DNA of 64,000 nucleotides from Kocuria subflava (GTDB taxonomy: Bacteria > Actinomycetota > Actinomycetes > Actinomycetales > Micrococcaceae), in the NCBI RefSeq assembly GCF_012163155.1, contig NZ_JAAVUN010000002.1, positions 62,001-126,000 of the forward strand. Reading direction: 5' to 3'. Positions 1 to 64,000 of the stretch are shown here, piece by piece. Below the pieces are notes generated by a model that saw only the letters and a program-made list of their open reading frames with translations, was not told the DNA's origin and made no database searches. The first letter of the stretch is position 1. Every line of letters begins with the position of its first letter. The translations under genes and the position numbers were made by a program.

Positions 1-1028
1 CCGGACTGCAGGTGTTGGCCTCCAAGGGGGTTCACATTGTGGTGCCGCGGGAACGCATCAACGGTGAGGTGGGCCTGATCCTGCAGACAGAGAAGTCCGT
101 GTTGTTCGTGATCCCGTGGGAGCATCACTGGATCATCGGGACCACGGACACCCCGTACCAGCAGAGCCCGGAAACCCCGGTGGCCTCCGGTGCGGACATC
201 GACTACGTCTTGGATCACGCCAACCAGGTTCTGGAGGATCCGCTCACCCGCCAGGACGTGATCGGTGTGTATGCCGGGTTGCGGCCCTTGTTGCAGCCGG
301 TGGCCAAGGACGAATCAGCGGGGTCGGAGGCGGTTTCCACCAAGGTCTCCCGTGAGCACACGGTCATGGAACCTGTGCCCGGGCTGATCTCCATTGCCGG
401 CGGCAAGTTGACCACCTACCGCGTCATGGCAGAGGACGCCGTGGACCTTGCCCTGGGGGATTCTGCCTCGCAGCGTCCCTCCGTCACGGACCGCGTGTTG
501 TTGCATGGTGCTGACGGTTGGGTGGGTGTGGCCGCTCGCATGGACGCCATCCACCAGGAGATTCAGGAGGTGGCCGGCGATCAGTGGACACGCCAACACA
601 CGGAGGACCTGTTGCACCGTTACGGCAGCGCCTATGACGAGGTGCTGGCCATCATGGAGGAAGATCCGGCCACAGCCCAGCCCCTGCCGCACGCTCAGCA
701 GCACGTGCGCGCTGAGATCATTCACGCCTGCCGCTACGAATCCCCGCTGCACCTGGAAGACCTGATGGACACCCGGACCCGGTTGACCTACGCGGCACCG
801 CGCCACGGGTTGGATGCCGCGGAGGAAATCGCACAGATCGCGGCAGCCGAACTCGGATGGACGCGGGAGAAGATGACCGACGAACTGGCCGCCTACACGG
901 CTCGCAGTGAGGCGGAGGACCGTGCAGCCCAGACCCATGACGACGCCGCAGCAGCCACAGCCCGTGATGCTGCCGGTTCCGTGGTGAACGGTTTGGGTGG
1001 ACCTGATAGGACCCGCGCTCAGGCGTGA
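1..1028 (+). CDS. glpD: Aerobic glycerol-3-phosphate dehydrogenase, first copy (5' end outside window)
   Basis: FAD-dependent membrane-associated enzyme oxidising glycerol-3-phosphate to dihydroxyacetone phosphate, passing electrons to quinone. Only about 341 C-terminal residues are visible; the frame is already open at base 3, so the start and the N-terminal FAD-binding fold lie upstream. The visible part holds the conserved segments SKGVHIVVPRERI, PWEHHWIIGTTDTPY and SIAGGKLTTYRVMAEDAV and the C-terminal GlpD domain. It matches the second copy (2224-3975) segment for segment, including a 38-base identical run around positions 383-420. The gene ends 32 bp before the end of a convergent SorC-type regulator. 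Identity as GlpD is secure; which copy is the main enzyme cannot be told. Confidence 0.93.
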   Translation, partial: GLQVLASKGVHIVVPRERINGEVGLILQTEKSVLFVIPWEHHWIIGTTDTPYQQSPETPVASGADIDYVLDHANQVLEDPLTRQDVIGVYAGLRPLLQPVAKDESAGSEAVSTKVSREHTVMEPVPGLISIAGGKLTTYRVMAEDAVDLALGDSASQRPSVTDRVLLHGADGWVGVAARMDAIHQEIQEVAGDQWTRQHTEDLLHRYGSAYDEVLAIMEEDPATAQPLPHAQQHVRAEIIHACRYESPLHLEDLMDTRTRLTYAAPRHGLDAAEEIAQIAAAELGWTREKMTDELAAYTARSEAEDRAAQTHDDAAAATARDAAGSVVNGLGGPDRTRAQA

Positions 1029-1060
1029 TGTACCCGTGAGATGAGCCGGGGGCGTCGTCG

Positions 1061-2065
1061 TCAGTCGAGCTGATGGGTGGTGGCAGCAGCAGCCGTTGGC
1101 CTGGCCGGTGTCTGGGTCTCCAGGTGGGCCAGAACCTGCGTGGCGGTGCGGTCATCAATCACCAGGTCCGTGACGGCTCCTGAGCGCAGTGCACCCAGGA
1201 TGCCCCGGACCTTGTGGCGCCCGGAGGCCACGCACAGGCGGCGGGGGATTCGGGCCAGTTCGGACGGTGTGGGGCCGGAAGCGCGGCGATTCAGATCGAT
1301 GTCCGCGTACGTTCCGTCCTCACGGATGAAGACCGTGCACATGTCTCCCACCACGTTGTTCTCGTGCAAACTGCGCAAGGTCGCGGGGCTCAAATGACCT
1401 TCCGAGTACACCTGGGAGAGCACCGGGCCCTGGAAGGCACCCACGCTGAACACGGCCAGATCAGCCGCTGAGCGCACTGCCAGGATGCGACGCACGGAGG
1501 ACTCCTGCCAGAGCAACGTCCGCGTTTGTTCCAGGTCAAAGAAAGCCGGTGTGGGGAAGGCGTACAGCTCCGCGTTGAAGGCGCGAGCCATGGTGGAGAG
1601 CACCGGACTGGAGGCGCCCACACCGGTGGAATGGGGGCCGGCGGCACCGTTGAGTTGCACCACCGTGACGTCCCGAACGGTGGAGGGCTGCAGGTGGGAG
1701 GCCACCTGGGAGGTGGTGGTGCCCCAGGCCACCCCCAAGGTGCTGCCGTCCGTGACCCACTCACCCACAAGGTGGGCTGCATAGCGGGAGACTGCTTCCA
1801 GTCGCTGAGCCGCGGGGGCGGTCCGTGCCGTGCCTGCCACGTGGATGCGGATCCCGAACAGGTCATGCATGCGACGGCTCAGCAAGTCTGATGGGCTGCT
1901 GGGCATCCGCAGGGACACGGTCACGATGCCGCGTTCCTTGGCCAGTGCCAGCATCCGCGACACGGTTGACCTGGAGACCTGGAAACGGTCGGCAACGGCT
2001 CCCATGGTCATGCCCTGCACAAAGTAGAGCTCGGAGACTTGGTAGAGCAATGAATCGTCGTGCAC
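1061..2065 (-). CDS. SorC/DeoR-family sugar-binding transcriptional regulator (probable glycerol regulator)
   Basis: A 334-residue regulator. An N-terminal helix-turn-helix (MGAVADRFQVSRSTVSRML, about residues 19-37) is followed by a long C-terminal effector-binding domain of the SorC (sugar-binding) type, which normally senses a phosphorylated sugar or polyol. I chose the GTG at 2065 because GGGAGG sits 7 bases upstream of it on the minus strand; an in-frame ATG at 2128 has no such site and would read through the inverted repeat at 2082-2116. The gene lies between two glpD copies and is divergent from the second, so control of glp genes and of itself is the natural inference. The ligand (for example glycerol-3-phosphate) is unproven. 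Confidence 0.85.
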   Translation of the reverse strand: MHDDSLLYQVSELYFVQGMTMGAVADRFQVSRSTVSRMLALAKERGIVTVSLRMPSSPSDLLSRRMHDLFGIRIHVAGTARTAPAAQRLEAVSRYAAHLVGEWVTDGSTLGVAWGTTTSQVASHLQPSTVRDVTVVQLNGAAGPHSTGVGASSPVLSTMARAFNAELYAFPTPAFFDLEQTRTLLWQESSVRRILAVRSAADLAVFSVGAFQGPVLSQVYSEGHLSPATLRSLHENNVVGDMCTVFIREDGTYADIDLNRRASGPTPSELARIPRRLCVASGRHKVRGILGALRSGAVTDLVIDDRTATQVLAHLETQTPARPTAAAATTHQLD

Positions 2066-2081
2066 GCTGAATCCTCCCGTC

Positions 2082-2116
2082 TGCACGTATGTGCAATTCG
2101 TTTGAGCATACGTGCA
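2082..2116. promoter_or_regulatory. Perfect inverted repeat, probable operator of the SorC regulator
   Basis: Arms TGCACGTATG (2082-2091) and CATACGTGCA (2107-2116) are exact reverse complements separated by 15 bp. Similarity continues four bases inward on each side with two mismatches. It lies 16 bp upstream of the chosen regulator start and 107 bp upstream of the second glpD start, so one bound regulator could control both. Operator function is inferred from position and symmetry. Confidence 0.65.
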
Positions 2117-2223
2117 CAGCCGGGGCACAGTTGGGCGCAGACCATGCGGCGCAGCTCACATCCGGACCGGCGCAGCACACTCTTAACTGTCACAGCACAC
2201 ACCGACTGATTGAGGCGACATCC

Positions 2224-3975
2224 GTGCGAACAACCGTCATGACCCCGCTCTCCCGCCAAGCAGCCTTGGATGCCATGGCGGCCACAGGGGAGGCAGGAAC
2301 CGCTGAGGGCAAGGAGCTGGACATCCTGGTGATCGGAGGCGGGGTCACCGGTGCCGGGATCGCCTTGGATGCGGCCACTCGTGGGCTTCGTGTGGGAATC
2401 GTGGAGGCTCAGGACTGGGCCGGTGGCACCTCCCGGTGGTCCTCAAAACTGGTGCACGGCGGCCTGCGGTATCTGCAGCAGCTGGATTTCAAACTGGTGG
2501 CGGAGGCGCTCAGTGAGCGCGAACGCCTGCTCTACACGCTGGCCCCACATCTGGTGAAGCCCGTGCCCTTCCTGTACCCGATCACTCGCCGCTTCTGGGA
2601 GCGGCCGTACGTGACAGCGGGCATCGGCCTCTACGACACTTTGGCGCATCTGGGCTCCAAGGTGGCTTCCATGCCTTTCCATCGCCACCTCACGAACCGT
2701 GGCGTGCGCCGAGCCTTTCCCAGCATCAAACCAGGCACCATGGTGGGTGCCGTCAAGTACTGGGACGGCAAGGTGGATGATGCCCGCCTGGTCCTCACAC
2801 TGGTCCGCACGGCAGTGGGTTACGGCGCACTGGCAGCCTCCCGGACCAAGGTCACCGGACTGCTCAAGAACGACGACGGTACGGTGACCGGGGCTCATGT
2901 GCGGGATCTGGAATCAAGTAGTGAGTTCACCATCCGGGCGCGCAAGGTCATCACGGCCACGGGCGTGTGGACCGAAGAGACTCAGGACCTGGCTGACACC
3001 GATGGAGGACTGAAGGTCCTGGCCTCCAAGGGCATCCACATTGTGGTGCCGCGTGAGCGCATCCAGGGGGAGGTAGGGCTGATCCTGCAAACGGAGAAGT
3101 CCGTGCTGTTCGTGATCCCGTGGGAGCACTACTGGTTGATCGGTACCACGGACACCGCCTACCACCAGGACATCTCCGCACCCGTGGCCACCGGTGCGGA
3201 CATCGACTACGTGATTGAGCACGCCAATGTGGTGCTGGACGATCCACTGACCCGGGACGATGTGATTGGTACGTTTGCCGGTCTGCGGCCCTTGCTGCAA
3301 CCAGGTGTCAAGGACGGCACGGAGACTGCCTCCACCCAGGTCTCGCGTGAGCACACCGTGGCGGAGGTGACGCCGGGACTGATCTCCATTGCCGGCGGCA
3401 AGTTGACCACCTACCGGGTCATGGCGGAAGACGCCGTCGACTTCGCCCTGGGGGAGCAGCGTGCCAAGGAGCTGCCGTCCGTGACGGACCGGACGTTGCT
3501 GCACGGGGCTGACGGCTACCTGCCTTTGACTCGCCAGGTGGATCGTCTGGCGGCCGAGCACGGCTGGGAGACCGCCGTGGTGGAGCACCTGCTCAACCGT
3601 TACGGTTCGGGCATCGCGGAGATCGAAGCTCTGGTGGAGGAGCAGCCGGATCTGGCACAGCCCCTGGGTGGTGCGCCCACCTATGTGCGGGCCGAGATCG
3701 TTCAGGCAGCACGCAACGAAGGTGCTTTGCACCTGGAAGACGTCTTTGAGACACGCACGCGGATGACCTACGACCAGCCTGACCACGGCCTCGCCGTCGT
3801 TGAGGAAGTGGGAGATCTGCTGGCCGCTGAGCTGGGATGGGATCCCGAGCGGCGTGCCGCTGAGGTCGATGCCTACAAGGCCCGATGCGCAGCGGAGGAT
3901 GCCGCAGCAAGAACCACGGACGATCCTGCCGCCGCTGCGGCCCGTGCTGCGGTACCGTCCCTCCAAACACTGTGA
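2224..3975 (+). CDS. glpD: Aerobic glycerol-3-phosphate dehydrogenase, second copy
   Basis: Full-length GlpD of 583 residues, oxidising glycerol-3-phosphate to dihydroxyacetone phosphate with FAD and quinone. The FAD dinucleotide motif GGGVTG is at about residues 38-43, followed by GGTSRWSSKLVHGGLRYL; the C-terminal GlpD domain ends near residue 560. The GTG at 2224 is preferred because GAGG lies 8 bases upstream (2212-2215); ATG 2239 is possible but has no ribosome binding site. It is the complete paralogue of the gene at 1-1028. It is followed after 92 bp by glpF and then glpK, so the three probably act as one glycerol uptake and oxidation unit, likely under the divergent SorC regulator. 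Confidence 0.95.
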   Translation: MRTTVMTPLSRQAALDAMAATGEAGTAEGKELDILVIGGGVTGAGIALDAATRGLRVGIVEAQDWAGGTSRWSSKLVHGGLRYLQQLDFKLVAEALSERERLLYTLAPHLVKPVPFLYPITRRFWERPYVTAGIGLYDTLAHLGSKVASMPFHRHLTNRGVRRAFPSIKPGTMVGAVKYWDGKVDDARLVLTLVRTAVGYGALAASRTKVTGLLKNDDGTVTGAHVRDLESSSEFTIRARKVITATGVWTEETQDLADTDGGLKVLASKGIHIVVPRERIQGEVGLILQTEKSVLFVIPWEHYWLIGTTDTAYHQDISAPVATGADIDYVIEHANVVLDDPLTRDDVIGTFAGLRPLLQPGVKDGTETASTQVSREHTVAEVTPGLISIAGGKLTTYRVMAEDAVDFALGEQRAKELPSVTDRTLLHGADGYLPLTRQVDRLAAEHGWETAVVEHLLNRYGSGIAEIEALVEEQPDLAQPLGGAPTYVRAEIVQAARNEGALHLEDVFETRTRMTYDQPDHGLAVVEEVGDLLAAELGWDPERRAAEVDAYKARCAAEDAAARTTDDPAAAAARAAVPSLQTL

Positions 3976-4067
3976 TCCAGGGCACACCCATTTGGATGTG
4001 GGCCACTCCGGTGAAGATGAATCCACTGCAGGTTTGAAACCGTCCGCTGAGACAAAGGAGTCACACG

Positions 4068-4862
4068 ATGAACGCTGTGTCCGCGCTGCTGCCCATGGAG
4101 GCAGCGGCCGAAGTGGTGCCCCTGAGCACCGTGTTCTGGTCAGAGGTGCTGGGCACCGGCATGCTCACTCTGCTGGGTGTGGGCGTGGTGGCCAACCACC
4201 TGCTGGGCAAGACCAAAGGCAACGGCGGCGGCTGGCTGCTGATCAACTTCGGCTGGGGTCTGGCCGTGTTTGCCGGTGTGTACGTGGCCTGGCAGTCCGG
4301 TGCCCACCTGAACCCGGCGGTGACCGTGGGCATCTGGGCCTCCGGCGGGGAGGAGTACGCCCCCGGAGTCGCCGTGTCGCTGGCCTCCACGCTGGTTTAC
4401 CTGGCCGCTGAACTGCTGGGTGCCTTCCTGGGTGCGGTGCTGTGCTGGATCGCCTACAAGCAGCACTACGACGAGCAACTGGACCCCGCTGCCAAGCTGG
4501 GCACCTTTGCCACCGGCCCGGAGATCCGCTCCTACCCCTGGAACGTGGTCACAGAAGCCATTGCCACGTTCGTGTTGGTGTTCGTGATCCTCATGTTCGG
4601 CGGCACCCCCTCCGGTCTGGGCCCCATGGCCGTGGCCCTGCTGGTGGTCGGTATCGGCGCCAGCTTGGGCGGGCCCACCGGTTACGCCATCAACCCGGCC
4701 CGTGACCTGGGCCCCCGAATTGCACACGCCGTCTTGCCCATCCGCGGCAAGGGCGGAAGCGACTGGGGTTACGCCTGGGTTCCCGTTGTGGGCCCCATCC
4801 TGGGCGCCCTGATCGCCGGTGGCATCTTCCAGCTGTTCCCCGCCACCAATTTCCCGGCCTGA
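4068..4862 (+). CDS. glpF: Glycerol uptake facilitator (aquaglyceroporin)
   Basis: Major intrinsic protein of 264 residues forming a glycerol-conducting membrane channel. It has six hydrophobic segments and the two half-helix motifs: HLNPAV with NPA at residues 82-84, and INPARDLGPR with NPA at 209-211. The Asp directly after NPAR is typical of glycerol facilitators rather than water-only aquaporins. An AAGGAG site lies 7 bases before the ATG. The gene lies between glpD and glpK, so imported glycerol would be trapped by GlpK phosphorylation. Family assignment is secure; preference for glycerol follows from motif and context. Confidence 0.95.
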   Translation: MNAVSALLPMEAAAEVVPLSTVFWSEVLGTGMLTLLGVGVVANHLLGKTKGNGGGWLLINFGWGLAVFAGVYVAWQSGAHLNPAVTVGIWASGGEEYAPGVAVSLASTLVYLAAELLGAFLGAVLCWIAYKQHYDEQLDPAAKLGTFATGPEIRSYPWNVVTEAIATFVLVFVILMFGGTPSGLGPMAVALLVVGIGASLGGPTGYAINPARDLGPRIAHAVLPIRGKGGSDWGYAWVPVVGPILGALIAGGIFQLFPATNFPA

Positions 4863-4944
4863 GCCTGGCGCCAGGCTGCTGCACAGCCCTGGCGCTGACC
4901 ACACCCACAACCGACCCACCACAACGATGTGAGGAGTCCATACC

Positions 4945-6537
4945 ATGACCACCGAATCCACACTCGAGAACACCGAAACAACCACGGAAACCAACCTGGA
5001 GAACAAGGCCGAGTCCTCCAGCAAGGCCCAGTACGTGATGGCCATTGACCAGGGCACCACCAGCTCACGGGCCATCATCTTCAACCACTCCGGTGAAATC
5101 GTGAGCACCGGCCAGTTGGAACACGAGCAGATCTTCCCCAAGGCCGGCTGGGTGGAGCACGACGCCCAAGAGATCTGGCGCAACGTCCGCAAGGTCGTGG
5201 CGGACTCCTTGGCCGTGGCCGAACTGACGGCCTCGGACATCGCCGCCGTCGGAATCACCAACCAGCGCGAAACCGCTGTGGTGTGGGACAAGACCACGGG
5301 TGAGCCCGTTTACAACGCCATCGTGTGGCAGGACACCCGGACCGCCAAGCTGGCAGAGCAGCTGGGCGGAGAGGAAGGCGCGGACAAGTACAAGGACCGC
5401 GTGGGCCTGCCCTTGGCCAGCTACTTCTCCGGCCCCAAGATCTCCTGGATCCTGGACAACGTGGACGGTGCACGCCAGAAGGCGGAGGCCGGTGACCTTC
5501 TGTTCGGCAACACCGACTCCTGGTTGGTCTGGAACATGACCGGCGGCACCAACGGCGGCGTGCACGTCACAGACGTCACCAACGCCTCCCGCACCATGCT
5601 CATGAACCTGGAGACCCTGGACTGGAACCAGGAGATCGCCCAGGACATGGGCGTTCCCCTGTCCATGCTGCCGGAGATCAAGTCCTCATCAGAGGTCTAC
5701 GGTCATGGTCGCCAGACCGGGTTCCTGAAGGATGTTCCGATTGCCGGAATCCTGGGGGACCAGCAGGCCGCCATGTTCGGCCAGGCCTGCTTTGAGCCCG
5801 GTATGGGCAAGAACACCTACGGCACCGGTTCATTCGTGCTCATGAACGTGGGCACTGAGGTGGTCCACTCCGAACACGGACTGCTCTCCACGGTCTGCTA
5901 CAAGCTGGGGGACCAGGATCCGGTGTACGCCCTGGAAGGCTCCATTGCCGTGACCGGTTCGTTGATCCAGTGGCTGCGGGACAACCTGGGATTGTTCTCG
6001 GACGCCTCCCAGGTGCAAGCACTCGCGGAGAAGGTCGACGACAACGGCGGGGCCTACTTTGTCCCGGCCTTCTCTGGCCTGTTCGCCCCCTACTGGCGCG
6101 ACGACGCCCGTGGTGCCCTGGTGGGTCTGACGCGGTACGTCAACAAGTCCCACATCGCCCGCGCCGCCCTGGAGGCCACGGCCTACCAGTCCCGTGAAGT
6201 CATCGAGGCCATGAACAAGGACTCGGACGTGGACATGCAGGAACTCAAGGTGGACGGGGGCATGACGGCCAACGAACTGCTCATGCAGTTCCAGGCCGAT
6301 CAGCTGGACATCCCGGTGATCCGGCCCAAGGTCACGGAAACCACGGCACTTGGCGCCGCCTACGCTGCTGGCATTGCCGTTGGCTTCTGGAAGGGCACGG
6401 AGGACGTGGCCAACAACTGGGCAGAGGACAAGCGCTGGGAGCCGCAGGAAGATCCTGAGACCACAGCCAAGTTCTTCCGCAACTGGCAGAAGGCCGTGAC
6501 CAAGACCTTCGACTGGGTGGACGAGGACGTCGACTGA
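4945..6537 (+). CDS. glpK: Glycerol kinase
   Basis: FGGY-family kinase of 530 residues that converts glycerol and ATP to glycerol-3-phosphate in the cytoplasm. The phosphate-binding DQGTTSSR motif lies at about residues 35-42 and the typical [16 protein letters not shown] and [16 protein letters not shown] segments follow. It carries about 28 extra N-terminal residues rich in Thr, Glu and Asn before the conserved start of the fold; GAGGAG sits just upstream of the ATG at 4945, so this extension seems real. It follows glpF by 82 bp. Transcription probably stops at the large hairpin just after the stop codon. Confidence 0.96.
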
Positions 6538-6550
6538 CCGACCCCCCCTT

Positions 6551-6614
6551 CGCCGAGACCGAGGTTTCTGCCCGCCTGCAACCCCTGTGGCGGGCAGAAA
6601 TCTCGGTCTTGGCG
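6551..6614. repeat. Hairpin repeat family 1, copy A
   Basis: A 64-bp inverted repeat with 26-bp arms (two mismatches) and a 12-base loop, TGCAACCCCTGT. It begins 14 bp after the glpK stop and ends directly against the stop codon of the DUF559 gene at 6615. Here it could end transcription from both sides, but a second copy at 7692-7755 (58 of 64 positions identical by eye) in the same orientation lies upstream of that gene, where a terminator has no use. Confidence 0.9.
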
Positions 6615-7589
6615 TCAGTGCAGGTCTCTTAGCCACCTCCGCAAGGCCATCAAGCGCTGGCGCGATTGCAGATCGTCCATGACGACCACTCGAACGTCCC
6701 ACCCGTCGTCGCGAAGTTCATTCAGACGTCCGGCCTCATCGCGATACTGCCGCCAGTTGAGGTGGTGAACTTTCCCGTTGTACTCAAGAGCTTTGCGGCG
6801 CTGCTTCCACGCCAGGTCCAGGTACACCTTGCGTCCGGATGACAGCACCACTGGCAAGTTGTGGGCCGGTGGTGGGGCACCCAACTCAATGACCACCAGG
6901 CGCAGGACCGTCTCCATGGGAGACCACACATTGGGAGCGGCTTGATTCAACGCTTGGAACAGGAGTGCTTTCCCTCGGGTACCGGGGGCAATGCCATGCA
7001 GTTGCGCCATCAGATCTCCCGGCTGAAGCTGGAGGGGCTGCCCCGCTTCGTCAACAGCTCGAGCGAGCACGTTGTCCGCAGCCACGACCGCGCGCCACCC
7101 ACGTTGCCACTTCTGGAGGGCGAGCAGAGTGGGCAATGCTGCGGTGACCTGGCTGCCCCAAGGTCCTGATTGCAGGGTGTGATGGGCAGCCAACTTACGC
7201 ACCACGACGTCGTTGCCACGCCACAGCTTGTGCCCGTTCGGGACAACGATCTCCGGTGCAGGGTTCCAAGGAGTCCAGGTGCGGGCCTGACCCAGAACGC
7301 CATCCACCCAGTTCATGCCCCACATGAGAGGAATCTGCAGTGCCGCTGCCGCGCAGAGTCCGGAGACGGCTGCGTGGGGCACAGCTGAGGCGATCAGTGC
7401 ACTGACCTCCCACGGCTGCAGGTCTGTCGGTGCGATGATGCCGTCCCATTGCGCCCACAGCCCGTGGGTCAGCGCCACCATGGAGGGGTCACGTTGCAGA
7501 GACCGGGTGCGGCGACCCCAACGCGCGGTGGTGTCGATCTGCGGGATGGGAAATCGCTGGGGCAGCGGTTCGAGGTACATGGTGGGCAC
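6615..7589 (-). CDS. DUF559-type PD-(D/E)XK nuclease-like protein, copy 1
   Basis: A 324-residue protein with a C-terminal domain of the DUF559/very-short-patch-repair-like endonuclease fold. Candidate catalytic residues are Glu226 in SPMET, Asp258 in YLDLAW and Glu269 in ALEYNG, in the order of the PD-(D/E)XK superfamily; the end reads LRDDGWDVRVVVMDD. The N-terminal half is weakly conserved and may be a target-recognition or AbiEi-like region. The GTG start gives MPT..., matching the paralogue at 55751-56740. The gene sits alone between hairpins 6551-6614 and 7692-7755. Nuclease activity and target are not shown; a role in repair, defence or mobility is equally possible. Confidence 0.8.
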   Translation of the reverse strand: MPTMYLEPLPQRFPIPQIDTTARWGRRTRSLQRDPSMVALTHGLWAQWDGIIAPTDLQPWEVSALIASAVPHAAVSGLCAAAALQIPLMWGMNWVDGVLGQARTWTPWNPAPEIVVPNGHKLWRGNDVVVRKLAAHHTLQSGPWGSQVTAALPTLLALQKWQRGWRAVVAADNVLARAVDEAGQPLQLQPGDLMAQLHGIAPGTRGKALLFQALNQAAPNVWSPMETVLRLVVIELGAPPPAHNLPVVLSSGRKVYLDLAWKQRRKALEYNGKVHHLNWRQYRDEAGRLNELRDDGWDVRVVVMDDLQSRQRLMALRRWLRDLH

Positions 7590-7691
7590 GCTATGTGCGG
7601 CCGATTCCGCCCGTGCAGGTTGTCCACAGCCCGGAGGGAATACACCAGGTGGTCAGGACAACTTCTCCGCCTGTGGAGGACCTCTTCCTTC

Positions 7692-7755
7692 CGCTGAGAC
7701 CGAGGTTTCTGCCCGCCTGCAACCCCTGTGGCGGGCCGAAACCTCGGTTTCGTCG
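7692..7755. repeat. Hairpin repeat family 1, copy B
   Basis: A 64-bp inverted repeat matching copy A in sequence, loop and orientation, differing at about 6 positions. It lies 103 bp upstream of the DUF559 start and just before the probable rpsD promoter, that is, between two divergent genes, so it is unlikely to be a terminator. Confidence 0.9.
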
Positions 7756-7760
7756 GGGGC

Positions 7761-7769
7761 TGGTACAGT
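7761..7769 (+). promoter_or_regulatory. Possible extended -10 promoter of rpsD
   Basis: TGGTACAGT has the TGN-TANNNT form of an extended -10 element. No good -35 box is visible. It would give a leader of about 230 bases, which could hold an S4 autoregulatory structure. Tentative. Confidence 0.35.
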
Positions 7770-8003
7770 TGTGCGGTCGGCCGGCAAGGTGCCGCTTTGT
7801 TCTGCCCTCATGCCTCAACCACACGACGGGTCGGCCACCGAAAGCGAGCACCTGTAGCTCTGCGGGATTGCGGCTGATCCCCACCTCTCCACATGGACCG
7901 ATCCATGCCTGGAGGCCGGACCGAACAGATCACGACGTCCGTCGTCGAACCTGCACCAGCAGGACGCGGCAGCGGGCGCCACCGCATGAAAGGTGACACA
8001 TCA

Positions 8004-8639
8004 GTGTCTGACAACGCATTGCGTGCGCGCCGCCAGGTGCGCAAGTCCCGTGCCCTCGGAATCGCCCTGACGCCGAAGGCTGAGAAGTACTTTGAGCGCC
8101 GTCCGTACGGCCCCGGTGAGCACGGCCGTGCCCGCCGCAAGGCAGATTCGGACTACAAGGTTCGTCTGCTGGAGAAGCAGCGCCTGCGCGCCCAGTACAA
8201 CATCCGCGAGAAGCAGATGCACCGTGCCTACGTCGAGGCCAAGCGCCGCGAGGGCCAGACCGGTGAGAACCTGATCCAGCTGCTGGAATCCCGCCTGGAC
8301 GCCTTGGTCCTGCGCGCCGGTTTCGCCCGCACCATGGCTCAGGCCCGCCAGATGGTGGTGCACCGTCACATCCTGGTCGACGGCCAGCGTGTTGACCGCC
8401 CCTCCTTCCTGGTCAAGCCCGGTCAGATGATCCACGTGCACGAAAAGTCCGAGAAGATGGTCCCGTTCCAGGTTGCCGCCACCGGCGCCCACCAGGACGT
8501 GCTGCCCAAGACCCCGGCTTACCTGAACGTTGAGATCGACAAGCTGCAGGCCACCTACACGCGTCACCCCGAGCGCTCCGAGGTCCCCGTGACCTGTGAA
8601 GAGCAGCTCGTGGTCGAGTACTACGCTCGTATGGCCTGA
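8004..8639 (+). CDS. rpsD: 30S ribosomal protein S4
   Basis: Primary 16S rRNA-binding protein uS4 of the small subunit body, 211 residues. The S4 RNA-binding domain carries SRLDALVLRAGFARTMAQARQMVVHRHILVDG (in two adjoining parts) in the middle. It is of the form found in actinobacteria, where it often stands apart from the alpha operon. I chose GTG 8004 because AAAGGTG lies about 7 bases upstream; ATG 7986 would add six residues but overlaps that site. Transcription should stop at the strong terminator at 8704-8747. Confidence 0.95.
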   Translation: MSDNALRARRQVRKSRALGIALTPKAEKYFERRPYGPGEHGRARRKADSDYKVRLLEKQRLRAQYNIREKQMHRAYVEAKRREGQTGENLIQLLESRLDALVLRAGFARTMAQARQMVVHRHILVDGQRVDRPSFLVKPGQMIHVHEKSEKMVPFQVAATGAHQDVLPKTPAYLNVEIDKLQATYTRHPERSEVPVTCEEQLVVEYYARMA

Positions 8640-8703
8640 TCTGCAAAGTTCGACCTGATCTGCAACAACGACGACGACCGCGGCCCTCGCCACCGTTGAC
8701 GCA

Positions 8704-8747
8704 AGAACCACCCCCGCACCAATCGTGGTGTGGGGGTGGTTCTTTTT
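8704..8747 (+). terminator. Intrinsic terminator after rpsD
   Basis: Arms of 18 bp (8704-8721 and 8726-8743, 17 of 18 pairing) around a 4-base loop, followed by a run of T. It ends rpsD transcription and lies 35 bp before the end of the convergent protease gene. Confidence 0.9.
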
Positions 8748-8781
8748 CGGGTGGGCCCAGGCTGATGGGCGGTGGAGGGGA

Positions 8782-10554
8782 TCAGCGCTTGTGCGGTGTG
8801 TTGCTCACCGAGTTCTTGGCGTTGAGGATGCTGTTGCCGTAGAACCCGTTGAAGGAGGCATCTCCCTCACAGGGGGCGGTGTAGCTGTCAGCCAGACCCG
8901 GGTAGGACATCACGGGCGCCTCGCAGGCCTTCTCCACAGCACCCTCGGTGATGAATCGTTCCACCCGGTGTGGCTGCATCTTCTTGCCACCCAACTGGTT
9001 GTCGGGTTGGCCGTGACGGGCAATGGTCAGGGCGGCCACACCCGTCACATGGGGTGCGGCCATGGAGGTGCCCTGCAGGTACTCGTAGTACGCGCAGTTG
9101 TTCTCCCCGGAGCATTCGCTGATCACAAAGGGGCTCAGGGACTCCCCGTTGGGCGCAAGGTCGGTCTCCGCACGGACCACCACTTCCGGTACTGCTGCCA
9201 GGATCATGTTTTCCGGGCGCCGGTTCTTGTCTGTGTCAGAGAAGTCCCGGTAGGCACCGCCCGGTGCCGCCACGGCCACCTGCTCCGTGCCGTAGTTGGA
9301 GTAGTAGGCCTTCAGGGAGCTGGGCCCCACGGAGGACACACTCATCACGCCGTTGCCTTCCGTGGGCATGACCACGCAGGAGGTGTCGATGGCGCGTTCA
9401 CGCTCATTGCCCTCGCGGAAGTTGGGGCTGGAGCTGTCGGAGATGGGGTTGCCCAGGTCCTGGTGGCTGTTGCCCATGGCGGCAATCAAGGTGACCCCGT
9501 TGTTGCGGGCGTAGTCCAGTGCCCGATTGGTGGCCTCGATGGTCAACCGCTGGGCGGCCTGTTCCTCGGGGGAGTCAGCGGGGTTGGCGGCGCAGTTGAA
9601 GGCCCAGGGGTCAATGTAGAAGCTCATGTTGACCACATCGATCCCAGCCGACGGTGCGTAGGTCAGGGCGTCCAGGGTGGGTTGCAGGTAGAAGTACCCG
9701 CTGTCCTGCCCGTTGCGCAGGTTCACCACTTCGGCCTCTGGTGCCACACCGGTCACGCCGATCCCGTTGCGGGGTGAGGCGATGGTGCTGGCCACATGCG
9801 TGCCGTGTCCGTTTTCGTCCACGTCCGCGGCATCCGTGCAACTGCCGTCCGGGTCTTCGGCGCAGGCGCCGTCGATCTCTGGGATGTCCGTGGTGAAGTT
9901 CCTGGAGAGGGCCAGGTTGAAGTTGGCGGCGATGTCCGGGTGGTTGCCGTCAACGCCGGTGTCCATGATGCCCACCCGGGCGCCTTTGCCCATGGTGGTC
10001 TGGTGGGCGGCATCGGCCTCGATCATGTCCAGGTTCCACTGCCGGTCCCGCAGCGGGGCCGTGACCAGCGGAGTGTTTCCCTGGTGGTTCTTGCCCTTGC
10101 CGCGGCTCTGCCCGGGAGGGGCCTTGGTGATGTTCTGCTCGGTGGAGCGGGCGGCGGGGCGTTCTGCGCGGGCACGTTCGACGTCGTCAGCCTTGCGTTT
10201 CTTCTCCCCGATGTCGCCACGCGGGGAGTAGCCGATCACGGAATCGTCCATGGTTCCGGTGATCAGGGGATTCTGGTCCAGCTTCTGAGCCAAATCGGCT
10301 GGACCGTTGACCGTGTAGAGGCCGATGGCTTCATTGGTCTGAGCAACTTCACCGCCGGCTGCTTCGACGGCAGCGGTCACCTGGTCCGCGGCAGTTCCGG
10401 GTTCCGCCAGCACGAGTTGCCGGGTGGTGTCCTGGTTGTCAGCGGGAGCGGCGGTGTTCGACGGCGTGGCCCATGCGGGCTGGGCCGTCAGGAGTGAACC
10501 GATCATGGCAGCGGCGGCCAAGCCGGCGCCGATGCTCTTGGTGGTGCGCGGCAT
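8782..10554 (-). CDS. Secreted subtilisin-like serine protease (S8 family)
   Basis: A 590-residue subtilase. Residues 1-29 form a signal peptide (hydrophobic core, cleavage near AWA), so the enzyme is exported. Residues about 45-110 look like an I9-type inhibitory propeptide. The catalytic triad is visible as Asp198 (GIMDTGVDG), His250 (GHGTHVAS) and Ser497 (GTSMAAPHV), with the oxyanion Asn362 in AAMGNS. A charged linker (115-160) separates propeptide and catalytic domain. No sorting signal or C-terminal anchor is seen, so it is probably released. AAAGGAG precedes the ATG. A CRP/GlxR-like palindrome lies about 60 bp upstream. The substrate is unknown. Confidence 0.93.
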   Translation of the reverse strand: MPRTTKSIGAGLAAAAMIGSLLTAQPAWATPSNTAAPADNQDTTRQLVLAEPGTAADQVTAAVEAAGGEVAQTNEAIGLYTVNGPADLAQKLDQNPLITGTMDDSVIGYSPRGDIGEKKRKADDVERARAERPAARSTEQNITKAPPGQSRGKGKNHQGNTPLVTAPLRDRQWNLDMIEADAAHQTTMGKGARVGIMDTGVDGNHPDIAANFNLALSRNFTTDIPEIDGACAEDPDGSCTDAADVDENGHGTHVASTIASPRNGIGVTGVAPEAEVVNLRNGQDSGYFYLQPTLDALTYAPSAGIDVVNMSFYIDPWAFNCAANPADSPEEQAAQRLTIEATNRALDYARNNGVTLIAAMGNSHQDLGNPISDSSSPNFREGNERERAIDTSCVVMPTEGNGVMSVSSVGPSSLKAYYSNYGTEQVAVAAPGGAYRDFSDTDKNRRPENMILAAVPEVVVRAETDLAPNGESLSPFVISECSGENNCAYYEYLQGTSMAAPHVTGVAALTIARHGQPDNQLGGKKMQPHRVERFITEGAVEKACEAPVMSYPGLADSYTAPCEGDASFNGFYGNSILNAKNSVSNTPHKR

Positions 10555-10612
10555 ACTGCTCCTTTCAGAGGGAAATCTGCGTCGTCGCAGGTGCGAGACG
10601 AATTGCCGCAGA

Positions 10613-10628
10613 TGTGACAGAAGTTACA
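10613..10628. promoter_or_regulatory. CRP/GlxR-like binding site upstream of the protease
   Basis: TGTGACAGAAGTTACA matches the TGTGA-N6-TCACA consensus of CRP/GlxR-type regulators at 9 of 10 defined positions. It is centred about 66 bp before the protease start. This would tie expression of a secreted protease to carbon status via cAMP. Binding is inferred. Confidence 0.5.
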
Positions 10629-10633
10629 TCCAT

Positions 10634-10651
10634 ACTTACTGTTTGGTAAGT
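10634..10651. promoter_or_regulatory. Palindrome ACTTAC-N6-GTAAGT, possible operator
   Basis: Perfect 6-bp arms with a 6-bp spacer about 80 bp upstream of the protease start, next to the CRP-like site. It could be a second operator; no regulator can be named. Confidence 0.3.
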
Positions 10652-10722
10652 CCTGAATTTCTTGGACAGGTGGTTTCGGTGGCCCTGCCGGGGCCGCGCC
10701 GTGGTCGGTGTGCACCGGGATC

Positions 10723-10738
10723 GTGACCAATTGGTTAC
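10723..10738. promoter_or_regulatory. Palindrome GTGACCAATTGGTTAC
   Basis: A 16-bp near-perfect palindrome (one unpaired position per arm) that overlaps the start of TACAGT (10736-10741), a possible -10 box for the DUF948-alaS genes. It may be an operator. No known regulator consensus was recognised. Confidence 0.3.
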
Positions 10739-10880
10739 AGTAGAGCCACACCAAAGCGCCCGTTAGACCACCGGTTCACGCCAGCACTTGCTGACCGAGG
10801 ACGGGTTTGGGCCCCATTGCAGAGCACGTCCCACCCGGGTGTGTTCTGCCTGAGTCAGGTAACAGGAGCCCGCAGAGCCC

Positions 10881-11696
10881 ATGACCGGAGGAGATATTGC
10901 CGGCCTGATCGCCGCAGGCGTGTTTGCCGTGCTGGTGGCGCTGTTGGCCGTGCCCATCATCAAGTTGGGCCGTGTCTTCGATGAACTGCGCGTGTGGATC
11001 CGTGATCTCAACGCAGAAACCGAGCCCCTGATTGATGAGGTGGTCCGCACGGTGGCCACCACCAACTCCCAGCTGGAGAAGGTGGACGGCATCACGGACA
11101 ACGTCTCCGATGCCTCGGCCAACGTCTCCGCCATGACTTCCCTGGTGGCCTCCACGGTGGGGCAGCCCATCATTAAGATGGCTGCGTTCTCCTCCGGTGT
11201 GCGCCGCGCTTTCAGCCCTGAGGCAGCCCGGGCACGCCGGGCCCAGGAACGTCGGATGCGCGATGCTGAGTCCAGCTCGGCCCGTTCCGGTGAATCAACG
11301 CCGCCGCCTGCTGCGGATGGGCCCCGAACACCTGCTGCTGCCCCTGCCGGATTTCACGACGACGACGCTGCGGCTGGGTCGTCGCCAACGAACCAACGTC
11401 CCTGGTGGGAGGGCACGGAGTTCGACACCGGTGCAGAGCCGATGACCGACGCCGATGCGACTCGAATCAACGCTGATGCGGATGAGGAACCCGTGACCGG
11501 TGATTCCCCCGTGGTGATCGAGATGGTGGGCGAGCCGGATTCAGCTCACGGGGATTGCACCCCGGCGGCTCGGCACGTTGCCAGGTCCACGCGTCACACT
11601 GTGTCGGACCGGCCTGCGAACCATGTATCACAGAGGCCTGTACCGGATGCGGACACCCGCGCCGCCGGTGAGCCCGGCCAGGAGGGAGAACGGTGA
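10881..11696 (+). CDS. DUF948 membrane-anchored protein
   Basis: A 271-residue protein with one N-terminal membrane helix (about residues 6-27), then a charged helical region resembling DUF948 (about 30-110) and a long disordered tail rich in Ala, Pro, Asp and Glu. DUF948 proteins are small membrane proteins of unknown function. An AGGAG lies 15 bases before the ATG, rather far, so the start is moderately sure. The next gene starts inside its stop codon (GTGA overlap), and alaS follows; this arrangement upstream of alaS recurs in related actinobacteria as far as I recall. No function is assigned. Confidence 0.75.
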   Translation: MTGGDIAGLIAAGVFAVLVALLAVPIIKLGRVFDELRVWIRDLNAETEPLIDEVVRTVATTNSQLEKVDGITDNVSDASANVSAMTSLVASTVGQPIIKMAAFSSGVRRAFSPEAARARRAQERRMRDAESSSARSGESTPPPAADGPRTPAAAPAGFHDDDAAAGSSPTNQRPWWEGTEFDTGAEPMTDADATRINADADEEPVTGDSPVVIEMVGEPDSAHGDCTPAARHVARSTRHTVSDRPANHVSQRPVPDADTRAAGEPGQEGER

Positions 11697-12049
11697 GCGC
11701 GATTGCACGCCTTGCACTGGTGGCAGCAGGGGCTGCAGCGGGTGCCGTGGCCACGCGGTGGGCAACCTCGGATTCCGGGCGCCGGACACTCTCGGAGCTC
11801 AGTTCCACCTCCTTGCCACATCGTGCGGCGTTGACGGGCTCCGGAAACGTGGCCGGGCACGGCGCGTCCCTTGAACCGCGTCCAGCCCGCGAGAACAAGG
11901 TGGCCAGCAAACTTCTGCGCGTGGCGCAGGACGTCCGTGCCGCCATGGACCAGCGGGAAGGTGAACTGCGTGCCCAGTTGGGGCTCCCCGCACCAGATCA
12001 GATCAAGGCACGTAGGGCCAACGGCACCAGCGCCGGCCCCCACCACTGA
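11693..12049 (+). CDS. Small hypothetical protein with N-terminal hydrophobic helix
   Basis: A 118-residue protein. Residues 3-20 (IARLALVAAGAAAGAV) could be a membrane anchor or signal; the rest is hydrophilic with a helical C-terminal stretch and a QLGLPAPDQI segment. The GTG start overlaps the DUF948 stop by 4 bp and is preceded by GGAGGGA, so the two are translationally coupled and probably work together. Similar small proteins between DUF948 genes and alaS are common in actinobacteria. Function unknown. Confidence 0.75.
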   Translation: MSAIARLALVAAGAAAGAVATRWATSDSGRRTLSELSSTSLPHRAALTGSGNVAGHGASLEPRPARENKVASKLLRVAQDVRAAMDQREGELRAQLGLPAPDQIKARRANGTSAGPHH

Positions 12050-12132
12050 GAACGTGTCCCGGCAGTGCAACACTGGCCGAAGCTTCAGAACATTTGCCAC
12101 CGGCAACAGAGACAAAGGACCGCGAGCACCAC

Positions 12133-14842
<2,710 letters not shown>

Positions 14843-14850
<8 letters not shown>

Positions 14851-15427
14851 GGTCCAGGCCTCACCGCAGCCGCTGAACCTGAATCTGCGGGGGCGGCGGC
14901 TCGGTGTGGACGTGGGCCAGGTCCGGGTGGGTGTTGCTCTCACCGATCCTGACGCGATCATGGCCACGCCGCTGACCACGCTGGAACGCGACCTCAAGAA
15001 GAACTTTGACGTCAAGATCGCGGCCAAACTGGTGGCCGAACACGACGTCGTGGAGGTGGTGGTTGGCCTTCCACTGGCCATGTCAGGGGAACACACCGAC
15101 TCCACGCGGGCCGCTGTGAACTGGGCCCAGCGCCTCAGCGATCGGCTGGAGCGCAATGGGCACACGGCGACGGTGCACATGGTGGACGAACGCTGGACCA
15201 GCGTGCAGTCCCACCGGCTCCTGCTGGAGGCTGGGATCTCCCGGCGGGAGCACAAGACCAAGGTGGACCAGCAAGCGGCCGTGACCATCTTGGAGGCCGC
15301 CCTGGCCACAGCACGCCGCGCCGTGGAAGACCGTGATCCGTCCGTTACCGGAAGATCCGATCAAAATATTGACATGACCATGGACGAATCTGCCTCGTCC
15401 GCCAATCCGGAGGGAGACCTCACGTGA
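14843..15427 (+). CDS. ruvX: Holliday junction resolvase-like RuvX/YqgF protein
   Basis: A 194-residue RNase H-like protein of the YqgF/RuvX family, linked to processing of 16S rRNA precursor ends and/or Holliday junctions. The first acidic motif LGVDVGQVRVGVA is at about residues 20-32, with VVVGLP in the middle and VDERWTS and the D of KVDQQAA later. ATG 14843 overlaps the alaS end by 8 bp. A tail of about 40 Ser/Asp-rich residues extends past the usual family end. It sits in the conserved alaS-ruvX-mltG-aroE order. Confidence 0.92.
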
Positions 15428-16590
15428 GTGAACAGCAGCGGGGCCCTGAGAACCAGGGCCACACGCCATCCCCCGGCGCCGGCAAAGGACTGTCCGGAGC
15501 CTTCCAGGTGGAAGAGCGCTCCGAAGCCCAACTGCAGCGACTCAAGAAGCGTCACAATCTGTCCCTGCTGGGGGCCATTGCCCTGTTCACGGCGGCGGCC
15601 GTGTTCACGGTCTCCGTTCTGGGCAACAACTTTGGGTGGTTCGAACGCCAGGACTACCGCGGGGACGGCAATGAGACCGTGAACTTCACCATTTCCGAGG
15701 GTGACACGGTGGAGCAGGTGGGGATCGACCTGGCCAACGAGGACATCGTGGCCAACGCCGGCAGGTTCATCGAGACCTTCAACGATGAATACCAGGGCGA
15801 GTTCATCCAGCCCGGTGACTACGAGATGCGCCGTCAGATGAGCTCGGAAGCCGCAGTGCGCGTGCTCATGGATGAAGGCGATCCGGCTCACTACGCGGCG
15901 GTGGCCAACACCTTGCGCATGGACGACACCTTCCAGATCCTCTCGGACTCCACCGGTATCTCCGTGGACGAGTTCGAGAGCGCGGCGGAGGACACGTCCA
16001 AGTTCGGCATTCCGGATGAGTTCCCCAACATCGAGGGTTACTTGCACCCCGGTGAGTACCGCTTCCCGTTGGATGCCACGGCTGACCAGATCCTCCAGGA
16101 GATGGTGGACCGGACCAAGGCCACCCTGGAACGCAACAATGTCCCGGAGGACCAGGCCTTCCGTGTGTTGACGGTGGCCTCCCTGGTGGAGTTCGAGGGC
16201 GTTCCTGCGGACTACGCCGATGTTGCAGGGGCGATCTACAACCGCATTGACCGTCCGGATGATGAAACCAACGGATTCATCCAGTCCGATGCCTCCGTGA
16301 CCTACGGATTGGGCCGCCGCTCCTACGACTTCTCCGATGAGGAACGCAGGGACGCCTCCAACGAGTACAACACGTTCGCCAACCCCGGCCTGCCGGTGGG
16401 GCCGATCGGTTCCCCGGGCGATGAGTCGATCGATGCTGCGGCCAACCCCGCGGACAACGACTACTACTACTGGGTGACCACCAACCTGGACACCGGTGAA
16501 ACCAAGTTCGCGGAGAACTTTGCCCAGCACGAGGAAAACGTGGCCGAGTACCAGAGCTGGTGCTCGGACAACCCCGGACGTTGTGACTGA
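15424..16590 (+). CDS. mltG: Endolytic murein transglycosylase MltG
   Basis: A 388-residue membrane-anchored lytic transglycosylase that cleaves nascent glycan strands and sets peptidoglycan chain length. An N-terminal cytoplasmic segment (1-40) is followed by one membrane helix (about 42-62), a LysM-like part (ISEGDTVEQVGIDLA) and the YceG catalytic domain with VASLVEFEG, where the Glu of SLVE is the likely catalytic acid, and the SPGDESIDAAANP block near the end. The GTG start overlaps ruvX by 4 bp. Confidence 0.93.
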   Translation: MSEQQRGPENQGHTPSPGAGKGLSGAFQVEERSEAQLQRLKKRHNLSLLGAIALFTAAAVFTVSVLGNNFGWFERQDYRGDGNETVNFTISEGDTVEQVGIDLANEDIVANAGRFIETFNDEYQGEFIQPGDYEMRRQMSSEAAVRVLMDEGDPAHYAAVANTLRMDDTFQILSDSTGISVDEFESAAEDTSKFGIPDEFPNIEGYLHPGEYRFPLDATADQILQEMVDRTKATLERNNVPEDQAFRVLTVASLVEFEGVPADYADVAGAIYNRIDRPDDETNGFIQSDASVTYGLGRRSYDFSDEERRDASNEYNTFANPGLPVGPIGSPGDESIDAAANPADNDYYYWVTTNLDTGETKFAENFAQHEENVAEYQSWCSDNPGRCD

Positions 16591-17497
16591 CGGGGTGACT
16601 GGTTCAACCACAGAAACGGTGCGGCGTGCCCATGCGGGAGTGGTCGGCCATCCGATCGGCCACTCTCGTTCCCCGGACCTGCATGCGGCAGCCTACGCCG
16701 TACTGGGGGCGTCTCTGACCTACACCGCCACCGACGTGGATGAAACTGAGTTGTTCGCCCACGTTGCTGATCTGCGGTCAGATCCGCTGTGGCGGGGACT
16801 GTCCGTGACCATGCCGCTGAAGTCGGAGGCCGCTGAACTTGCCGATGACCTCACGGACCTGGCGCAGGCCGTTGGAGTGGTCAACACCTTGGTGCATTCC
16901 GGTGACGGTCACCTGTTGGGCCACAACACGGACGTGGCCGGCATCATGGGTGCCGTGAGGGCCGCAGGCACCGTACCGCCCAGCCCACGCGCCGCCATCC
17001 TGGGTGGTGGAGGCACAGCCACCGCCGCGGTTGCCGCTGTCCAAGGGCTGGGAGCGCAGTCCGTGGACGTGTGGGTGCGCTCGGAGGCGCGGGCACACCG
17101 CACGACGACGGCGGCCGGTCACCTGGGCCTGCCGATCCACCTGAAGCCTTGGGACCAGGCCGCTGAGCACCTGGCAGGCTACGACGTCGTGGTGGCCACG
17201 TTGCCACCCCACGGATGTGACGAACTGGCAGCGGGCCTGGCCTCCATGCGGGGACGCACCACCACTGGTGTTCTGCTGGATGCCGCCTACGACCCGTGGC
17301 CCTCTGCGATCGCCCGCGCCTGGAAGCGCATGGACGGCAGCATTGCCCCAGGTCTGGACATGCTCATCCACCAAGCGGTGGACCAGATCAAGCTGTTCAC
17401 ACGACGTCCGTTGGACGAGGACCTGCCGGACCAGGACGCTGTGATTGCCGCCATGTGTGCCGCGGTGGGGCGGGCGCAGCCTGGCACGGACCGGTAA
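16583..17497 (+). CDS. aroE: Shikimate 5-dehydrogenase
   Basis: NADP-dependent reduction of 3-dehydroshikimate to shikimate, fourth step to chorismate. 304 residues. Substrate-binding [13 protein letters not shown] lies near residue 25, the catalytic Lys in MPLKSEA, the conserved HNTDVAG, and the nucleotide-binding [10 protein letters not shown]. The GTG at 16583 overlaps the mltG stop by 8 bp; another GTG at 16595 is possible. It leads the aroE-aroC-aroK-aroB group. AroD, the step before, is not in the window. Confidence 0.92.
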
Positions 17498-17573
17498 GAT
17501 CGCCCAAGATCTTGCAGATCGCCTGACTTCCACCCTTGTCGCCAAACTTCCACTTAATGAGGAGAATCGCACC

Positions 17574-18821
17574 ATGCTCCGTTGGCTCACAGCCGGAGAA
17601 TCCCACGGAGAAGCCCTGGTGGGCATCATTGAGGGAGTGCCTGCAGGTGTTGGCCTGACCTCCTCGGAGATTCAGGACGCGTTGGCGCGGCGTCGTCTGG
17701 GCTACGGACGTGGGGCCCGCATGAAGTTCGAGCAGGACAAAGTGCGCATCCTGGGCGGTGTACGTCACGGCATCACCCAGGGTGGGCCCGTGGCCATTGA
17801 GATCGCCAACACGGAATGGCCCAAGTGGGAGCGTGTGATGAACGCCGATCCCGTGGACCTGACCGAATTGGAGGGCAAAGCGCGTAATGCCGCGCTGACC
17901 CGCCCCCGTCCCGGCCACGCTGATTTCACGGGCATGCAGAAGTACGCCCACGCTGAAGCACGCCCCATCCTGGAACGGGCCTCTGCCCGTGAAACCGCCA
18001 CCCGTGTGGCCCTGGGTGTTGTGGCGGCCAAGATGCTGGAGGCCTTGGGCGTGGGCCTGGTCTCCCACACCACTGCCGTGGGGGGAGTTGAAGCACCCGT
18101 GGACGCCCACCGTCCCACCCCGGCAGACGTGGAGCAGCTGGACCACGATCCGCTGAGGTGCTTTGACGCCGCCACGTCCCAGGCCATGGTGGAGGCCGTG
18201 GACGTGGCTCACAAGGACGGCGAGACGCTGGGCGGCGTGGTGGAGGTGTTGGCCTACAACTTGCCTCCAGGCCTGGGCTCCTACGTGCACTGGGACCGGC
18301 GTCTGGATGCCCGGTTGGCCGGGGCGCTCATGGGCATCCAAGCCATCAAGGGTGTGGAGGTCGGTGACGGTTTCCTCACAGCCGCCCGCCCCGGAACTGC
18401 TGCCCATGACGAAATCGTGATCGGCGACGACGGTCAGGTCCACCGCGTCTCCAACCGCGCCGGCGGAATCGAGGGTGGCATGTCCATCGGGGACGTGCTG
18501 CGGGTGAGGGCCGCCATGAAACCCATTGCCACGGTGCCCAAGGCCTTGCGGACCGTGGACATTTCCACTCGTGAGGCCGCCCGGGCCCACCACCAGCGCT
18601 CCGATGTCTGCGCGGTGCCTGCAGCCGGTGTGGTGGCAGAAGCCATGACGGCGCTGGTGCTGGCCGATGCCGTGATGGAGAAGTTCGGTGGGGACAACAT
18701 TGCAGAGACCATGCGCAACAAGGACGCCTACCTGGCCGCCATCCCGCAAGAACTGCGTTCCTCCGGTGAACTCAGCAGCTTTGACGGCCTGGAGGAGCCT
18801 GCCGAGGAACGCAACGCATGA
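17574..18821 (+). CDS. aroC: Chorismate synthase
   Basis: Converts 5-enolpyruvylshikimate-3-phosphate to chorismate using reduced FMN. 415 residues starting [12 protein letters not shown], the family signature, with the later blocks [24 protein letters not shown] and [18 protein letters not shown] lies 9 bases before ATG 17574. The aroK start overlaps its stop (ATGA). Confidence 0.97.
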
Positions 18822-19501
18822 ATGCCCAGTTCTCTCCCAAGGATTTTGCCGAGACACTGGCGCACTCTGCGCTGAGCAATCCCGGTGGCAGAGTGGCCGG
18901 GGTTGACGGTGACCTGGGCCCGGTGGGCACGGAGGGGACTGTGGCCTTGACGCGTCCCGTGGTGTTGATCGGACCCATGGCAGCAGGGAAGTCCTTCCTG
19001 GCTCTGCACATGTCCAAATTCTTCGGTTACGACTTTGTTGATGCCGACCAAGTGATTGTGCAGCGCCACGGAGTCATCGCGGATCTGTTCGCCCAGCACG
19101 GGGAGAAGTACTTCCGGGACCTGGAAGCTGACGTGATCCAGGAAGTGCTGGCCGATCCCGCACATGCCAACGCGATCTTTTCCGTGGGTGGGGGAGCGCC
19201 CATGACGGACCGGGTGGCACAGATGCTGGAGCACGAGCTGGTGGCCTACCTCCAGGTGGATGCCGCCACCGTGTTCCCGCGGATCTCCGGCAACCGCAGC
19301 CGGCCCATGTTGCAGCCCGATCCTGAGCAGCGATGGACCGAGCTGTTGGAGCAGCGCCGATCCCGCTATGAGGCCTTGGCGCAGATCCTGGTGGATGGCA
19401 CCAGCCAGCGTCAGGTGGCGGACATGGCCCAGGACCTGCACAACGACATTCAAAACCTGCACCAGCAACTTCACGGTGCCCACCATCAGACGTCTTCTTG
19501 A
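18818..19501 (+). CDS. aroK: Shikimate kinase
   Basis: ATP-dependent phosphorylation of shikimate. 227 residues. The P-loop is GPMAAGKS at residues 52-59 (more often GxMGxGKS/T in this family). Shikimate contacts are visible as [15 protein letters not shown] and SVGGGAPM. About 45 residues precede the fold, longer than usual; the ATGA overlap with aroC fixes the start. The lid region RPMLQ is present. Neighbours aroC and aroB support the role. Confidence 0.92.
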
Positions 19502-19511
19502 GGTTTCATTC

Positions 19512-20597
19512 ATGACCACCACACGCATTCCAGTCACGGGCGCAACACCTGAGGCCAATTACCACGTTCTGGTGGGCAACGGCCTGCTGGGGCATCTGGG
19601 GGAGGTGCTGGGACAGCGGGTCAAAAAGGTCTTGGTGATTCACCCCCAGGCCTTGGAGGCCAACGGCCAGGTGGTGGTGGAACAGCTGCAGGCCGATGGT
19701 TACCAGGTCTACCAGGCCGTGATCCCGGATGCGGAGGAAGGCAAGCGCCTGGAAGTGGCAGGTTTCTGCTGGCAAGCGCTGGGCCAGGCGGACTTCACCC
19801 GCAGTGACGCCATCGTGTCCGTGGGTGGAGGTGCTGTGACGGACCTGGCCGGTTTTGTGGCGGCCACGTGGTTGCGCGGCATCCGGGTGGTGCATGTGCC
19901 CACCACGTTCTTGGGCATGGTGGATGCCGCCGTGGGTGGCAAGACCGGGATCAACACGGCTGAGGGCAAGAACCTGGTGGGTGCCTTCCATCCACCGGCT
20001 GCCGTGCTGTGCGATCTGGATGCTTTGAGCACCCTGCCCGTCAATGAGCTGCTCACCGGCATGGCCGAGACCGTCAAATGCGGATTCATTGCTGATCCCG
20101 TGATCCTTGACTTGATTGAGCAACACCCTCAGGAGGCCAAGGATCCCGGCTCCGCCGTGCTGCGGGAACTGGTGGAGCGCTCGGTGCGGGTCAAGGCTGA
20201 GGTGGTTTCGGCGGATCTCAAGGAGTCCGGGCGTAGGGAGTTCCTGAACTACGGTCACACCTTGGGCCACGCCATTGAGAACAATGAGCGCTACCAGTGG
20301 CGTCACGGTGCAGCCGTGGCCATCGGCATGATCTTTGCCGCTGAGTTGGGGCGCACTGCAGGCACCTTGTCCGAGGACGTCGTCGAACGGCACCACCGCA
20401 TCCTGAACCTTCTGGGACTCCCCACCGAATACCGCTACGACCAGTGGCCCAAGCTGCTGGAGGTCATGAAGCGGGACAAGAAGACCCGCGGTGGCCTGTT
20501 GCGTTTTGTGGTGCTGGATGACGTGGCCCGCCCCCGGATCATGGAGGTTCCGGATCCGTCCGTCCTGTTCGCCGTCTACCAAGAACTGGTGCACTGA
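19512..20597 (+). CDS. aroB: 3-Dehydroquinate synthase
   Basis: NAD- and metal-dependent cyclisation of DAHP to 3-dehydroquinate, second step of the shikimate pathway. 361 residues with [39 protein letters not shown], and the metal ligands in [17 protein letters not shown] and [16 protein letters not shown] sits 8 bases before the ATG at 19512, 10 bp after aroK. A weak hairpin (20617-20634) follows. Confidence 0.96.
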
Positions 20598-20648
20598 GCG
20601 GCACCCAAGATCACACGGCTGCTGACGGGCAGCCCATGCGTGCCTTGG

Positions 20649-20654
20649 TAGGAT
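20649..20654 (+). promoter_or_regulatory. Possible -10 box for efp-nusB
   Basis: TAGGAT lies 39 bp before the efp start in the 96-bp gap after aroB. No clear -35 box is seen. Confidence 0.3.
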
Positions 20655-20693
20655 GGCCCGCAGCCTAAATCCGCGCGAGACGAAGAGAGCAAC

Positions 20694-21257
20694 GTGGCAA
20701 CCACCAACGACATCAAGAACGGCACCGTCCTGAATCTGGACGGCAACCTGTGGAGCGTCATTGAGTTCCAGCACGTCAAGCCCGGCAAGGGTGGCGCCTT
20801 TGTGCGCACCAAGCTGCGCAACGTGACCTCCGGCAAGGTGGTTGACAAGACCTTCAACGCAGGTGCCAAGGTGGACACCGCTCGCGTGGACCGCTCCGAG
20901 TACCAGTACCTGTACAAGGACGGCGACGACTTTGTGTTCATGGACAACTCCACCTACGACCAGCTGACCATCCCGGCTGCCGTGGTGGGCGATGCCGAGA
21001 ACTTCATGTTGGAGAACACCAACGCTGTGATCGCCATGCACGATGGCTCCCCGCTCTACATCGAGCTGCCGCCGTCGGTGGTCCTGGAGATCACCTACAC
21101 GGAGCCGGGCCTGCAGGGCGACCGCTCCACCGGTGGCACCAAGCCCGCCACCTTGGAGACCGGATACCAGATCCAGGTTCCCCTGTTCATCGAGAACAAC
21201 ACCCGCGTCAAGGTGGACACCCGCTCCGGTGACTACCTGGGCCGCGTCACCGAATGA
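20694..21257 (+). CDS. efp: Translation elongation factor P
   Basis: Three-domain tRNA-like factor of 187 residues that rescues ribosomes stalled at polyproline stretches. The tip loop of domain I reads [11 protein letters not shown] with Lys32 at the tip. Actinobacterial EF-P is reported to act with an unmodified lysine in a PGKGP-like loop; here the second Pro is replaced by Gly. GTG start at 20694. nusB starts inside its stop (ATGA). No EF-P modification gene is nearby. Confidence 0.96.
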
Positions 21258-21730
21258 GCGGGGCACGGACCAAGGCCCGCACCCGGGCCGTGGAAATCCT
21301 TTTTGAAGCGGAGCAGCGCGGGGAAGATCCCGTCAACGTGCTCGAGCGGCGCCGCAAGAACTCCCAGCAGCTCTTTGGTGCCTACACCGAGGAACTGGTG
21401 CGTGGTGTTCAACTGCGTGGCCCGGAGATCGACGAGGCCATTCAGACCTGGGCCCGCGGTTGGACGCTGGAGCGCATGCCCGCGGTGGACCGCAACATCC
21501 TGCGCCTAGGTGCCTGGGAACTGTTGTTCAACGACGACGTCCCGGACACCGTTGCCGTGGATGAAGCCGTGGGATTGGCCAAGACCTTGAGCACGGATGA
21601 TTCGCCGTCGTTCATCAATGGTGTCTTGGGCCGTCTGCAAGGTGTGAAGCCCATGTTGGTGGATCTGCCGTCGGCAACCATTGACGCAGCCGCACCTGCG
21701 GCCCCTGAATCCGAGCCCCGGACCGACTGA
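21254..21730 (+). CDS. nusB: Transcription antitermination factor NusB
   Basis: All-helical RNA-binding protein of 158 residues that with NusE/S10 binds boxA in rRNA leaders. Typical opening [19 protein letters not shown] and middle [18 protein letters not shown]; the last about 20 residues are an Ala/Pro-rich extension. Overlaps efp by 4 bp, so the two are coupled. Confidence 0.95.
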
Positions 21731-21765
21731 TCCGGTGTTAGGGTTCCTGCAGTAGCTTGTCCCTT

Positions 21766-21797
21766 TAAGTCCGTCCTGTGAGGCGGGGAAGGAAGGC
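21766..21797 (+). promoter_or_regulatory. PyrR-binding leader of the pyr operon
   Basis: The leader carries AAGTCCGTCC then TGTGAGGC and GGGGAAGG, which resembles the PyrR-recognised loop (AGUCC..GNGAGGCU) and can pair as a short stem. The pyrR ribosome binding site GGAAGG is part of it, so PyrR with UMP could block translation, as described for Mycobacterium, rather than act by attenuation. The motif match is seen; the mechanism is inferred. Confidence 0.65.
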
Positions 21798-21804
21798 AGC
21801 GCCT

Positions 21805-22413
21805 GTGAGTGAATATGTTGAAAATCCCACGCAAGGGGGCCCGCAGTCGGCGGGTGGTCTCTCGCGTCGGATACTCGCCGCAGCTGACATTGATCGCGCC
21901 CTGACGCGGATCGCCCACGAAATCCTGGAGTCCAACCGTGGCGCCCAGGACTTGGTGCTCCTGGGCATCCCGCGGCGCGGCTACCCGTTGGCGCAGCGGC
22001 TGGCCACCAAGCTGGCATCAATCGACTCCTTTGACCCGGCCACGTCCTTGGGGCAGTTGGACGTGACCATGTACCGGGATGACCTCCGGCGCAATCCTTC
22101 ACGGGTTCCGTGGCCCACGGTCATGCCCCAGCGCGGAATTGATGACTCGACCGTGGTTCTGGTGGATGACGTCCTGTCCTCCGGGCGCACCATTCGCGCC
22201 GCACTGGATGCCTTGACCGAGTTGGGTCGTCCCGGAGTGGTCCGGTTGGCTGTCCTGGTGGACCGTGGGCACCGGGAGCTGCCCATCCGAGCCGATTTTG
22301 TGGGCAAGAACCTGCCCACTGCAGCCCGGGAAAAGGTCAAGGTCCGCCTGACTGAGATCGACGGTTGCCCCCAGGACGCCGATGCCGTGGATGAAGTGGT
22401 GATCGTTGGATGA
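21805..22413 (+). CDS. pyrR: Pyrimidine operon regulator / uracil phosphoribosyltransferase PyrR
   Basis: UMP/PRPP-sensing RNA-binding repressor of 202 residues with a phosphoribosyltransferase fold. PRPP motif [18 protein letters not shown]; also [16 protein letters not shown] and PLxxT-like DVTMYRDD. The GTG at 21805 is preferred because GGAAGG lies 9 bases before it; an ATG at 22 bases from that GTG is in another frame. First gene of the pyrR-pyrB-pyrC-carA-carB-pyrF operon and probably controls its own leader. Confidence 0.94.
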
Positions 22414-23387
22414 AGCACCTGCTCAGCACCAAGAACCTGACCCGTGATCAGGCAATCGAGATCCTGGACACGGCCGACCGCATGGCTGATGTTGGCCAGC
22501 AGTCCGTGAAGAAGTTGCCCGCACTGCGCGGACGCACGGTGGTCAACCTGTTTTTTGAAGACTCCACGCGCACCCGCATCTCCTTTGAAACAGCCGCCAA
22601 GAGGCTTTCGGCGGACGTGATCAACTTCTCCGCCAAGGGTTCTTCCGTGTCCAAGGGAGAATCCCTCAAAGACACCGCACAAACCCTGATGGCCATGGAG
22701 GCCGATGCCGTGGTGATCCGCCACGGTGCCTCCGGCGCGCCCCAGCAGTTGGCCACCACCGGGTGGATCGATGCCGCCGTGCTGAACGCCGGTGACGGCA
22801 AGCACGAGCACCCCACACAGGCCCTGCTGGATGCCATGACCTTGCGTGAGCACCGGTCCAAGCTGGCCGGTACGGCCACCACGGGCACCGGGTTGGACGG
22901 CATGCACGTGGTGATCGCGGGGGACATCCTGCACTCGCGCGTGGCACGGTCCAACATGTGGTTGTTGAACACCTTGGGGGCGCGCGTGACGTTCGTGGCC
23001 CCGCCCACCCTGCTGCCGGTGGGTGTTGAACATTGGCCGGCGCGGATCGTCTTTGACCTGGACCAGGCTCTGGCACAGAACCCGGATGCCGTGATGTTGC
23101 TGCGGGTGCAGCGCGAACGCATGCATGCGGCGTTCTTCCCTTCTGAGGCCGAGTACGCCCGTTGGTGGGGCCTCACCCCGGAGCGGCTAGCTGCACTGGA
23201 TGCGGCCGGTGCCACCACGGCGATCATGCACCCCGGTCCCATGAACCGCGGGCTGGAGATCTCCTCCGTGGCAGCGGATTCTCCCCGCTCCACGGTGCTG
23301 CGGCAGGTGGCCAACGGTGTCTCCGTGCGCATGGCGTGCCTGTACTTGTTGCTCACCGGTGACAACTCCGCCGCCCAAGTCCTGTGA
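22410..23387 (+). CDS. pyrB: Aspartate carbamoyltransferase catalytic subunit
   Basis: Joins carbamoyl phosphate and aspartate, the committed step of UMP synthesis. 325 residues; carbamoyl phosphate motif [13 protein letters not shown], then [14 protein letters not shown] and the [12 protein letters not shown] block. No regulatory subunit gene (pyrI) is nearby, as usual in actinobacteria. ATGA overlap with pyrR. Confidence 0.97.
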
Positions 23388-23445
23388 GCATCATGGTGAG
23401 CATTACCGTTTTGACTGAGACCCACGCGAAAGGTTGGTTCCGATC

Positions 23446-24789
23446 ATGAGCCAGGATCCGCAACAGGCCACCGCCGTGGACACGGGAAGCTGGTTGGTCT
23501 GTCAGGCCAATGTTCTGGGTGAAACGGTCACTGACCTGTTGATCGTGGACGGTGTGATCACTCAGATGGGCACCGAACTCTCCGATGAGAACGCCACGGT
23601 GATTGACGCCTCTCATCAGATCGCCCTGCCAGGTCTGGTGGACATTCACACGCATCTGCGTGAACCGGGCCGAGAAGACGCTGAAACCGTGGAAACCGGT
23701 ACCCGTGCCGCCGCCAAGGGTGGCTACACCGCTGTGTTCGCGATGGCCAACTCCAACCCTGTGGCTGACACCGCCGGTGTGGTGGAGCAGGTCTGGGGGC
23801 TCGGGCGGGCGGCCGGCTGGACTCAGGTGCAGCCCATCGGGGCCGTCACGGTCGGGCTGGAGGGCAAGAACCTCTCCGAAATCGGTGCCATGGCCGAGTC
23901 CCGGGCTCAGGTGCGGGTGTTCTCGGATGACGGCAAGTGCGTCCACGACCCCCTCCTGATGCGCCGGGCCCTGGAATACGTCAAGACCTTCGACGGCGTG
24001 GTGGCTCAGCACGCGCAGGAGCCGCGCCTGACAGAAGACGCTCAGATGAACGAAGGTTCGGTCTCCGCCGACTTGGGGCTGGCCGGGTGGCCGGCCGTGG
24101 CGGAGGAATCCATCATCGCCCGGGACGTCCTGTTGGCCCAGCACGTGGGGTCCCGGGTACACATCTGCCACCTCTCCACCAAGGGTTCCGTGGAGCTGGT
24201 GCGGTGGGCCAAGCAGAGGGGGATCGATGTCACCGCCGAGGTCACGCCCCACCACTTGCTGCTCACTGACGAGCTGGTCCGCACCTTCGATCCCGTGTTC
24301 AAGGTGAATCCGCCCCTGCGTACGGACGAGGACGTGGCAGCCGTGCGAGCAGCGGTGGCCGATGGCACCATCGACGTCGTGGGCACCGATCACGCCCCGC
24401 ACCCTCGTGAGGACAAGGAGTGCGAGTGGAGCTGTGCTGCCATGGGAATGACTGGTCTGGAGACCGCGCTGTCCGTAGTGCACCACACCCTGGTGGAAAC
24501 AGGCGCCATCTCCTGGCGGGACGTTGCCCGGATCATGTCCCAGACACCCGCGCAGATCGGGCGACTGGAAGGACAGGGTCGCCCACTGGAGGTGGGGGAG
24601 CCTGCCAACATCGTGCTGTTCGACCCCGCCGCGGTCACCACCGTTGACCCTGAGAAGCACGCCAGCAAGGGACGTAACAGCCCGTACAAGGGGCTCACAC
24701 TGCCGGGCTCCGTGCGCGCCACCTTCTTCAAGGGCCACCCCGTGGTGTTGGACGGCGAACTGATGCGACCCCACCCTGCAGCACGGTGA
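23446..24789 (+). CDS. pyrC: Dihydroorotase
   Basis: Zinc amidohydrolase that cyclises carbamoyl aspartate to dihydroorotate. 447 residues, class I type. Metal ligands DIHTHLREPGRED (His68, His70) and GTDHAPHP; KVNPPLRT and TPHHLLLTD also match the family. ATG 23446 is chosen, with AAAGG 12 bases upstream; a TTG at 23434 would add four residues. It lies 58 bp after pyrB. Confidence 0.96.
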   Translation: MSQDPQQATAVDTGSWLVCQANVLGETVTDLLIVDGVITQMGTELSDENATVIDASHQIALPGLVDIHTHLREPGREDAETVETGTRAAAKGGYTAVFAMANSNPVADTAGVVEQVWGLGRAAGWTQVQPIGAVTVGLEGKNLSEIGAMAESRAQVRVFSDDGKCVHDPLLMRRALEYVKTFDGVVAQHAQEPRLTEDAQMNEGSVSADLGLAGWPAVAEESIIARDVLLAQHVGSRVHICHLSTKGSVELVRWAKQRGIDVTAEVTPHHLLLTDELVRTFDPVFKVNPPLRTDEDVAAVRAAVADGTIDVVGTDHAPHPREDKECEWSCAAMGMTGLETALSVVHHTLVETGAISWRDVARIMSQTPAQIGRLEGQGRPLEVGEPANIVLFDPAAVTTVDPEKHASKGRNSPYKGLTLPGSVRATFFKGHPVVLDGELMRPHPAAR

Positions 24790-24927
24790 GAGACCCTGAC
24801 CTGATGCACTACGCCACGGGAGAATCTGGCCTGACACGTCCAGAAATGGCCGAGTACGTGGGCAACTGGCCCGATGCCTCGAAATCTGGCCCGCCGTGGC
24901 ACATCGTGAGAACCGGAAGTAACTGTG

Positions 24928-25482
24928 ATGGATGAAAAACTGCTGACCGCCGTGCTGCTGGCCGTCTTTGTGATCGTGCTGTTCTCACTGGTGGGCCGGG
25001 CCTGGTTGCGCCGCACCCGCCAGGCCGAGGAATCGGGCTCACTGCCGGTTCTGCCCGCAGACATCGAGGACCGCGAACCAACTGCCGTGATCCCCGGCAT
25101 GTACGTGGCCACCTGCCGTCACCGGGATCACCTGCAGCGGCTGATGGCACACAACTTGGGACTACGGACCTCCGCCACCGTGTTCATCTACCCGGACGGC
25201 GTGCTCTACGACCGCGACGGCGCCGATGCCTTGTGGGTGGATGCCGCCGCCGTGGTGGACCACGGCACGACGTCGGGAATGGTGGGCAAGTTTGTGGAGC
25301 GCGACGGGATCGTGGTGGTCTCCTGGCGCTTCCACGATCAAGTGGTGGACACCGGCATGCGCACCAAAACCCGTGAAGGCAAGACCGAGTTCCTGGAAGC
25401 ACTGTCCACCCTGGTAGCTGATCAGACACAGTCAGCCTCCGCAGAATCAACCCCCGCACCGTCCACGAAGGAGACACCGTGA
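24928..25482 (+). CDS. PH-like domain membrane protein within the pyr operon
   Basis: A 184-residue protein with one N-terminal membrane helix (about residues 5-24), then a cytoplasmic PH-like beta-rich domain (about 45-165: [30 protein letters not shown]). Proteins of this kind sit between pyrC and carA in many actinobacteria; their role is unknown. GGAAG lies before the start; GTG 24925 and ATG 24928 are adjacent. The carA start overlaps its end by 4 bp, so it is expressed with the pyrimidine genes. A link to pyrimidine synthesis is only contextual. Confidence 0.75.
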
Positions 25483-26660
25483 CCTCGCTGTCAACCATCC
25501 CTGCCGCTCTGGTCCTGGAGGACGGCCGGATCTTCCGCGGACACGCGTGGGGAGCCACCGGCCAGGCCCTGGGTGAGGCCGTGTTCAGCACGGGCATGAC
25601 CGGATACCAGGAGACCATCACGGATCCCTCCTATGCCGGTCAGATCGTTATTCAGACCGCACCCCACATCGGCAACACCGGGACCAACACCACCGACGAC
25701 GAATCGCGACGAATCTGGGTGGAGGGCTATGCCGTTCGGGACGCCTCACGTGTGGCCTCCAACTGGCGTAGTGAAAAGCCCCTGGACCACCTGCTGGTGG
25801 AGCAGGGAATCGTGTCGATCTGCGACATCGACACCCGCGCTGCCACCCGCCACCTGCGGGACAAGGGGGCCATGAAAGCCGGGATCTTCTCCGGTGACGC
25901 GCTCAACGGTGTGACGGATGCAGAACTGGTCAAGACGGTGGGGGAGCAACCTTCCATGGCCGGCCGCCAACTGGCGGAGACCGTCAGCGTGGATCAGACC
26001 TACGTGGTGGAACCCTCCGATCACGGCTGGGAGTCCGAACCGCGGTTCGAGGTCGTGGCTGTTGATCTGGGCATCAAAGCCATGACTCCGCAGCGGATGG
26101 CCGAGCGTGGCCTGCGAGTTCACGTGGTTCCCGCAGACACCAGTTGGGAGCAGATCCAGGAGATCAACCCGGACGGGGTGTTCATGTCCAACGGGCCCGG
26201 CGACCCGCAGACCGCGCAGCGCCAGATCCAGGTCCTGCAGGCGGTTCTACGTTCCAAGACGCCGTTCTTCGGCATCTGCTTCGGCAATCAAATGCTGGGC
26301 CGGGCCTTGGGTTTTGCCACCTACAAGTTGCCGTTCGGTCACCGTGGCATCAACCAGCCGGTCATGGACCGCCGCACGGGCCGGGTGGAAATCACCGCCC
26401 AGAACCACGGGTTCGCCGTCGACGCCCCACTGGAGGGCCCGGTCACCGCACCGGTTGCGGAGTTCGGGCGCATTGAGGTTTCCCACGTGGGTCTCAACGA
26501 CGACGTCGTGGAGGGTTTGGCATGCCTGGACATTCCCGCGTTCTCCGTCCAGTACCACCCTGAAGCGGCCGCCGGCCCGCACGATGCCGCATACCTTTTT
26601 GATCGTTTTGTGGATCTGATGCAGGATCCCGCCCAGAACCAGACGGAGGCCACGAACTGA
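25479..26660 (+). CDS. carA: Carbamoyl phosphate synthase small subunit (glutaminase)
   Basis: Hydrolyses glutamine and passes ammonia to CarB. 393 residues: N-terminal CarA domain ([36 protein letters not shown]) and C-terminal class I amidotransferase with nucleophile Cys in [12 protein letters not shown] and the His-Glu pair in [14 protein letters not shown] start overlapping the upstream gene by 4 bp; its stop shares one base with the carB ATG (TGATG). Confidence 0.97.
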
Positions 26661-29600
26661 TGCCGCGCAGGACAGATTTGAACAGCGTGCTGGTGATCGG
26701 CTCCGGGCCGATCGTGATCGGTCAGGCCGCAGAGTTCGACTACTCCGGAACCCAGGCGCTGCGGGTGCTCAAGGAGGAGGGCCTGCGGGTCATCCTGGTC
26801 AACTCCAACCCGGCCACCATCATGACCGACCCCGAGTTCGCCGATGCCACCTACGTGGAGCCCATCACCCCTGAGGTGGTGGAGAAGATCATCGCCAAGG
26901 AACGCCCGGATGCCGTACTGCCCACTCTGGGTGGTCAGACCGCGCTGAACACGGCGATCGCCTTGGATGCCAACGGCGTCCTGGAGAAGTACGACGTCGA
27001 ACTGATCGGGGCCAACATCGAGGCCATCAACCTGGGCGAGGACCGCGAGGCCTTCAAGGGTGTGGTGGAACGTTGTGGTGCCGAATCCGCACGATCGGAG
27101 ATCGTGCACTCCATGGACGACGCCCTGGCGGCTGCAGAGACCCTGGGCTATCCCATGGTGGTGCGCCCGTCCTTCACCATGGGTGGTCTGGGTTCGGGCA
27201 TGGCGTACAACGAGGCCGATCTGCACCGTATTGCCGGTGCCGGCCTGCAGTACTCACCCACCACGGAGGTGCTCCTGGAGGAGTCCATCCTGGGGTGGAA
27301 GGAGTACGAACTAGAGATGATGCGCGATGCCAAGGACAACGTGGTGGTGGTCTGCTCGATCGAGAACTTCGACCCCGTGGGTGTGCACACCGGCGACTCC
27401 ATCACCGTGGCGCCTGCGTTGACTCTGACCGACCGCGAGTACCAGAAGCTGCGAGACGTTGCGATCGCCGTGATCCGCGAGGTCGGCGTGGACACCGGCG
27501 GGTGCAACATCCAGTTCGCCGTGGACCCGGAGACCGGCCGTGTGGTGGTCATCGAGATGAACCCCCGGGTCTCGCGGTCCTCCGCCTTGGCCTCCAAGGC
27601 CACGGGTTTTCCGATCGCCAAGATCGCCACCAAACTGTCCCTGGGCTACACCCTGGATGAGATTCCCAATGACATCACCCAGAAGACGCCTGCCTCCTTC
27701 GAGCCCACCTTGGACTACGTGGTCGTCAAGGTCCCGCGATTCGCCTTCGAGAAGTTTCCGGCGGCTGATCCCACACTGACCACCACCATGAAGTCCGTGG
27801 GTGAGGCCATGGCCATCGGCCGCAACTTCACCGAGGCCCTGCAGAAGGCCATGCGTTCCCTGGAACAGAAGGGGTCATCCTTCACGTTCGACAAGCCCGA
27901 GGTGGCGTTGGGCCCCAACGGTATCGAGCGCCTGGTGGAGGCCACGGAAGCCACCACCACGGAGCGGATCTACGCCGTGCAGCAGGCCCTGCTCAACGGC
28001 GCCACCCCGGAGCAGATTCACGAGCGAACCAAGATCGACCCCTGGTTCCTGGACCAGATCCAGCTGCTCAACCAGGTGGCCGACGTCGTCCGAGAGGATC
28101 CCAACCTCAGCCCGGAGACCCTGCGCCTGGCCAAGCGCCACGGTTTCTCCGATGAGCAGATCGGGGCACTGACCCACGCCTCCGAGGACGTGGTGCGCGG
28201 TGTTCGCCACGCCCTGGGCGTGCGGCCGGTGTTCAAGACCGTGGACACCTGTGCTGCCGAGTTCGAGGCCTTCACCCCGTACCACTACTCCTCCTATGAC
28301 GAGGAGAACGAGGTGGCCCACCACGCCAAGCCCTCCATCATGATCCTGGGATCCGGCCCCAACCGGATCGGGCAGGGCATTGAATTCGACTACTCCTGCG
28401 TGCACGCCTCCATGGTGCTGCGCGAAGCCGGGCACGAAACCGTGATGGTCAACTGCAACCCGGAAACCGTCTCCACGGACTACGACGTCTCCACCCGCCT
28501 GTACTTTGAACCCCTGACCTTCGAGGACGTCATGGAGATCGTGGAGGTGGAGCGAGCCACCGGCGGTCTGTTGGGTGTCTACGTGCAGCTCGGCGGCCAA
28601 ACCCCGCTGAAGCTGGCCGCGCAGTTGAAGGCGGCCGGTGTTCCGATCCTGGGCACCACGCCGGAGGCGATCGACCTGGCCGAGGACCGCGGGGAGTTTG
28701 CCCGCGTCCTGCAGGAGGCCGGACTGAGGCAACCTCGCAACGGCACGGCCCACACCTTCGAGGCCGCGCAGGTCATTGCCGATGAGATCGGTTACCCGGT
28801 CCTGGTGCGCCCCTCCTACGTGCTGGGTGGACGAGGCATGGAGATCGTCTACACGGAGCAGCAGCTGCGCACCTACCTTGAGAACGCCACGGAGGTTTCG
28901 CCGTCGCGGCCTGCGCTGATCGACAAGTTCCTGGAAGACGCCATTGAGATCGACGTCGATGCCCTCTACGACGGCCGCGAGCTGTACGTGGGCGGGATCA
29001 TGGAACACATCGAGGAAGCTGGTATCCACTCCGGGGATTCGGCCTGCACCTTGCCGCCGATCACCCTGGGTCCGGATGTCCTGGACCGTGTCCGGGAAGC
29101 CACCGGTGCCATCGCCGCAGGCGTGGGGGTGCGCGGTTTGATCAACATCCAGTTCGCGCTGGCCTCGGACGTCCTCTACGTGATTGAAGCCAACCCGCGG
29201 GCTTCCCGCACCGTGCCGTTCGTCTCCAAGGCCACCGGTGTGCAGTTGGCCAAGGCCGCCGCCTTGATCGGCACCGGCAAGTCACTGCGCGACCTGCGTT
29301 CTGAGGGCTTCCTGCTTCCCGACGGCGACGGCGCCCGCCTGCCGGAGACCGCCTCCGTCGCGGTCAAGGAGGCCGTGTTGCCGTTCGCCCGGTTCCGCAC
29401 CCGCGAAGGTGCTGTGGTGGATTCACTGCTGGGTCCGGAAATGCGCTCAACCGGTGAGGTCATGGGCATCGACAAGTACTTTGACACCGCCTTCGCCAAG
29501 GCCCAGGCCGGTGCCGGGGGAGCCTTGCCCACCGAAGGCAAGATCTTTGTCTCCGTGGCCAACAAGGACAAGCGGTCTTCCGTGGTCTACGTGCGGATGT

Positions 29601-30019
29601 TCAAGGAACTTGGTTTCGAAATCGTCTCCACCGGCGGAACCGCTGAGGTGCTCAAGCGCAACGGGATCGAATCCACGGTGGTGGCCAAGATCTCGGACAG
29701 GCAACCGGATGAGCACACCATCATTGACCTGATCCAGGCCGGTGAGATCGCCCTGGTGTTCAACACGCCCTCCAGTGGGGGCGACGCCCGTGGAGACGGT
29801 TACGAGATCCGCGCGGCGGCCACCAGCGTGGGTGTGCCCATTGTGACCACGGTGGCGGAGATCGGGGCTGCCCTGCAGGCTGTGACTGCCATGCGCTCCT
29901 ACTCCTGGGACGTGACCTCCTTGCAGGATCACGCCGAGCGCCTCAACGCCGGTGTGGCCGAAGACTCGGTGGCCACTGAGTCAGCAGAGACCACTGAGCC
30001 CGAGGGCCAGCATGTCTGA
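26660..30019 (+). CDS. carB: Carbamoyl phosphate synthase large subunit
   Basis: Makes carbamoyl phosphate from bicarbonate, ammonia and two ATP for pyrimidine and arginine synthesis. 1119 residues: two tandem ATP-grasp synthetase halves ([17 protein letters not shown] near residue 14; [17 protein letters not shown] near 564) and a C-terminal MGS-like allosteric domain (about 950-1080, [15 protein letters not shown]). Coupled to carA by a TGATG junction and to pyrF by an 8-bp overlap. Confidence 0.98.
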
Positions 30020-30914
30020 GACCATCCAGGGCGCAGGCGGCCATGAACCGTATGGTGAACGGTTGGCTCGGGCCATCGGTCAGCGTGGTCCCCTGTGTGT
30101 GGGCATCGATGCCCACCCCGCCATCATGGATGCCTGGGGGCTGCCGCAAACTCCTGCTGGCTTGTTGCGACTGTCCATGACCGTGATTGAGGCCGCAGAA
30201 TCCCGGGTGTCGGCCGTAAAGCCCCAGGTTGCCTGGTATGAGGCCCATGGATCCTCCGGAATGGCTGTGTTGGAGCAGACCTTGGAAGCCGCACGTGAGG
30301 CGGGCCTTCTCAGCATTGCTGATGCCAAGCGCGGTGACATCGGTTCCACCATGGAGGCCTACGCCCAGACGTGGCTTTCGGACGGTTCGGCGCTGGCGGC
30401 TGATGCGGTGACCCTCAGTCCCTACCTGGGTGCTGGATCGCTGGCCCCTGCCTTCGAGCTGGCCGAGGCCACAGGCCGGGGAACCTACGTGTTGGCCTTG
30501 ACCTCCAACCGGGAAGGGGCCTCGGTCCAGCACGTGGGAGGCCGTGAATCGGTGGCATCTGGCGTGGTGAAAGCGGTTGAGGCGCGCAACAGCCACGCCT
30601 CACGAGCGACACGAACTGACAGTGATCAAATCGTTATAAATCCGCATGGTCTTGTGGTGGGCGCCACTGTTGGCTCCTCACCTCAGGCGGTCGGCGTGGA
30701 TCTGGCTGACTTCTCCGGCTCGGTGCTGGCACCCGGATACGGTGCGCAAGGGGCCACGGCTGAGATGCTGGGTTCTGTGTTTGGGCACGTCAGGGGCCGA
30801 GTATTGGTCAATTCCGCACGTGGCATCCTCAGGGAAGGCCCTGGCCTGGGGCAATTGCGGCGCGCCATGGATTCAGCCACACGTGAGCTGGAGCCATTCC
30901 TTGCCGTTGCATAG
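30012..30914 (+). CDS. pyrF: Orotidine 5'-phosphate decarboxylase (type 2)
   Basis: Decarboxylates OMP to UMP, the last step of the pathway. 300 residues. The catalytic block [15 protein letters not shown] is the long-form (type 2) signature; CVGIDAHP near the start and GYGAQGAT near the end also fit. ATG 30012 overlaps the carB stop by 8 bp. pyrD and pyrE, needed for the steps before, are not in the window. Confidence 0.95.
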
Positions 30915-31045
30915 GCGCTACTCGTGAGCAGGTTACGCAGGCGTTGAGTGCCGCCGTCGTGCGCCATTGGTGAAGACGACGACGCAATTCGACCCTCGCA
31001 TGTGCTGTGACTACGCATAAACTCGCTAGTGACAGCGGATCCATT

Positions 31046-31062
31046 CGGTTCTGGTCGAACCG
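31046..31062. promoter_or_regulatory. Palindrome CGGTTC-N5-GAACCG upstream of mihF
   Basis: Perfect 6-bp arms, 43 bp before the mihF start, in a 190-bp gap. It may be an operator or a leader hairpin. No regulator can be named. Confidence 0.3.
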
Positions 31063-31104
31063 TGGGCCCGAGATCCGCGTCAACCAGAGAGGGAGAACAC
31101 CAAC

Positions 31105-31419
31105 ATGGCATTGCGTATGTTGACTGATGACGAGCGTGCTGCTGCACGCCAGAAAGCCACGGCTGCTCGCGCGGTTCGCGCTGAAGCCAAGGCTGCACTG
31201 AAGGACCGCAAGATCACTGTGGCCAATATCCTGGAACGCGCCCAGACCGAGGAAGCCCTGAGCCGCCTCAAGGTCTCCGACCTTTTGGAATCCGCACCCG
31301 GAATCGGCAAGGTTCGCTCCGCCGCCATCATGGAGGAGATCGGCATCGCCAAGACCCGCCGTGTTCGTGGCCTGGGTGTGCACCAGCGCAAGGCGCTGAT
31401 CGAGTACCTGGATTCCTGA
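31105..31419 (+). CDS. mihF: Actinobacterial integration host factor
   Basis: A 104-residue nucleoid-associated protein of the mIHF type, unrelated in fold to enterobacterial IHF. It has a basic N-terminal helical arm and a helix-two-turn-helix/H2TH-like DNA-binding part (LESAPGIGKVRSAAIMEEIG, about residues 60-79). Gene order pyrF-mihF-gmk-rpoZ is standard for the phylum. GAGGGAG precedes the ATG. It bends and compacts DNA and is usually essential. Confidence 0.95.
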   Translation: MALRMLTDDERAAARQKATAARAVRAEAKAALKDRKITVANILERAQTEEALSRLKVSDLLESAPGIGKVRSAAIMEEIGIAKTRRVRGLGVHQRKALIEYLDS

Positions 31420-31482
31420 TCCACGTGTGGCTGTTGTGTTTCACCGGTTGTCTCCGGTGAGGCCACGGCCGTGATCTCAGCC

Positions 31483-31522
31483 ATTCGGGCGCCCACCGCA
31501 GTGACGCGGTGGGCGCCCGAAT
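31483..31522. terminator. Hairpin between mihF and gmk
   Basis: Perfect 17-bp arms (31483-31499 and 31506-31522) around AGTGAC, 63 bp after the mihF stop. There is no T-run, so it would be a T-less terminator or a processing structure. A smaller hairpin with 7-bp arms lies at 31441-31460. Confidence 0.65.
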
Positions 31523-31630
31523 CACGTGGTGGCGGTACGCTGAACCGAACGTCAAACCTGGCCGTGTAGTCCATCATTGCCGCGTATTCCATCGTCGCCA
31601 TGTATCCCGTATTTGTCGAAAGGTTCCACT

Positions 31631-32245
31631 GTGTCCGAACTTCCGCAGGCTTCTTCCGACCGGCAGGCTCCGGCAGCGCCTTCGGTCACCGTTCTTGCAG
31701 GTCCCACCGCCGTGGGCAAGGGCACCGTGTCCACGTTCGTCCGGGACCACTACCCGCAGGTCTGGTTGTCGGTTTCGGCCACCACCCGTAAGCCTCGCCC
31801 GGGCGAGGTGGAGGGCGTGCACTACTTTTTTGTCACCGATGAAGAGTTTGACCGCATGGTGGGAGCCGGAGAGATGCTCGAGTGGGCCGTGGTCCACAAC
31901 TCCTACCGGTACGGCACTCCGCGAGCCAAGGTGATGAAGGCCGTGGGGGATGGGCGCAAGGTCCTGTTGGAAATTGATCTGCAAGGTGCCCGGCAGGTGA
32001 GGGAGTCCATGCCGGAGGCCCAGTTCGTGTTTCTGGCCCCGCCCACGTGGGAGGATCTGGTGGCCCGGCTCACGGGACGTGGGACGGAGACACCAGAGGA
32101 ACAGCGCGTCCGCCTGGAAACCGCTAAGATAGAACTCGCGGCTGAATCCGAATTCGATCACACGGTGATTAATGACCGGGTTGAGGCCGCTGCGGCAGCG
32201 TTGGTTGAACTCATGGGTCTGGATCCAACTCCCAACGCGTCCTGA
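31631..32245 (+). CDS. gmk: Guanylate kinase
   Basis: Phosphorylates GMP to GDP with ATP. 204 residues; P-loop [12 protein letters not shown] near residue 23 and GMP-binding [20 protein letters not shown]. About 16 Ser/Ala/Pro-rich residues precede the fold. GTG 31631 has AAAGG 7 bases upstream. It lies next to rpoZ as in most actinobacteria. Confidence 0.96.
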
Positions 32246-32282
32246 GCCGCTCACAGACATCCACATGGTTGGGAGCAATCTT

Positions 32283-32783
32283 TTGTCCATTCAGAACCAG
32301 GGCATCATCGAGCCGCCGGTTGACCGCCTGCTAGCCAAGTCCGATTCCAAGTACGGACTGGTGATCTTTGCAGCACGCCGCGCACGTCAGATCAACGCGT
32401 ACTACTCGCAGCTGCACGAAGGCTTGTTCGAGTACGTGGGCCCGCTGGTGGATGTTGACTTGAACGAAAAGTCTCTGTCCGTCTCCCTGCGGGAGATCGA
32501 TGAAGGTCTGATCAACTCCACCGCCGTGGAGACCGCAGGCTTCTCCGAGAACGGCCAGTTGGTCGCCGAGTCCACTATTGGTGCCACGGACTTCTACGGT
32601 GAGGACTTCTTCGGTTCTGAAGCCGAGCTGGATTCCTCCATGGTCTTCTCCGACACCCCGCTGGTTGCCGAAGATGCTGAAACCGTTTCTGATGATGACG
32701 GTGCCGAGCTTGCCTCTGAGGAACTGGCACCCGAGTCGGTGGCAGCTGAGGAGCAGGCAGACGTCTCCGCAGAAGATCTCTGA
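32283..32783 (+). CDS. rpoZ: RNA polymerase omega subunit with long acidic tail
   Basis: Omega aids assembly of RNA polymerase. Residues 1-78 are a normal omega ([38 protein letters not shown]). Residues 79-166 are extra: 25 Asp/Glu and no Lys/Arg by my count, predicted disordered. Family members are usually about 85-110 residues. The TTG at 32283 is preferred because GGGAG sits 7 bases upstream and the protein then begins MSIQNQG; an ATG at 32265 would add six residues. Gap to gmk is 37 bp. Not a frameshift: the tail stays in frame to the stop. Confidence 0.9.
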
Positions 32784-32799
32784 GCAGACACCACGCCAC

Positions 32800-34074
32800 A
32801 TGCGCATCGTTCTGGGCGTAGGAGGGGGCATTGCCGCATACAAGTCGGCAATGCTCCTTCGTCTTTTCTCCGAAGCCGGCCACCACGTGGTGCCCATTCC
32901 CTCTCGTGCGGCCTTGGAGTTCGTGGGGGCGGCAACGTGGGAGGCCCTGTCCGGTGAAGAGGTCAGCACGGAGGTTTTTGACCGTGTTCCCACGGTGAAC
33001 CACGTGGGTCAGGGCCAAGCCGCTGACCTTGTGGTGATTGCCCCGGCAACCGCGGACCTACTAGCACGGGCCGCTCACGGTCATGCCGATGACCTGCTCA
33101 CCACCACATTGCTGGCCACTGAAGCTCCGGTGCTCTTTGCCCCGGCCATGCACACGGAGATGTGGGCCAATCCTGCCGTGCAGGAAAACGTGGCCATGTT
33201 GCGCCGCCACGGACACACCGTGTTGGAACCGGCAGTGGGCCGTCTGACCGGCAAGGACTCGGGTCCGGGACGGCTGCCGGATCCAGAAATCATCCGGGAT
33301 GCCGCGTTGACTCTGGTGCAAGAAGCCAGCTCGGCACTGGTGAACGAACCAGGGACGGATCTCCCGCTGACCGGGCTGCGCGCCGTCGTTTCCACGGGTG
33401 GCACTCAGGAGGCTCTGGATCCGGTGCGGTACCTGGGCAACCGATCCTCCGGAAAGCAGGGACTGGCGGTGGTCCGCGCCTTGGCCGCAGCCGGTGCTGA
33501 CGTTGACCTGGTGGCAGCCCATGTTGACGTCCCGTTGCCGCAGCAGCGAACACAGACCAACGGCGGGCCCTCCATGGGCGTGACTCGCGTGGGGTCGGCA
33601 CTGGAGCTCAAGGAGGCCATGGAGGCATCCGCCCACGACGCTGACATTGTGGTGATGACTGCGGCTGTGGCGGATTTTCGTCCGGCGCAGGTGGCCGGCA
33701 CCAAAATCAAGAAATCCACGGACAACGATGACGCCCCCGTGATCCAGCTGGTGCGCAACCCGGACATTCTGCGCTCACTGGTGCAACAGCGCCAGGACCA
33801 GGCACGCGATCAACTGATTGTGGGCTTTGCCGCAGAAACCGGTGACGACCAGAACGATCCCGTCTCCCTGGGGCGGCAGAAGCTGGCGCGCAAGGGCTGT
33901 GACCTGTTGTGTGTCAATCAGGTGGGAACGGACCTGGTGTTCGGTCAGGACACCACTGCGGTCACCATTCTGGCTGCTGACGGCAGTGAGCCGGTGACGG
34001 TGGCCGGATCCAAGGATGATGTTGCGCAAGCCTTGACCGAGCAGATCGTGCGCCTGCACCAGCGCAGCCACTGA
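32800..34074 (+). CDS. coaBC: Bifunctional phosphopantothenoylcysteine decarboxylase / synthase
   Basis: Two steps of coenzyme A synthesis. 424 residues: N-terminal CoaC flavoprotein domain (VGGGIAAYKSAMLLR; PAMHTEMWANPAVQENV) and C-terminal CoaB CTP-dependent ligase domain (VSTGGTQEALDPVRYLGNRS; KIKKSTDNDDAPVIQLVRNPDI). ATG 32800 lies 16 bp after rpoZ, with only a weak ribosome binding site, so coupling to rpoZ translation is likely. Confidence 0.95.
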   Translation: MRIVLGVGGGIAAYKSAMLLRLFSEAGHHVVPIPSRAALEFVGAATWEALSGEEVSTEVFDRVPTVNHVGQGQAADLVVIAPATADLLARAAHGHADDLLTTTLLATEAPVLFAPAMHTEMWANPAVQENVAMLRRHGHTVLEPAVGRLTGKDSGPGRLPDPEIIRDAALTLVQEASSALVNEPGTDLPLTGLRAVVSTGGTQEALDPVRYLGNRSSGKQGLAVVRALAAAGADVDLVAAHVDVPLPQQRTQTNGGPSMGVTRVGSALELKEAMEASAHDADIVVMTAAVADFRPAQVAGTKIKKSTDNDDAPVIQLVRNPDILRSLVQQRQDQARDQLIVGFAAETGDDQNDPVSLGRQKLARKGCDLLCVNQVGTDLVFGQDTTAVTILAADGSEPVTVAGSKDDVAQALTEQIVRLHQRSH

Positions 34075-34154
34075 GTACGACCTGATCAGCTGCGCGCCCG
34101 GCGGTGGCGAACTCCTAGCCTGTGCTGTCTGTGCTGTTGGGTACCCTGGTGTGC

Positions 34155-35402
34155 GTGACTTCCACCCCTGATTCTCTTCACGGTTCCGCCGCTGCTGTCG
34201 GCGGTGCTGCGGGCCGTTCCAGCTTGTTCACCTCCGAGTCCGTCACGGAGGGGCATCCGGACAAGATCTGTGACCGCATCTCCGATTCCATTTTGGACGC
34301 CCTGCTGAGCAGTGACCCCAGTTCCTCCGTGGCCGTGGAGACCATGGCCACCACAGGTCTGGTTCACGTTGCCGGTGAGGTGAAGTCCCACGGGTACGTG
34401 GACATCCCGGCCATTGTGCGCAAGACCATCCTGGACATCGGGTACAACTCCTCCGTCCAGGGTTTTGACGGCAAGTACTGCGGTGTGTCGATTTCCGTGG
34501 GGGAGCAGTCCCCGGAGATTTACGATGGCGTGTTCAACTCGCTGGAGAACCGTGAGGGCACGGCCAAGGACCCCCGTGATGCGCAGGGTGCAGGGGACCA
34601 GGGCATCATGTTCGGCTATGCCTCCAACGAGACCGATGTGTTGATGCCGGCACCCATTCACTGGGCGCACCGGCTCTCCGAACAGCTCACCCGGGTGCGC
34701 AAGACCGCGATCCTCCCGGAGCTGCGCCCGGACGGAAAAACTCAGGTCACGTTGCGTTATGACGGCATGACGCCGGTGGCGGTGGACACCGTGGTGGTTT
34801 CAGCCCAGCACGCCGAAAGCTATGACCTGGACCAGTTGCGCCATGACGTCCACGAGTCCGTGATCCAGCCTGTGTTGGAGGAATCCGGACTGGATCTGAG
34901 CCAGGTCAAAATCATCATCAACCCGGCCGGGAACTTCATCACGGGTGGTCCGGTGGGGGATGCCGGATTGACCGGACGGAAAATCATTGTGGACACCTAC
35001 GGCGGCATGGCCCGCCACGGCGGTGGTGCCTTCTCCGGCAAGGACCCCTCCAAGGTGGACCGCTCTGCCGCATACGCCATGCGCTGGGTGGCCAAGAACA
35101 TTGTGGCCGCGGGTCTGGCGGACCGGGCCGAAGCCCAGGTGGCTTATGCGATTGGCAAGGCCCGCCCGGTGGGTGTGTACGTTGACACCTTCGGCACCGA
35201 AAGCGTGGACCCGGCCGCCATTGAACGCGCTGTCCTGGAGGTCTTTGACCTGCGGCCGTTGGCCATCATTGAGGAACTTGACCTCAAGCGCCCCATCTAC
35301 GCCAAGACCGCAGCCGGCGGACACTTCGGCCGCAAGGACTCGGATTTCACGTGGGAACGCACCAATCGTGCTGACCAGCTGCGGTCTGCCGTGAATGCCT
35401 GA
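34155..35402 (+). CDS. metK: S-adenosylmethionine synthetase
   Basis: Forms SAM from methionine and ATP. 415 residues with [19 protein letters not shown], the [12 protein letters not shown] motif and [20 protein letters not shown] chose GTG 34155; upstream TTG/GTG codons exist but the fold starts shortly after this one. There is no good ribosome binding site, and TACCCT (34142-34147) lies 7 bp before the GTG like a -10 box, so the mRNA may be leaderless. No SAM riboswitch is visible in the 80-bp gap. Confidence 0.95.
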
Positions 35403-37806
35403 CACCAGCGGGCCCTCAGCGCAGCAGCCGCAGTACCCCTCAGCTCAGCGCCCGCAGGACCACACAGCACAGCAGCGGCCGGAGCACATAGCGGGCGAAC
35501 AACTGGAGTTGTTGGCGGTGGCTGATTCCGCGCCACCGCGCAGGGATGCAGGCGCTGGCGGTGCGGGCAATCGCCGAGCACGGACCGGGTCAGCCCCTGG
35601 GACCGGGTCATCGGCTGGGACCGGCAAGCGATCTGGCGGCGGCGGTCATGACCACGCCCCGGCATATCTGGCGGAGGATCTGCCGGTGGCCCGGGTGATC
35701 CTGGAGAGTCACGTGCCACATCTGGATCGGGTGTTCGACTACGGCGTGCCGCGCGATCTGGCGGATCAGGCACAACCCGGAACCAGGGTGCGGGTGCGTT
35801 TTGGTGGTCAGCAAATGATGGGGTGGCTGATCGAGCGGGCCCAGGATTCCCAGGTGTCACGGGACCGCCTGCAGCCGCTGCAGCGGGTGGTCTCAGCCTG
35901 TCCGGTTCTCACGGAGTCCACGGTGGCCGTGGCGCGTCTGGTGGCGGCCCGTCATGCGGGAACGCTCTCGGACGTGCTGCGCGCGGTAGTTCCGCCGCGA
36001 GTGGCTGCCGTGGAGAAGCGTGCCGCACAGATGCTGGCCACAGACCCGGAAGACACCGAGGAATCCACAGGTTCTTCGTCCGAGTCGGACATTGGTCCGG
36101 GGTCTGATGCTGTCCCTGAGTCTGGTGCAGTTCCGGACTCTGATGCAGCGCGGGAGTCGGATGCAGTGAACGAGTCGGATGCGCCGGGCGTCGTCGTGGT
36201 GCCTGAGGACGTACTGCGGCTCTGGCAGCTCTATCAGAACGGTGCCACGGTGTGGCAGCAGCTGACCGAGGCGACTGACGATGCCGAGCCGGTACGCGCC
36301 GTGGTGCAAGCCTTGCCCTCCCACCCGGAGCACAACGCTCTGGATCTGGTGGCTCATGCCGTGGCGGCCACGGCGGCGCAGGGACGCGGTGCGGTGGTGG
36401 TGGTCCCGGATGCCAAGACCTTGGATCGGTTGCAGGCAGCCGTGGATGCCGTGGTGCCTTCTGAGATGGTGGCGCGTCTGCACAGCGAGGACAAGCCCAC
36501 GCCCCGGTATCGCGCGTTTCTGGAGGTCTTGCACGGGCGTCGTTGCGTTGTGCTGGGAACTCGTCCGGCCGTGTGGGCGCCGGTGCACAATCCCGGGTTG
36601 ATCGTGGTTGTCAACGATGCAGACACCAATCTGGTGGAGCAGCGCGCCCCCTACCACCATGCCCGTGACGTCGCCCTGTTGCGCAGCGAAGCCCAGGGAC
36701 TGTCCCTGCTGCTGGTTTCCCACGCCGTGTCCCCGGAGGCTCAACGTCTGGTGGACACAGGTTGGGCCATGCAGCTCAGACCCAAGCGGGACGCTCTGCG
36801 GCGGCACATGCCGCGGATCGTGGCCACCGCGGATTCCTGGCATGCCGAGCGGGACTCTCTGGCAGGGCGGGCGCGCCTTCCGGAAACGGCCTACCGGGTG
36901 GCCCGCCAAGCCTTGGAACGTGGGCCGGTTCTGGTACAGGTGGCCCGTGCGGGCTACGCACCCACGATTGCCTGCGACCGCTGCCGGGAGCCTGCTCGGT
37001 GCACCGTGTGTGACGGTCCGTTGCGCATTGGTGGTCACTGCCAGATGCCGGTGTGTGGATGGTGCTCCCGGGAAGCCTTGGCCTGGTCCTGCGGGGTGTG
37101 TTCCTCCACAGGGTGGCGTATGACGAGCGTGGGCAGCCAACGTACGGCTGAGGAACTCGGACGAGCGTTTCCTCAGGTGCCGGTCATCGCCTCCTCCGGG
37201 GATGCGGTGCGCCGCAGTGTGACGGCACAGCCGGCGCTGGTGGTGGCCACACCAGGTGCCGAACCCTGGGCAGATGGAGGTTATGCCGCCGCCCTGCTGC
37301 TGGACGGTGACCGGATGTTGTCCCGTCAGGGGCTGCGCGCCGAGGACGAAACCCTCAACCGCTGGTTCGAGGCAGCTGCCCTGGTGCGTGCGGCTCCGGA
37401 CGGTGGCACGGTGGTGATCACCTCCGAGCACACCCGGGCCGTCAACACCCTGGTGCGGTGGGATCCCACGGGGCATGCGGTCCGGGAACTGGCCGAGCGT
37501 CGTGCCCTGCACCTGCCTCCGGCGGTTCGTTCCGCAGCGGTGACCGGACCCCTTGATGCGGTCCAGGATTTCCTGGGGCTTGCCGGTCTGCGTGACAATG
37601 ACCCCTCTGTGCGCCTGATCGGCCCAGCACCCGTTGAAACCCACGGACAATCCACGGAGGAGGAGAGCCACAGGGTGCTCTTGTTCTTCCCCTATTCGGT
37701 GGCAGCAGACGTCACGCGCCGTCTGCGCGCCGCCAGAGCCGAGGCCTCAGCCCTGCGGCGCTCAGCGCCCGTGCAGGTGCGCTGTGATGTGGCTGACCTC
37801 CTGTGA
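35395..37806 (+). CDS. priA: Primosomal protein N' (PriA)-like protein lacking helicase motifs
   Basis: An 803-residue PriA relative. The 3'-DNA-binding domain ([22 protein letters not shown]) begins near residue 99, after a long Gln/Pro/Gly-rich N-terminal stretch. The zinc region keeps its Cys pairs ([24 protein letters not shown]). No GxGKT Walker A or DEEH box can be found where the helicase should be, as in other actinobacterial PriA proteins, so it is probably a structural restart factor. A hexapeptide repeat lies at residues about 237-266. ATG 35395 overlaps metK by 8 bp; a later start is possible. Confidence 0.88.
36103..36192 (+). repeat. 18-bp in-frame tandem repeat inside priA
   Basis: Five 18-bp units code for [24 protein letters not shown] and SDAPGV, a degenerate acidic hexapeptide repeat. 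It lies in a linker between the DNA-binding part and the degenerate helicase part and probably varies in copy number between strains. Confidence 0.8.
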
Positions 37807-37825
37807 CGCCCTCCCTCAGGTGGCC

Positions 37826-38968
37826 TCACGGCGCCAGACGACGACGCCGGACGTCGTCCACCACGCTCAGCAGTTCCCTGGCTGAAGACTCCCACGTGGA
37901 GGCTGCCGCGATGGCCACACCACGTTGCACCAGGGGCCAAGCACGCTCCGGGTCGCCCAGGACGCGAACGGCATCTGCAAAGGCTCGTGAATCACCCACT
38001 GGGGCGTAGAGTGCCGCGTTGCCTGCGACTTCACGGAAAATCGGGATTGCGGAGCACACCACAGGTGTTCCGGCACTCATGGCTTCCATGAGGGGCAGTC
38101 CGTAGCCCTCTCCCCGTGAGGCATGAACCAGGGCAGTGGCCTGCTGCAACAGGTTTCGGTAGGCGTCATCGTCCAGCCCGTTGTGAAAAACCAACCGAGC
38201 GTGCGGTGCCAGATCGGTGAGCTCCTGGCGTCGGGAATCACTGATCCCTGAGACCAGGTGCAGTTCATGGTGGGGGAGCGCAGCTGCCATGCGCACCAGG
38301 GTCTCCACGTCTTTGTACGGCATGAAAGAGCCCATGTAGATCAGCTTGTGGGCAGCATCCTGCCGTGACCGCGCCTCCCACAACCGGTGGGCCTGTTCCA
38401 CGGAAACCACCTGGTGGGCGTCTGCGGCATTGGGCACCACGTGCACCGGGCGTTTGGTCAGCCGGCGCCGGCGGATCAACTCCGCCGAGGTGTGGGAGAC
38501 CGTGGCCACCGCATCCGCACGGTTCAGGGCCACACGCTGGGGCAGCACAGACTCGTGGAACAACCGCCAACCTGCCCGCACGGCAGCGGGGAGATGTCCC
38601 GGGGGTGTGGGGTGGTCGTAATAGATCAGGTCATGCAGGGTCAGGATCAGCCCGAACCTGCGCCGGATGGCACCCATGGTCTGCATGGGGGAGAACACCA
38701 CGTCCGGACGGTGGCGATTGAGCACCTGACCGGTCACAAGTTCCTTGGCGGAGACGGGATCCGGCCCCATGAACCAGGCAAGATCCGGCAGCTTGTCCAG
38801 CTGACGGGGGTCGGAGACCATCACCTGCACGTCAAGATCAGGGCGGGTGGGCAGGATCTGGGCCACACCGTGGGAAAGCCCTGTCACGTAGCGCGAGATC
38901 CCGTCATGGCGCCCCACCTTGACGTAACGGGCATCAATCACCAGACGGGTGATGTCGGCAGCGGGCAC
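37826..38968 (-). CDS. GT4-type glycosyltransferase
   Basis: A 380-residue retaining GT-B glycosyltransferase. N-terminal acceptor domain (YVKVGRHDGISRYVTGL), linker, and C-terminal nucleotide-sugar domain with the EX7E-type motif HASRGEGYGLPLMEAMSAG. No signal or membrane helix, so it acts at the cytoplasmic face, for example on a lipid or cell-wall glycan. GTG 38968 lies 3 bp after the alpha/beta hydrolase stop, with GGAGG upstream, so the two form one unit. Donor and acceptor cannot be told. Confidence 0.85.
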   Translation of the reverse strand: MPAADITRLVIDARYVKVGRHDGISRYVTGLSHGVAQILPTRPDLDVQVMVSDPRQLDKLPDLAWFMGPDPVSAKELVTGQVLNRHRPDVVFSPMQTMGAIRRRFGLILTLHDLIYYDHPTPPGHLPAAVRAGWRLFHESVLPQRVALNRADAVATVSHTSAELIRRRRLTKRPVHVVPNAADAHQVVSVEQAHRLWEARSRQDAAHKLIYMGSFMPYKDVETLVRMAAALPHHELHLVSGISDSRRQELTDLAPHARLVFHNGLDDDAYRNLLQQATALVHASRGEGYGLPLMEAMSAGTPVVCSAIPIFREVAGNAALYAPVGDSRAFADAVRVLGDPERAWPLVQRGVAIAAASTWESSARELLSVVDDVRRRRLAP

Positions 38969-38971
38969 GGC

Positions 38972-39991
38972 TCACCGCCTCCGTCGTCGTGAGACCACGG
39001 GCAAGAGCTGGGTCAGTTGGGAGGTGTTGGGTCGGGCCAGGTCCAGGCTGGGCAGTTCGTCGTGGATCTCCACGGGCTCCGGAGCGGGCCCGATCAGGAA
39101 TTGGTCCACCATTTCCGCCACCTCGGGTGCTTTCTCGTAATGGATCAGGTGGCCGACCTCTGGGAAGTCGTGGGTGAGGCGGCGTCGGATCCACGCGGCC
39201 ATCCGTTGCTGGGAAGCGGGGCTGCCCATGGGGTCCTTGCCGCCGGTGATCAGCAGAACCGGCATGGTCAACAGTGGGGCCACCTCCGCCACCGTGCCCT
39301 CCGTGGATGCCTGATAGGCCTCCCGGAGAACCCTGTTGCTGGCGTAGCTGCCAAAGTAGGCGCGGTGTTGGTTGACGATGTACTCGCGGATCTCCGGGTC
39401 CTGAGTGGTGGTCATCTCCCGGCTCATGATGTCCGTGGCGGTGTTGCTGCGCAGCAGTTTGTCCCCGAGCCCGAACGGCAGTTTGGAACCCAGCGAATAG
39501 TAGGTGTCAGCAATCGAGGAGGCCAGGGCATTGTCCGTGGTCAGGGCCGGCTGGCTGATGGGATTGACCAGGATCAGACGCTCCACCATGCGCGGTGACT
39601 CCGCGGCCAGGTGGGCGGCAATCACGGAGCCGAAGGAGTGACCCAGCAGGGCAATGCCGTGATCGGAGTCCGGGGTCACGGTGCCATCGGTCAGAGCCTG
39701 GATGAACTCCCGCAGGAACCGCACATAATTGGCCACGCTGTGCGTGCTGTCCTCCCCGGCATCATCCGGGAATGATTCGGAGCGCCCGAATCCCGGCAGG
39801 TCCGGCACCACCACGTGGTAGCGATCCCGCAAGGCATCAGCCACCAACTGCAATCCGTGATGATCGCCGCGGAACCCATGGACCATGACCAGAAGCGGCT
39901 TGGGGTTGGTGTCGACGTCGTAGAACCAGTACCGGACCTTGTAACCGTCCAGGCGCAGACTGCGTCGTTCGGCTCGGGGGTTCTCCAGCAT
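38972..39991 (-). CDS. Alpha/beta hydrolase
   Basis: A 339-residue alpha/beta hydrolase fold enzyme. HGFRGDHHG forms the oxyanion region, the nucleophile is the Ser of GHSFGS (about residue 118), the acid is the Asp in GGKDPMG and the base is the His in VGHLIHYEKAP. About 40 residues follow the fold and end in an Arg run (RRRRR). AAAGGA precedes the ATG. Transcribed with the glycosyltransferase. Substrate unknown; esterase or lipase of a small molecule are options. Confidence 0.85.
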   Translation of the reverse strand: MLENPRAERRSLRLDGYKVRYWFYDVDTNPKPLLVMVHGFRGDHHGLQLVADALRDRYHVVVPDLPGFGRSESFPDDAGEDSTHSVANYVRFLREFIQALTDGTVTPDSDHGIALLGHSFGSVIAAHLAAESPRMVERLILVNPISQPALTTDNALASSIADTYYSLGSKLPFGLGDKLLRSNTATDIMSREMTTTQDPEIREYIVNQHRAYFGSYASNRVLREAYQASTEGTVAEVAPLLTMPVLLITGGKDPMGSPASQQRMAAWIRRRLTHDFPEVGHLIHYEKAPEVAEMVDQFLIGPAPEPVEIHDELPSLDLARPNTSQLTQLLPVVSRRRRR

Positions 39992-40120
39992 GGGTTCCTT
40001 TCAGACGTGTGAGCAGGTGGGGCACCACAGGCGATGCACCGTGCGTGCAGCCGTGACCAGTCTAGGCAGCGGGTCTGAGTGGGCGCTGAAGAACAGGCAC
40101 GCACACCCGTGGTCCAGGGC

Positions 40121-40126
40121 TAGAAT
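40121..40126 (+). promoter_or_regulatory. Possible -10 box of leuS
   Basis: TAGAAT lies 105 bp before the leuS GTG. No convincing -35 box. No T-box leader features were found in the remaining leader. Confidence 0.35.
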
Positions 40127-40231
40127 GGCACGGTCTGCCCTGACCCGATCCGGCCACCGCCCGTAACTTGCGGAAGCCGACAACGCGGCAGCCAGTCACC
40201 ACCACCAACGCACAGCTCGAAGGCGAGGCAC

Positions 40232-42751
40232 GTGAGCACGCAGCAGGAGACCACCGCAACCCAGGCCACCGCAGACGCGGATGGCGCCCAGGTGTGGAAC
40301 GCCGCTGACCTTGAAGCCCGCTGGGGCGGTTGGTGGGAGCAACAGGGGGTGTTCCGCCCCCTGGATGACGGATCCAAGCCCCGCCGCTACGTCCTGGACA
40401 TGTTCCCCTACCCCTCCGGTGACCTCCACATGGGTCACGCCGAGGCCTTTGCCATGGGGGATGTGGTGGCCCGCTACTGGCAACTGCGTGGATACGACGT
40501 CATGCACCCCATCGGGTGGGACTCCTTTGGCCTGCCGGCAGAAAACGCCGCCATCAAGCGCAACGCCCATCCGGCCGAGTGGACGTACAAGAACATTGAA
40601 ACCCAGAAGGCCTCCTTCAAGCGCTATGGCATTGCCGTGGACTGGGACAGGGAGCTGCACACCTCCGATCCCGAGTACTACCGCTGGACACAGTGGCTTT
40701 TCCTGCAGTTCCACGCCCGCGGCCTGGCCTACCGCAAGAACTCCCCGGTCAACTGGTGCCCCAAGGACCAGACCGTGCTGGCCAACGAGCAAGTGGTGGA
40801 CGGGGCCTGCGAACGCTGCCACACCCTGGTGACCAAAAAGGCCCTCAACCAGTGGTACTTCCGCATCACCGACTACGCAGACCGCCTCCTGGATGACATG
40901 TCCCAGCTGGAGGGCAAATGGCCCGAGCGCGTTCTGGCCATGCAGCGCAACTGGATCGGGCGCTCGCAGGGTGCTCACGTGAAGTTCGTGATCGACGACG
41001 CCCCCGGCTCGGCCGGGCAGCGGGAGGTCACCGTGTTCACCACCCGCCCGGACACCCTGCACGGGGCCACGTTCTTTGTGGTGGCAGCGGATGCGGATTT
41101 GGCCAAGGAGCTGGTTACCCAGGACCGAGCTGCTGAACTGGATGCATACCGGGAGCAGGTCAAGGCGCTGTCCGACATCGAGCGCCAGTCCACGGACCGG
41201 GAGAAGACCGGTGTGTTCCTGGGCCGCTACGCCGTGAACCCACTCAACGGTGAGAAGCTGCCCGTGTGGGCTGCTGATTACGTGCTGGCCGACTACGGCA
41301 CGGGTGCCATCATGGCCGTGCCCGCCCATGACCAGCGTGACCTTGACTTCGCCCGGAGCTTTGACCTCCCCGTGCGCGTGGTGGTGGAGACCGAGGACGA
41401 GGACCCCGCAGTCAGTGGCGTGGCCACCGCGGGTGAGGGCCGCCTGATCAACTCAGGTGCCCTGGACGGTCTGTCCAAGGCGGAGGCCATCGCCCGGGCA
41501 GTAGAGCTCATTGAGCAGGCCGGTACCGGTGAAGCCACTGTGAACTACCGGTTGCGTGACTGGCTGCTGTCCCGTCAGCGTTTCTGGGGTGCCCCCATCC
41601 CCATCATCCACTGCGATTCCTGTGGTGAGGTTCCTGTGCCGGAGGACCAGCTGCCCGTGCGTCTGCCCGATGACCTGCGCGGTGAGCAGTTGGCGCCCAA
41701 GGGCCAGTCACCGCTGGCAGCAGCTTCGGATTGGGTCAACGTGGCCTGCCCCTCCTGTGGCGGTGCCGCGCAGCGGGACACGGACACCATGGACACGTTT
41801 GTGGACTCCTCCTGGTACTTCCTGCGCTACGTCTCCCCGAACGACGACGCAGCCGCCCTTGACCCTGAAGCTGTGCGCCGCTGGGGCCAGGTGGATCAGT
41901 ACGTGGGTGGTGTTGAACACGCCATCCTGCACCTGCTCTACGCCCGGTTCTTCACCAAGGTGGTTCATGACCTGGGGCTGATCGAGCACACCGAGCCCTT
42001 TGACCGTCTGCTCAACCAGGGTCAGGTGCTCAACGGCGGGCGAGCCATGTCCAAATCGCTGGGCAACGGTGTGGACCTGGGCGAACAGCTGGACGAATTC
42101 GGCGTGGACGCCGTGCGCCTCACCATGGTCTTTGCCTCCCCGCCGGAGGACGACGTCGACTGGGCCGATGTCTCCCCGGGCGGAGCCCAGAAGTTCCTGG
42201 CCCGCGCATGGCGCCTGGCGCAGGACGTCACCTCGAGCCCGGGCGCAGATGCCGCCACGGGTGCGGTGGATGTGCGGCGGGCGACTCACCGGGCGGTGGC
42301 GGACGCGGCGTCGTCGTTGGAGAACCACAAGTTCAATGTGGTGATCGCCAAGACCATGGAGTTGGTCAACGCGCTGCGCAAGGCCATTGACTCCGGTGCC
42401 GGTGCAGCGGATCCGGCCGTGCGGGAGGGTGTGGAGGCGGTGGCCATCCTGCTCTCCCTGGTGGCCCCGTATACAGCCGAAGACATGTGGCACACCCTGG
42501 GTCACAACGACGCCGTGCTGCGGGCCGGCTGGCCCACCGTGGACGAATCGCTGCTGGTGGATGACACCATCACCGCCGTGGTGCAGATCAAGGGCAAGGT
42601 CAAGGACCGCCTGGAGGTGCCCGTGGAGATTTCCGAGGCAGAGTTGCAGGAACGCGCTCTGGCTTCCCAGGTCATCAAGGACCTGATCGGGGACGCCCCC
42701 GTGCGCAAGGTGATCGTCCGGGCACCCAAGCTGGTCAACATCGTGATCTGA
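40232..42751 (+). CDS. leuS: Leucyl-tRNA synthetase
   Basis: Class I synthetase of 839 residues charging tRNA-Leu. HIGH-type motif [13 protein letters not shown] near residue 66 and KMSKS-type motif AMSKSLGN at 605-612; the CP1 editing domain lies between ([14 protein letters not shown]). Zinc-binding Cys pairs are at CPKDQT/CERCHT and CDSCGE/CPSCGG. GTG 40232 has AAGGCGAGG upstream. It opens the leuS-degV-comEA-comEC-holA run. Confidence 0.97.
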
Positions 42752-42773
42752 CCTGACACCACTGGTGAAGCCC

Positions 42774-43694
42774 ATGCCCAAGATCGCCGTGGTCACTGAT
42801 GATGCCGCCGCCCTCCCAGCCACGTGGTTGGGGCGCGGTGGTGCGGACGGTGCGCGGGCAGGGTTGCAGGTGGTTGGCATGCCGGTGATGGTGGACCACC
42901 AGATTTTCGCGCCGTCACAGGCCTCCGAGGAACCGGACCTGGCGCGATCCCTTCTGGTGGCGCTGGCAGAGGGCCGAAAGGTCACGACGTCGCGGCCCTC
43001 GCCTGGGCAGTTCCGCCGGGTGTATCTGCAGTTGCAGGAACAGGGGTATGAGGCCATTGTATCCGTGCACTTGTCCGCGGAACTCTCCGGAACCGTCTCA
43101 TCTGCCCGGATTGCACGGCGGGGCATCACCATCCCCGTGACGGTGGTGGACACCCGAACGGTGGCCATGGCCCAGGGCTTAGGGGTGCAGGCGGCCTGGA
43201 ACGCTGCAGCCCATGGGGCGGACATGGCACAGGTGGTGCAGACGGCGCGCACCGCTGCTCAACACCAGGTGTTCTTGTACGTCCCGTCCCTGGAACAGCT
43301 CAAACGCGGCGGGCGGTTGGCGCCGTCCGTGGCGCGGGTGGGATCCATGCTGCAGATCAAACCGCTGTTGACGGTGCAGGGCGGACGCCTTGTGGTGGCC
43401 GAAACACCGCGAACGGCCGTGAAGGCCAAGGCCCGGTTCCGGGCCCTGGTGGGTTCTGCACTGGAAGCTGCGATCTCAGTGGGCAGCGGGTCCGCGGTTG
43501 GTTCCCCCGAGCCGGATCTGGTGGTGCACCATCTGGCGGATCCGGATGGTGCCCATGACTTGGTCGGCGATGTGACGGAACAGTACGCACCGGATGCCGT
43601 GGCGGAGGTGGTGGAAATCCCGCCCGTGCTGGCCGCACACGTGGGCATTGGAGTTCGGGCGGCCGTGATCCGTCATCCGAACCTGCAGCCCTGA
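42774..43694 (+). CDS. DegV family fatty-acid-binding protein
   Basis: A 306-residue DegV-type protein. The two-domain fold binds a fatty acid, often feeding a fatty acid kinase in other bacteria. Conserved AVVTDDAAALP, TSRPSPGQF and HLSAELSGTVSSARIA are present. I chose ATG 42774 (GGTGA 8 bases upstream); GTG 42765 would add three residues. It lies between leuS and comEA, a common actinobacterial order. A weak hairpin (43704-43717) follows the stop. Confidence 0.9.
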   Translation: MPKIAVVTDDAAALPATWLGRGGADGARAGLQVVGMPVMVDHQIFAPSQASEEPDLARSLLVALAEGRKVTTSRPSPGQFRRVYLQLQEQGYEAIVSVHLSAELSGTVSSARIARRGITIPVTVVDTRTVAMAQGLGVQAAWNAAAHGADMAQVVQTARTAAQHQVFLYVPSLEQLKRGGRLAPSVARVGSMLQIKPLLTVQGGRLVVAETPRTAVKAKARFRALVGSALEAAISVGSGSAVGSPEPDLVVHHLADPDGAHDLVGDVTEQYAPDAVAEVVEIPPVLAAHVGIGVRAAVIRHPNLQP

Positions 43695-43827
43695 TGGGTC
43701 GGCGGACCTCCGGGTCCCCGGGCGTGAATCCTCCACACCCTCCTTTCTGGTCCCGGTCACTGGGCTGACCCTCCACAGTTCGACGGTGCTAGTGGTGGAG
43801 GCAAGCCAGCGGTGATGTGGTGGGTCC

Positions 43828-44682
43828 ATGAGCCCTGTGAACCACCGAGGTCGCCGTCGATTGGATCCTGAGGCCCCGGTGGAGCGACTCCGGGGCCTGT
43901 TGGCCAACGACGCCGCGGACCAGGATCAGCAGGAGGGCCAGGAGGACCCCGAGCCGGTGGCGGCAGATCAGAAGACCACGGCATGGACCCCGCCGGTGCG
44001 GTGGAAAGTCCCGTGGGCGGCGGTCCTCGTGGCATCGGTGGCACTTCTGGCCGTGGGGTTGAGCCTGATGTGGCCGGATCACGACGACTCTGAAGCCGTG
44101 GAGGTCTCTGCGGCCATCGGGACTGAGCCTGCGGGCAGCCTCTCGCCTGCGGCCTCCTCTGGTGCCACGGAAAGTGCTGGCGGGCCCACCGATGCCGGCA
44201 CAGGGACAGTTTTGGTTCATGTGGTGGGGGAGGTTCGCAGCCCCGGTGTGGTGGAAATCCCGGCCGGCGGCCGTGTCCAAGATGCCGTGGAGGCGGCCGG
44301 TGGACTGACCAGTCAAGCAGTGGTCACTCATGTGAACCTGGCAGCACCGGCCACAGACGGTGTGCAGATCTCCATCCCGGATGCCGAGGGTGACCGCCAG
44401 CTGGCGAACAACCCGGTGGAGGTTGGCCCCTCAGCGGCACCTGAGCCGGCATCGTCCTCCAGCGCCTCAACTGCAGCGGGATCCAGTGGTGCGCTGGTGA
44501 ATCTGAACACCGCCACTGCTGCAGAGCTGGAAACCCTGCCGCGGGTGGGGCCGGTCATGGCGCAACGGATCATTGAGCACCGGGACCAGGTGGGAGGGTT
44601 CCGCAGCGTGGAGGAACTGGATGACGTCACCGGGATAGGACCGGCTATGCTCTCAGCCCTGACCCCGTTGGTGACCGTGTGA
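43828..44682 (+). CDS. comEA: ComEA-type DNA-binding competence protein
   Basis: A 284-residue membrane-anchored DNA receptor. A cytoplasmic acidic N-terminus (1-57) is followed by one membrane helix (about 61-80), an Ala/Ser-rich linker, an SLBB domain (VLVHVVGEVRSPGVVEIPAG, about 129-190), a second linker and two C-terminal helix-hairpin-helix motifs (LNTATAAELETLPRVGPVMA; VEELDDVTGIGPAML). The end overlaps comEC by 4 bp. Together they would take up single-stranded DNA. Confidence 0.93.
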   Translation: MSPVNHRGRRRLDPEAPVERLRGLLANDAADQDQQEGQEDPEPVAADQKTTAWTPPVRWKVPWAAVLVASVALLAVGLSLMWPDHDDSEAVEVSAAIGTEPAGSLSPAASSGATESAGGPTDAGTGTVLVHVVGEVRSPGVVEIPAGGRVQDAVEAAGGLTSQAVVTHVNLAAPATDGVQISIPDAEGDRQLANNPVEVGPSAAPEPASSSSASTAAGSSGALVNLNTATAAELETLPRVGPVMAQRIIEHRDQVGGFRSVEELDDVTGIGPAMLSALTPLVTV

Positions 44683-47357
44683 ACTCGGCGGAGCATCACC
44701 TGGCGGCGCCGCGCCCCACGGTGGACGTGCGGCTGGTCCCGGCCGCCGCGACGGCGTGGGGCACAGCCCTGGTGCTCACGGGTCAGAACTCGTGGGTGGA
44801 TGTTTCCTCCGGCTGGTTGACTGTGGTGGGTTTTGTCCTCGGCATGGGGTCGGCAGGGGGTCTTTCGGCACTGGGACTGGCCTGGATTGCCAGTGGGGGC
44901 AAGCCAGGCAAACTGGTGTTACCCGACGCATCAGGGGGACTGCATCGTTTATCTGGTCGGATGCAGGCGATTGCTGTCCGGTGGCGCATGGTGGCCGCCG
45001 GGGCTCTGCTGTGCCTGATGGTCTCAGGGGCCGTGACGGCCACAGCACTCCAGCAAGAGGTGGGGGTGGACCGAGCCCTGTCCGATCTCAAGGAATCCCA
45101 GTCGTCGGGGGCCGGTCAGGAGAGCTCCCCGGCGCAGGGCACTGGAACAAATGGTGTCCACCGCGTGCGAATGCAGGTGGTGGACCGCCCGTTGGCGTGG
45201 TCGGCAGCTTCCACAGGGGGCAGCTCTGGTAGCGATGACTCGAGCTCACGCACCTGGGGACAGGATTCCGGGGAGGCAAGCGGCGGCGTCGTGATTGCGG
45301 TGCAACTGGAGAACGGTCAGGGGGCAACGGTCTTCGCGGGGGATTCCCGGTGGCGATCCGTGCGGTCCGGGGACATGGTGGAGGCTGTGGTCACGGTCCC
45401 GCCCTCGGCCGCCCGTGACCTTCAGCTGCGAACTTCCGGCGCCCCGAAGACGGTGGGCACGGTGGAGCGTGGTGCGTTCATCGGCTGGTTGGACCAGTCC
45501 AAACGTCGGTTCCTGGCTGGAGCCACCACACTGGGCCCGGAGGCCGTGAGCCTTCTGCCGGGCATGACCTACGGGGATCGGGCAGCCTTTGATCCCGAGC
45601 TCGAGCAGGCCATGAAAGACACCGGACTGACCCATCTCACGGCCGTCTCCGGATCGAACTGCGCTCTGGTCATGGTTCTGGCGGGTCACCTTGTGCTGGG
45701 ATTCGGGGCGCGGCGTCGTACGTGCATTGTGGCCGGGCTGGCGGCCCTGGGCTCCTTTGTGCTGCTGGTGGGTCCCGATGCCTCCGTGGTGCGGGCAGCG
45801 GTCATGGGCACCGTGGCTGCGGTGGGAATCCTGGCCGGACGTGGTGGTACGTCCCTGGCCGCGCTGAGTGTGGCGGTGTGCGGGCTGCTCGTGGTGGATC
45901 CGGCCTGGGGACGGGACTTCGGTTTTGCTCTGTCCGTGTGCGCCACGGCCGGAATCATTGTGACCGGGCGTCCGCTGATCAGGATCTTGACCCAGCACTT
46001 TCCGGCGGTGGTGGCCACGGCCATTGCCATTCCCGTGGTGGCCCAATTGTGGTGTGCTGCCGTGCTCACCCTTCTGACGCCTGCGGTTCCGGTGTTCTCC
46101 GTGGTGGCCAATGCGGTGGTGGCCCCGGTGGTGCCGGTGGTCACCGTGCTGGGATTGTTGGCGCTGCTGGCCTTCGGCCAACCGTGGGCACTGGGGCACT
46201 TCGTGGGGCAGGGATTGCTGACGGTGGGGGACCTGCCGGCTGGATTCGTGGCGGTCACTGCCAGATTCTTTGCCGGATTGCCCGGTGCGGTGGTGCCGTG
46301 GTGGCAGCCGCCCCTGGGCCCTGTGGTCATGGCCTGCATGTGCCTGGTGTTGATCGTTCTGGTCCATCGGTGGGACGCCGCCATCTCCCGCAGGCACGTG
46401 TCGGGCCGGGTTGACCCGTCGCACCCGGGCCCGCCCGTCTCCGAGCAGCAATGGAGAGCACTGACCCGTACCCGACGCCGGTGGAGGTGGATCTCCTGGA
46501 GCATCACACTGAGTGCCGTGGCCGTCCTGGTGCTCGGGTGGTTGATCAAACCGGCGGTGCCAACCGACTGGATGGCCGTCATGTGCGACGTTGGGCAGGG
46601 GGATGCCATGTTGCTCCGTTCCGCCTCCGGAGGGGAAACGGCCACGGTGCTGATCGACTCAGGACCGGACCCCGGTGCGTTACGGCGCTGTCTGCGCACG
46701 GCTCAGGTGGATCAGCTGGACCTGCTGGTTCTGACCCACGACCATGCCGATCACGTGGCCGGAGCGGCTGGTTTGGACCAACAGGTCGGCATCCAACAGG
46801 TGTGGTGGTCCTCCGGCACCGGCAGACCGCCCCAAGAAATCACCGAGTGGTCCGTGGCCGTCCAACAACCTGCCGTGGGTCAGGTGTGGGAGCACAACGG
46901 ATTGCGGTTGCAGGTCCTGGGTCCATCTGGAGACCCGGCACCGTCCGTGGATTCCTCGGGGGAGAACAACGCCTCCCTGGCCATTCGGGCCACCATCCAG
47001 GGGGATCGGGATCAACCAGGCGTTGCGGTGTTTGCCGCAGGTGACATGGAGGAGGACGGCGCCACACGGTTGATCCGTGACCACGGACACCAGGCGGGTG
47101 GTCCGTTGGATGTGGACGTCTTGAAGGTTTCGCACCACGGAGCTCGCAACGGCGGCACCAGGATCGTGGATGCCACCACTCCCAGCTTGGCTCTGATCTC
47201 CGTGGGGGAGAACAACGACTACGGTCACCCGCACCCCGACATCACCACCCATGTGGCAGGAATCGGGGCCGTGATGGCGCGAACCGACCACATGGGCACC
47301 GTGGGGCTCTACATCAATCCGGACGGCACCACCCTGGATGTCAGGCCCCTCCCATGA
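44679..47357 (+). CDS. comEC: ComEC/Rec2 DNA internalisation channel
   Basis: An 892-residue polytopic membrane protein: N-terminal helices and OB-like soluble part (about 1-300), the Competence domain helices (GLTHLTAVSGSNCALVMVL near residue 310), and a C-terminal metallo-beta-lactamase-like domain (VGQGDAMLL; LTHDHADHVAGAAGL) likely to degrade the non-transported strand. GTG start overlaps comEA by 4 bp. No pilus genes are in the window, so competence is plausible but not shown. Confidence 0.94.
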   Translation: MNSAEHHLAAPRPTVDVRLVPAAATAWGTALVLTGQNSWVDVSSGWLTVVGFVLGMGSAGGLSALGLAWIASGGKPGKLVLPDASGGLHRLSGRMQAIAVRWRMVAAGALLCLMVSGAVTATALQQEVGVDRALSDLKESQSSGAGQESSPAQGTGTNGVHRVRMQVVDRPLAWSAASTGGSSGSDDSSSRTWGQDSGEASGGVVIAVQLENGQGATVFAGDSRWRSVRSGDMVEAVVTVPPSAARDLQLRTSGAPKTVGTVERGAFIGWLDQSKRRFLAGATTLGPEAVSLLPGMTYGDRAAFDPELEQAMKDTGLTHLTAVSGSNCALVMVLAGHLVLGFGARRRTCIVAGLAALGSFVLLVGPDASVVRAAVMGTVAAVGILAGRGGTSLAALSVAVCGLLVVDPAWGRDFGFALSVCATAGIIVTGRPLIRILTQHFPAVVATAIAIPVVAQLWCAAVLTLLTPAVPVFSVVANAVVAPVVPVVTVLGLLALLAFGQPWALGHFVGQGLLTVGDLPAGFVAVTARFFAGLPGAVVPWWQPPLGPVVMACMCLVLIVLVHRWDAAISRRHVSGRVDPSHPGPPVSEQQWRALTRTRRRWRWISWSITLSAVAVLVLGWLIKPAVPTDWMAVMCDVGQGDAMLLRSASGGETATVLIDSGPDPGALRRCLRTAQVDQLDLLVLTHDHADHVAGAAGLDQQVGIQQVWWSSGTGRPPQEITEWSVAVQQPAVGQVWEHNGLRLQVLGPSGDPAPSVDSSGENNASLAIRATIQGDRDQPGVAVFAAGDMEEDGATRLIRDHGHQAGGPLDVDVLKVSHHGARNGGTRIVDATTPSLALISVGENNDYGHPHPDITTHVAGIGAVMARTDHMGTVGLYINPDGTTLDVRPLP

Positions 47358-47416
47358 CCCGCCTGACTCAGTGCACCGTGCGTTGTGGTGTCCGTGGCAT
47401 GTGGGATTCTTGATCC

Positions 47417-48424
47417 ATGCCACCCCGTAAACGAGCCCAGCAGGCAGCCACCGGACCCAGCTGGCGGGAGATCGAACCCGCTCCGTTGATCTTGCTGACC
47501 GGCAAGGAGGACTACCTGGCGGCACGCGCAGTGGACCGTGTGCGCGCGGCCGTGAAGGAAACCAACGGGGGAGTCGAGTTCACCCGAGTGGATGCCTCCA
47601 CCTACGGCCCGGGTCAACTCTCCGTGTTGGCCAGCCCCTCCCTCTTTGACGATGCAAAAGTCATCCTGATCGAGGACCTGGCGCAGATGAACGATGACCT
47701 CCTCGCAGATGCGTTGGCCTATGCGCAGGCACCGGACCCGGAGGTCGTCGTCGTGATGGCGCACAGTGGTGGTATGCGCGGGAAGAAGCTGCTGGATGCC
47801 TTGAAGGCCACGGCAGTGGTGGTTGAGTGCGCGCCGCTGAAGAACGACCGCGACAAAGTGGACTTCGTCCGCCACGAGTTCCGGGTACACGGACGCACCA
47901 TTGATCCCGACGCCGCTCGCGCACTGACAGAAGCGGTGGGATCATCCACCTCTGAACTGGCCTCAGCCTGTGCGCAGTTGCTCTCCGACGGACCGGAGCA
48001 TGTGACCTATGACGAGGTGGAGACCTATTACGGCGGACGGGTGGAGGCCACGGCCTTCAAGGTGGCGGATGCAGCCCTGGCCGGGCGGTCAGAGGTGGCG
48101 CTGAAACTGTGGCGTCAGGCATTGGACACCGGTACGGATCCTGTTCCCATGGTGGCCGCGCTGGCCTCCAAGGTGCGCCTGGTGGCGGCTGTTCACGGTG
48201 TACGTGGATCAGCCCAACAGTTGGCCGGCAAGGTGGGTGCAGCCCCGTGGCAGGTGGAACGCGCCCAACAAGAGACTCGCAGATTCGAACAGTCAGATCT
48301 GGTGGCGGCGCTGCGCGCCCTGGCGGATGCTGATGCGCAAGTCAAAGGGGAGGCAAGGGACGCCGCCTACGCCGTGGAACGAGCCATCACCACCATTGCA
48401 CTCTCCGGCAGGCACGCAGTGTGA
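47417..48424 (+). CDS. holA: DNA polymerase III delta subunit
   Basis: Clamp-loader subunit that opens the beta sliding clamp. 335 residues; N-terminal region LILLTGKEDYLAARAV, middle DVVVVMAHSGGMRGKKLLDAL-like AAA+ remnants without a Walker A, and C-terminal helical collar domain. It sits between comEC and rpsT as in most actinobacteria and firmicutes. The ATG at 47417 lies 59 bp after comEC. A strong bidirectional terminator follows. Confidence 0.92.
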   Translation: MPPRKRAQQAATGPSWREIEPAPLILLTGKEDYLAARAVDRVRAAVKETNGGVEFTRVDASTYGPGQLSVLASPSLFDDAKVILIEDLAQMNDDLLADALAYAQAPDPEVVVVMAHSGGMRGKKLLDALKATAVVVECAPLKNDRDKVDFVRHEFRVHGRTIDPDAARALTEAVGSSTSELASACAQLLSDGPEHVTYDEVETYYGGRVEATAFKVADAALAGRSEVALKLWRQALDTGTDPVPMVAALASKVRLVAAVHGVRGSAQQLAGKVGAAPWQVERAQQETRRFEQSDLVAALRALADADAQVKGEARDAAYAVERAITTIALSGRHAV

Positions 48425-48445
48425 GCGATTGGCCCTGAACACGGG

Positions 48446-48481
48446 GAAAGCCCCGCACCGTGATCACGGTGCGGGGCTTTC
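48446..48481. terminator. Bidirectional terminator between holA and rpsT
   Basis: A perfect 36-bp palindrome (18-bp arms, GAAAGCCCCGCACCGTGA and its complement) with short A/T ends on both sides, between two convergent genes. Confidence 0.88.
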
Positions 48482-48523
48482 GCCACACGCCACGGGTGGT
48501 GAAACCCAGAAACGCAGTGAGCC

Positions 48524-48787
48524 TCAGGCCATGCCGTTGACGCGGGCTGCCAGGCCGGACTTCTTGTTGGCGGCGTTGTTCTTGTGCAGAACACCCTTGG
48601 AGACGGCCTTGTCGTACTTACGGGAAACCTCGCGCAGTGCGGTGGCGGCAGCGTCCTTGTCGCCGGCCTCAATGGCGGTGTCCAAGCGACGCACGTAGGT
48701 CTTCAGCTCGGACTTGTATGCGTTGTTGCGCAGACGAGCCTTCTCGTTGGTCAGAATGCGCTTCTTCTGGGACTTGATGTTTGCCAC
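48524..48787 (-). CDS. rpsT: 30S ribosomal protein S20
   Basis: Small basic 16S rRNA-binding protein bS20 of 87 residues: [21 protein letters not shown] at the start (split motif) and the typical [18 protein letters not shown] end. GTG start with AAAGGAG 6 bases upstream. Alone on the minus strand; the leader of up to about 140 bases may serve autoregulation, but I cannot define a structure. Confidence 0.97.
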
Positions 48788-48955
48788 AGATAACTCCTTT
48801 GAGTGAGCGGTGATCGGTCAGTGAGGGCAAACGGACGGTGTCACCGACTGAGACGTGAGAGTGGGGATGCTCGCTTGGCGTCCTGTCCGCAGTGCCCGGC
48901 GATCAGCGCGGACACACAGCGAAGAACTCTAGCAGAATCAGCCCCTCCCGTGGGG

Positions 48956-49531
48956 TCAACGTGACTGGAGTCCGTGGATCACGGTGTTGAATCGGTCACG
49001 CCCCAGCACCGCGCCGTCGCGCCGGATGTCTGCTTCCAGCACCTGGATGATGCGATCAACGCGCACCTCTGACGGGCGCCCCTGCCGGTCCCAGTCACCC
49101 GTGCCGATGTCCACGTAGTCATCATCCCGGGTGCGGTTGTTGTTGTGGTCCTTGGAGGTCAGCATCAACGCCAACAGGTACTGCCCGTTGCGCCCCACAA
49201 TCAGGACGGGACGGTCCTTTCCGCGCGAGTGGTCCTCCTGATACGGCACCCAGGTCCACACGATCTCACCGGGATCGGCCTTGCCATCCGGGTGGGGATC
49301 GTATTCAGAGCGCACAGGACCTCGGTAGTCACCCGGGTACGGCTGGGAGAGCTGCCCACCGGAGTGGCTGGTGCGCGCCGGGCCGTTGGAGGCCATCGTG
49401 GAGGTGGCCGGAGTCTGCCCGCCGCCACGGTTCTGGGACGACGACGCCCGGTCCTGTTGGCGCTTGATCTGCCGGTAGGCGGAGAAGGCCACTCGCACCA
49501 GGCGGGAGAGATTCACGTTCATGGGAGCCAT
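48956..49531 (-). CDS. PemK/MazF-like toxin-family protein with long N-terminal extension
   Basis: A 191-residue protein. The last about 110 residues match the PemK/MazF endoribonuclease fold: PGEIVWTWVPYQED, GKDRPVLIVGR, YLLALMLTSKDH. The first about 80 residues are extra: a basic amphipathic segment (VNLSRLVRVAFSAYRQIKRQ) then a Ser/Gly/Pro linker. No antitoxin gene is next to it: rpsT lies downstream and a divergent MarR gene upstream. It may be a solitary family member with another role rather than a classic toxin. ATG 49531 has GGTGATGG upstream; ATG 49522 is an alternative. Confidence 0.8.
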   Translation of the reverse strand: MAPMNVNLSRLVRVAFSAYRQIKRQQDRASSSQNRGGGQTPATSTMASNGPARTSHSGGQLSQPYPGDYRGPVRSEYDPHPDGKADPGEIVWTWVPYQEDHSRGKDRPVLIVGRNGQYLLALMLTSKDHNNNRTRDDDYVDIGTGDWDRQGRPSEVRVDRIIQVLEADIRRDGAVLGRDRFNTVIHGLQSR

Positions 49532-49579
49532 TGAACCATCACCGGCGTGCAAGGCCCGGTGTCCATTTATGATCAGGGC

Positions 49580-50107
49580 ATGAATCCCTCGCATGAGCAC
49601 CACGTGACGCCGCCTGCCGGTGGTGAGCAGCTTCCATCCGGTCTGCACCGTGAACTCATGCTCTCACTGCAGGACTTCACCACTGAGTCATCACGCTATG
49701 CAGACAGCGTGCGGCGTGCCTACGGGCTCGGTCACTCCGATGTCCACGCGTTGTCCGAGGTCATGGCAGGTCAACGTCATGGTTCTTTACTACGAGCGGG
49801 AGACATCGCCCGGCGCCTGGTGATCTCGGCATCTGCTGCCACCGCGGTGATAGACCGTCTGGTCAAGAGGGGCCATCTGGTTCGCCAGCAGGATGCCCGG
49901 GATCGCCGAGAAGTGGTGCTGAAAGCCACCCCCACGGCGGCGGCCACAGGCAAGGCCATGTTCTCCGCCCTGGAGCAGGAACTGGGGGCAGAGTTGGCCA
50001 CGTGGTCAGAGGCGGAAATTTCCGTGCTGCGTCGTCGTATGCCTCAACTCACCGAGGCCGTCCGGCGAGCACAAGACGTCACGCCGCCACCCCCTGACAC
50101 CGCATGA
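49580..50107 (+). CDS. MarR-family regulator, probable CrtR-like repressor of the crt operon
   Basis: A 175-residue winged-helix protein (RLVISASAATAVIDRLVKRG recognition helix region, DARDRREVVLKATP wing). It lies 43 bp before crtE on the same strand. In Corynebacterium a MarR protein, CrtR, represses the crt operon and senses geranylgeranyl diphosphate; the same role is inferred here. TATGAT (49568-49573) is 6 bp before the ATG, so the mRNA may be leaderless. Confidence 0.85.
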   Translation: MNPSHEHHVTPPAGGEQLPSGLHRELMLSLQDFTTESSRYADSVRRAYGLGHSDVHALSEVMAGQRHGSLLRAGDIARRLVISASAATAVIDRLVKRGHLVRQQDARDRREVVLKATPTAAATGKAMFSALEQELGAELATWSEAEISVLRRRMPQLTEAVRRAQDVTPPPPDTA

Positions 50108-50116
50108 CGTGTTTAT

Positions 50117-50129
50117 TTCGAATCTCGAA
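50117..50129. promoter_or_regulatory. Palindrome TTCGA-ATC-TCGAA before crtE, probable MarR operator
   Basis: Perfect 5-bp arms with a 3-bp spacer, 21 bp before the crtE GTG and 10 bp after the MarR stop. Size and place suit a MarR dimer blocking the crt promoter. Confidence 0.5.
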
Positions 50130-50150
50130 GCAGTGTGATGAAATAGGACA

Positions 50151-51281
50151 GTGACCTCCCCAGATCGCCCGCAGCCTGCTGCCCAGGCCGGGAAAACGCC
50201 GTCCTTCAAGGATCCCGCCCTGGCACGTCTGCAGCACAACGGCGCGGATCAGGTGCTGGCCAAGTTCCTGGAGCATTCCACGCGCCGCGCAGCTGAGATT
50301 TCGCCCAGGTTCGCCCAACTGTGGACCGAGATCGAACGCTTGAGCACCGGCGGCAAGAGGTTTCGTCCGGCGTTGGTGGCACTGGCGGCCAACGCCTATG
50401 GGGACACTGCGCAGTCCTCAGTCACCGATCGCATGATCGCCACAGTGGGGGCTGCGTTTGAGCTGCTGCACAGTGCCTTGATCATTCACGACGACGTCAT
50501 TGACCGGGACATCAGCCGCCGCCACGGACCCACGCTCCATGCTGCTGCCCAACAGCGTGCTGAGGCTCAGGGAATTGATCACAAACGGGCGGCCCACTAC
50601 GGCCACAGCGTGGGGATCATTGCCGGAGACCTGGCATTGAGCGGGGCACACCACTTGGTACACACCGCCGGCCTGTCACCGGAGCACGCCTGGCGGGTCC
50701 TGGAACTGGTGGATCACGCCGTGTTCGCCTCGGCTGCCGGTGAGCTCATGGACATCGACCACGCATTGCCTGCCGCCAACCCCACACCGGCCGCCGTCGT
50801 TGAAGCCACTCGGCTCAAGACCTCCGTCTACTCGTTCGAGGCCCCGTTGCAGGCGGGTGCCGTTCTGGCCGGGGCGCCCCAAGAACACATCCAGGTACTG
50901 GGTGAGATCGGAGTCAAGCTGGGCCTGGCCTTCCAACTGGCCGATGACTTGTTGGGTGTTTTCGGCAGTGATCGGGACACCGGCAAGTCCACTGACGGGG
51001 ATCTGCGCGAGGGCAAACACACGCTGCTGATCGCAGAGGCAAGGACGCGGGATGGCGGTGCAGAAGTGCTCACCCTCCTGGCGCAGCCGGAGTTGACGGC
51101 CAGGGACGCAGACCGAGTGCGGCAGGTGCTCACGGACTGCGGTGCACGGCAAGCGGTGGAAGAACAAGCGGCACAAGCAGCTCGTGAAGCTGTTGCCCTG
51201 GCGGAAAGCGCTGAGCTGCCTCCCGCTCTGGTGCAGCAGTTGCGGGACGTCGCACGAGACGCCGTGGAGAGGATCCGATGA
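50151..51281 (+). CDS. crtE: Geranylgeranyl diphosphate synthase
   Basis: Trans-isoprenyl diphosphate synthase of 376 residues making the C20 precursor for phytoene. First Asp-rich motif DDVID at residues 114-118; second at LADDLLGVFGSD; GGKRFRP binds diphosphate. GTG 50151 has AGGA very close upstream, so leaderless or weak initiation is possible. First gene of a run of five genes each overlapping the next by 4 bp (50151-55459), which implies coupled translation. Confidence 0.93.
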   Translation: MTSPDRPQPAAQAGKTPSFKDPALARLQHNGADQVLAKFLEHSTRRAAEISPRFAQLWTEIERLSTGGKRFRPALVALAANAYGDTAQSSVTDRMIATVGAAFELLHSALIIHDDVIDRDISRRHGPTLHAAAQQRAEAQGIDHKRAAHYGHSVGIIAGDLALSGAHHLVHTAGLSPEHAWRVLELVDHAVFASAAGELMDIDHALPAANPTPAAVVEATRLKTSVYSFEAPLQAGAVLAGAPQEHIQVLGEIGVKLGLAFQLADDLLGVFGSDRDTGKSTDGDLREGKHTLLIAEARTRDGGAEVLTLLAQPELTARDADRVRQVLTDCGARQAVEEQAAQAAREAVALAESAELPPALVQQLRDVARDAVERIR

Positions 51282-52261
51282 ACTCGTCACCGTCAGATCC
51301 CGTGACACCGCCTCCGCCTGGTCCTGGGCCCGCGTCCCCGTCAGGTCCGGTCACGCCGTCATCGGCAGATCGTGCTGCTGCATTGCGTTACCACCGCACC
51401 GCGCAGGCTGCTGCAGCGGCCGTGATCAATCGGTATTCGACGTCGTTCGGGCTGGCGTGTCGCGTGCTGGGGCCCAGTGTGCGCACGCATGTGAGGTCTG
51501 TTTACGCCTTGGTGCGGGTGGCCGACGAAATTGTGGACGGAGCCAGCGCCGGGGCCGGAGTGAGCGCGCACGATGCACGGGAGCTGCTGGATGGACTGGA
51601 AGCCGAGACCCTAGAGGTATTGGAGCGTGGCTTCTCCACCAACTTGGTGGTGCACGCCTTTGGATTGGCTGCCGATTACGGGGGAATCGCCGCGGATCTG
51701 ATCACCCCGTTCTTTGCCTCCATGCGGGCGGACCTGGGCGTTGATACCCATTCCACGGAATCGTTGGAAGACTACGTCTACGGCTCCGCTGAGGTGGTGG
51801 GGTTGATGTGCCTGCGTCTGTTCCTGGCAGAACACCCGGTCTCCTGTCAGCAGGAGGCTGCCTTGGTCTCCGGGGCTCGGCGCCTAGGCGCAGCCTTCCA
51901 GAAGGTCAACTTCCTGCGTGATCTCTCCGAGGACTACAACAGTCTGGGCCGCGTGTATCTGCCCGGTGCCGATCCGAGGGCCTTGACGGAAGCCACCAAG
52001 CACGAGTTCCTGGACGAGATCGACGCCGACCTGGCTGCTGCTCGTGCTGTGATCGATGACCTCCCCGCCAATGGGCGTACTGCGGTGCTGATTGCCCATG
52101 ACTTGTTCGCCGAGTTGTCCGTGCGGCTGCGCAAGACACCGGCCGCTCAGCTGCTGACCACTCGAATCCGGGTCCCGGATGCCAGGAAGATGATGTTGAC
52201 CACCAAGGCTGTGGCCTCCGCCAACCGAGGCCGGGCCACCGGAAGGAGACTGCAGGCATGA
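51278..52261 (+). CDS. crtB: Phytoene synthase
   Basis: Condenses two GGPP to phytoene. 327 residues with a squalene/phytoene synthase fold: YSTSFGLACRVL, VRVADEIVDG (first Asp motif) and FLRDLSEDYNSLGRVYLP (second). A 30-residue Pro/Ser-rich N-terminus precedes the fold. ATGA overlaps on both sides. Confidence 0.95.
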   Translation: MNSSPSDPVTPPPPGPGPASPSGPVTPSSADRAAALRYHRTAQAAAAAVINRYSTSFGLACRVLGPSVRTHVRSVYALVRVADEIVDGASAGAGVSAHDARELLDGLEAETLEVLERGFSTNLVVHAFGLAADYGGIAADLITPFFASMRADLGVDTHSTESLEDYVYGSAEVVGLMCLRLFLAEHPVSCQQEAALVSGARRLGAAFQKVNFLRDLSEDYNSLGRVYLPGADPRALTEATKHEFLDEIDADLAAARAVIDDLPANGRTAVLIAHDLFAELSVRLRKTPAAQLLTTRIRVPDARKMMLTTKAVASANRGRATGRRLQA

Positions 52262-53889
52262 AACACGACGTGGTGGTGATCGGAGCGGGGATCACCGGAC
52301 TGGCAACAGCGGCTCTTCTGGCCAAGGACGGACACCGGGTCACGGTGTTGGAACGTGGCCGGCGGGTCGGGGGTCGGGTGGGGCTCTACCAGCGCGACGG
52401 TTTCACCTTTGACACAGGGCCTTCCTGGTATCTGATGCCGGAGGTCTTTGACCACTTCTTCCGGCTCATGGGTACCTCAGCCGCGCAGGAATTGGACTTG
52501 GAACGGCTTGACCCCGCCTATCGGGTGTTCGGCCAGGACTATGCCGAGCCCCTGGATATCCGCTCCGATCTGGAAGACACCGTGCGGGTGTTTGAGGGCG
52601 TGGAACCCGGTGCCGGTCAACGAATCCGTGACTACGTGGCCTCCGCCGATCTGACCTATCAGCTGGCCGTACGGCACTTTCTCTACACGTCCTTCGGCTC
52701 ACCCAAGGCATTCGCTCGGCTGCTGCACCCACAGGTACTGCGCAACATCCCGCGGTTGGGACGCCATCTGTTGGGCTCCCTTCACAACCTGACTCACCGC
52801 ACGGTCACGGACACCCGGCTGCGTCAGATCCTGGGGTATCCGGCCGTCTTCCTGGCCTCCCGCCCACGCGAGACTCCGTCCATGTATCACCTGATGTCCC
52901 GGATGGACCTGGCGGATTCCGTGCAGTACCCGGACGGTGGGTTCTTCACCATCATTGGAGCCGTGGAGCGACTTGCCCGCCAGCACGGGGTCACCATCCG
53001 GCTGGACGCGGAGGTTGACCAGATTGTCACCGATCCGGTCTCTGCCGCGTCCCGCCTGGGCCTGGTCAAGCATGGAGTGGGCAAGCATCTTCCGGGCCAG
53101 CACACGGCTCGGGTGCGTGGGGTCAGCTGGCGTTCTGCTGACGGAGCCCAACATTTCCAGGCAGCGGATCGAGTGGTCTCCGCAGGGGACCTGCATCACC
53201 TGGAGACTCGCATGGTGGAACCGCACCTGCAGACTTACCCGCAGAAGCGGTGGGACCGTCAGCAGACCGGTCCAGGTGCGGTGCTGGTGTTGCTGGGCGT
53301 CCAGGGGGATCTGCCGGAACTGACTCACCACAATCTGTTCTTCACCCGGGACTGGGACACCAACTTCTCCGCGATCTTTGACCAACCCACCCGGGTGCCG
53401 GATCCGGCGTCGATCTACGTGTGCAAGCCCTCCGCAACGGATGCCTCCGTGGCGCCGGAGGGCCACGAAAACCTGTTCGTGCTGGTTCCCGTACCCGCGG
53501 ATGTCAGCATTGGCCACGGCAACGACGACGGCGCCGGGTCCCCCCAGGTGGAAGCTGTGGCCGACCGCGTGATCGAACAGATCGGCCAATGGGCGGGGGT
53601 GGCGGATCTGTCGGAGAGGGTGGTGGTGCGGCGCACCATCGGCCCAGAGGACTTTGCCAAGGACTACCACGCCTGGCTTGGCAATGTGCTGGGCCCGGCC
53701 CACACCTTGCGGCAGTCCGCGTTCCTGCGTGGGCGGATGCGCAGCCGCCACATCGAGGGGTTGCACTACTGCGGGTCCACCACGATTCCGGGGATCGGTC
53801 TGCCCATGTGCCTGATCAGTGCGGAGAACGTGCTCAAGGACTTCAGGGGGGACACCTCCACAGGGCCCCTGCCGGAGCCGACCGTTTGA
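52258..53889 (+). CDS. crtI: Phytoene desaturase
   Basis: FAD-dependent desaturase of 543 residues converting phytoene to lycopene. N-terminal Rossmann motif VIGAGITGLATAALL then RVGGRVG; C-terminal signature YCGSTTIPGIGLPMCLISAE. Supplies lycopene to the elongase/cyclase that follow. ATGA overlap with crtB. Confidence 0.95.
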   Translation: MKHDVVVIGAGITGLATAALLAKDGHRVTVLERGRRVGGRVGLYQRDGFTFDTGPSWYLMPEVFDHFFRLMGTSAAQELDLERLDPAYRVFGQDYAEPLDIRSDLEDTVRVFEGVEPGAGQRIRDYVASADLTYQLAVRHFLYTSFGSPKAFARLLHPQVLRNIPRLGRHLLGSLHNLTHRTVTDTRLRQILGYPAVFLASRPRETPSMYHLMSRMDLADSVQYPDGGFFTIIGAVERLARQHGVTIRLDAEVDQIVTDPVSAASRLGLVKHGVGKHLPGQHTARVRGVSWRSADGAQHFQAADRVVSAGDLHHLETRMVEPHLQTYPQKRWDRQQTGPGAVLVLLGVQGDLPELTHHNLFFTRDWDTNFSAIFDQPTRVPDPASIYVCKPSATDASVAPEGHENLFVLVPVPADVSIGHGNDDGAGSPQVEAVADRVIEQIGQWAGVADLSERVVVRRTIGPEDFAKDYHAWLGNVLGPAHTLRQSAFLRGRMRSRHIEGLHYCGSTTIPGIGLPMCLISAENVLKDFRGDTSTGPLPEPTV

Positions 53890-54290
53890 GTTGGATGAAC
53901 TTTGCGCACCTGGGCTTCCTGCTGTTCAGCTTGGCCGGGATGATCATTCTGGACGCCCGGCACAAGCTGTTCTTCTTCCACGCACCGCTGCGGGCCGCGG
54001 TTGTCACGGTCACCGGTGTGGCGTTCTTCCTGCTGTGGGACATTGCCGGCATTGTGCACGGAATCTTCCTGCACGGCGCCTCCGACCTGGACACAGGGAT
54101 CCTCTTGGGGCCGGAGATGCCACTGGAGGAAGTCGTGTTCCTGACATTCCTGTGCTACCTGACCATGAACTTGGTGGCACTGGTGGAACGACTCTTGGAG
54201 TGGTTGCAGAACCGGCCAGAGCGGCAGTCGGTACCTACTGCGCGGTCCGACTCGGACCGGTCTGCCAACGCGGGCGGTGATGTGTCGTGA
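53886..54290 (+). CDS. crtYe: C50 carotenoid cyclase subunit CrtYe-like
   Basis: A 134-residue membrane protein with about three helices, of the heterodimeric lycopene/C50 cyclase family (LDARHKLFFF, then MPLEEVVF with the PxEE motif at residues 79-82). It works with a CrtYf-type partner, here the N-terminus of the next gene. TTG 53886 overlaps the crtI stop (TTGA) and has GGAG 8 bases upstream; ATG 53895 is the alternative. Whether rings are epsilon, gamma or beta cannot be told. Confidence 0.88.
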   Translation: MSWMNFAHLGFLLFSLAGMIILDARHKLFFFHAPLRAAVVTVTGVAFFLLWDIAGIVHGIFLHGASDLDTGILLGPEMPLEEVVFLTFLCYLTMNLVALVERLLEWLQNRPERQSVPTARSDSDRSANAGGDVS

Positions 54291-55459
54291 CGTATTGGGA
54301 ACTGATTGTCATCTTCTGTGCTCTGGCGGCCCTGCCCCTGGCGCTTCTGGTGGGCTCCGGGACGCGCCACGGCAAGCGAAAGGTGACCACGGTCGTCGTC
54401 GTTCTGGCGATCCTTGTGGTGCTCACGGTGATCTTTGACTCCCTGATCATTGCAGCGGGGTTCGTGGAGTACGGCGAGGCCACGCTGAGCGGTATCATGT
54501 TGTGGAAGGCTCCGATCGAGGACCTGTCCTACGTGGTGGCCGGTGCCTTGTTGCTGCCGGCCCTGTGGTGGGCGCTGCGGCGTCCGGGGCACGTGTGGGG
54601 CCAGGTCACCACGTGGTTCGCCACCAGCAGGCCCATCTCCTGGGTGAACACGGCCTACCCGTTTGCGGCTGCCTACTTTCTGGCCACGGGGCGCGTGGAC
54701 GACGTCCTGGTGATCGGCACGTTGTTCTTCCTGATCCCGTACAACCTGATGATGTACGGGATCAACGATGTCTTCGACTACGAATCCGACCTCCGCAATC
54801 CTCGCAAGGGTGGGGTGGAGGGTGCCCTCGTTGACCGGTCACAGCACCGGGGGATCCTGGTGGCATCGGTGCTCATCAGCCTGCCGTTCGTGCTGTACCT
54901 GCTGATTTCGGGCGATCTGGCGGCCGGGATCGTCATGGCAGTGAGCCTGTTTGCCGTGGTGGCCTACAGCCTCGAGGGCTTGAGGTTCAAGGAGATCCCC
55001 TTCCTGGACTCGGCCACCTCCGCCACGCACTTTGTCTCGCCCATGGTTTACGGCCTGGTGATCGCGGGAGTGCCGTGGAGCTGGAGCATGATGGCGGTGA
55101 CCTGTGCGTTCTTCCTGTGGGGCATGGCCTCCCAGGCGTTCGGCGCCGTTCAGGACGTCGAGGCGGACCGAGCCGGTGGCCTCTCCTCGATCGCCACGGT
55201 CCTGGGTGCGCGCAGCACCGTGTGGGTGGCTGCCGGGATGTATCTGGCGGCTGGCATCCTGCTGCTGTTCACCGCCTGGCCCACACGGGTGGCTGCGCTG
55301 TTCGTGTTGCCCTATGTGGCCAACCTGGTGCCGTTCCTGCGCATCCACGACGCCGCCTGCGAAACCGCCAACCTGGGTTGGAAGCGCTTCTTGTGGATCA
55401 ACTACGTGGTGGGCTTTGCCGTCACCATGTTGTTGATCTACTCCCGCGTGACCGCTTGA
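54287..55459 (+). CDS. Fused C50 cyclase subunit CrtYf and lycopene elongase CrtEb
   Basis: A 390-residue fusion. Residues 1 to about 97 are a CrtYf-type cyclase subunit (IIAAGFVEYGE; KAPIEDLSYV with the PxED motif). Residues about 112-390 are a UbiA-type prenyltransferase, the lycopene elongase adding C5 units: first Asp motif NDVFDYESD (160-168), second DVEADRAGG. The reading frame is continuous with no stop or frameshift. These are separate genes in Corynebacterium glutamicum; a similar fusion has, as I recall, been described in Dietzia. GTG start overlaps crtYe by 4 bp. Confidence 0.9.
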   Translation: MTYWELIVIFCALAALPLALLVGSGTRHGKRKVTTVVVVLAILVVLTVIFDSLIIAAGFVEYGEATLSGIMLWKAPIEDLSYVVAGALLLPALWWALRRPGHVWGQVTTWFATSRPISWVNTAYPFAAAYFLATGRVDDVLVIGTLFFLIPYNLMMYGINDVFDYESDLRNPRKGGVEGALVDRSQHRGILVASVLISLPFVLYLLISGDLAAGIVMAVSLFAVVAYSLEGLRFKEIPFLDSATSATHFVSPMVYGLVIAGVPWSWSMMAVTCAFFLWGMASQAFGAVQDVEADRAGGLSSIATVLGARSTVWVAAGMYLAAGILLLFTAWPTRVAALFVLPYVANLVPFLRIHDAACETANLGWKRFLWINYVVGFAVTMLLIYSRVTA

Positions 55460-55467
55460 CCCCCTGG

Positions 55468-55513
55468 GCCTTTAGGCCTTTAACCCCCGCGCCCCTGAGC
55501 CCGGGCCCCGGGC
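55468..55513 (+). terminator. Possible terminator after the crt operon
   Basis: GGCC/AGGCC and GCCCGGG-C-CCCGGGC pairings start 9 bp after the last crt gene; no T-run. Weak. Confidence 0.35.
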
Positions 55514-55602
55514 CCCTCAAACGCCCACCCGCAGCCAAAGCTGCCCGGTACGCGTTGCGCCGTCCTCAACGCATCCGGGACGGGTCAGCAGGGCATCGAG
55601 TT

Positions 55603-55684
55603 CGGTTGAGCCGGCTCGGTGTTCGGTTTCGACCACCGATAGGCACAATTCGTGGCGGAACCGAACATGGAGTGGGCGCAACCG
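55603..55684. repeat. Hairpin repeat family 2, copy L
   Basis: An 82-bp element. Inner arms GTTCGGTTTCGACCAC (55621-55636) and GTGGCGGAACCGAAC (55652-55666) pair; outer CGGTTGAGC and GCGCAACCG also pair. It lies 66 bp from the stop of the second DUF559 gene. The same 82-bp layout returns at 56831-56912. Confidence 0.8.
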
Positions 55685-55750
55685 TTCTGAGGGTTCGCGC
55701 GGGTTGGTCGATCCTCCGAGCGTGCGCGGGTCGGATCCACGCTGGAGGGC

Positions 55751-56740
55751 TCAAACCAAGCGCTGGGCGAGCCAGCTCAGCCACGCCTCCGCCCGGCGCG
55801 GATCCTGGACGTCACGGGTGACCAGAACTCGCAGATCCCAACCGTCATCGCGGAGCAGGTCCAGGCGGTGCATTTCATCTCCATACGTGTGTCGGTCGCT
55901 CGCGTGGACGGCGCCGTTGTACTCGATTCCAACTCGAGCTTCCTCCCATGCGAGGTCAAGATGCACAGTCCGCATCCTTCCGTGATCGTCCACCTGGATG
56001 GTCAGGTTCATCGTCGGGGCCGGCAGCCCGGCGCGCCTCACCATCATGCGCACCAACGTTTCCATGGGCGACCACGTCCGCGCCTGAGCCAGCGGCAACA
56101 GGTCCCTGATCCGGGTCGAGCCGATCGAACTGACGAGATTGGATTCGAGTACTGCCGCGATCTGCTGCGCAGTACACGGACCGTAGCGTTTGGCCCCGAC
56201 CCGAACGTGCATGCCCATCAAGTGGTCCAGGCAGGCCACGATTCTCCAGTCCGTGAGAAAAGGTGCAGCCCAGACAAGGGCTTCCACCAGATTCACCGTC
56301 TGAGAGTCCCAGAGTCCGGTCAGGGCCGCTCCGTCCGAGCCCTTGGTGATCAAGAGGTCCGATCTGTGCTGATGTCCGCGTGTTCCCGAATAGGACAAGT
56401 GCGGCCTGCGCAGTTCCTGCTCCAGGTCCTGAGCACGCGGCGCACGGGGCAGCGTGAGACCATCACGTATCCAGACCGGTGTGTGCCCCACAGGCAGGCC
56501 GAACATCTGTGCGGCCGAAAAGCCTGCCACCCGGAAGTTGGTGCCAAAGTGCTGTTGGGCCAGAGCGGCAGTTTCCACGGAGTTCAGTGGTGCCAGACCC
56601 GGGGTGCCTCGAGCCCAGATGCCTCTGAGCACTTCAGCAAATTCGGGCAGTGCGTCCATTTGCCGTTTGCGCAGATTCCAGTGCGCTGTGGTGGCCACAA
56701 CGGGTCGCGGCTGTCGCTGCGGGTAGTGAAATGTCGGCAT
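55751..56740 (-). CDS. DUF559-type PD-(D/E)XK nuclease-like protein, copy 2
   Basis: A 329-residue paralogue of 6615-7589. Both begin MPT, share WSPMET, LDLAW, EYNG and LRDDGWD, and differ elsewhere. Candidate catalytic residues are Glu227, Asp262 and Glu273. It stands alone on the minus strand between the crt operon and lepA, framed by 82-bp hairpins at 55603-55684 and 56831-56912. It differs from copy 1 in its N-terminal half, as expected if that half reads a different target. Function unknown. Confidence 0.8.
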   Translation of the reverse strand: MPTFHYPQRQPRPVVATTAHWNLRKRQMDALPEFAEVLRGIWARGTPGLAPLNSVETAALAQQHFGTNFRVAGFSAAQMFGLPVGHTPVWIRDGLTLPRAPRAQDLEQELRRPHLSYSGTRGHQHRSDLLITKGSDGAALTGLWDSQTVNLVEALVWAAPFLTDWRIVACLDHLMGMHVRVGAKRYGPCTAQQIAAVLESNLVSSIGSTRIRDLLPLAQARTWSPMETLVRMMVRRAGLPAPTMNLTIQVDDHGRMRTVHLDLAWEEARVGIEYNGAVHASDRHTYGDEMHRLDLLRDDGWDLRVLVTRDVQDPRRAEAWLSWLAQRLV

Positions 56741-57154
56741 GCAGTCACGCTAAACACCCCAGGGGTGCGTACATCAGTTATCCACAGGGTGATCTGAGGG
56801 AGAAGTACAGAGGACCTGGCCTGCGGTGACCGGTTCTGTCACCTCTGTGTTCGGTCTCGACCACTCCAGGGACCTTCTACTGGCGAATCCGAACTCCGGC
56901 GTGGCGTAACCGTACATGGAGGCGGAACTCAGCAACGGTCCAAGAAGCGACCAGCAGTCAGGCGGGGGAGGAGGGGGACGACGACGCCCGCGGGGTTCCG
57001 TCACGGGGGCAGCCACCCGGTGCTCCAGAGAGACCCCGCGCGCATGAGAGACTAAGTGACTGATCCATCCGGGCCGGATGGTGCGGCGTCGTCGTGAAAA
57101 GGCGAGGCGAGCCATCCGGGCCCTGGAATTGCTGACCGTCATGAAAGGCCCGCT
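56741..57154. other. Divergent gene-free region between DUF559 copy 2 and lepA
   Basis: 414 bp with hairpin copy R, two ACGACGACGC copies facing each other (56978-56987 and 57086-57095) and a small hairpin CCATCCG-N3-CGGATGG (57065-57081). Promoters of both neighbours must be here; I could not place them. No supportable gene. Confidence 0.5.
56831..56912. repeat. Hairpin repeat family 2, copy R
   Basis: Same length, orientation and arm spacing as copy L, with about 53 of 82 positions identical by eye. Arms are conserved and the loop is not, which suggests selection on the stem. It lies 91 bp upstream of the DUF559 start. Confidence 0.75.
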
Positions 57155-59005
57155 GTGTCCCCACAGGCCGTTGTCCCGCCGGTGCCCGCGAGCACGGACC
57201 CGTCGCTGTTGCGCAGCTTCTGCATCATCGCGCACATCGACCATGGCAAGTCCACCCTGGCTGACCGCATGCTGCAGGCCACCGGTGTGGTGACCCCGCG
57301 GGAGATGAAGGCCCAGTACCTGGACCGCATGGACATTGAACGCGAGCGCGGGATCACCATCAAATCTCAGGCCGTGCGCATGCCCTGGGGGATGGGTGGC
57401 ACGGACTACGCGCTGAACATGATCGACACACCGGGCCACGTGGACTTCACCTACGAGGTTTCGCGCTCGCTGGCCGCGTGCGAGGGTGCGCTGCTGCTGG
57501 TGGACGCGGCTCAGGGCATTGAGGCCCAGACGCTGGCCAACCTGTACCTGGCCATGGAGAACGACCTCACCATCATCCCGGTGTTGAACAAGATCGATCT
57601 GCCGGCCGCTCAGCCGGAGAAGTACGCGGAGGAACTGGGCAACCTGATCGGTGAGGACCCTGACCGCGTGCTGCGCGTGTCCGGCAAGACCGGTGAGGGC
57701 GTTGAAGCACTGTTGGATCGGATTGTGGAGGAAATCCCCGCACCGGTGGGCAATGCCGGGGAAGCCAGCCGCGCCATGATTTTCGACTCCGTCTTTGACA
57801 CCTACCGTGGCGTGGTCACCTACGTCCGTGTGGTGGACGGGGACCTGAAGCCGCGCGAGCGCATCAAGATGATGTCCACGGGAGCGGAACACGAGTTGTT
57901 GGAGATCGGTGTGATCTCCCCGGAGCCCAAGCCCACCAAGGGTCTGGGTGTGGGGGAGGTGGGCTACCTGATCACCGGCGTGAAGGATGTCCGCCAGTCC
58001 CGCGTGGGTGACACCGTGACCGCTGCCCACAAGGGGGCCACGGAGGAGCTCGGGGGTTACGAGGACCCCAAGCCCATGGTGTTCTCCGGTCTGTTCCCCA
58101 TTGACGGTTCCGACTACCCCGCGCTGCGTGACGCACTGGAGAAACTGCAGCTCAACGATGCTGCCCTGGTGTGGGAGCCGGAGACCTCCGCGGCGCTCGG
58201 CTTTGGTTTCCGCTGCGGCTTCCTGGGCCTGCTGCACCTGGAAATCACCCGCGAGCGGTTGGAGCGCGAATTCGACCTGGCGTTGATCTCCACGGCACCG
58301 TCCGTGTCCTACGACGTCACGTTGGAGGACGGTACGGAGACCGTGGTGACCAACCCCTCGGAGTTCCCGGAAGGCAAGATCAAGGAGATCCGCGAGCCCA
58401 TGGTCAGCGCCACGGTGCTGGCACCGTCTGAGTTCGTGGGCGCCATCATGGAACTGTGCCAGTCCAAGCGCGGGCAGCTGGGCGGGATGGATTACCTGTC
58501 CGAAGACCGCGTGGAACTGCGCTACCGGCTGCCGTTGGCCGAGATCGTGTTGGACTTCTTTGACCAGTTGAAGTCCCGCACCAAGGGCTACGCCTCCCTG
58601 GACTGGAAGGCCGAAGGCCAAGAGGCTGCCGATCTGGTCAAGGTGGACCTGCTGTTGCAGGGGGAGCGTGTGGATGCGTTCTCCGCCATCACCCACAAGG
58701 ACAAGGCCTACTCCTACGGTGTGATGATGGCCGGCAAGCTCAAGGACCTGATCCCGCGCCAGCAGTTCGAGGTCCCCATCCAGGCTGCCATTGGGTCAAG
58801 GATCATTGCCCGCGAAAACATCCGGGCCATGCGCAAGGACGTGCTCTCCAAGTGTTACGGCGGTGACATCTCCCGTAAGCGCAAACTGCTGGAGAAGCAG
58901 AAGGAAGGCAAGAAGCGGATGAAGATGGTGGGTCGTGTGGAGGTGCCGCAGGAGGCCTTTGTGGCCGCACTGTCCTCGGACTCCTCCGGCGAGAAGAAGA
59001 AGTAA
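57155..59005 (+). CDS. lepA: Elongation factor 4 (LepA)
   Basis: Ribosome-associated GTPase of 616 residues that back-translocates or aids late initiation/assembly. GTPase motifs AHIDHGKST (residues about 25-33), the switch region [22 protein letters not shown] and NKIDLP; the unique C-terminal domain is present ([21 protein letters not shown]). GTG start with AAAGG 7 bases upstream. Confidence 0.97.
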
Positions 59006-59037
59006 CCTCCCACCACTTCACGGACAGGAGCTGCGCC

Positions 59038-60288
59038 ATGCCCGCTCTTCGCGACGGCGAACCCGCACCCGCCGACGGCCTGCTCCCACCCTCTGCGGTG
59101 GCCGGTGCGGCCGAACGCCAGTTCAGCCTCTACGTGCACGTCCCGTTCTGCTCGGTCCGTTGTGGGTACTGCGATTTCAACACGTACACGGCCTTGGAAC
59201 TGGGGCAGGACGTCTCCCAGGAGGCCTATCACCGGGACGCCGAGCAGGAGATCCGGTTCGCGGATTCGGTTCTGCGCGCAACTGGCGCGCCGCGGCGGGC
59301 CTTGAGCACCGTGTTCTTCGGCGGGGGCACGCCCACCCGGTTGGCAGCAGCGGATTTGGTCAGCGTGCTGACCACGGCGCGGGAAACCTTTGGGATCACG
59401 ACGACGGCGGAGGTCACCACCGAGGCCAACCCCGACTCCGTGACGCTCGAGGACCTGCAAACCCTCTCCGATGGTGGCTTCACCCGGGTGTCGTTCGGCA
59501 TGCAGTCGGCCGTGCCCCATGTGTTGGAAACGTTGGATCGGACGCATGATCCGCGCAATGTGGGACCTGTGGTGCAATGGGCCAAACAAGCCGGCCTGTC
59601 CGTGAGTGTGGATCTGATCTACGGCACCCCGGGGGAGTCAGTGGCCGACTGGGAGCAGTCCTTGCAGGAGGCCATCTCTTATGAGCCCGAACACATCAGC
59701 GCCTATTCGTTGATCGTGGAAGACGGGACCAAGATGGCTGCCGCTATGCGCCGCGGTGAGATCCCCATGATCGATCCTGATGACCAGGCCGAGAAGTACG
59801 AACGTGCCGATGCACTGTTGGGTCAGGCCGGCTATCAGTGGTACGAAATCTCCAACTGGTCCCGTGCGGCACAGGGACGCACGGCGGCGCAGAATCGCTC
59901 CGCGCACAATCTGGCCTACTGGCACAATCAGGACTGGTGGGGGATCGGTCCCGGTGCCCACAGCCACGTGGGTGGTGTTCGGTGGTGGAACCGCAAACAC
60001 CCCGTGCCGTACACCAATGCGGTGCGTGACGGGATCTCACCGGCCGCCGGGCGCGAATCCTTGGATGCCGGCACTCAGCTGTTTGAACGCATCATGCTGG
60101 AAACCAGGACTGTTGATGGTCTGCCGATTTCAGTTCTGCAGGAATCCGAACGCCACGAGGTGGCGGGACTTGTGGCCGAGGGCTTGATTGAAGGCCGTGC
60201 GGCCATCGCAGGTCAGGTGGTCTTGACCCTGAAGGGACGTTTGCTGGGCGATGCCGTGGTGCGCCGCCTTGTCCCTCAGCTCTCCTGA
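59038..60288 (+). CDS. hemW: HemW, radical SAM heme chaperone (coproporphyrinogen oxidase-like)
   Basis: A 416-residue radical SAM protein with the CX3CX2C cluster motif at Cys38, Cys42 and Cys45 (HVPFCSVRCGYCDFNTY), then FFGGGTPT and YGTPGES. It lacks the extra N-terminal cysteine of true HemN oxidases, so the heme-chaperone assignment is favoured. AGGAG precedes the ATG. It follows lepA by 32 bp, a conserved pair. The 3' end overlaps the convergent DUF4870 gene by 13 bp. Confidence 0.92.
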   Translation: MPALRDGEPAPADGLLPPSAVAGAAERQFSLYVHVPFCSVRCGYCDFNTYTALELGQDVSQEAYHRDAEQEIRFADSVLRATGAPRRALSTVFFGGGTPTRLAAADLVSVLTTARETFGITTTAEVTTEANPDSVTLEDLQTLSDGGFTRVSFGMQSAVPHVLETLDRTHDPRNVGPVVQWAKQAGLSVSVDLIYGTPGESVADWEQSLQEAISYEPEHISAYSLIVEDGTKMAAAMRRGEIPMIDPDDQAEKYERADALLGQAGYQWYEISNWSRAAQGRTAAQNRSAHNLAYWHNQDWWGIGPGAHSHVGGVRWWNRKHPVPYTNAVRDGISPAAGRESLDAGTQLFERIMLETRTVDGLPISVLQESERHEVAGLVAEGLIEGRAAIAGQVVLTLKGRLLGDAVVRRLVPQLS

Positions 60289-60842
60289 GAACGCCCTTGG
60301 GCTTGCCTGACACTGACGATTTCACCGGTGGAGGTCATGGGGCCGGAGGCCATGCGGGCCGCCTTGCGTTCGGCACGACGTCGGGTGACGACGTCATAGA
60401 GGTACCAGTTGAAGCGGTAGACGAACGGCCGACCCTTGTTGACCACAATGGCTGCCTGCAGCGAGCAGACTGCCAGGAACAACCACGCTGCCGCGGCCAC
60501 CAGGGCAAAGATCCACCCGACGTAGGGGATGAAGGCCAGCAGCACGCCTGCAAGGACCACCAGGCTGGGGGTGAGGGTGAAGTTGGCTGCTTCCAGGGAT
60601 TCCTGCTCCGTGAAGCGGGCGCGGCCACGGGACCACCGGTGCATCACGATGGCCGGCAGACAACCGGCAATGCCGAGCATGTGCGCCAGAGTGGCCATTT
60701 GTTGGTCATCGGACACGCTCATGGGGCGAGGCCGGGCTGAGACACCTTCAAAGGGGGTGCTGCTCTGGTCCTGGCCGGAAGTGGATCCGGGGTTCGGATC
60801 TTCTTCGCGGGGTCCTCGGCTGCTGTTGGTCGAAACGGCCAC
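60276..60842 (-). CDS. DUF4870 membrane protein
   Basis: A 188-residue protein: a disordered N-terminus (1-45), then a DUF4870-like region with about three hydrophobic segments (LAHMLGIAGCLPAIVMH, LVVLAGVLLAFIPYVGWIF and a following segment), including ESLEAANF. The C-terminus is basic. Function unknown. GTG 60842 has AAAGGTG 4 bases upstream. The stop falls inside the end of hemW. Confidence 0.8.
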   Translation of the reverse strand: MAVSTNSSRGPREEDPNPGSTSGQDQSSTPFEGVSARPRPMSVSDDQQMATLAHMLGIAGCLPAIVMHRWSRGRARFTEQESLEAANFTLTPSLVVLAGVLLAFIPYVGWIFALVAAAAWLFLAVCSLQAAIVVNKGRPFVYRFNWYLYDVVTRRRAERKAARMASGPMTSTGEIVSVRQAQGRSQES

Positions 60843-60942
60843 GGGTCACCTTTGTGATCAGGACTGCACCCCTGGTGCGGTCACTTGGTCGGGGCTGCGC
60901 AATGCCGCCCGGGGGGAAGCAGCGCCATGGTCAGAGCAGAGT

Positions 60943-61821
60943 TTACCTGGCGGTGGCCGCGTTGCCGGGAACGGTCACAAAATCGATGAGTTCCTCCACC
61001 TGTCCCAGCAATTGTGGTTCCAGGTCCGCGTAGGTGTTGACGCGGGAGAGGATGTGACTCCACGCCTTGCCCAGGTCCTCGGCCGTGGCGTGGGGCCACC
61101 CCAGTCCCCGGCAGATCCCGGTCTTCCAGTCCTGACCGCGGGGCACATGGGGCCAAGCCGGAATGCCCAGCACGGATGGTTTCACCGACTGCCAGATGTC
61201 GATGTACGGGTGGCCCAGAATCAGCACGTTGCCGGGCGCAGCAGGAACCTGCATGGCCTGGGCGGCAAGACGGGACTCCTTGGAGCCCTCCACCAGGTGA
61301 TCCACCAGAATGCCCAGACGGCGCGTGGGGCTCGGTTGGAACTGCTTCACGGCGGCTGCCAAATCATCCACGCCGTGCAGGGGCTCCACCACAATGCCCT
61401 CCACCGCCAGGTCATGGCCCCAGACCTTGGCCACCAGTTCGGCGTCGTGCTTTCCCTCCACCCAAATGCGGGAGGCCTGCGCCGTCCGGGCCCTGAAACC
61501 CTCCACCTCCACGGAGCCGGAACGCGTCCGACGCCGGGCGGGGGCGGCGGGCGCCCGCCGCGGTTCAGCGGCAATCACCGGTTGGCCTTCGAACAGGAAT
61601 CCCGGTCCCAGGGGGAAGGCGCGAATCTTGCCGTGCCGGTCCTCCAGGCTGAGCACCCGCATGCCACCAATGGTTTCCAGCCGCACCACAGCGCCCACCC
61701 AGCCCGATGAGACCTCCTCCAGAACCATCCCGCGGGCCACCGGCAGCGGCTTGGCCTCCGGGGGACGACGACGCTGGTTGAGCTCATCCAGGCTGGCGGG
61801 TCCCCAAGACGAATCAGACAT
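60943..61821 (-). CDS. DUF3097 family protein with TOPRIM-like motifs
   Basis: A 292-residue actinobacterial protein of unknown function. An N-terminal beta-rich part (GMVLEEVSSGWVGAVVRLE) precedes a basic linker and a core with IWVEGKHDAELVAKVWG and LGILVDHLVEGSKES, which look like the Glu and Asp motifs of a TOPRIM fold as in RNase M5. LGHPYIDIWQSVKP follows. ATG 61821 has GGAG upstream. It is usually next to hrcA. A role in nucleic acid processing is only a guess. Confidence 0.8.
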   Translation of the reverse strand: MSDSSWGPASLDELNQRRRPPEAKPLPVARGMVLEEVSSGWVGAVVRLETIGGMRVLSLEDRHGKIRAFPLGPGFLFEGQPVIAAEPRRAPAAPARRRTRSGSVEVEGFRARTAQASRIWVEGKHDAELVAKVWGHDLAVEGIVVEPLHGVDDLAAAVKQFQPSPTRRLGILVDHLVEGSKESRLAAQAMQVPAAPGNVLILGHPYIDIWQSVKPSVLGIPAWPHVPRGQDWKTGICRGLGWPHATAEDLGKAWSHILSRVNTYADLEPQLLGQVEELIDFVTVPGNAATAR

Positions 61822-61944
61822 GGTGCTCCTGGGTTCGTGTGGTGGAAGAAGGCGTGCCATCTGCTGGCGGCGGGCCGCGGGCACGCGAATCAGCCGCGAG
61901 CGTATCAAGCACGGGGCGCCGGTGCTGAGATCTGGCGGGGCCGT

Positions 61945-61950
61945 TAGAAT
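61945..61950 (+). promoter_or_regulatory. -10 box of the hrcA-dnaJ promoter
   Basis: TAGAAT ends 2 bp before the CIRCE-like repeat, so the transcription start would fall inside the operator. No clear -35 box. Confidence 0.5.
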
Positions 61951-61952
61951 CG

Positions 61953-61979
61953 TTGGCACTGTGCCGGTGACAGTGCCAA
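61953..61979. promoter_or_regulatory. CIRCE-like HrcA operator
   Basis: TTGGCACTG-N9-CAGTGCCAA: perfect 9-bp arms with the exact 9-bp CIRCE spacer. The consensus is TTAGCACTC-N9-GAGTGCTAA, so two positions per arm differ, and symmetrically. It lies 93 bp before hrcA, so HrcA probably represses its own operon. Confidence 0.85.
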
Positions 61980-62071
61980 TGGCAACACCAATTGTTCGCA
62001 GCTGAGCTCAGGCACCGCCACATCGTGAATCGGTCAGGAGACGGCCGTTGCCAACCGGGGAGGAGGAGACC

Positions 62072-63085
62072 GTGGACCACCCACGCCGCCAGCAAGTGCT
62101 GCAAGCGATTGTGGAGGACTACGTCCACTCCCGTGAACCGGTCGGTTCTCAGGCACTGGTGGAACGCCACCACTTGGGCGTTTCCTCTGCCACCGTGCGC
62201 AATGACATGGGTGTGTTGGAGGAGGAGGGGCTGATCATGGCCCCGCACACCAGTGCTGGGCGCATTCCCACGGAGAAGGGCTACCGCACCTTCGTGGACC
62301 AGATCACCTCCTTGAAGCCCCTGAATTCACCGCAGCGCCGGGCCATCCGCACGTTGCTGGAGGGCGCTGAGGACATCGACGACGTCATGGAGCGTTCCGT
62401 TCGCCTGCTGGCCCAACTGACGCATCAGGTGGCTGTGGTGCAGTACCCGGTCGCGGCCGTGGTCACCATCCGTCACGTGGAATTGGTGCGTATGGATGAA
62501 CATCACGTTCTGGTGGTGCTGATCCCTGCGGATGGTCGCGTGTCCCAACGGACGATCGCCCTGTCGGCACCCGTGGACGAGCACGTGGTGCTGGATACCA
62601 GGGCCCGCGTTCTGGGGGCCGTGACTGCTCGGGCGGTGTTGGAGGCGGCGTCGTTGTTGGGCACCAGCGCGTTGCAGGCACCCGTGGAGCAGCGGCCGCT
62701 GTTGATGGCCGTGGCTGAAGCGCTGCAGGCACTTGCCGCTTCCAGCTCTGAACAGCGCATGGTGATGGCCGGAACAGCCAACCTTGCCCACTCCACCGGT
62801 GACTTTGCTCGTACAATCGGGCCGGTGTTGGAAGCCCTGGAGGAACAGGTTGCCCTGCTGAGACTGCTCTCGGAAATGCAGCAGGACGACCGTGGAATCG
62901 CTGTGCGGATCGGCGCGGATGACGCCTCCGACCCTCTGGTGGAGACCTCAGTGGTGGCCACCGGGTACGGCCCACAGGAATCAGCCAAGGTGGGTGTCCT
63001 GGGCCCCACACGGATGGATTATCCGCACACCATGGCGGCAGTGCGCGCAGTGGCGCGTTACCTGTCCCGGGTGCTGGATGCATGA
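62072..63085 (+). CDS. hrcA: Heat-inducible transcriptional repressor HrcA
   Basis: Represses chaperone genes at CIRCE and is itself folded by GroE. 337 residues: winged-helix N-terminus (VGSQALVERHHLGVSSATVRNDM), SAGRIPTEKGYRTFVD, and the C-terminal GAF-like HrcA domain with the end GPTRMDYPHTMAAVRAVARYL. GTG 62072 is preceded by GGAGGAG; a TTG at 62048 would add eight residues. dnaJ follows by 30 bp. Confidence 0.95.
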   Translation: MDHPRRQQVLQAIVEDYVHSREPVGSQALVERHHLGVSSATVRNDMGVLEEEGLIMAPHTSAGRIPTEKGYRTFVDQITSLKPLNSPQRRAIRTLLEGAEDIDDVMERSVRLLAQLTHQVAVVQYPVAAVVTIRHVELVRMDEHHVLVVLIPADGRVSQRTIALSAPVDEHVVLDTRARVLGAVTARAVLEAASLLGTSALQAPVEQRPLLMAVAEALQALAASSSEQRMVMAGTANLAHSTGDFARTIGPVLEALEEQVALLRLLSEMQQDDRGIAVRIGADDASDPLVETSVVATGYGPQESAKVGVLGPTRMDYPHTMAAVRAVARYLSRVLDA

Positions 63086-63115
63086 ATTGATCAAGAACAC
63101 GGAACGGACTAATCG

Positions 63116-64000
63116 TTGAGCGATCACTACCAGACACTGGGTGTGGCCCGGGATGCCAGCGCTGAGGAAATCAAGCGCGCCTACCGCAAGAAGGCACGCA
63201 CCCTTCACCCTGACGTCAACCCGTCACCGGAGGCTGCCGAAGAGTTCAAGCGTGTGGCCCATGCCAATGACGTTCTCTCCGATCCTGAGAAGCGCCGGAT
63301 CTACGACGCCACCGGGGATGAGAACGGTCAAGCCGGTTTCGGCGGAGGATTTGGTGGTGGCTTCGGCGGCGCCGGAGGATTCGGTGGCTTTGGTGACATC
63401 TTCGACGCATTCTTCCAGGGTGCCGGCGGCCAGCAGGGCCCCAAGTCCCGGACCAGGCAGGGCCAGGATGCCCTGATCACGGAGCGGATCTCCCTGCAGG
63501 AGGCCGTGTTCGGCACGGACAAACGCATCACCGTTGACACGGCGGTCACCTGTCCCACGTGTGAGGGGACCTGCTGCCAGCCGGGCACCCATCCGGAACA
63601 GTGCAATGCCTGCGGTGGTGCCGGCCAGGTCCGTCAGCCCATCCGCTCCCCGCTGGGCACCGTGATGACCGTGGCACCCTGCCACAACTGTGACGGATTC
63701 GGCAGCGTGATCAAGAGCCCGTGCCAGGAGTGCTACGGGCAGGGTCGCGTCCGGGACAAGCGTCAACTCAACGTCAAGATCCCTGCCGGTGTTCGCACCG
63801 GAACCCGTATCCGGCTCTCCGGTCAGGGCGAGGCCGGTACCGCCGGTGGCCCCAACGGCGACCTTTACGTGGAGACCCGGGTTCAGAACGATCCCACGTT
63901 CCGGCGCGATGGCGATGACCTCCACATGGTGGTCCGGGTACCCATGGTGGCTGCCAGCTTGGGCACCACCTTGAAGGTGGACACTTTTGACGGCCCTCAG
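63116..64000 (+). CDS. dnaJ: Chaperone DnaJ (type 2), 3' end outside window
   Basis: Hsp40 co-chaperone of DnaK. 295 codons are visible and the frame is open at the window end. J domain with HPD at residues 31-33, Gly/Phe-rich region (about 65-95), a zinc domain with four cysteine pairs ([32 protein letters not shown]) and the start of the C-terminal substrate domain. The first zinc repeat ends in Cys instead of Gly, as in other hrcA-linked actinobacterial DnaJ2. TTG 63116 is the only start: a stop codon lies in frame at 63110. Confidence 0.94.

Follow-up and report, generated by a model that had tools for sequence, protein, structure and literature searches.

Within a 64,000-nt stretch of a Kocuria subflava contig (NZ_JAAVUN010000002.1, positions 62,001 to 126,000), referred to here as the window, a nuclease-like gene lies between two copies of a long imperfect palindrome, and a paralogous gene elsewhere in the window lies between two palindromes of another type. 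This arrangement raises the question of what ties a nuclease-like gene to a palindrome pair of its own. The original prediction, made from the sequence of the window, proposed that each protein of the family goes with its own hairpin and offered co-variation of the hairpins with the N-terminal half of the protein as a test.

Re-reading of the sequence confirmed two 82-nt elements of equal length and orientation, L and R, and the nuclease-like gene that they bracket (Table 1). The start of L is 1228 nt from the start of R, and the two are identical at 53 of 82 positions, with a top 82-nt match of 46 among 384 random flank pairs of the window as control. The arms are conserved and the loops diverged, as had been described: identity amounts to 27/34 in the left arm and 22/32 in the right arm vs 4/16 in the loop. 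In single-stranded DNA, folding of L is strong (z −6.4 on the plus and −4.6 on the minus strand) and that of R weak (z −1.1 and −0.7), so that the description of both elements as hairpins is well supported for L, whereas R looks like a decayed copy of L. The local-alignment score of L against R is 34, just below 35, the 99th percentile of cross-gene pairs, and the pair around the paralogous gene, with a score of 101, is much stronger. A core of the form GGTTTCGRCC had also been claimed for both hairpin families of the window; by eye GGTTTC alone is common to them, and the best hairpin score between paralogs of one genome is 24, so this part of the prediction was not upheld. The neighbours of the window gene, read by eye, are presumably a membrane prenyltransferase-like gene and a LepA-like gene.

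Table 1. Positions of the two family genes and their flanking hairpins in the window
Feature	Position	Strand	Description
Left hairpin L	55603..55684	+	82-nt imperfect palindrome; ends CGGTT...AACCG; CGGTTNCGNCCAC-like motif twice per arm, 21 nt apart
Nuclease-like gene, 329 aa	55751..56740	-	ORF; conserved columns; weak match to Pfam MTES_1575
Right hairpin R	56831..56912	+	82 nt; direct copy of L; folds weakly
Left hairpin of the paralog	6551..6614	+	64 nt; unlike the 82-nt family
Paralog gene, 324 aa	6615..7589	-	same protein family; 31% identity over match 6627-7565
Right hairpin of the paralog	7691..7756	+	66 nt; flank score 101

The genome from which the window was taken contains five matches to the window protein. 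Four are intact family genes, each framed by a palindrome pair, and these pairs differ from one another in sequence; the fifth is a gene remnant with one long palindrome beside it. The gene on contig C124 is framed by two nested hairpin pairs belonging to different families (L002 1344-1488 and 2533-2672, with scores of 64 and 76). Solo hairpins, i.e., hairpins away from a family gene, that resemble the inner C124 type (TTTGACAGGGAAATGACC) are present in genomes G000 and G007.

Palindrome pairs around other members of the family

Relatives of the window protein were found by search in at least 69 of 99 related genomes. We assembled 94 loci with a matching ORF, comprising 30 returned by the search, 60 hand-picked among the matches listed and 4 from the genome of the window, a sample that is not random. 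From these, 81 loci had an ORF of 250–450 aa, and 79 of them offered flanks of 150 nt or more to either side. Flanks were counted as alike, in direct or inverted orientation, above a score of 35, the 99th percentile of 1556 cross-gene comparisons; this is a strict cut, since orthologous loci probably account for the highest cross-gene scores (up to 426). Flanks were alike beyond the cut in 63 of the 79 genes, and a strong palindrome was detected on both sides in 55 of the 79, vs 10 of 158 shuffled flanks and 13 of 79 intragenic stretches. None of 363 random 1-kb intervals of the window exceeded the cut, and among the 64 window ORFs of at least 250 aa only two did, namely the first family gene (101) and an ORF with an internal repeat (39) that by eye we take to be carB. 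With cruder gene boundaries, 47 of 93 loci were above the 99th percentile; a looser scoring (mismatch −2) gave 37/79 genes for direct and 51/79 for direct or inverted likeness and was too permissive.

A second set of 80 loci was found with alignment A4 in named genomes, from which 5 duplicates and 4 loci with short flanks were left out. Flank boundaries were drawn in another way for this set, and the threshold of 35 was adopted from the null of the 79-gene survey. With these settings, 42 of 45 loci, mostly from Arthrobacter and Pseudarthrobacter, passed and 40 had palindromes on both sides, and among 26 mostly mycobacterial loci 15 passed the flank score and 7 had palindromes on both sides. 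The paired-hairpin observation is real and general, and the association between gene and hairpin is solid. The nuclease-hairpin type is common in the order to which the window genome belongs and was also found in some of the loci examined from mycobacteria and Micromonospora. Pairs of hairpins do frame other genes of the family, and the earlier argument that two such cases speak against chance is borne out by the comparison of 63/79 genes with 0/363 random intervals.

The hairpins are private to their genes. Among 33 genes with accepted pairs from 10 genomes, none of the 43 within-genome paralog pairs had a hairpin in common. When proteins were more than 80% identical, the hairpin was common in 5 of 5 pairs; all five pairs are at the same locus, so the common hairpin there reflects shared descent. 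For proteins 50–70% identical, similar hairpins were found in 2 of 13 pairs (scores 73 and 34). Both L and R differ at the orthologous locus L001/L013, where the proteins are 57% identical, and at the orthologous locus of L060 and L062/L064, where they are 64–65% identical. The hairpins also differ between L002 and L020 (63%; best score 17), and the two hairpins of L020 do not match each other (22). The turnover of the hairpins is faster than that of the protein. The proposal that each protein goes with its own hairpin was thus supported as regards privacy, while the tight tracking of protein type that it implied was not seen at 50–70% identity. Rank correlation between hairpin similarity and protein similarity was weak throughout (rho 0.05 for residues 1–110, 0.04 for residues 111–205 and 0.10 for residues 206–329), and therefore the proposed co-variation with the N-terminal half of the protein was not found.

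In the 54 genes with accepted pairs, the median hairpin length was 64.5 nt, and the two copies were clearly direct in 21 genes, inverted in 13 and undecided in 20. The arms are internally repetitive: in the 82-nt family a motif recurs at a shift of 21 nt with an identity of 0.71 vs 0.40 at the next best shift, and the arms of the family in genome G007 also peak at 21 nt (0.48 vs 0.33), with extra 21-nt units in some copies. At L057/L058 the flanks repeat a motif of about 20 nt in arrays, with a spacing of about 40 nt. Arm pairing was analyzed for 150 of 218 hairpin matches and revealed many paired arm changes, with 91.5% paired cells vs 84.6% after shuffling, 291 double-change cells vs 96 after shuffling and 38–85 after sliding, and a covariation score of 0.237 vs 0.109 after shuffling, figures that are all inflated because every palindrome enters once per strand and the model itself guided the alignment of the rows. 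Two other measures, pairs showing a double change (15 vs 14.0) and further pair types (41 vs 39.1), did not go beyond the shuffles. A function of the hairpins as RNA was considered and rejected, since arm mismatches on the gene-sense strand (G-T 70, A-C 93) displayed no G-U bias.

The protein family and its inheritance

The window gene had been called a DUF559 gene. Its product is DUF559-like, weakly, and its best Pfam match is REase_MTES_1575 (E 0.0013, 19.2 bits), which is below the curated cut-off of 38.2. Among 57 relatives, 31 matched MTES_1575 and 11 matched DUF559 at E ≤0.01, with a best E of 3.6e-8. Pfam found no Y1/HUH domain in these 57 members; the only domains reported at this cut-off were MTES_1575, DUF559, DUF2726, RAP and AbiEi_4. 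Invariant or nearly invariant residues are S224, E227, T228, R231, N245, D262, E273, G276, H279, R292, G300 and W301, among which we assume by analogy that the acidic and histidine residues E227, D262, E273 and H279 form a PD-(D/E)XK active site. Comparison of the family profile with the PDB gave as best hit the structure 3r3p, 'mobile intron protein', a weak match (E 0.037) that covers the nuclease region including the E-x-N-G motif and the G-W/Y position; we take 3r3p to be the Vsr-like homing enzyme I-Bth0305I. The AbiEi matches in Pfam are weak. Up to 15 of the 57 relatives match a single PADLOC AbiEi model and one relative matches a restriction enzyme model, and the window protein has no PADLOC match.

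Above 62% protein identity, the two loci of a pair agree in their neighbours on one side or both, directly or via a third locus, which indicates that inheritance is mainly vertical. The exception is L054/L055, an unplaced pair that matches in the gene alone, with L055 at a contig end. In named loci the gene occupies one place in about 41 species, and it is often less conserved than its neighbours. In ten chosen gene pairs dN/dS ranged between 0.06 and 0.21, and the gene is under purifying selection. Plasmids and phages were considered as carriers of the gene and rejected: the Arthrobacter protein has matches in 6 plasmid and 2 phage records, all below 60% identity.

The PADLOC matches to AbiEi models and to a restriction enzyme model, together with a nuclease of restriction type, could suggest a defence or restriction-like enzyme for which the palindromes mark self DNA. 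We consider this highly improbable, given that no toxin or methylase partner was recognised by eye beside the window gene, and that the hairpins, as long intergenic units present in tens of copies, differ from frequent short sites.

Hairpin copies away from the gene

The same hairpins also occur as solos, which alters the meaning of a gene found with a hairpin pair. Our hairpin searches scored the best 36 or 150 candidates per genome, and hence all copy numbers are lower bounds. In the window's own genome, a covariance model of the 82-nt family matched at least 8 sites. Besides the pair, these are six solos, among them one with another core, GGTACGCAAATGACCAC. Among the best-scored candidates of 26 other genomes of the genus, G007 alone matched the 82-nt model. 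The GGTACGCAAATGACCAC core resembles the core framing the G007 orthologue, which occupies the same genomic place. A model of this type matched at least 24 sites in G007, including the pair, and several weaker ones in the window's own genome. Of the G007 solos that were read, 17 of 21 have the TACGCA core that is G007's own, and 4 have other cores. Twelve compared G007 copies are parts of a longer repeat that is closest to the right end of the gene unit.

Individual copies displayed further features. The solo at L108 (G000 C207:6800-6883) is a possible hybrid, in which a core of the G007 type is enclosed by outer arms resembling the window family. In G007, L172 and L181 carry flanking sequence similar to that preceding the LepA-like gene, as though copying had overrun the hairpin; L172 sits near a contig end.

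Outside these two genomes, G039 has its own pair and 8 solos, and G050 has a pair with no clear solo detected by BLAST, where the hairpin model gave at least 7 matches. The Arthrobacter hairpin model had matches in 43 of 149 family genomes. With deeper scoring, eight relatives contained at least 24–81 matches each, corresponding to about 12–40 sites since both strands and the gene pairs are counted; a gene pair alone yields at most 4 matches. Gene and hairpin co-occur: at least 7 matches were present in 20 of 26 genomes with a close gene vs 4 of 123 others (G124, G128, G146 and G194), with a Fisher probability of 6.5e-16 in which relatedness is ignored and for which the cut-offs (gene E ≤1e-70, 7 matches) were set after the data had been seen. 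At 3 or more matches the comparison was 20/26 vs 7/123. Hairpins without a close gene reached at least 46 matches in G146 and at least 28 in G124. Three genomes with a close gene (G107, G137 and G200) had no hairpin match among the scored candidates, and three (G053, G060 and G141) had 1–2 matches.

Capture of cargo genes between hairpin pairs was considered and rejected; pairs 1.69 kb apart in G039 enclose ordinary-looking genes and were taken as neighbouring solos. In one Pseudarthrobacter (L211, 3497-4136), the right hairpin occurs in two copies that enclose an additional ORF of about 200 aa, and these copies too were taken as neighbouring solos.

The solos avoid divergent promoters. Out of 47 solo loci, 22 had convergent and 21 tandem genes as neighbours and none had divergent ones, while 2 were called inside an ORF and 2 at an edge; the loci were accepted as solos directly from the hit list, and the gene calling was simple and crude. 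Half of the classified solos being between convergent genes would suit an explanation in which the hairpins are bidirectional terminators or independent repeats, spread in some other way, that came to stand beside the gene by chance or through a common preference of site. The hairpin populations without a close gene fit this explanation, and so does a terminator-like pattern at 56825-56843 that overlaps the left foot of R, one of three such patterns in the region vs 0.8 expected. The full hairpins L and R were nevertheless not reported as terminators, so a role as intrinsic terminators was rejected, although R may act as one, and no Rfam family matches the hairpins. Moreover, such repeats would not be expected to be private (0/43 paralog pairs) or to be paired around 63/79 and 42/45 family genes vs 0/363 intervals, and we regard this explanation as very unlikely.

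Presence and absence of the hairpin and the likeness to REPIN/RAYT

About 370 nt upstream of the left hairpin of the Arthrobacter gene, many species have another hairpin that others lack; the gene just after it is presumably DUF503. The same anchors were readable at 37 loci, of which 21 are filled. Of the filled loci, 13 are clean with 80–85 nt, and the others are longer, some with a second repeat inside. The clean empty loci L199, L200 and L208 contain 27–28 nt with one TCGAT, and the filled ones contain about one TCGAT at each foot. The unit present or absent at this site is about 54 nt. L215 (38 nt) is similar to the clean empty loci, L206 resembles a shrunken hairpin, and 11 other empty loci contain unrelated spacers. 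At this one site the whole hairpin unit is thus present in some genomes and absent in others, where a short repeat is left. By the well-supported branches of a tree of 35 nuclease genes, from which L238 and L253 with broken nuclease genes were left out, presence and absence require at least 6 changes. L208 is placed among filled relatives on the gene tree, so that this case at least looks like a near-precise loss of the hairpin.

Loci without the nuclease gene bear on the possibility of a homing nuclease gene, whose product would cut solo palindromes and whose repair would copy the gene in, leaving a palindrome on each side. At the L057/L058 locus, G012 has no gene and keeps one solo that is like the occupied flanks (32–49 vs ≤29 for 300 random stretches), as homing would predict, and G024 shows neither gene nor solo. 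Homing would also account for L and R being direct copies, and the nuclease region matches, although weakly, a Vsr-like homing endonuclease, the best solved relative of the profile (3r3p, E 0.037). At the window's own locus, however, G004 and G001 have neither gene nor palindrome, and G024, also without the gene, has a palindrome of score 14 that is unlike L and R. In contrast to Vsr-like homing endonucleases, the gene stays at one locus and was not seen in an intron or a coding gene: it has one site in about 41 species without having spread into solos, pairs more than 62% identical share the same locus except for the unplaceable L054/L055, and solos persist in genomes that have the gene. Because the gene site is fixed and the solos are intact, homing is disfavoured, and we consider it quite unlikely.

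The solos also bear on whether the protein is an AbiEi-like DNA-binding regulator with the palindromes as operators for autoregulation or chromosome architecture, the solos as other binding sites and the nuclease part as secondary. Similarity to the AbiE antitoxin AbiEi occurs in a minority of relatives, and binding of inverted repeats is a known feature of AbiEi proteins, which bind such repeats in their own promoter (PMC7319586). The spacing of the arm motif, twice at 21 nt or about two helical turns, would be compatible with this. Autoregulation, however, needs no pair on both sides of the gene, and operators do not form the main reading because 0/43 classified solos lie between divergent genes. 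A whole unit that comes and goes and leaves a short repeat likewise argues against it. Unlike in AbiE, a nuclease region follows the AbiEi-like part, palindromes stand on both sides, and no partner toxin gene, including AbiEii (DUF1814), was recognised next to the window gene when its neighbours were read by eye; PADLOC gave no match for the window protein. Overall, a regulator appears fairly unlikely.

Private pairing together with dispersal makes a nuclease that moves hairpins the most economical reading. We therefore favour a REPtron-like element in which a Vsr/DUF559-type nuclease probably replaces the HUH transposase, and we infer that this nuclease binds and cuts the hairpin and thereby drives its copying. 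In such an element, each hairpin type would have a single vertically inherited nuclease-like gene, placed between two copies of the long imperfect palindrome that belongs to it; without the gene, the same palindrome would form short non-autonomous inserts, mainly intergenic. The protein would have its PD-(D/E)XK region on the C-terminal side and, in some relatives, an AbiEi-like DNA-binding front. It may recognise the repeated arm motif, either in the duplex, at sites spaced by two helical turns, or in an extruded or single-stranded hairpin, and may cut or nick at the hairpin foot, whereupon repair or replication would copy the hairpin to short CGAT-like sites or remove it from them. Several observations count against a REPtron-like nuclease element, namely the hairpins without a close gene in G146 and G124, the six genomes with a close gene and at most 2 hairpin matches, the poor folding of R, the missing PADLOC match of the window protein and the mostly mycobacterial set with 15 of 26 loci passing. 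In addition, the empty site is consistent with near-precise loss, and slippage between TCGAT repeats would not require an enzyme.

The pattern is similar to that of the REPIN/RAYT systems, in which the enzyme gene is single-copy, largely vertical and flanked by its own palindrome type; several enzymes per genome with their own types, dispersed extragenic copies, excision and proposed co-evolution have been described as well (PMC3116915, PMC8266576, PMC3733652). The nuclease gene shares with them the flanking by private palindromes (63/79 and 42/45 loci; sharing in 0/43 paralog pairs), the single-copy and largely vertical gene with distinct paralogs within one genome, and the many dispersed, mainly extragenic hairpin copies, although the latter are not in every genome. 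Absence of the hairpin that looks like excision is a further point of likeness. In contrast to RAYT, the enzyme is not Y1/HUH (Pfam, 57 members) and its conserved residues are E, D, E and H. The hairpins are also longer (median 64.5 nt), with the palindrome extending over their whole length, compared with 20–40 bp for a single REP (PMC3733652). GTAG is absent at the foot of the window palindromes, where L and R end in CGGTT/AACCG (other families end otherwise, by eye), and the present elements were found in Actinobacteria. A REPtron-like pattern with a non-HUH enzyme means that the system would work like RAYT-REPIN without being a member of it.

The hairpins also resemble the CGTC-tagged REP families, which are short intergenic palindromes in many copies; the difference is that a candidate enzyme gene is framed by the repeat here. 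In the main text of the paper on the CGTC-tagged REPs, Arthrobacter, Kocuria and Actinobacteria do not appear (PMC3733652). The main text of the RepRanger survey counts REPs in one Arthrobacter and contains no mention of RAYT, transposase or endonuclease. Among the matches listed in the openly licensed literature, we found no title or beginning of an abstract describing a link between a nuclease gene and private palindromes, an absence that is not proof.

As regards the origin and persistence of REP-like palindromes, to our knowledge the only dedicated enzymes known so far are HUH transposases. The nucleases described here would add a second type of enzyme, unrelated to these and linked one-to-one with palindrome families, and would assign a role to proteins annotated merely as a domain of unknown function. 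More broadly, it is possible, with a chance that we put a little short of even, that Actinobacteria harbor REP-like mobile palindromes bred by PD-(D/E)XK (Vsr/DUF559-type) nucleases through a copy mechanism without HUH chemistry or a classical transposase, and that the specificities of nuclease and hairpin are re-invented together at a fixed locus, with L, R and the dispersed population being replaced in concert. The loci provide ready protein/hairpin pairs as well as presence/absence sites, and the changes of specificity at fixed loci form a natural series.

A second short repeat of about 55 nt (GGGCCCACGCCGGCAGGGTTCCCTGGCCGAGCTTGCGAGGCGAGGG...) occurs inside or beside the Arthrobacter hairpin, near 1900-2050 in L207, L209, L216, L245, L253 and L201 and after the right hairpin in L201, L207, L229 and L239. 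In L209 its orientation is opposite. In L228 the right hairpin (about 3435-3543) is split by an insert of about 53 nt.
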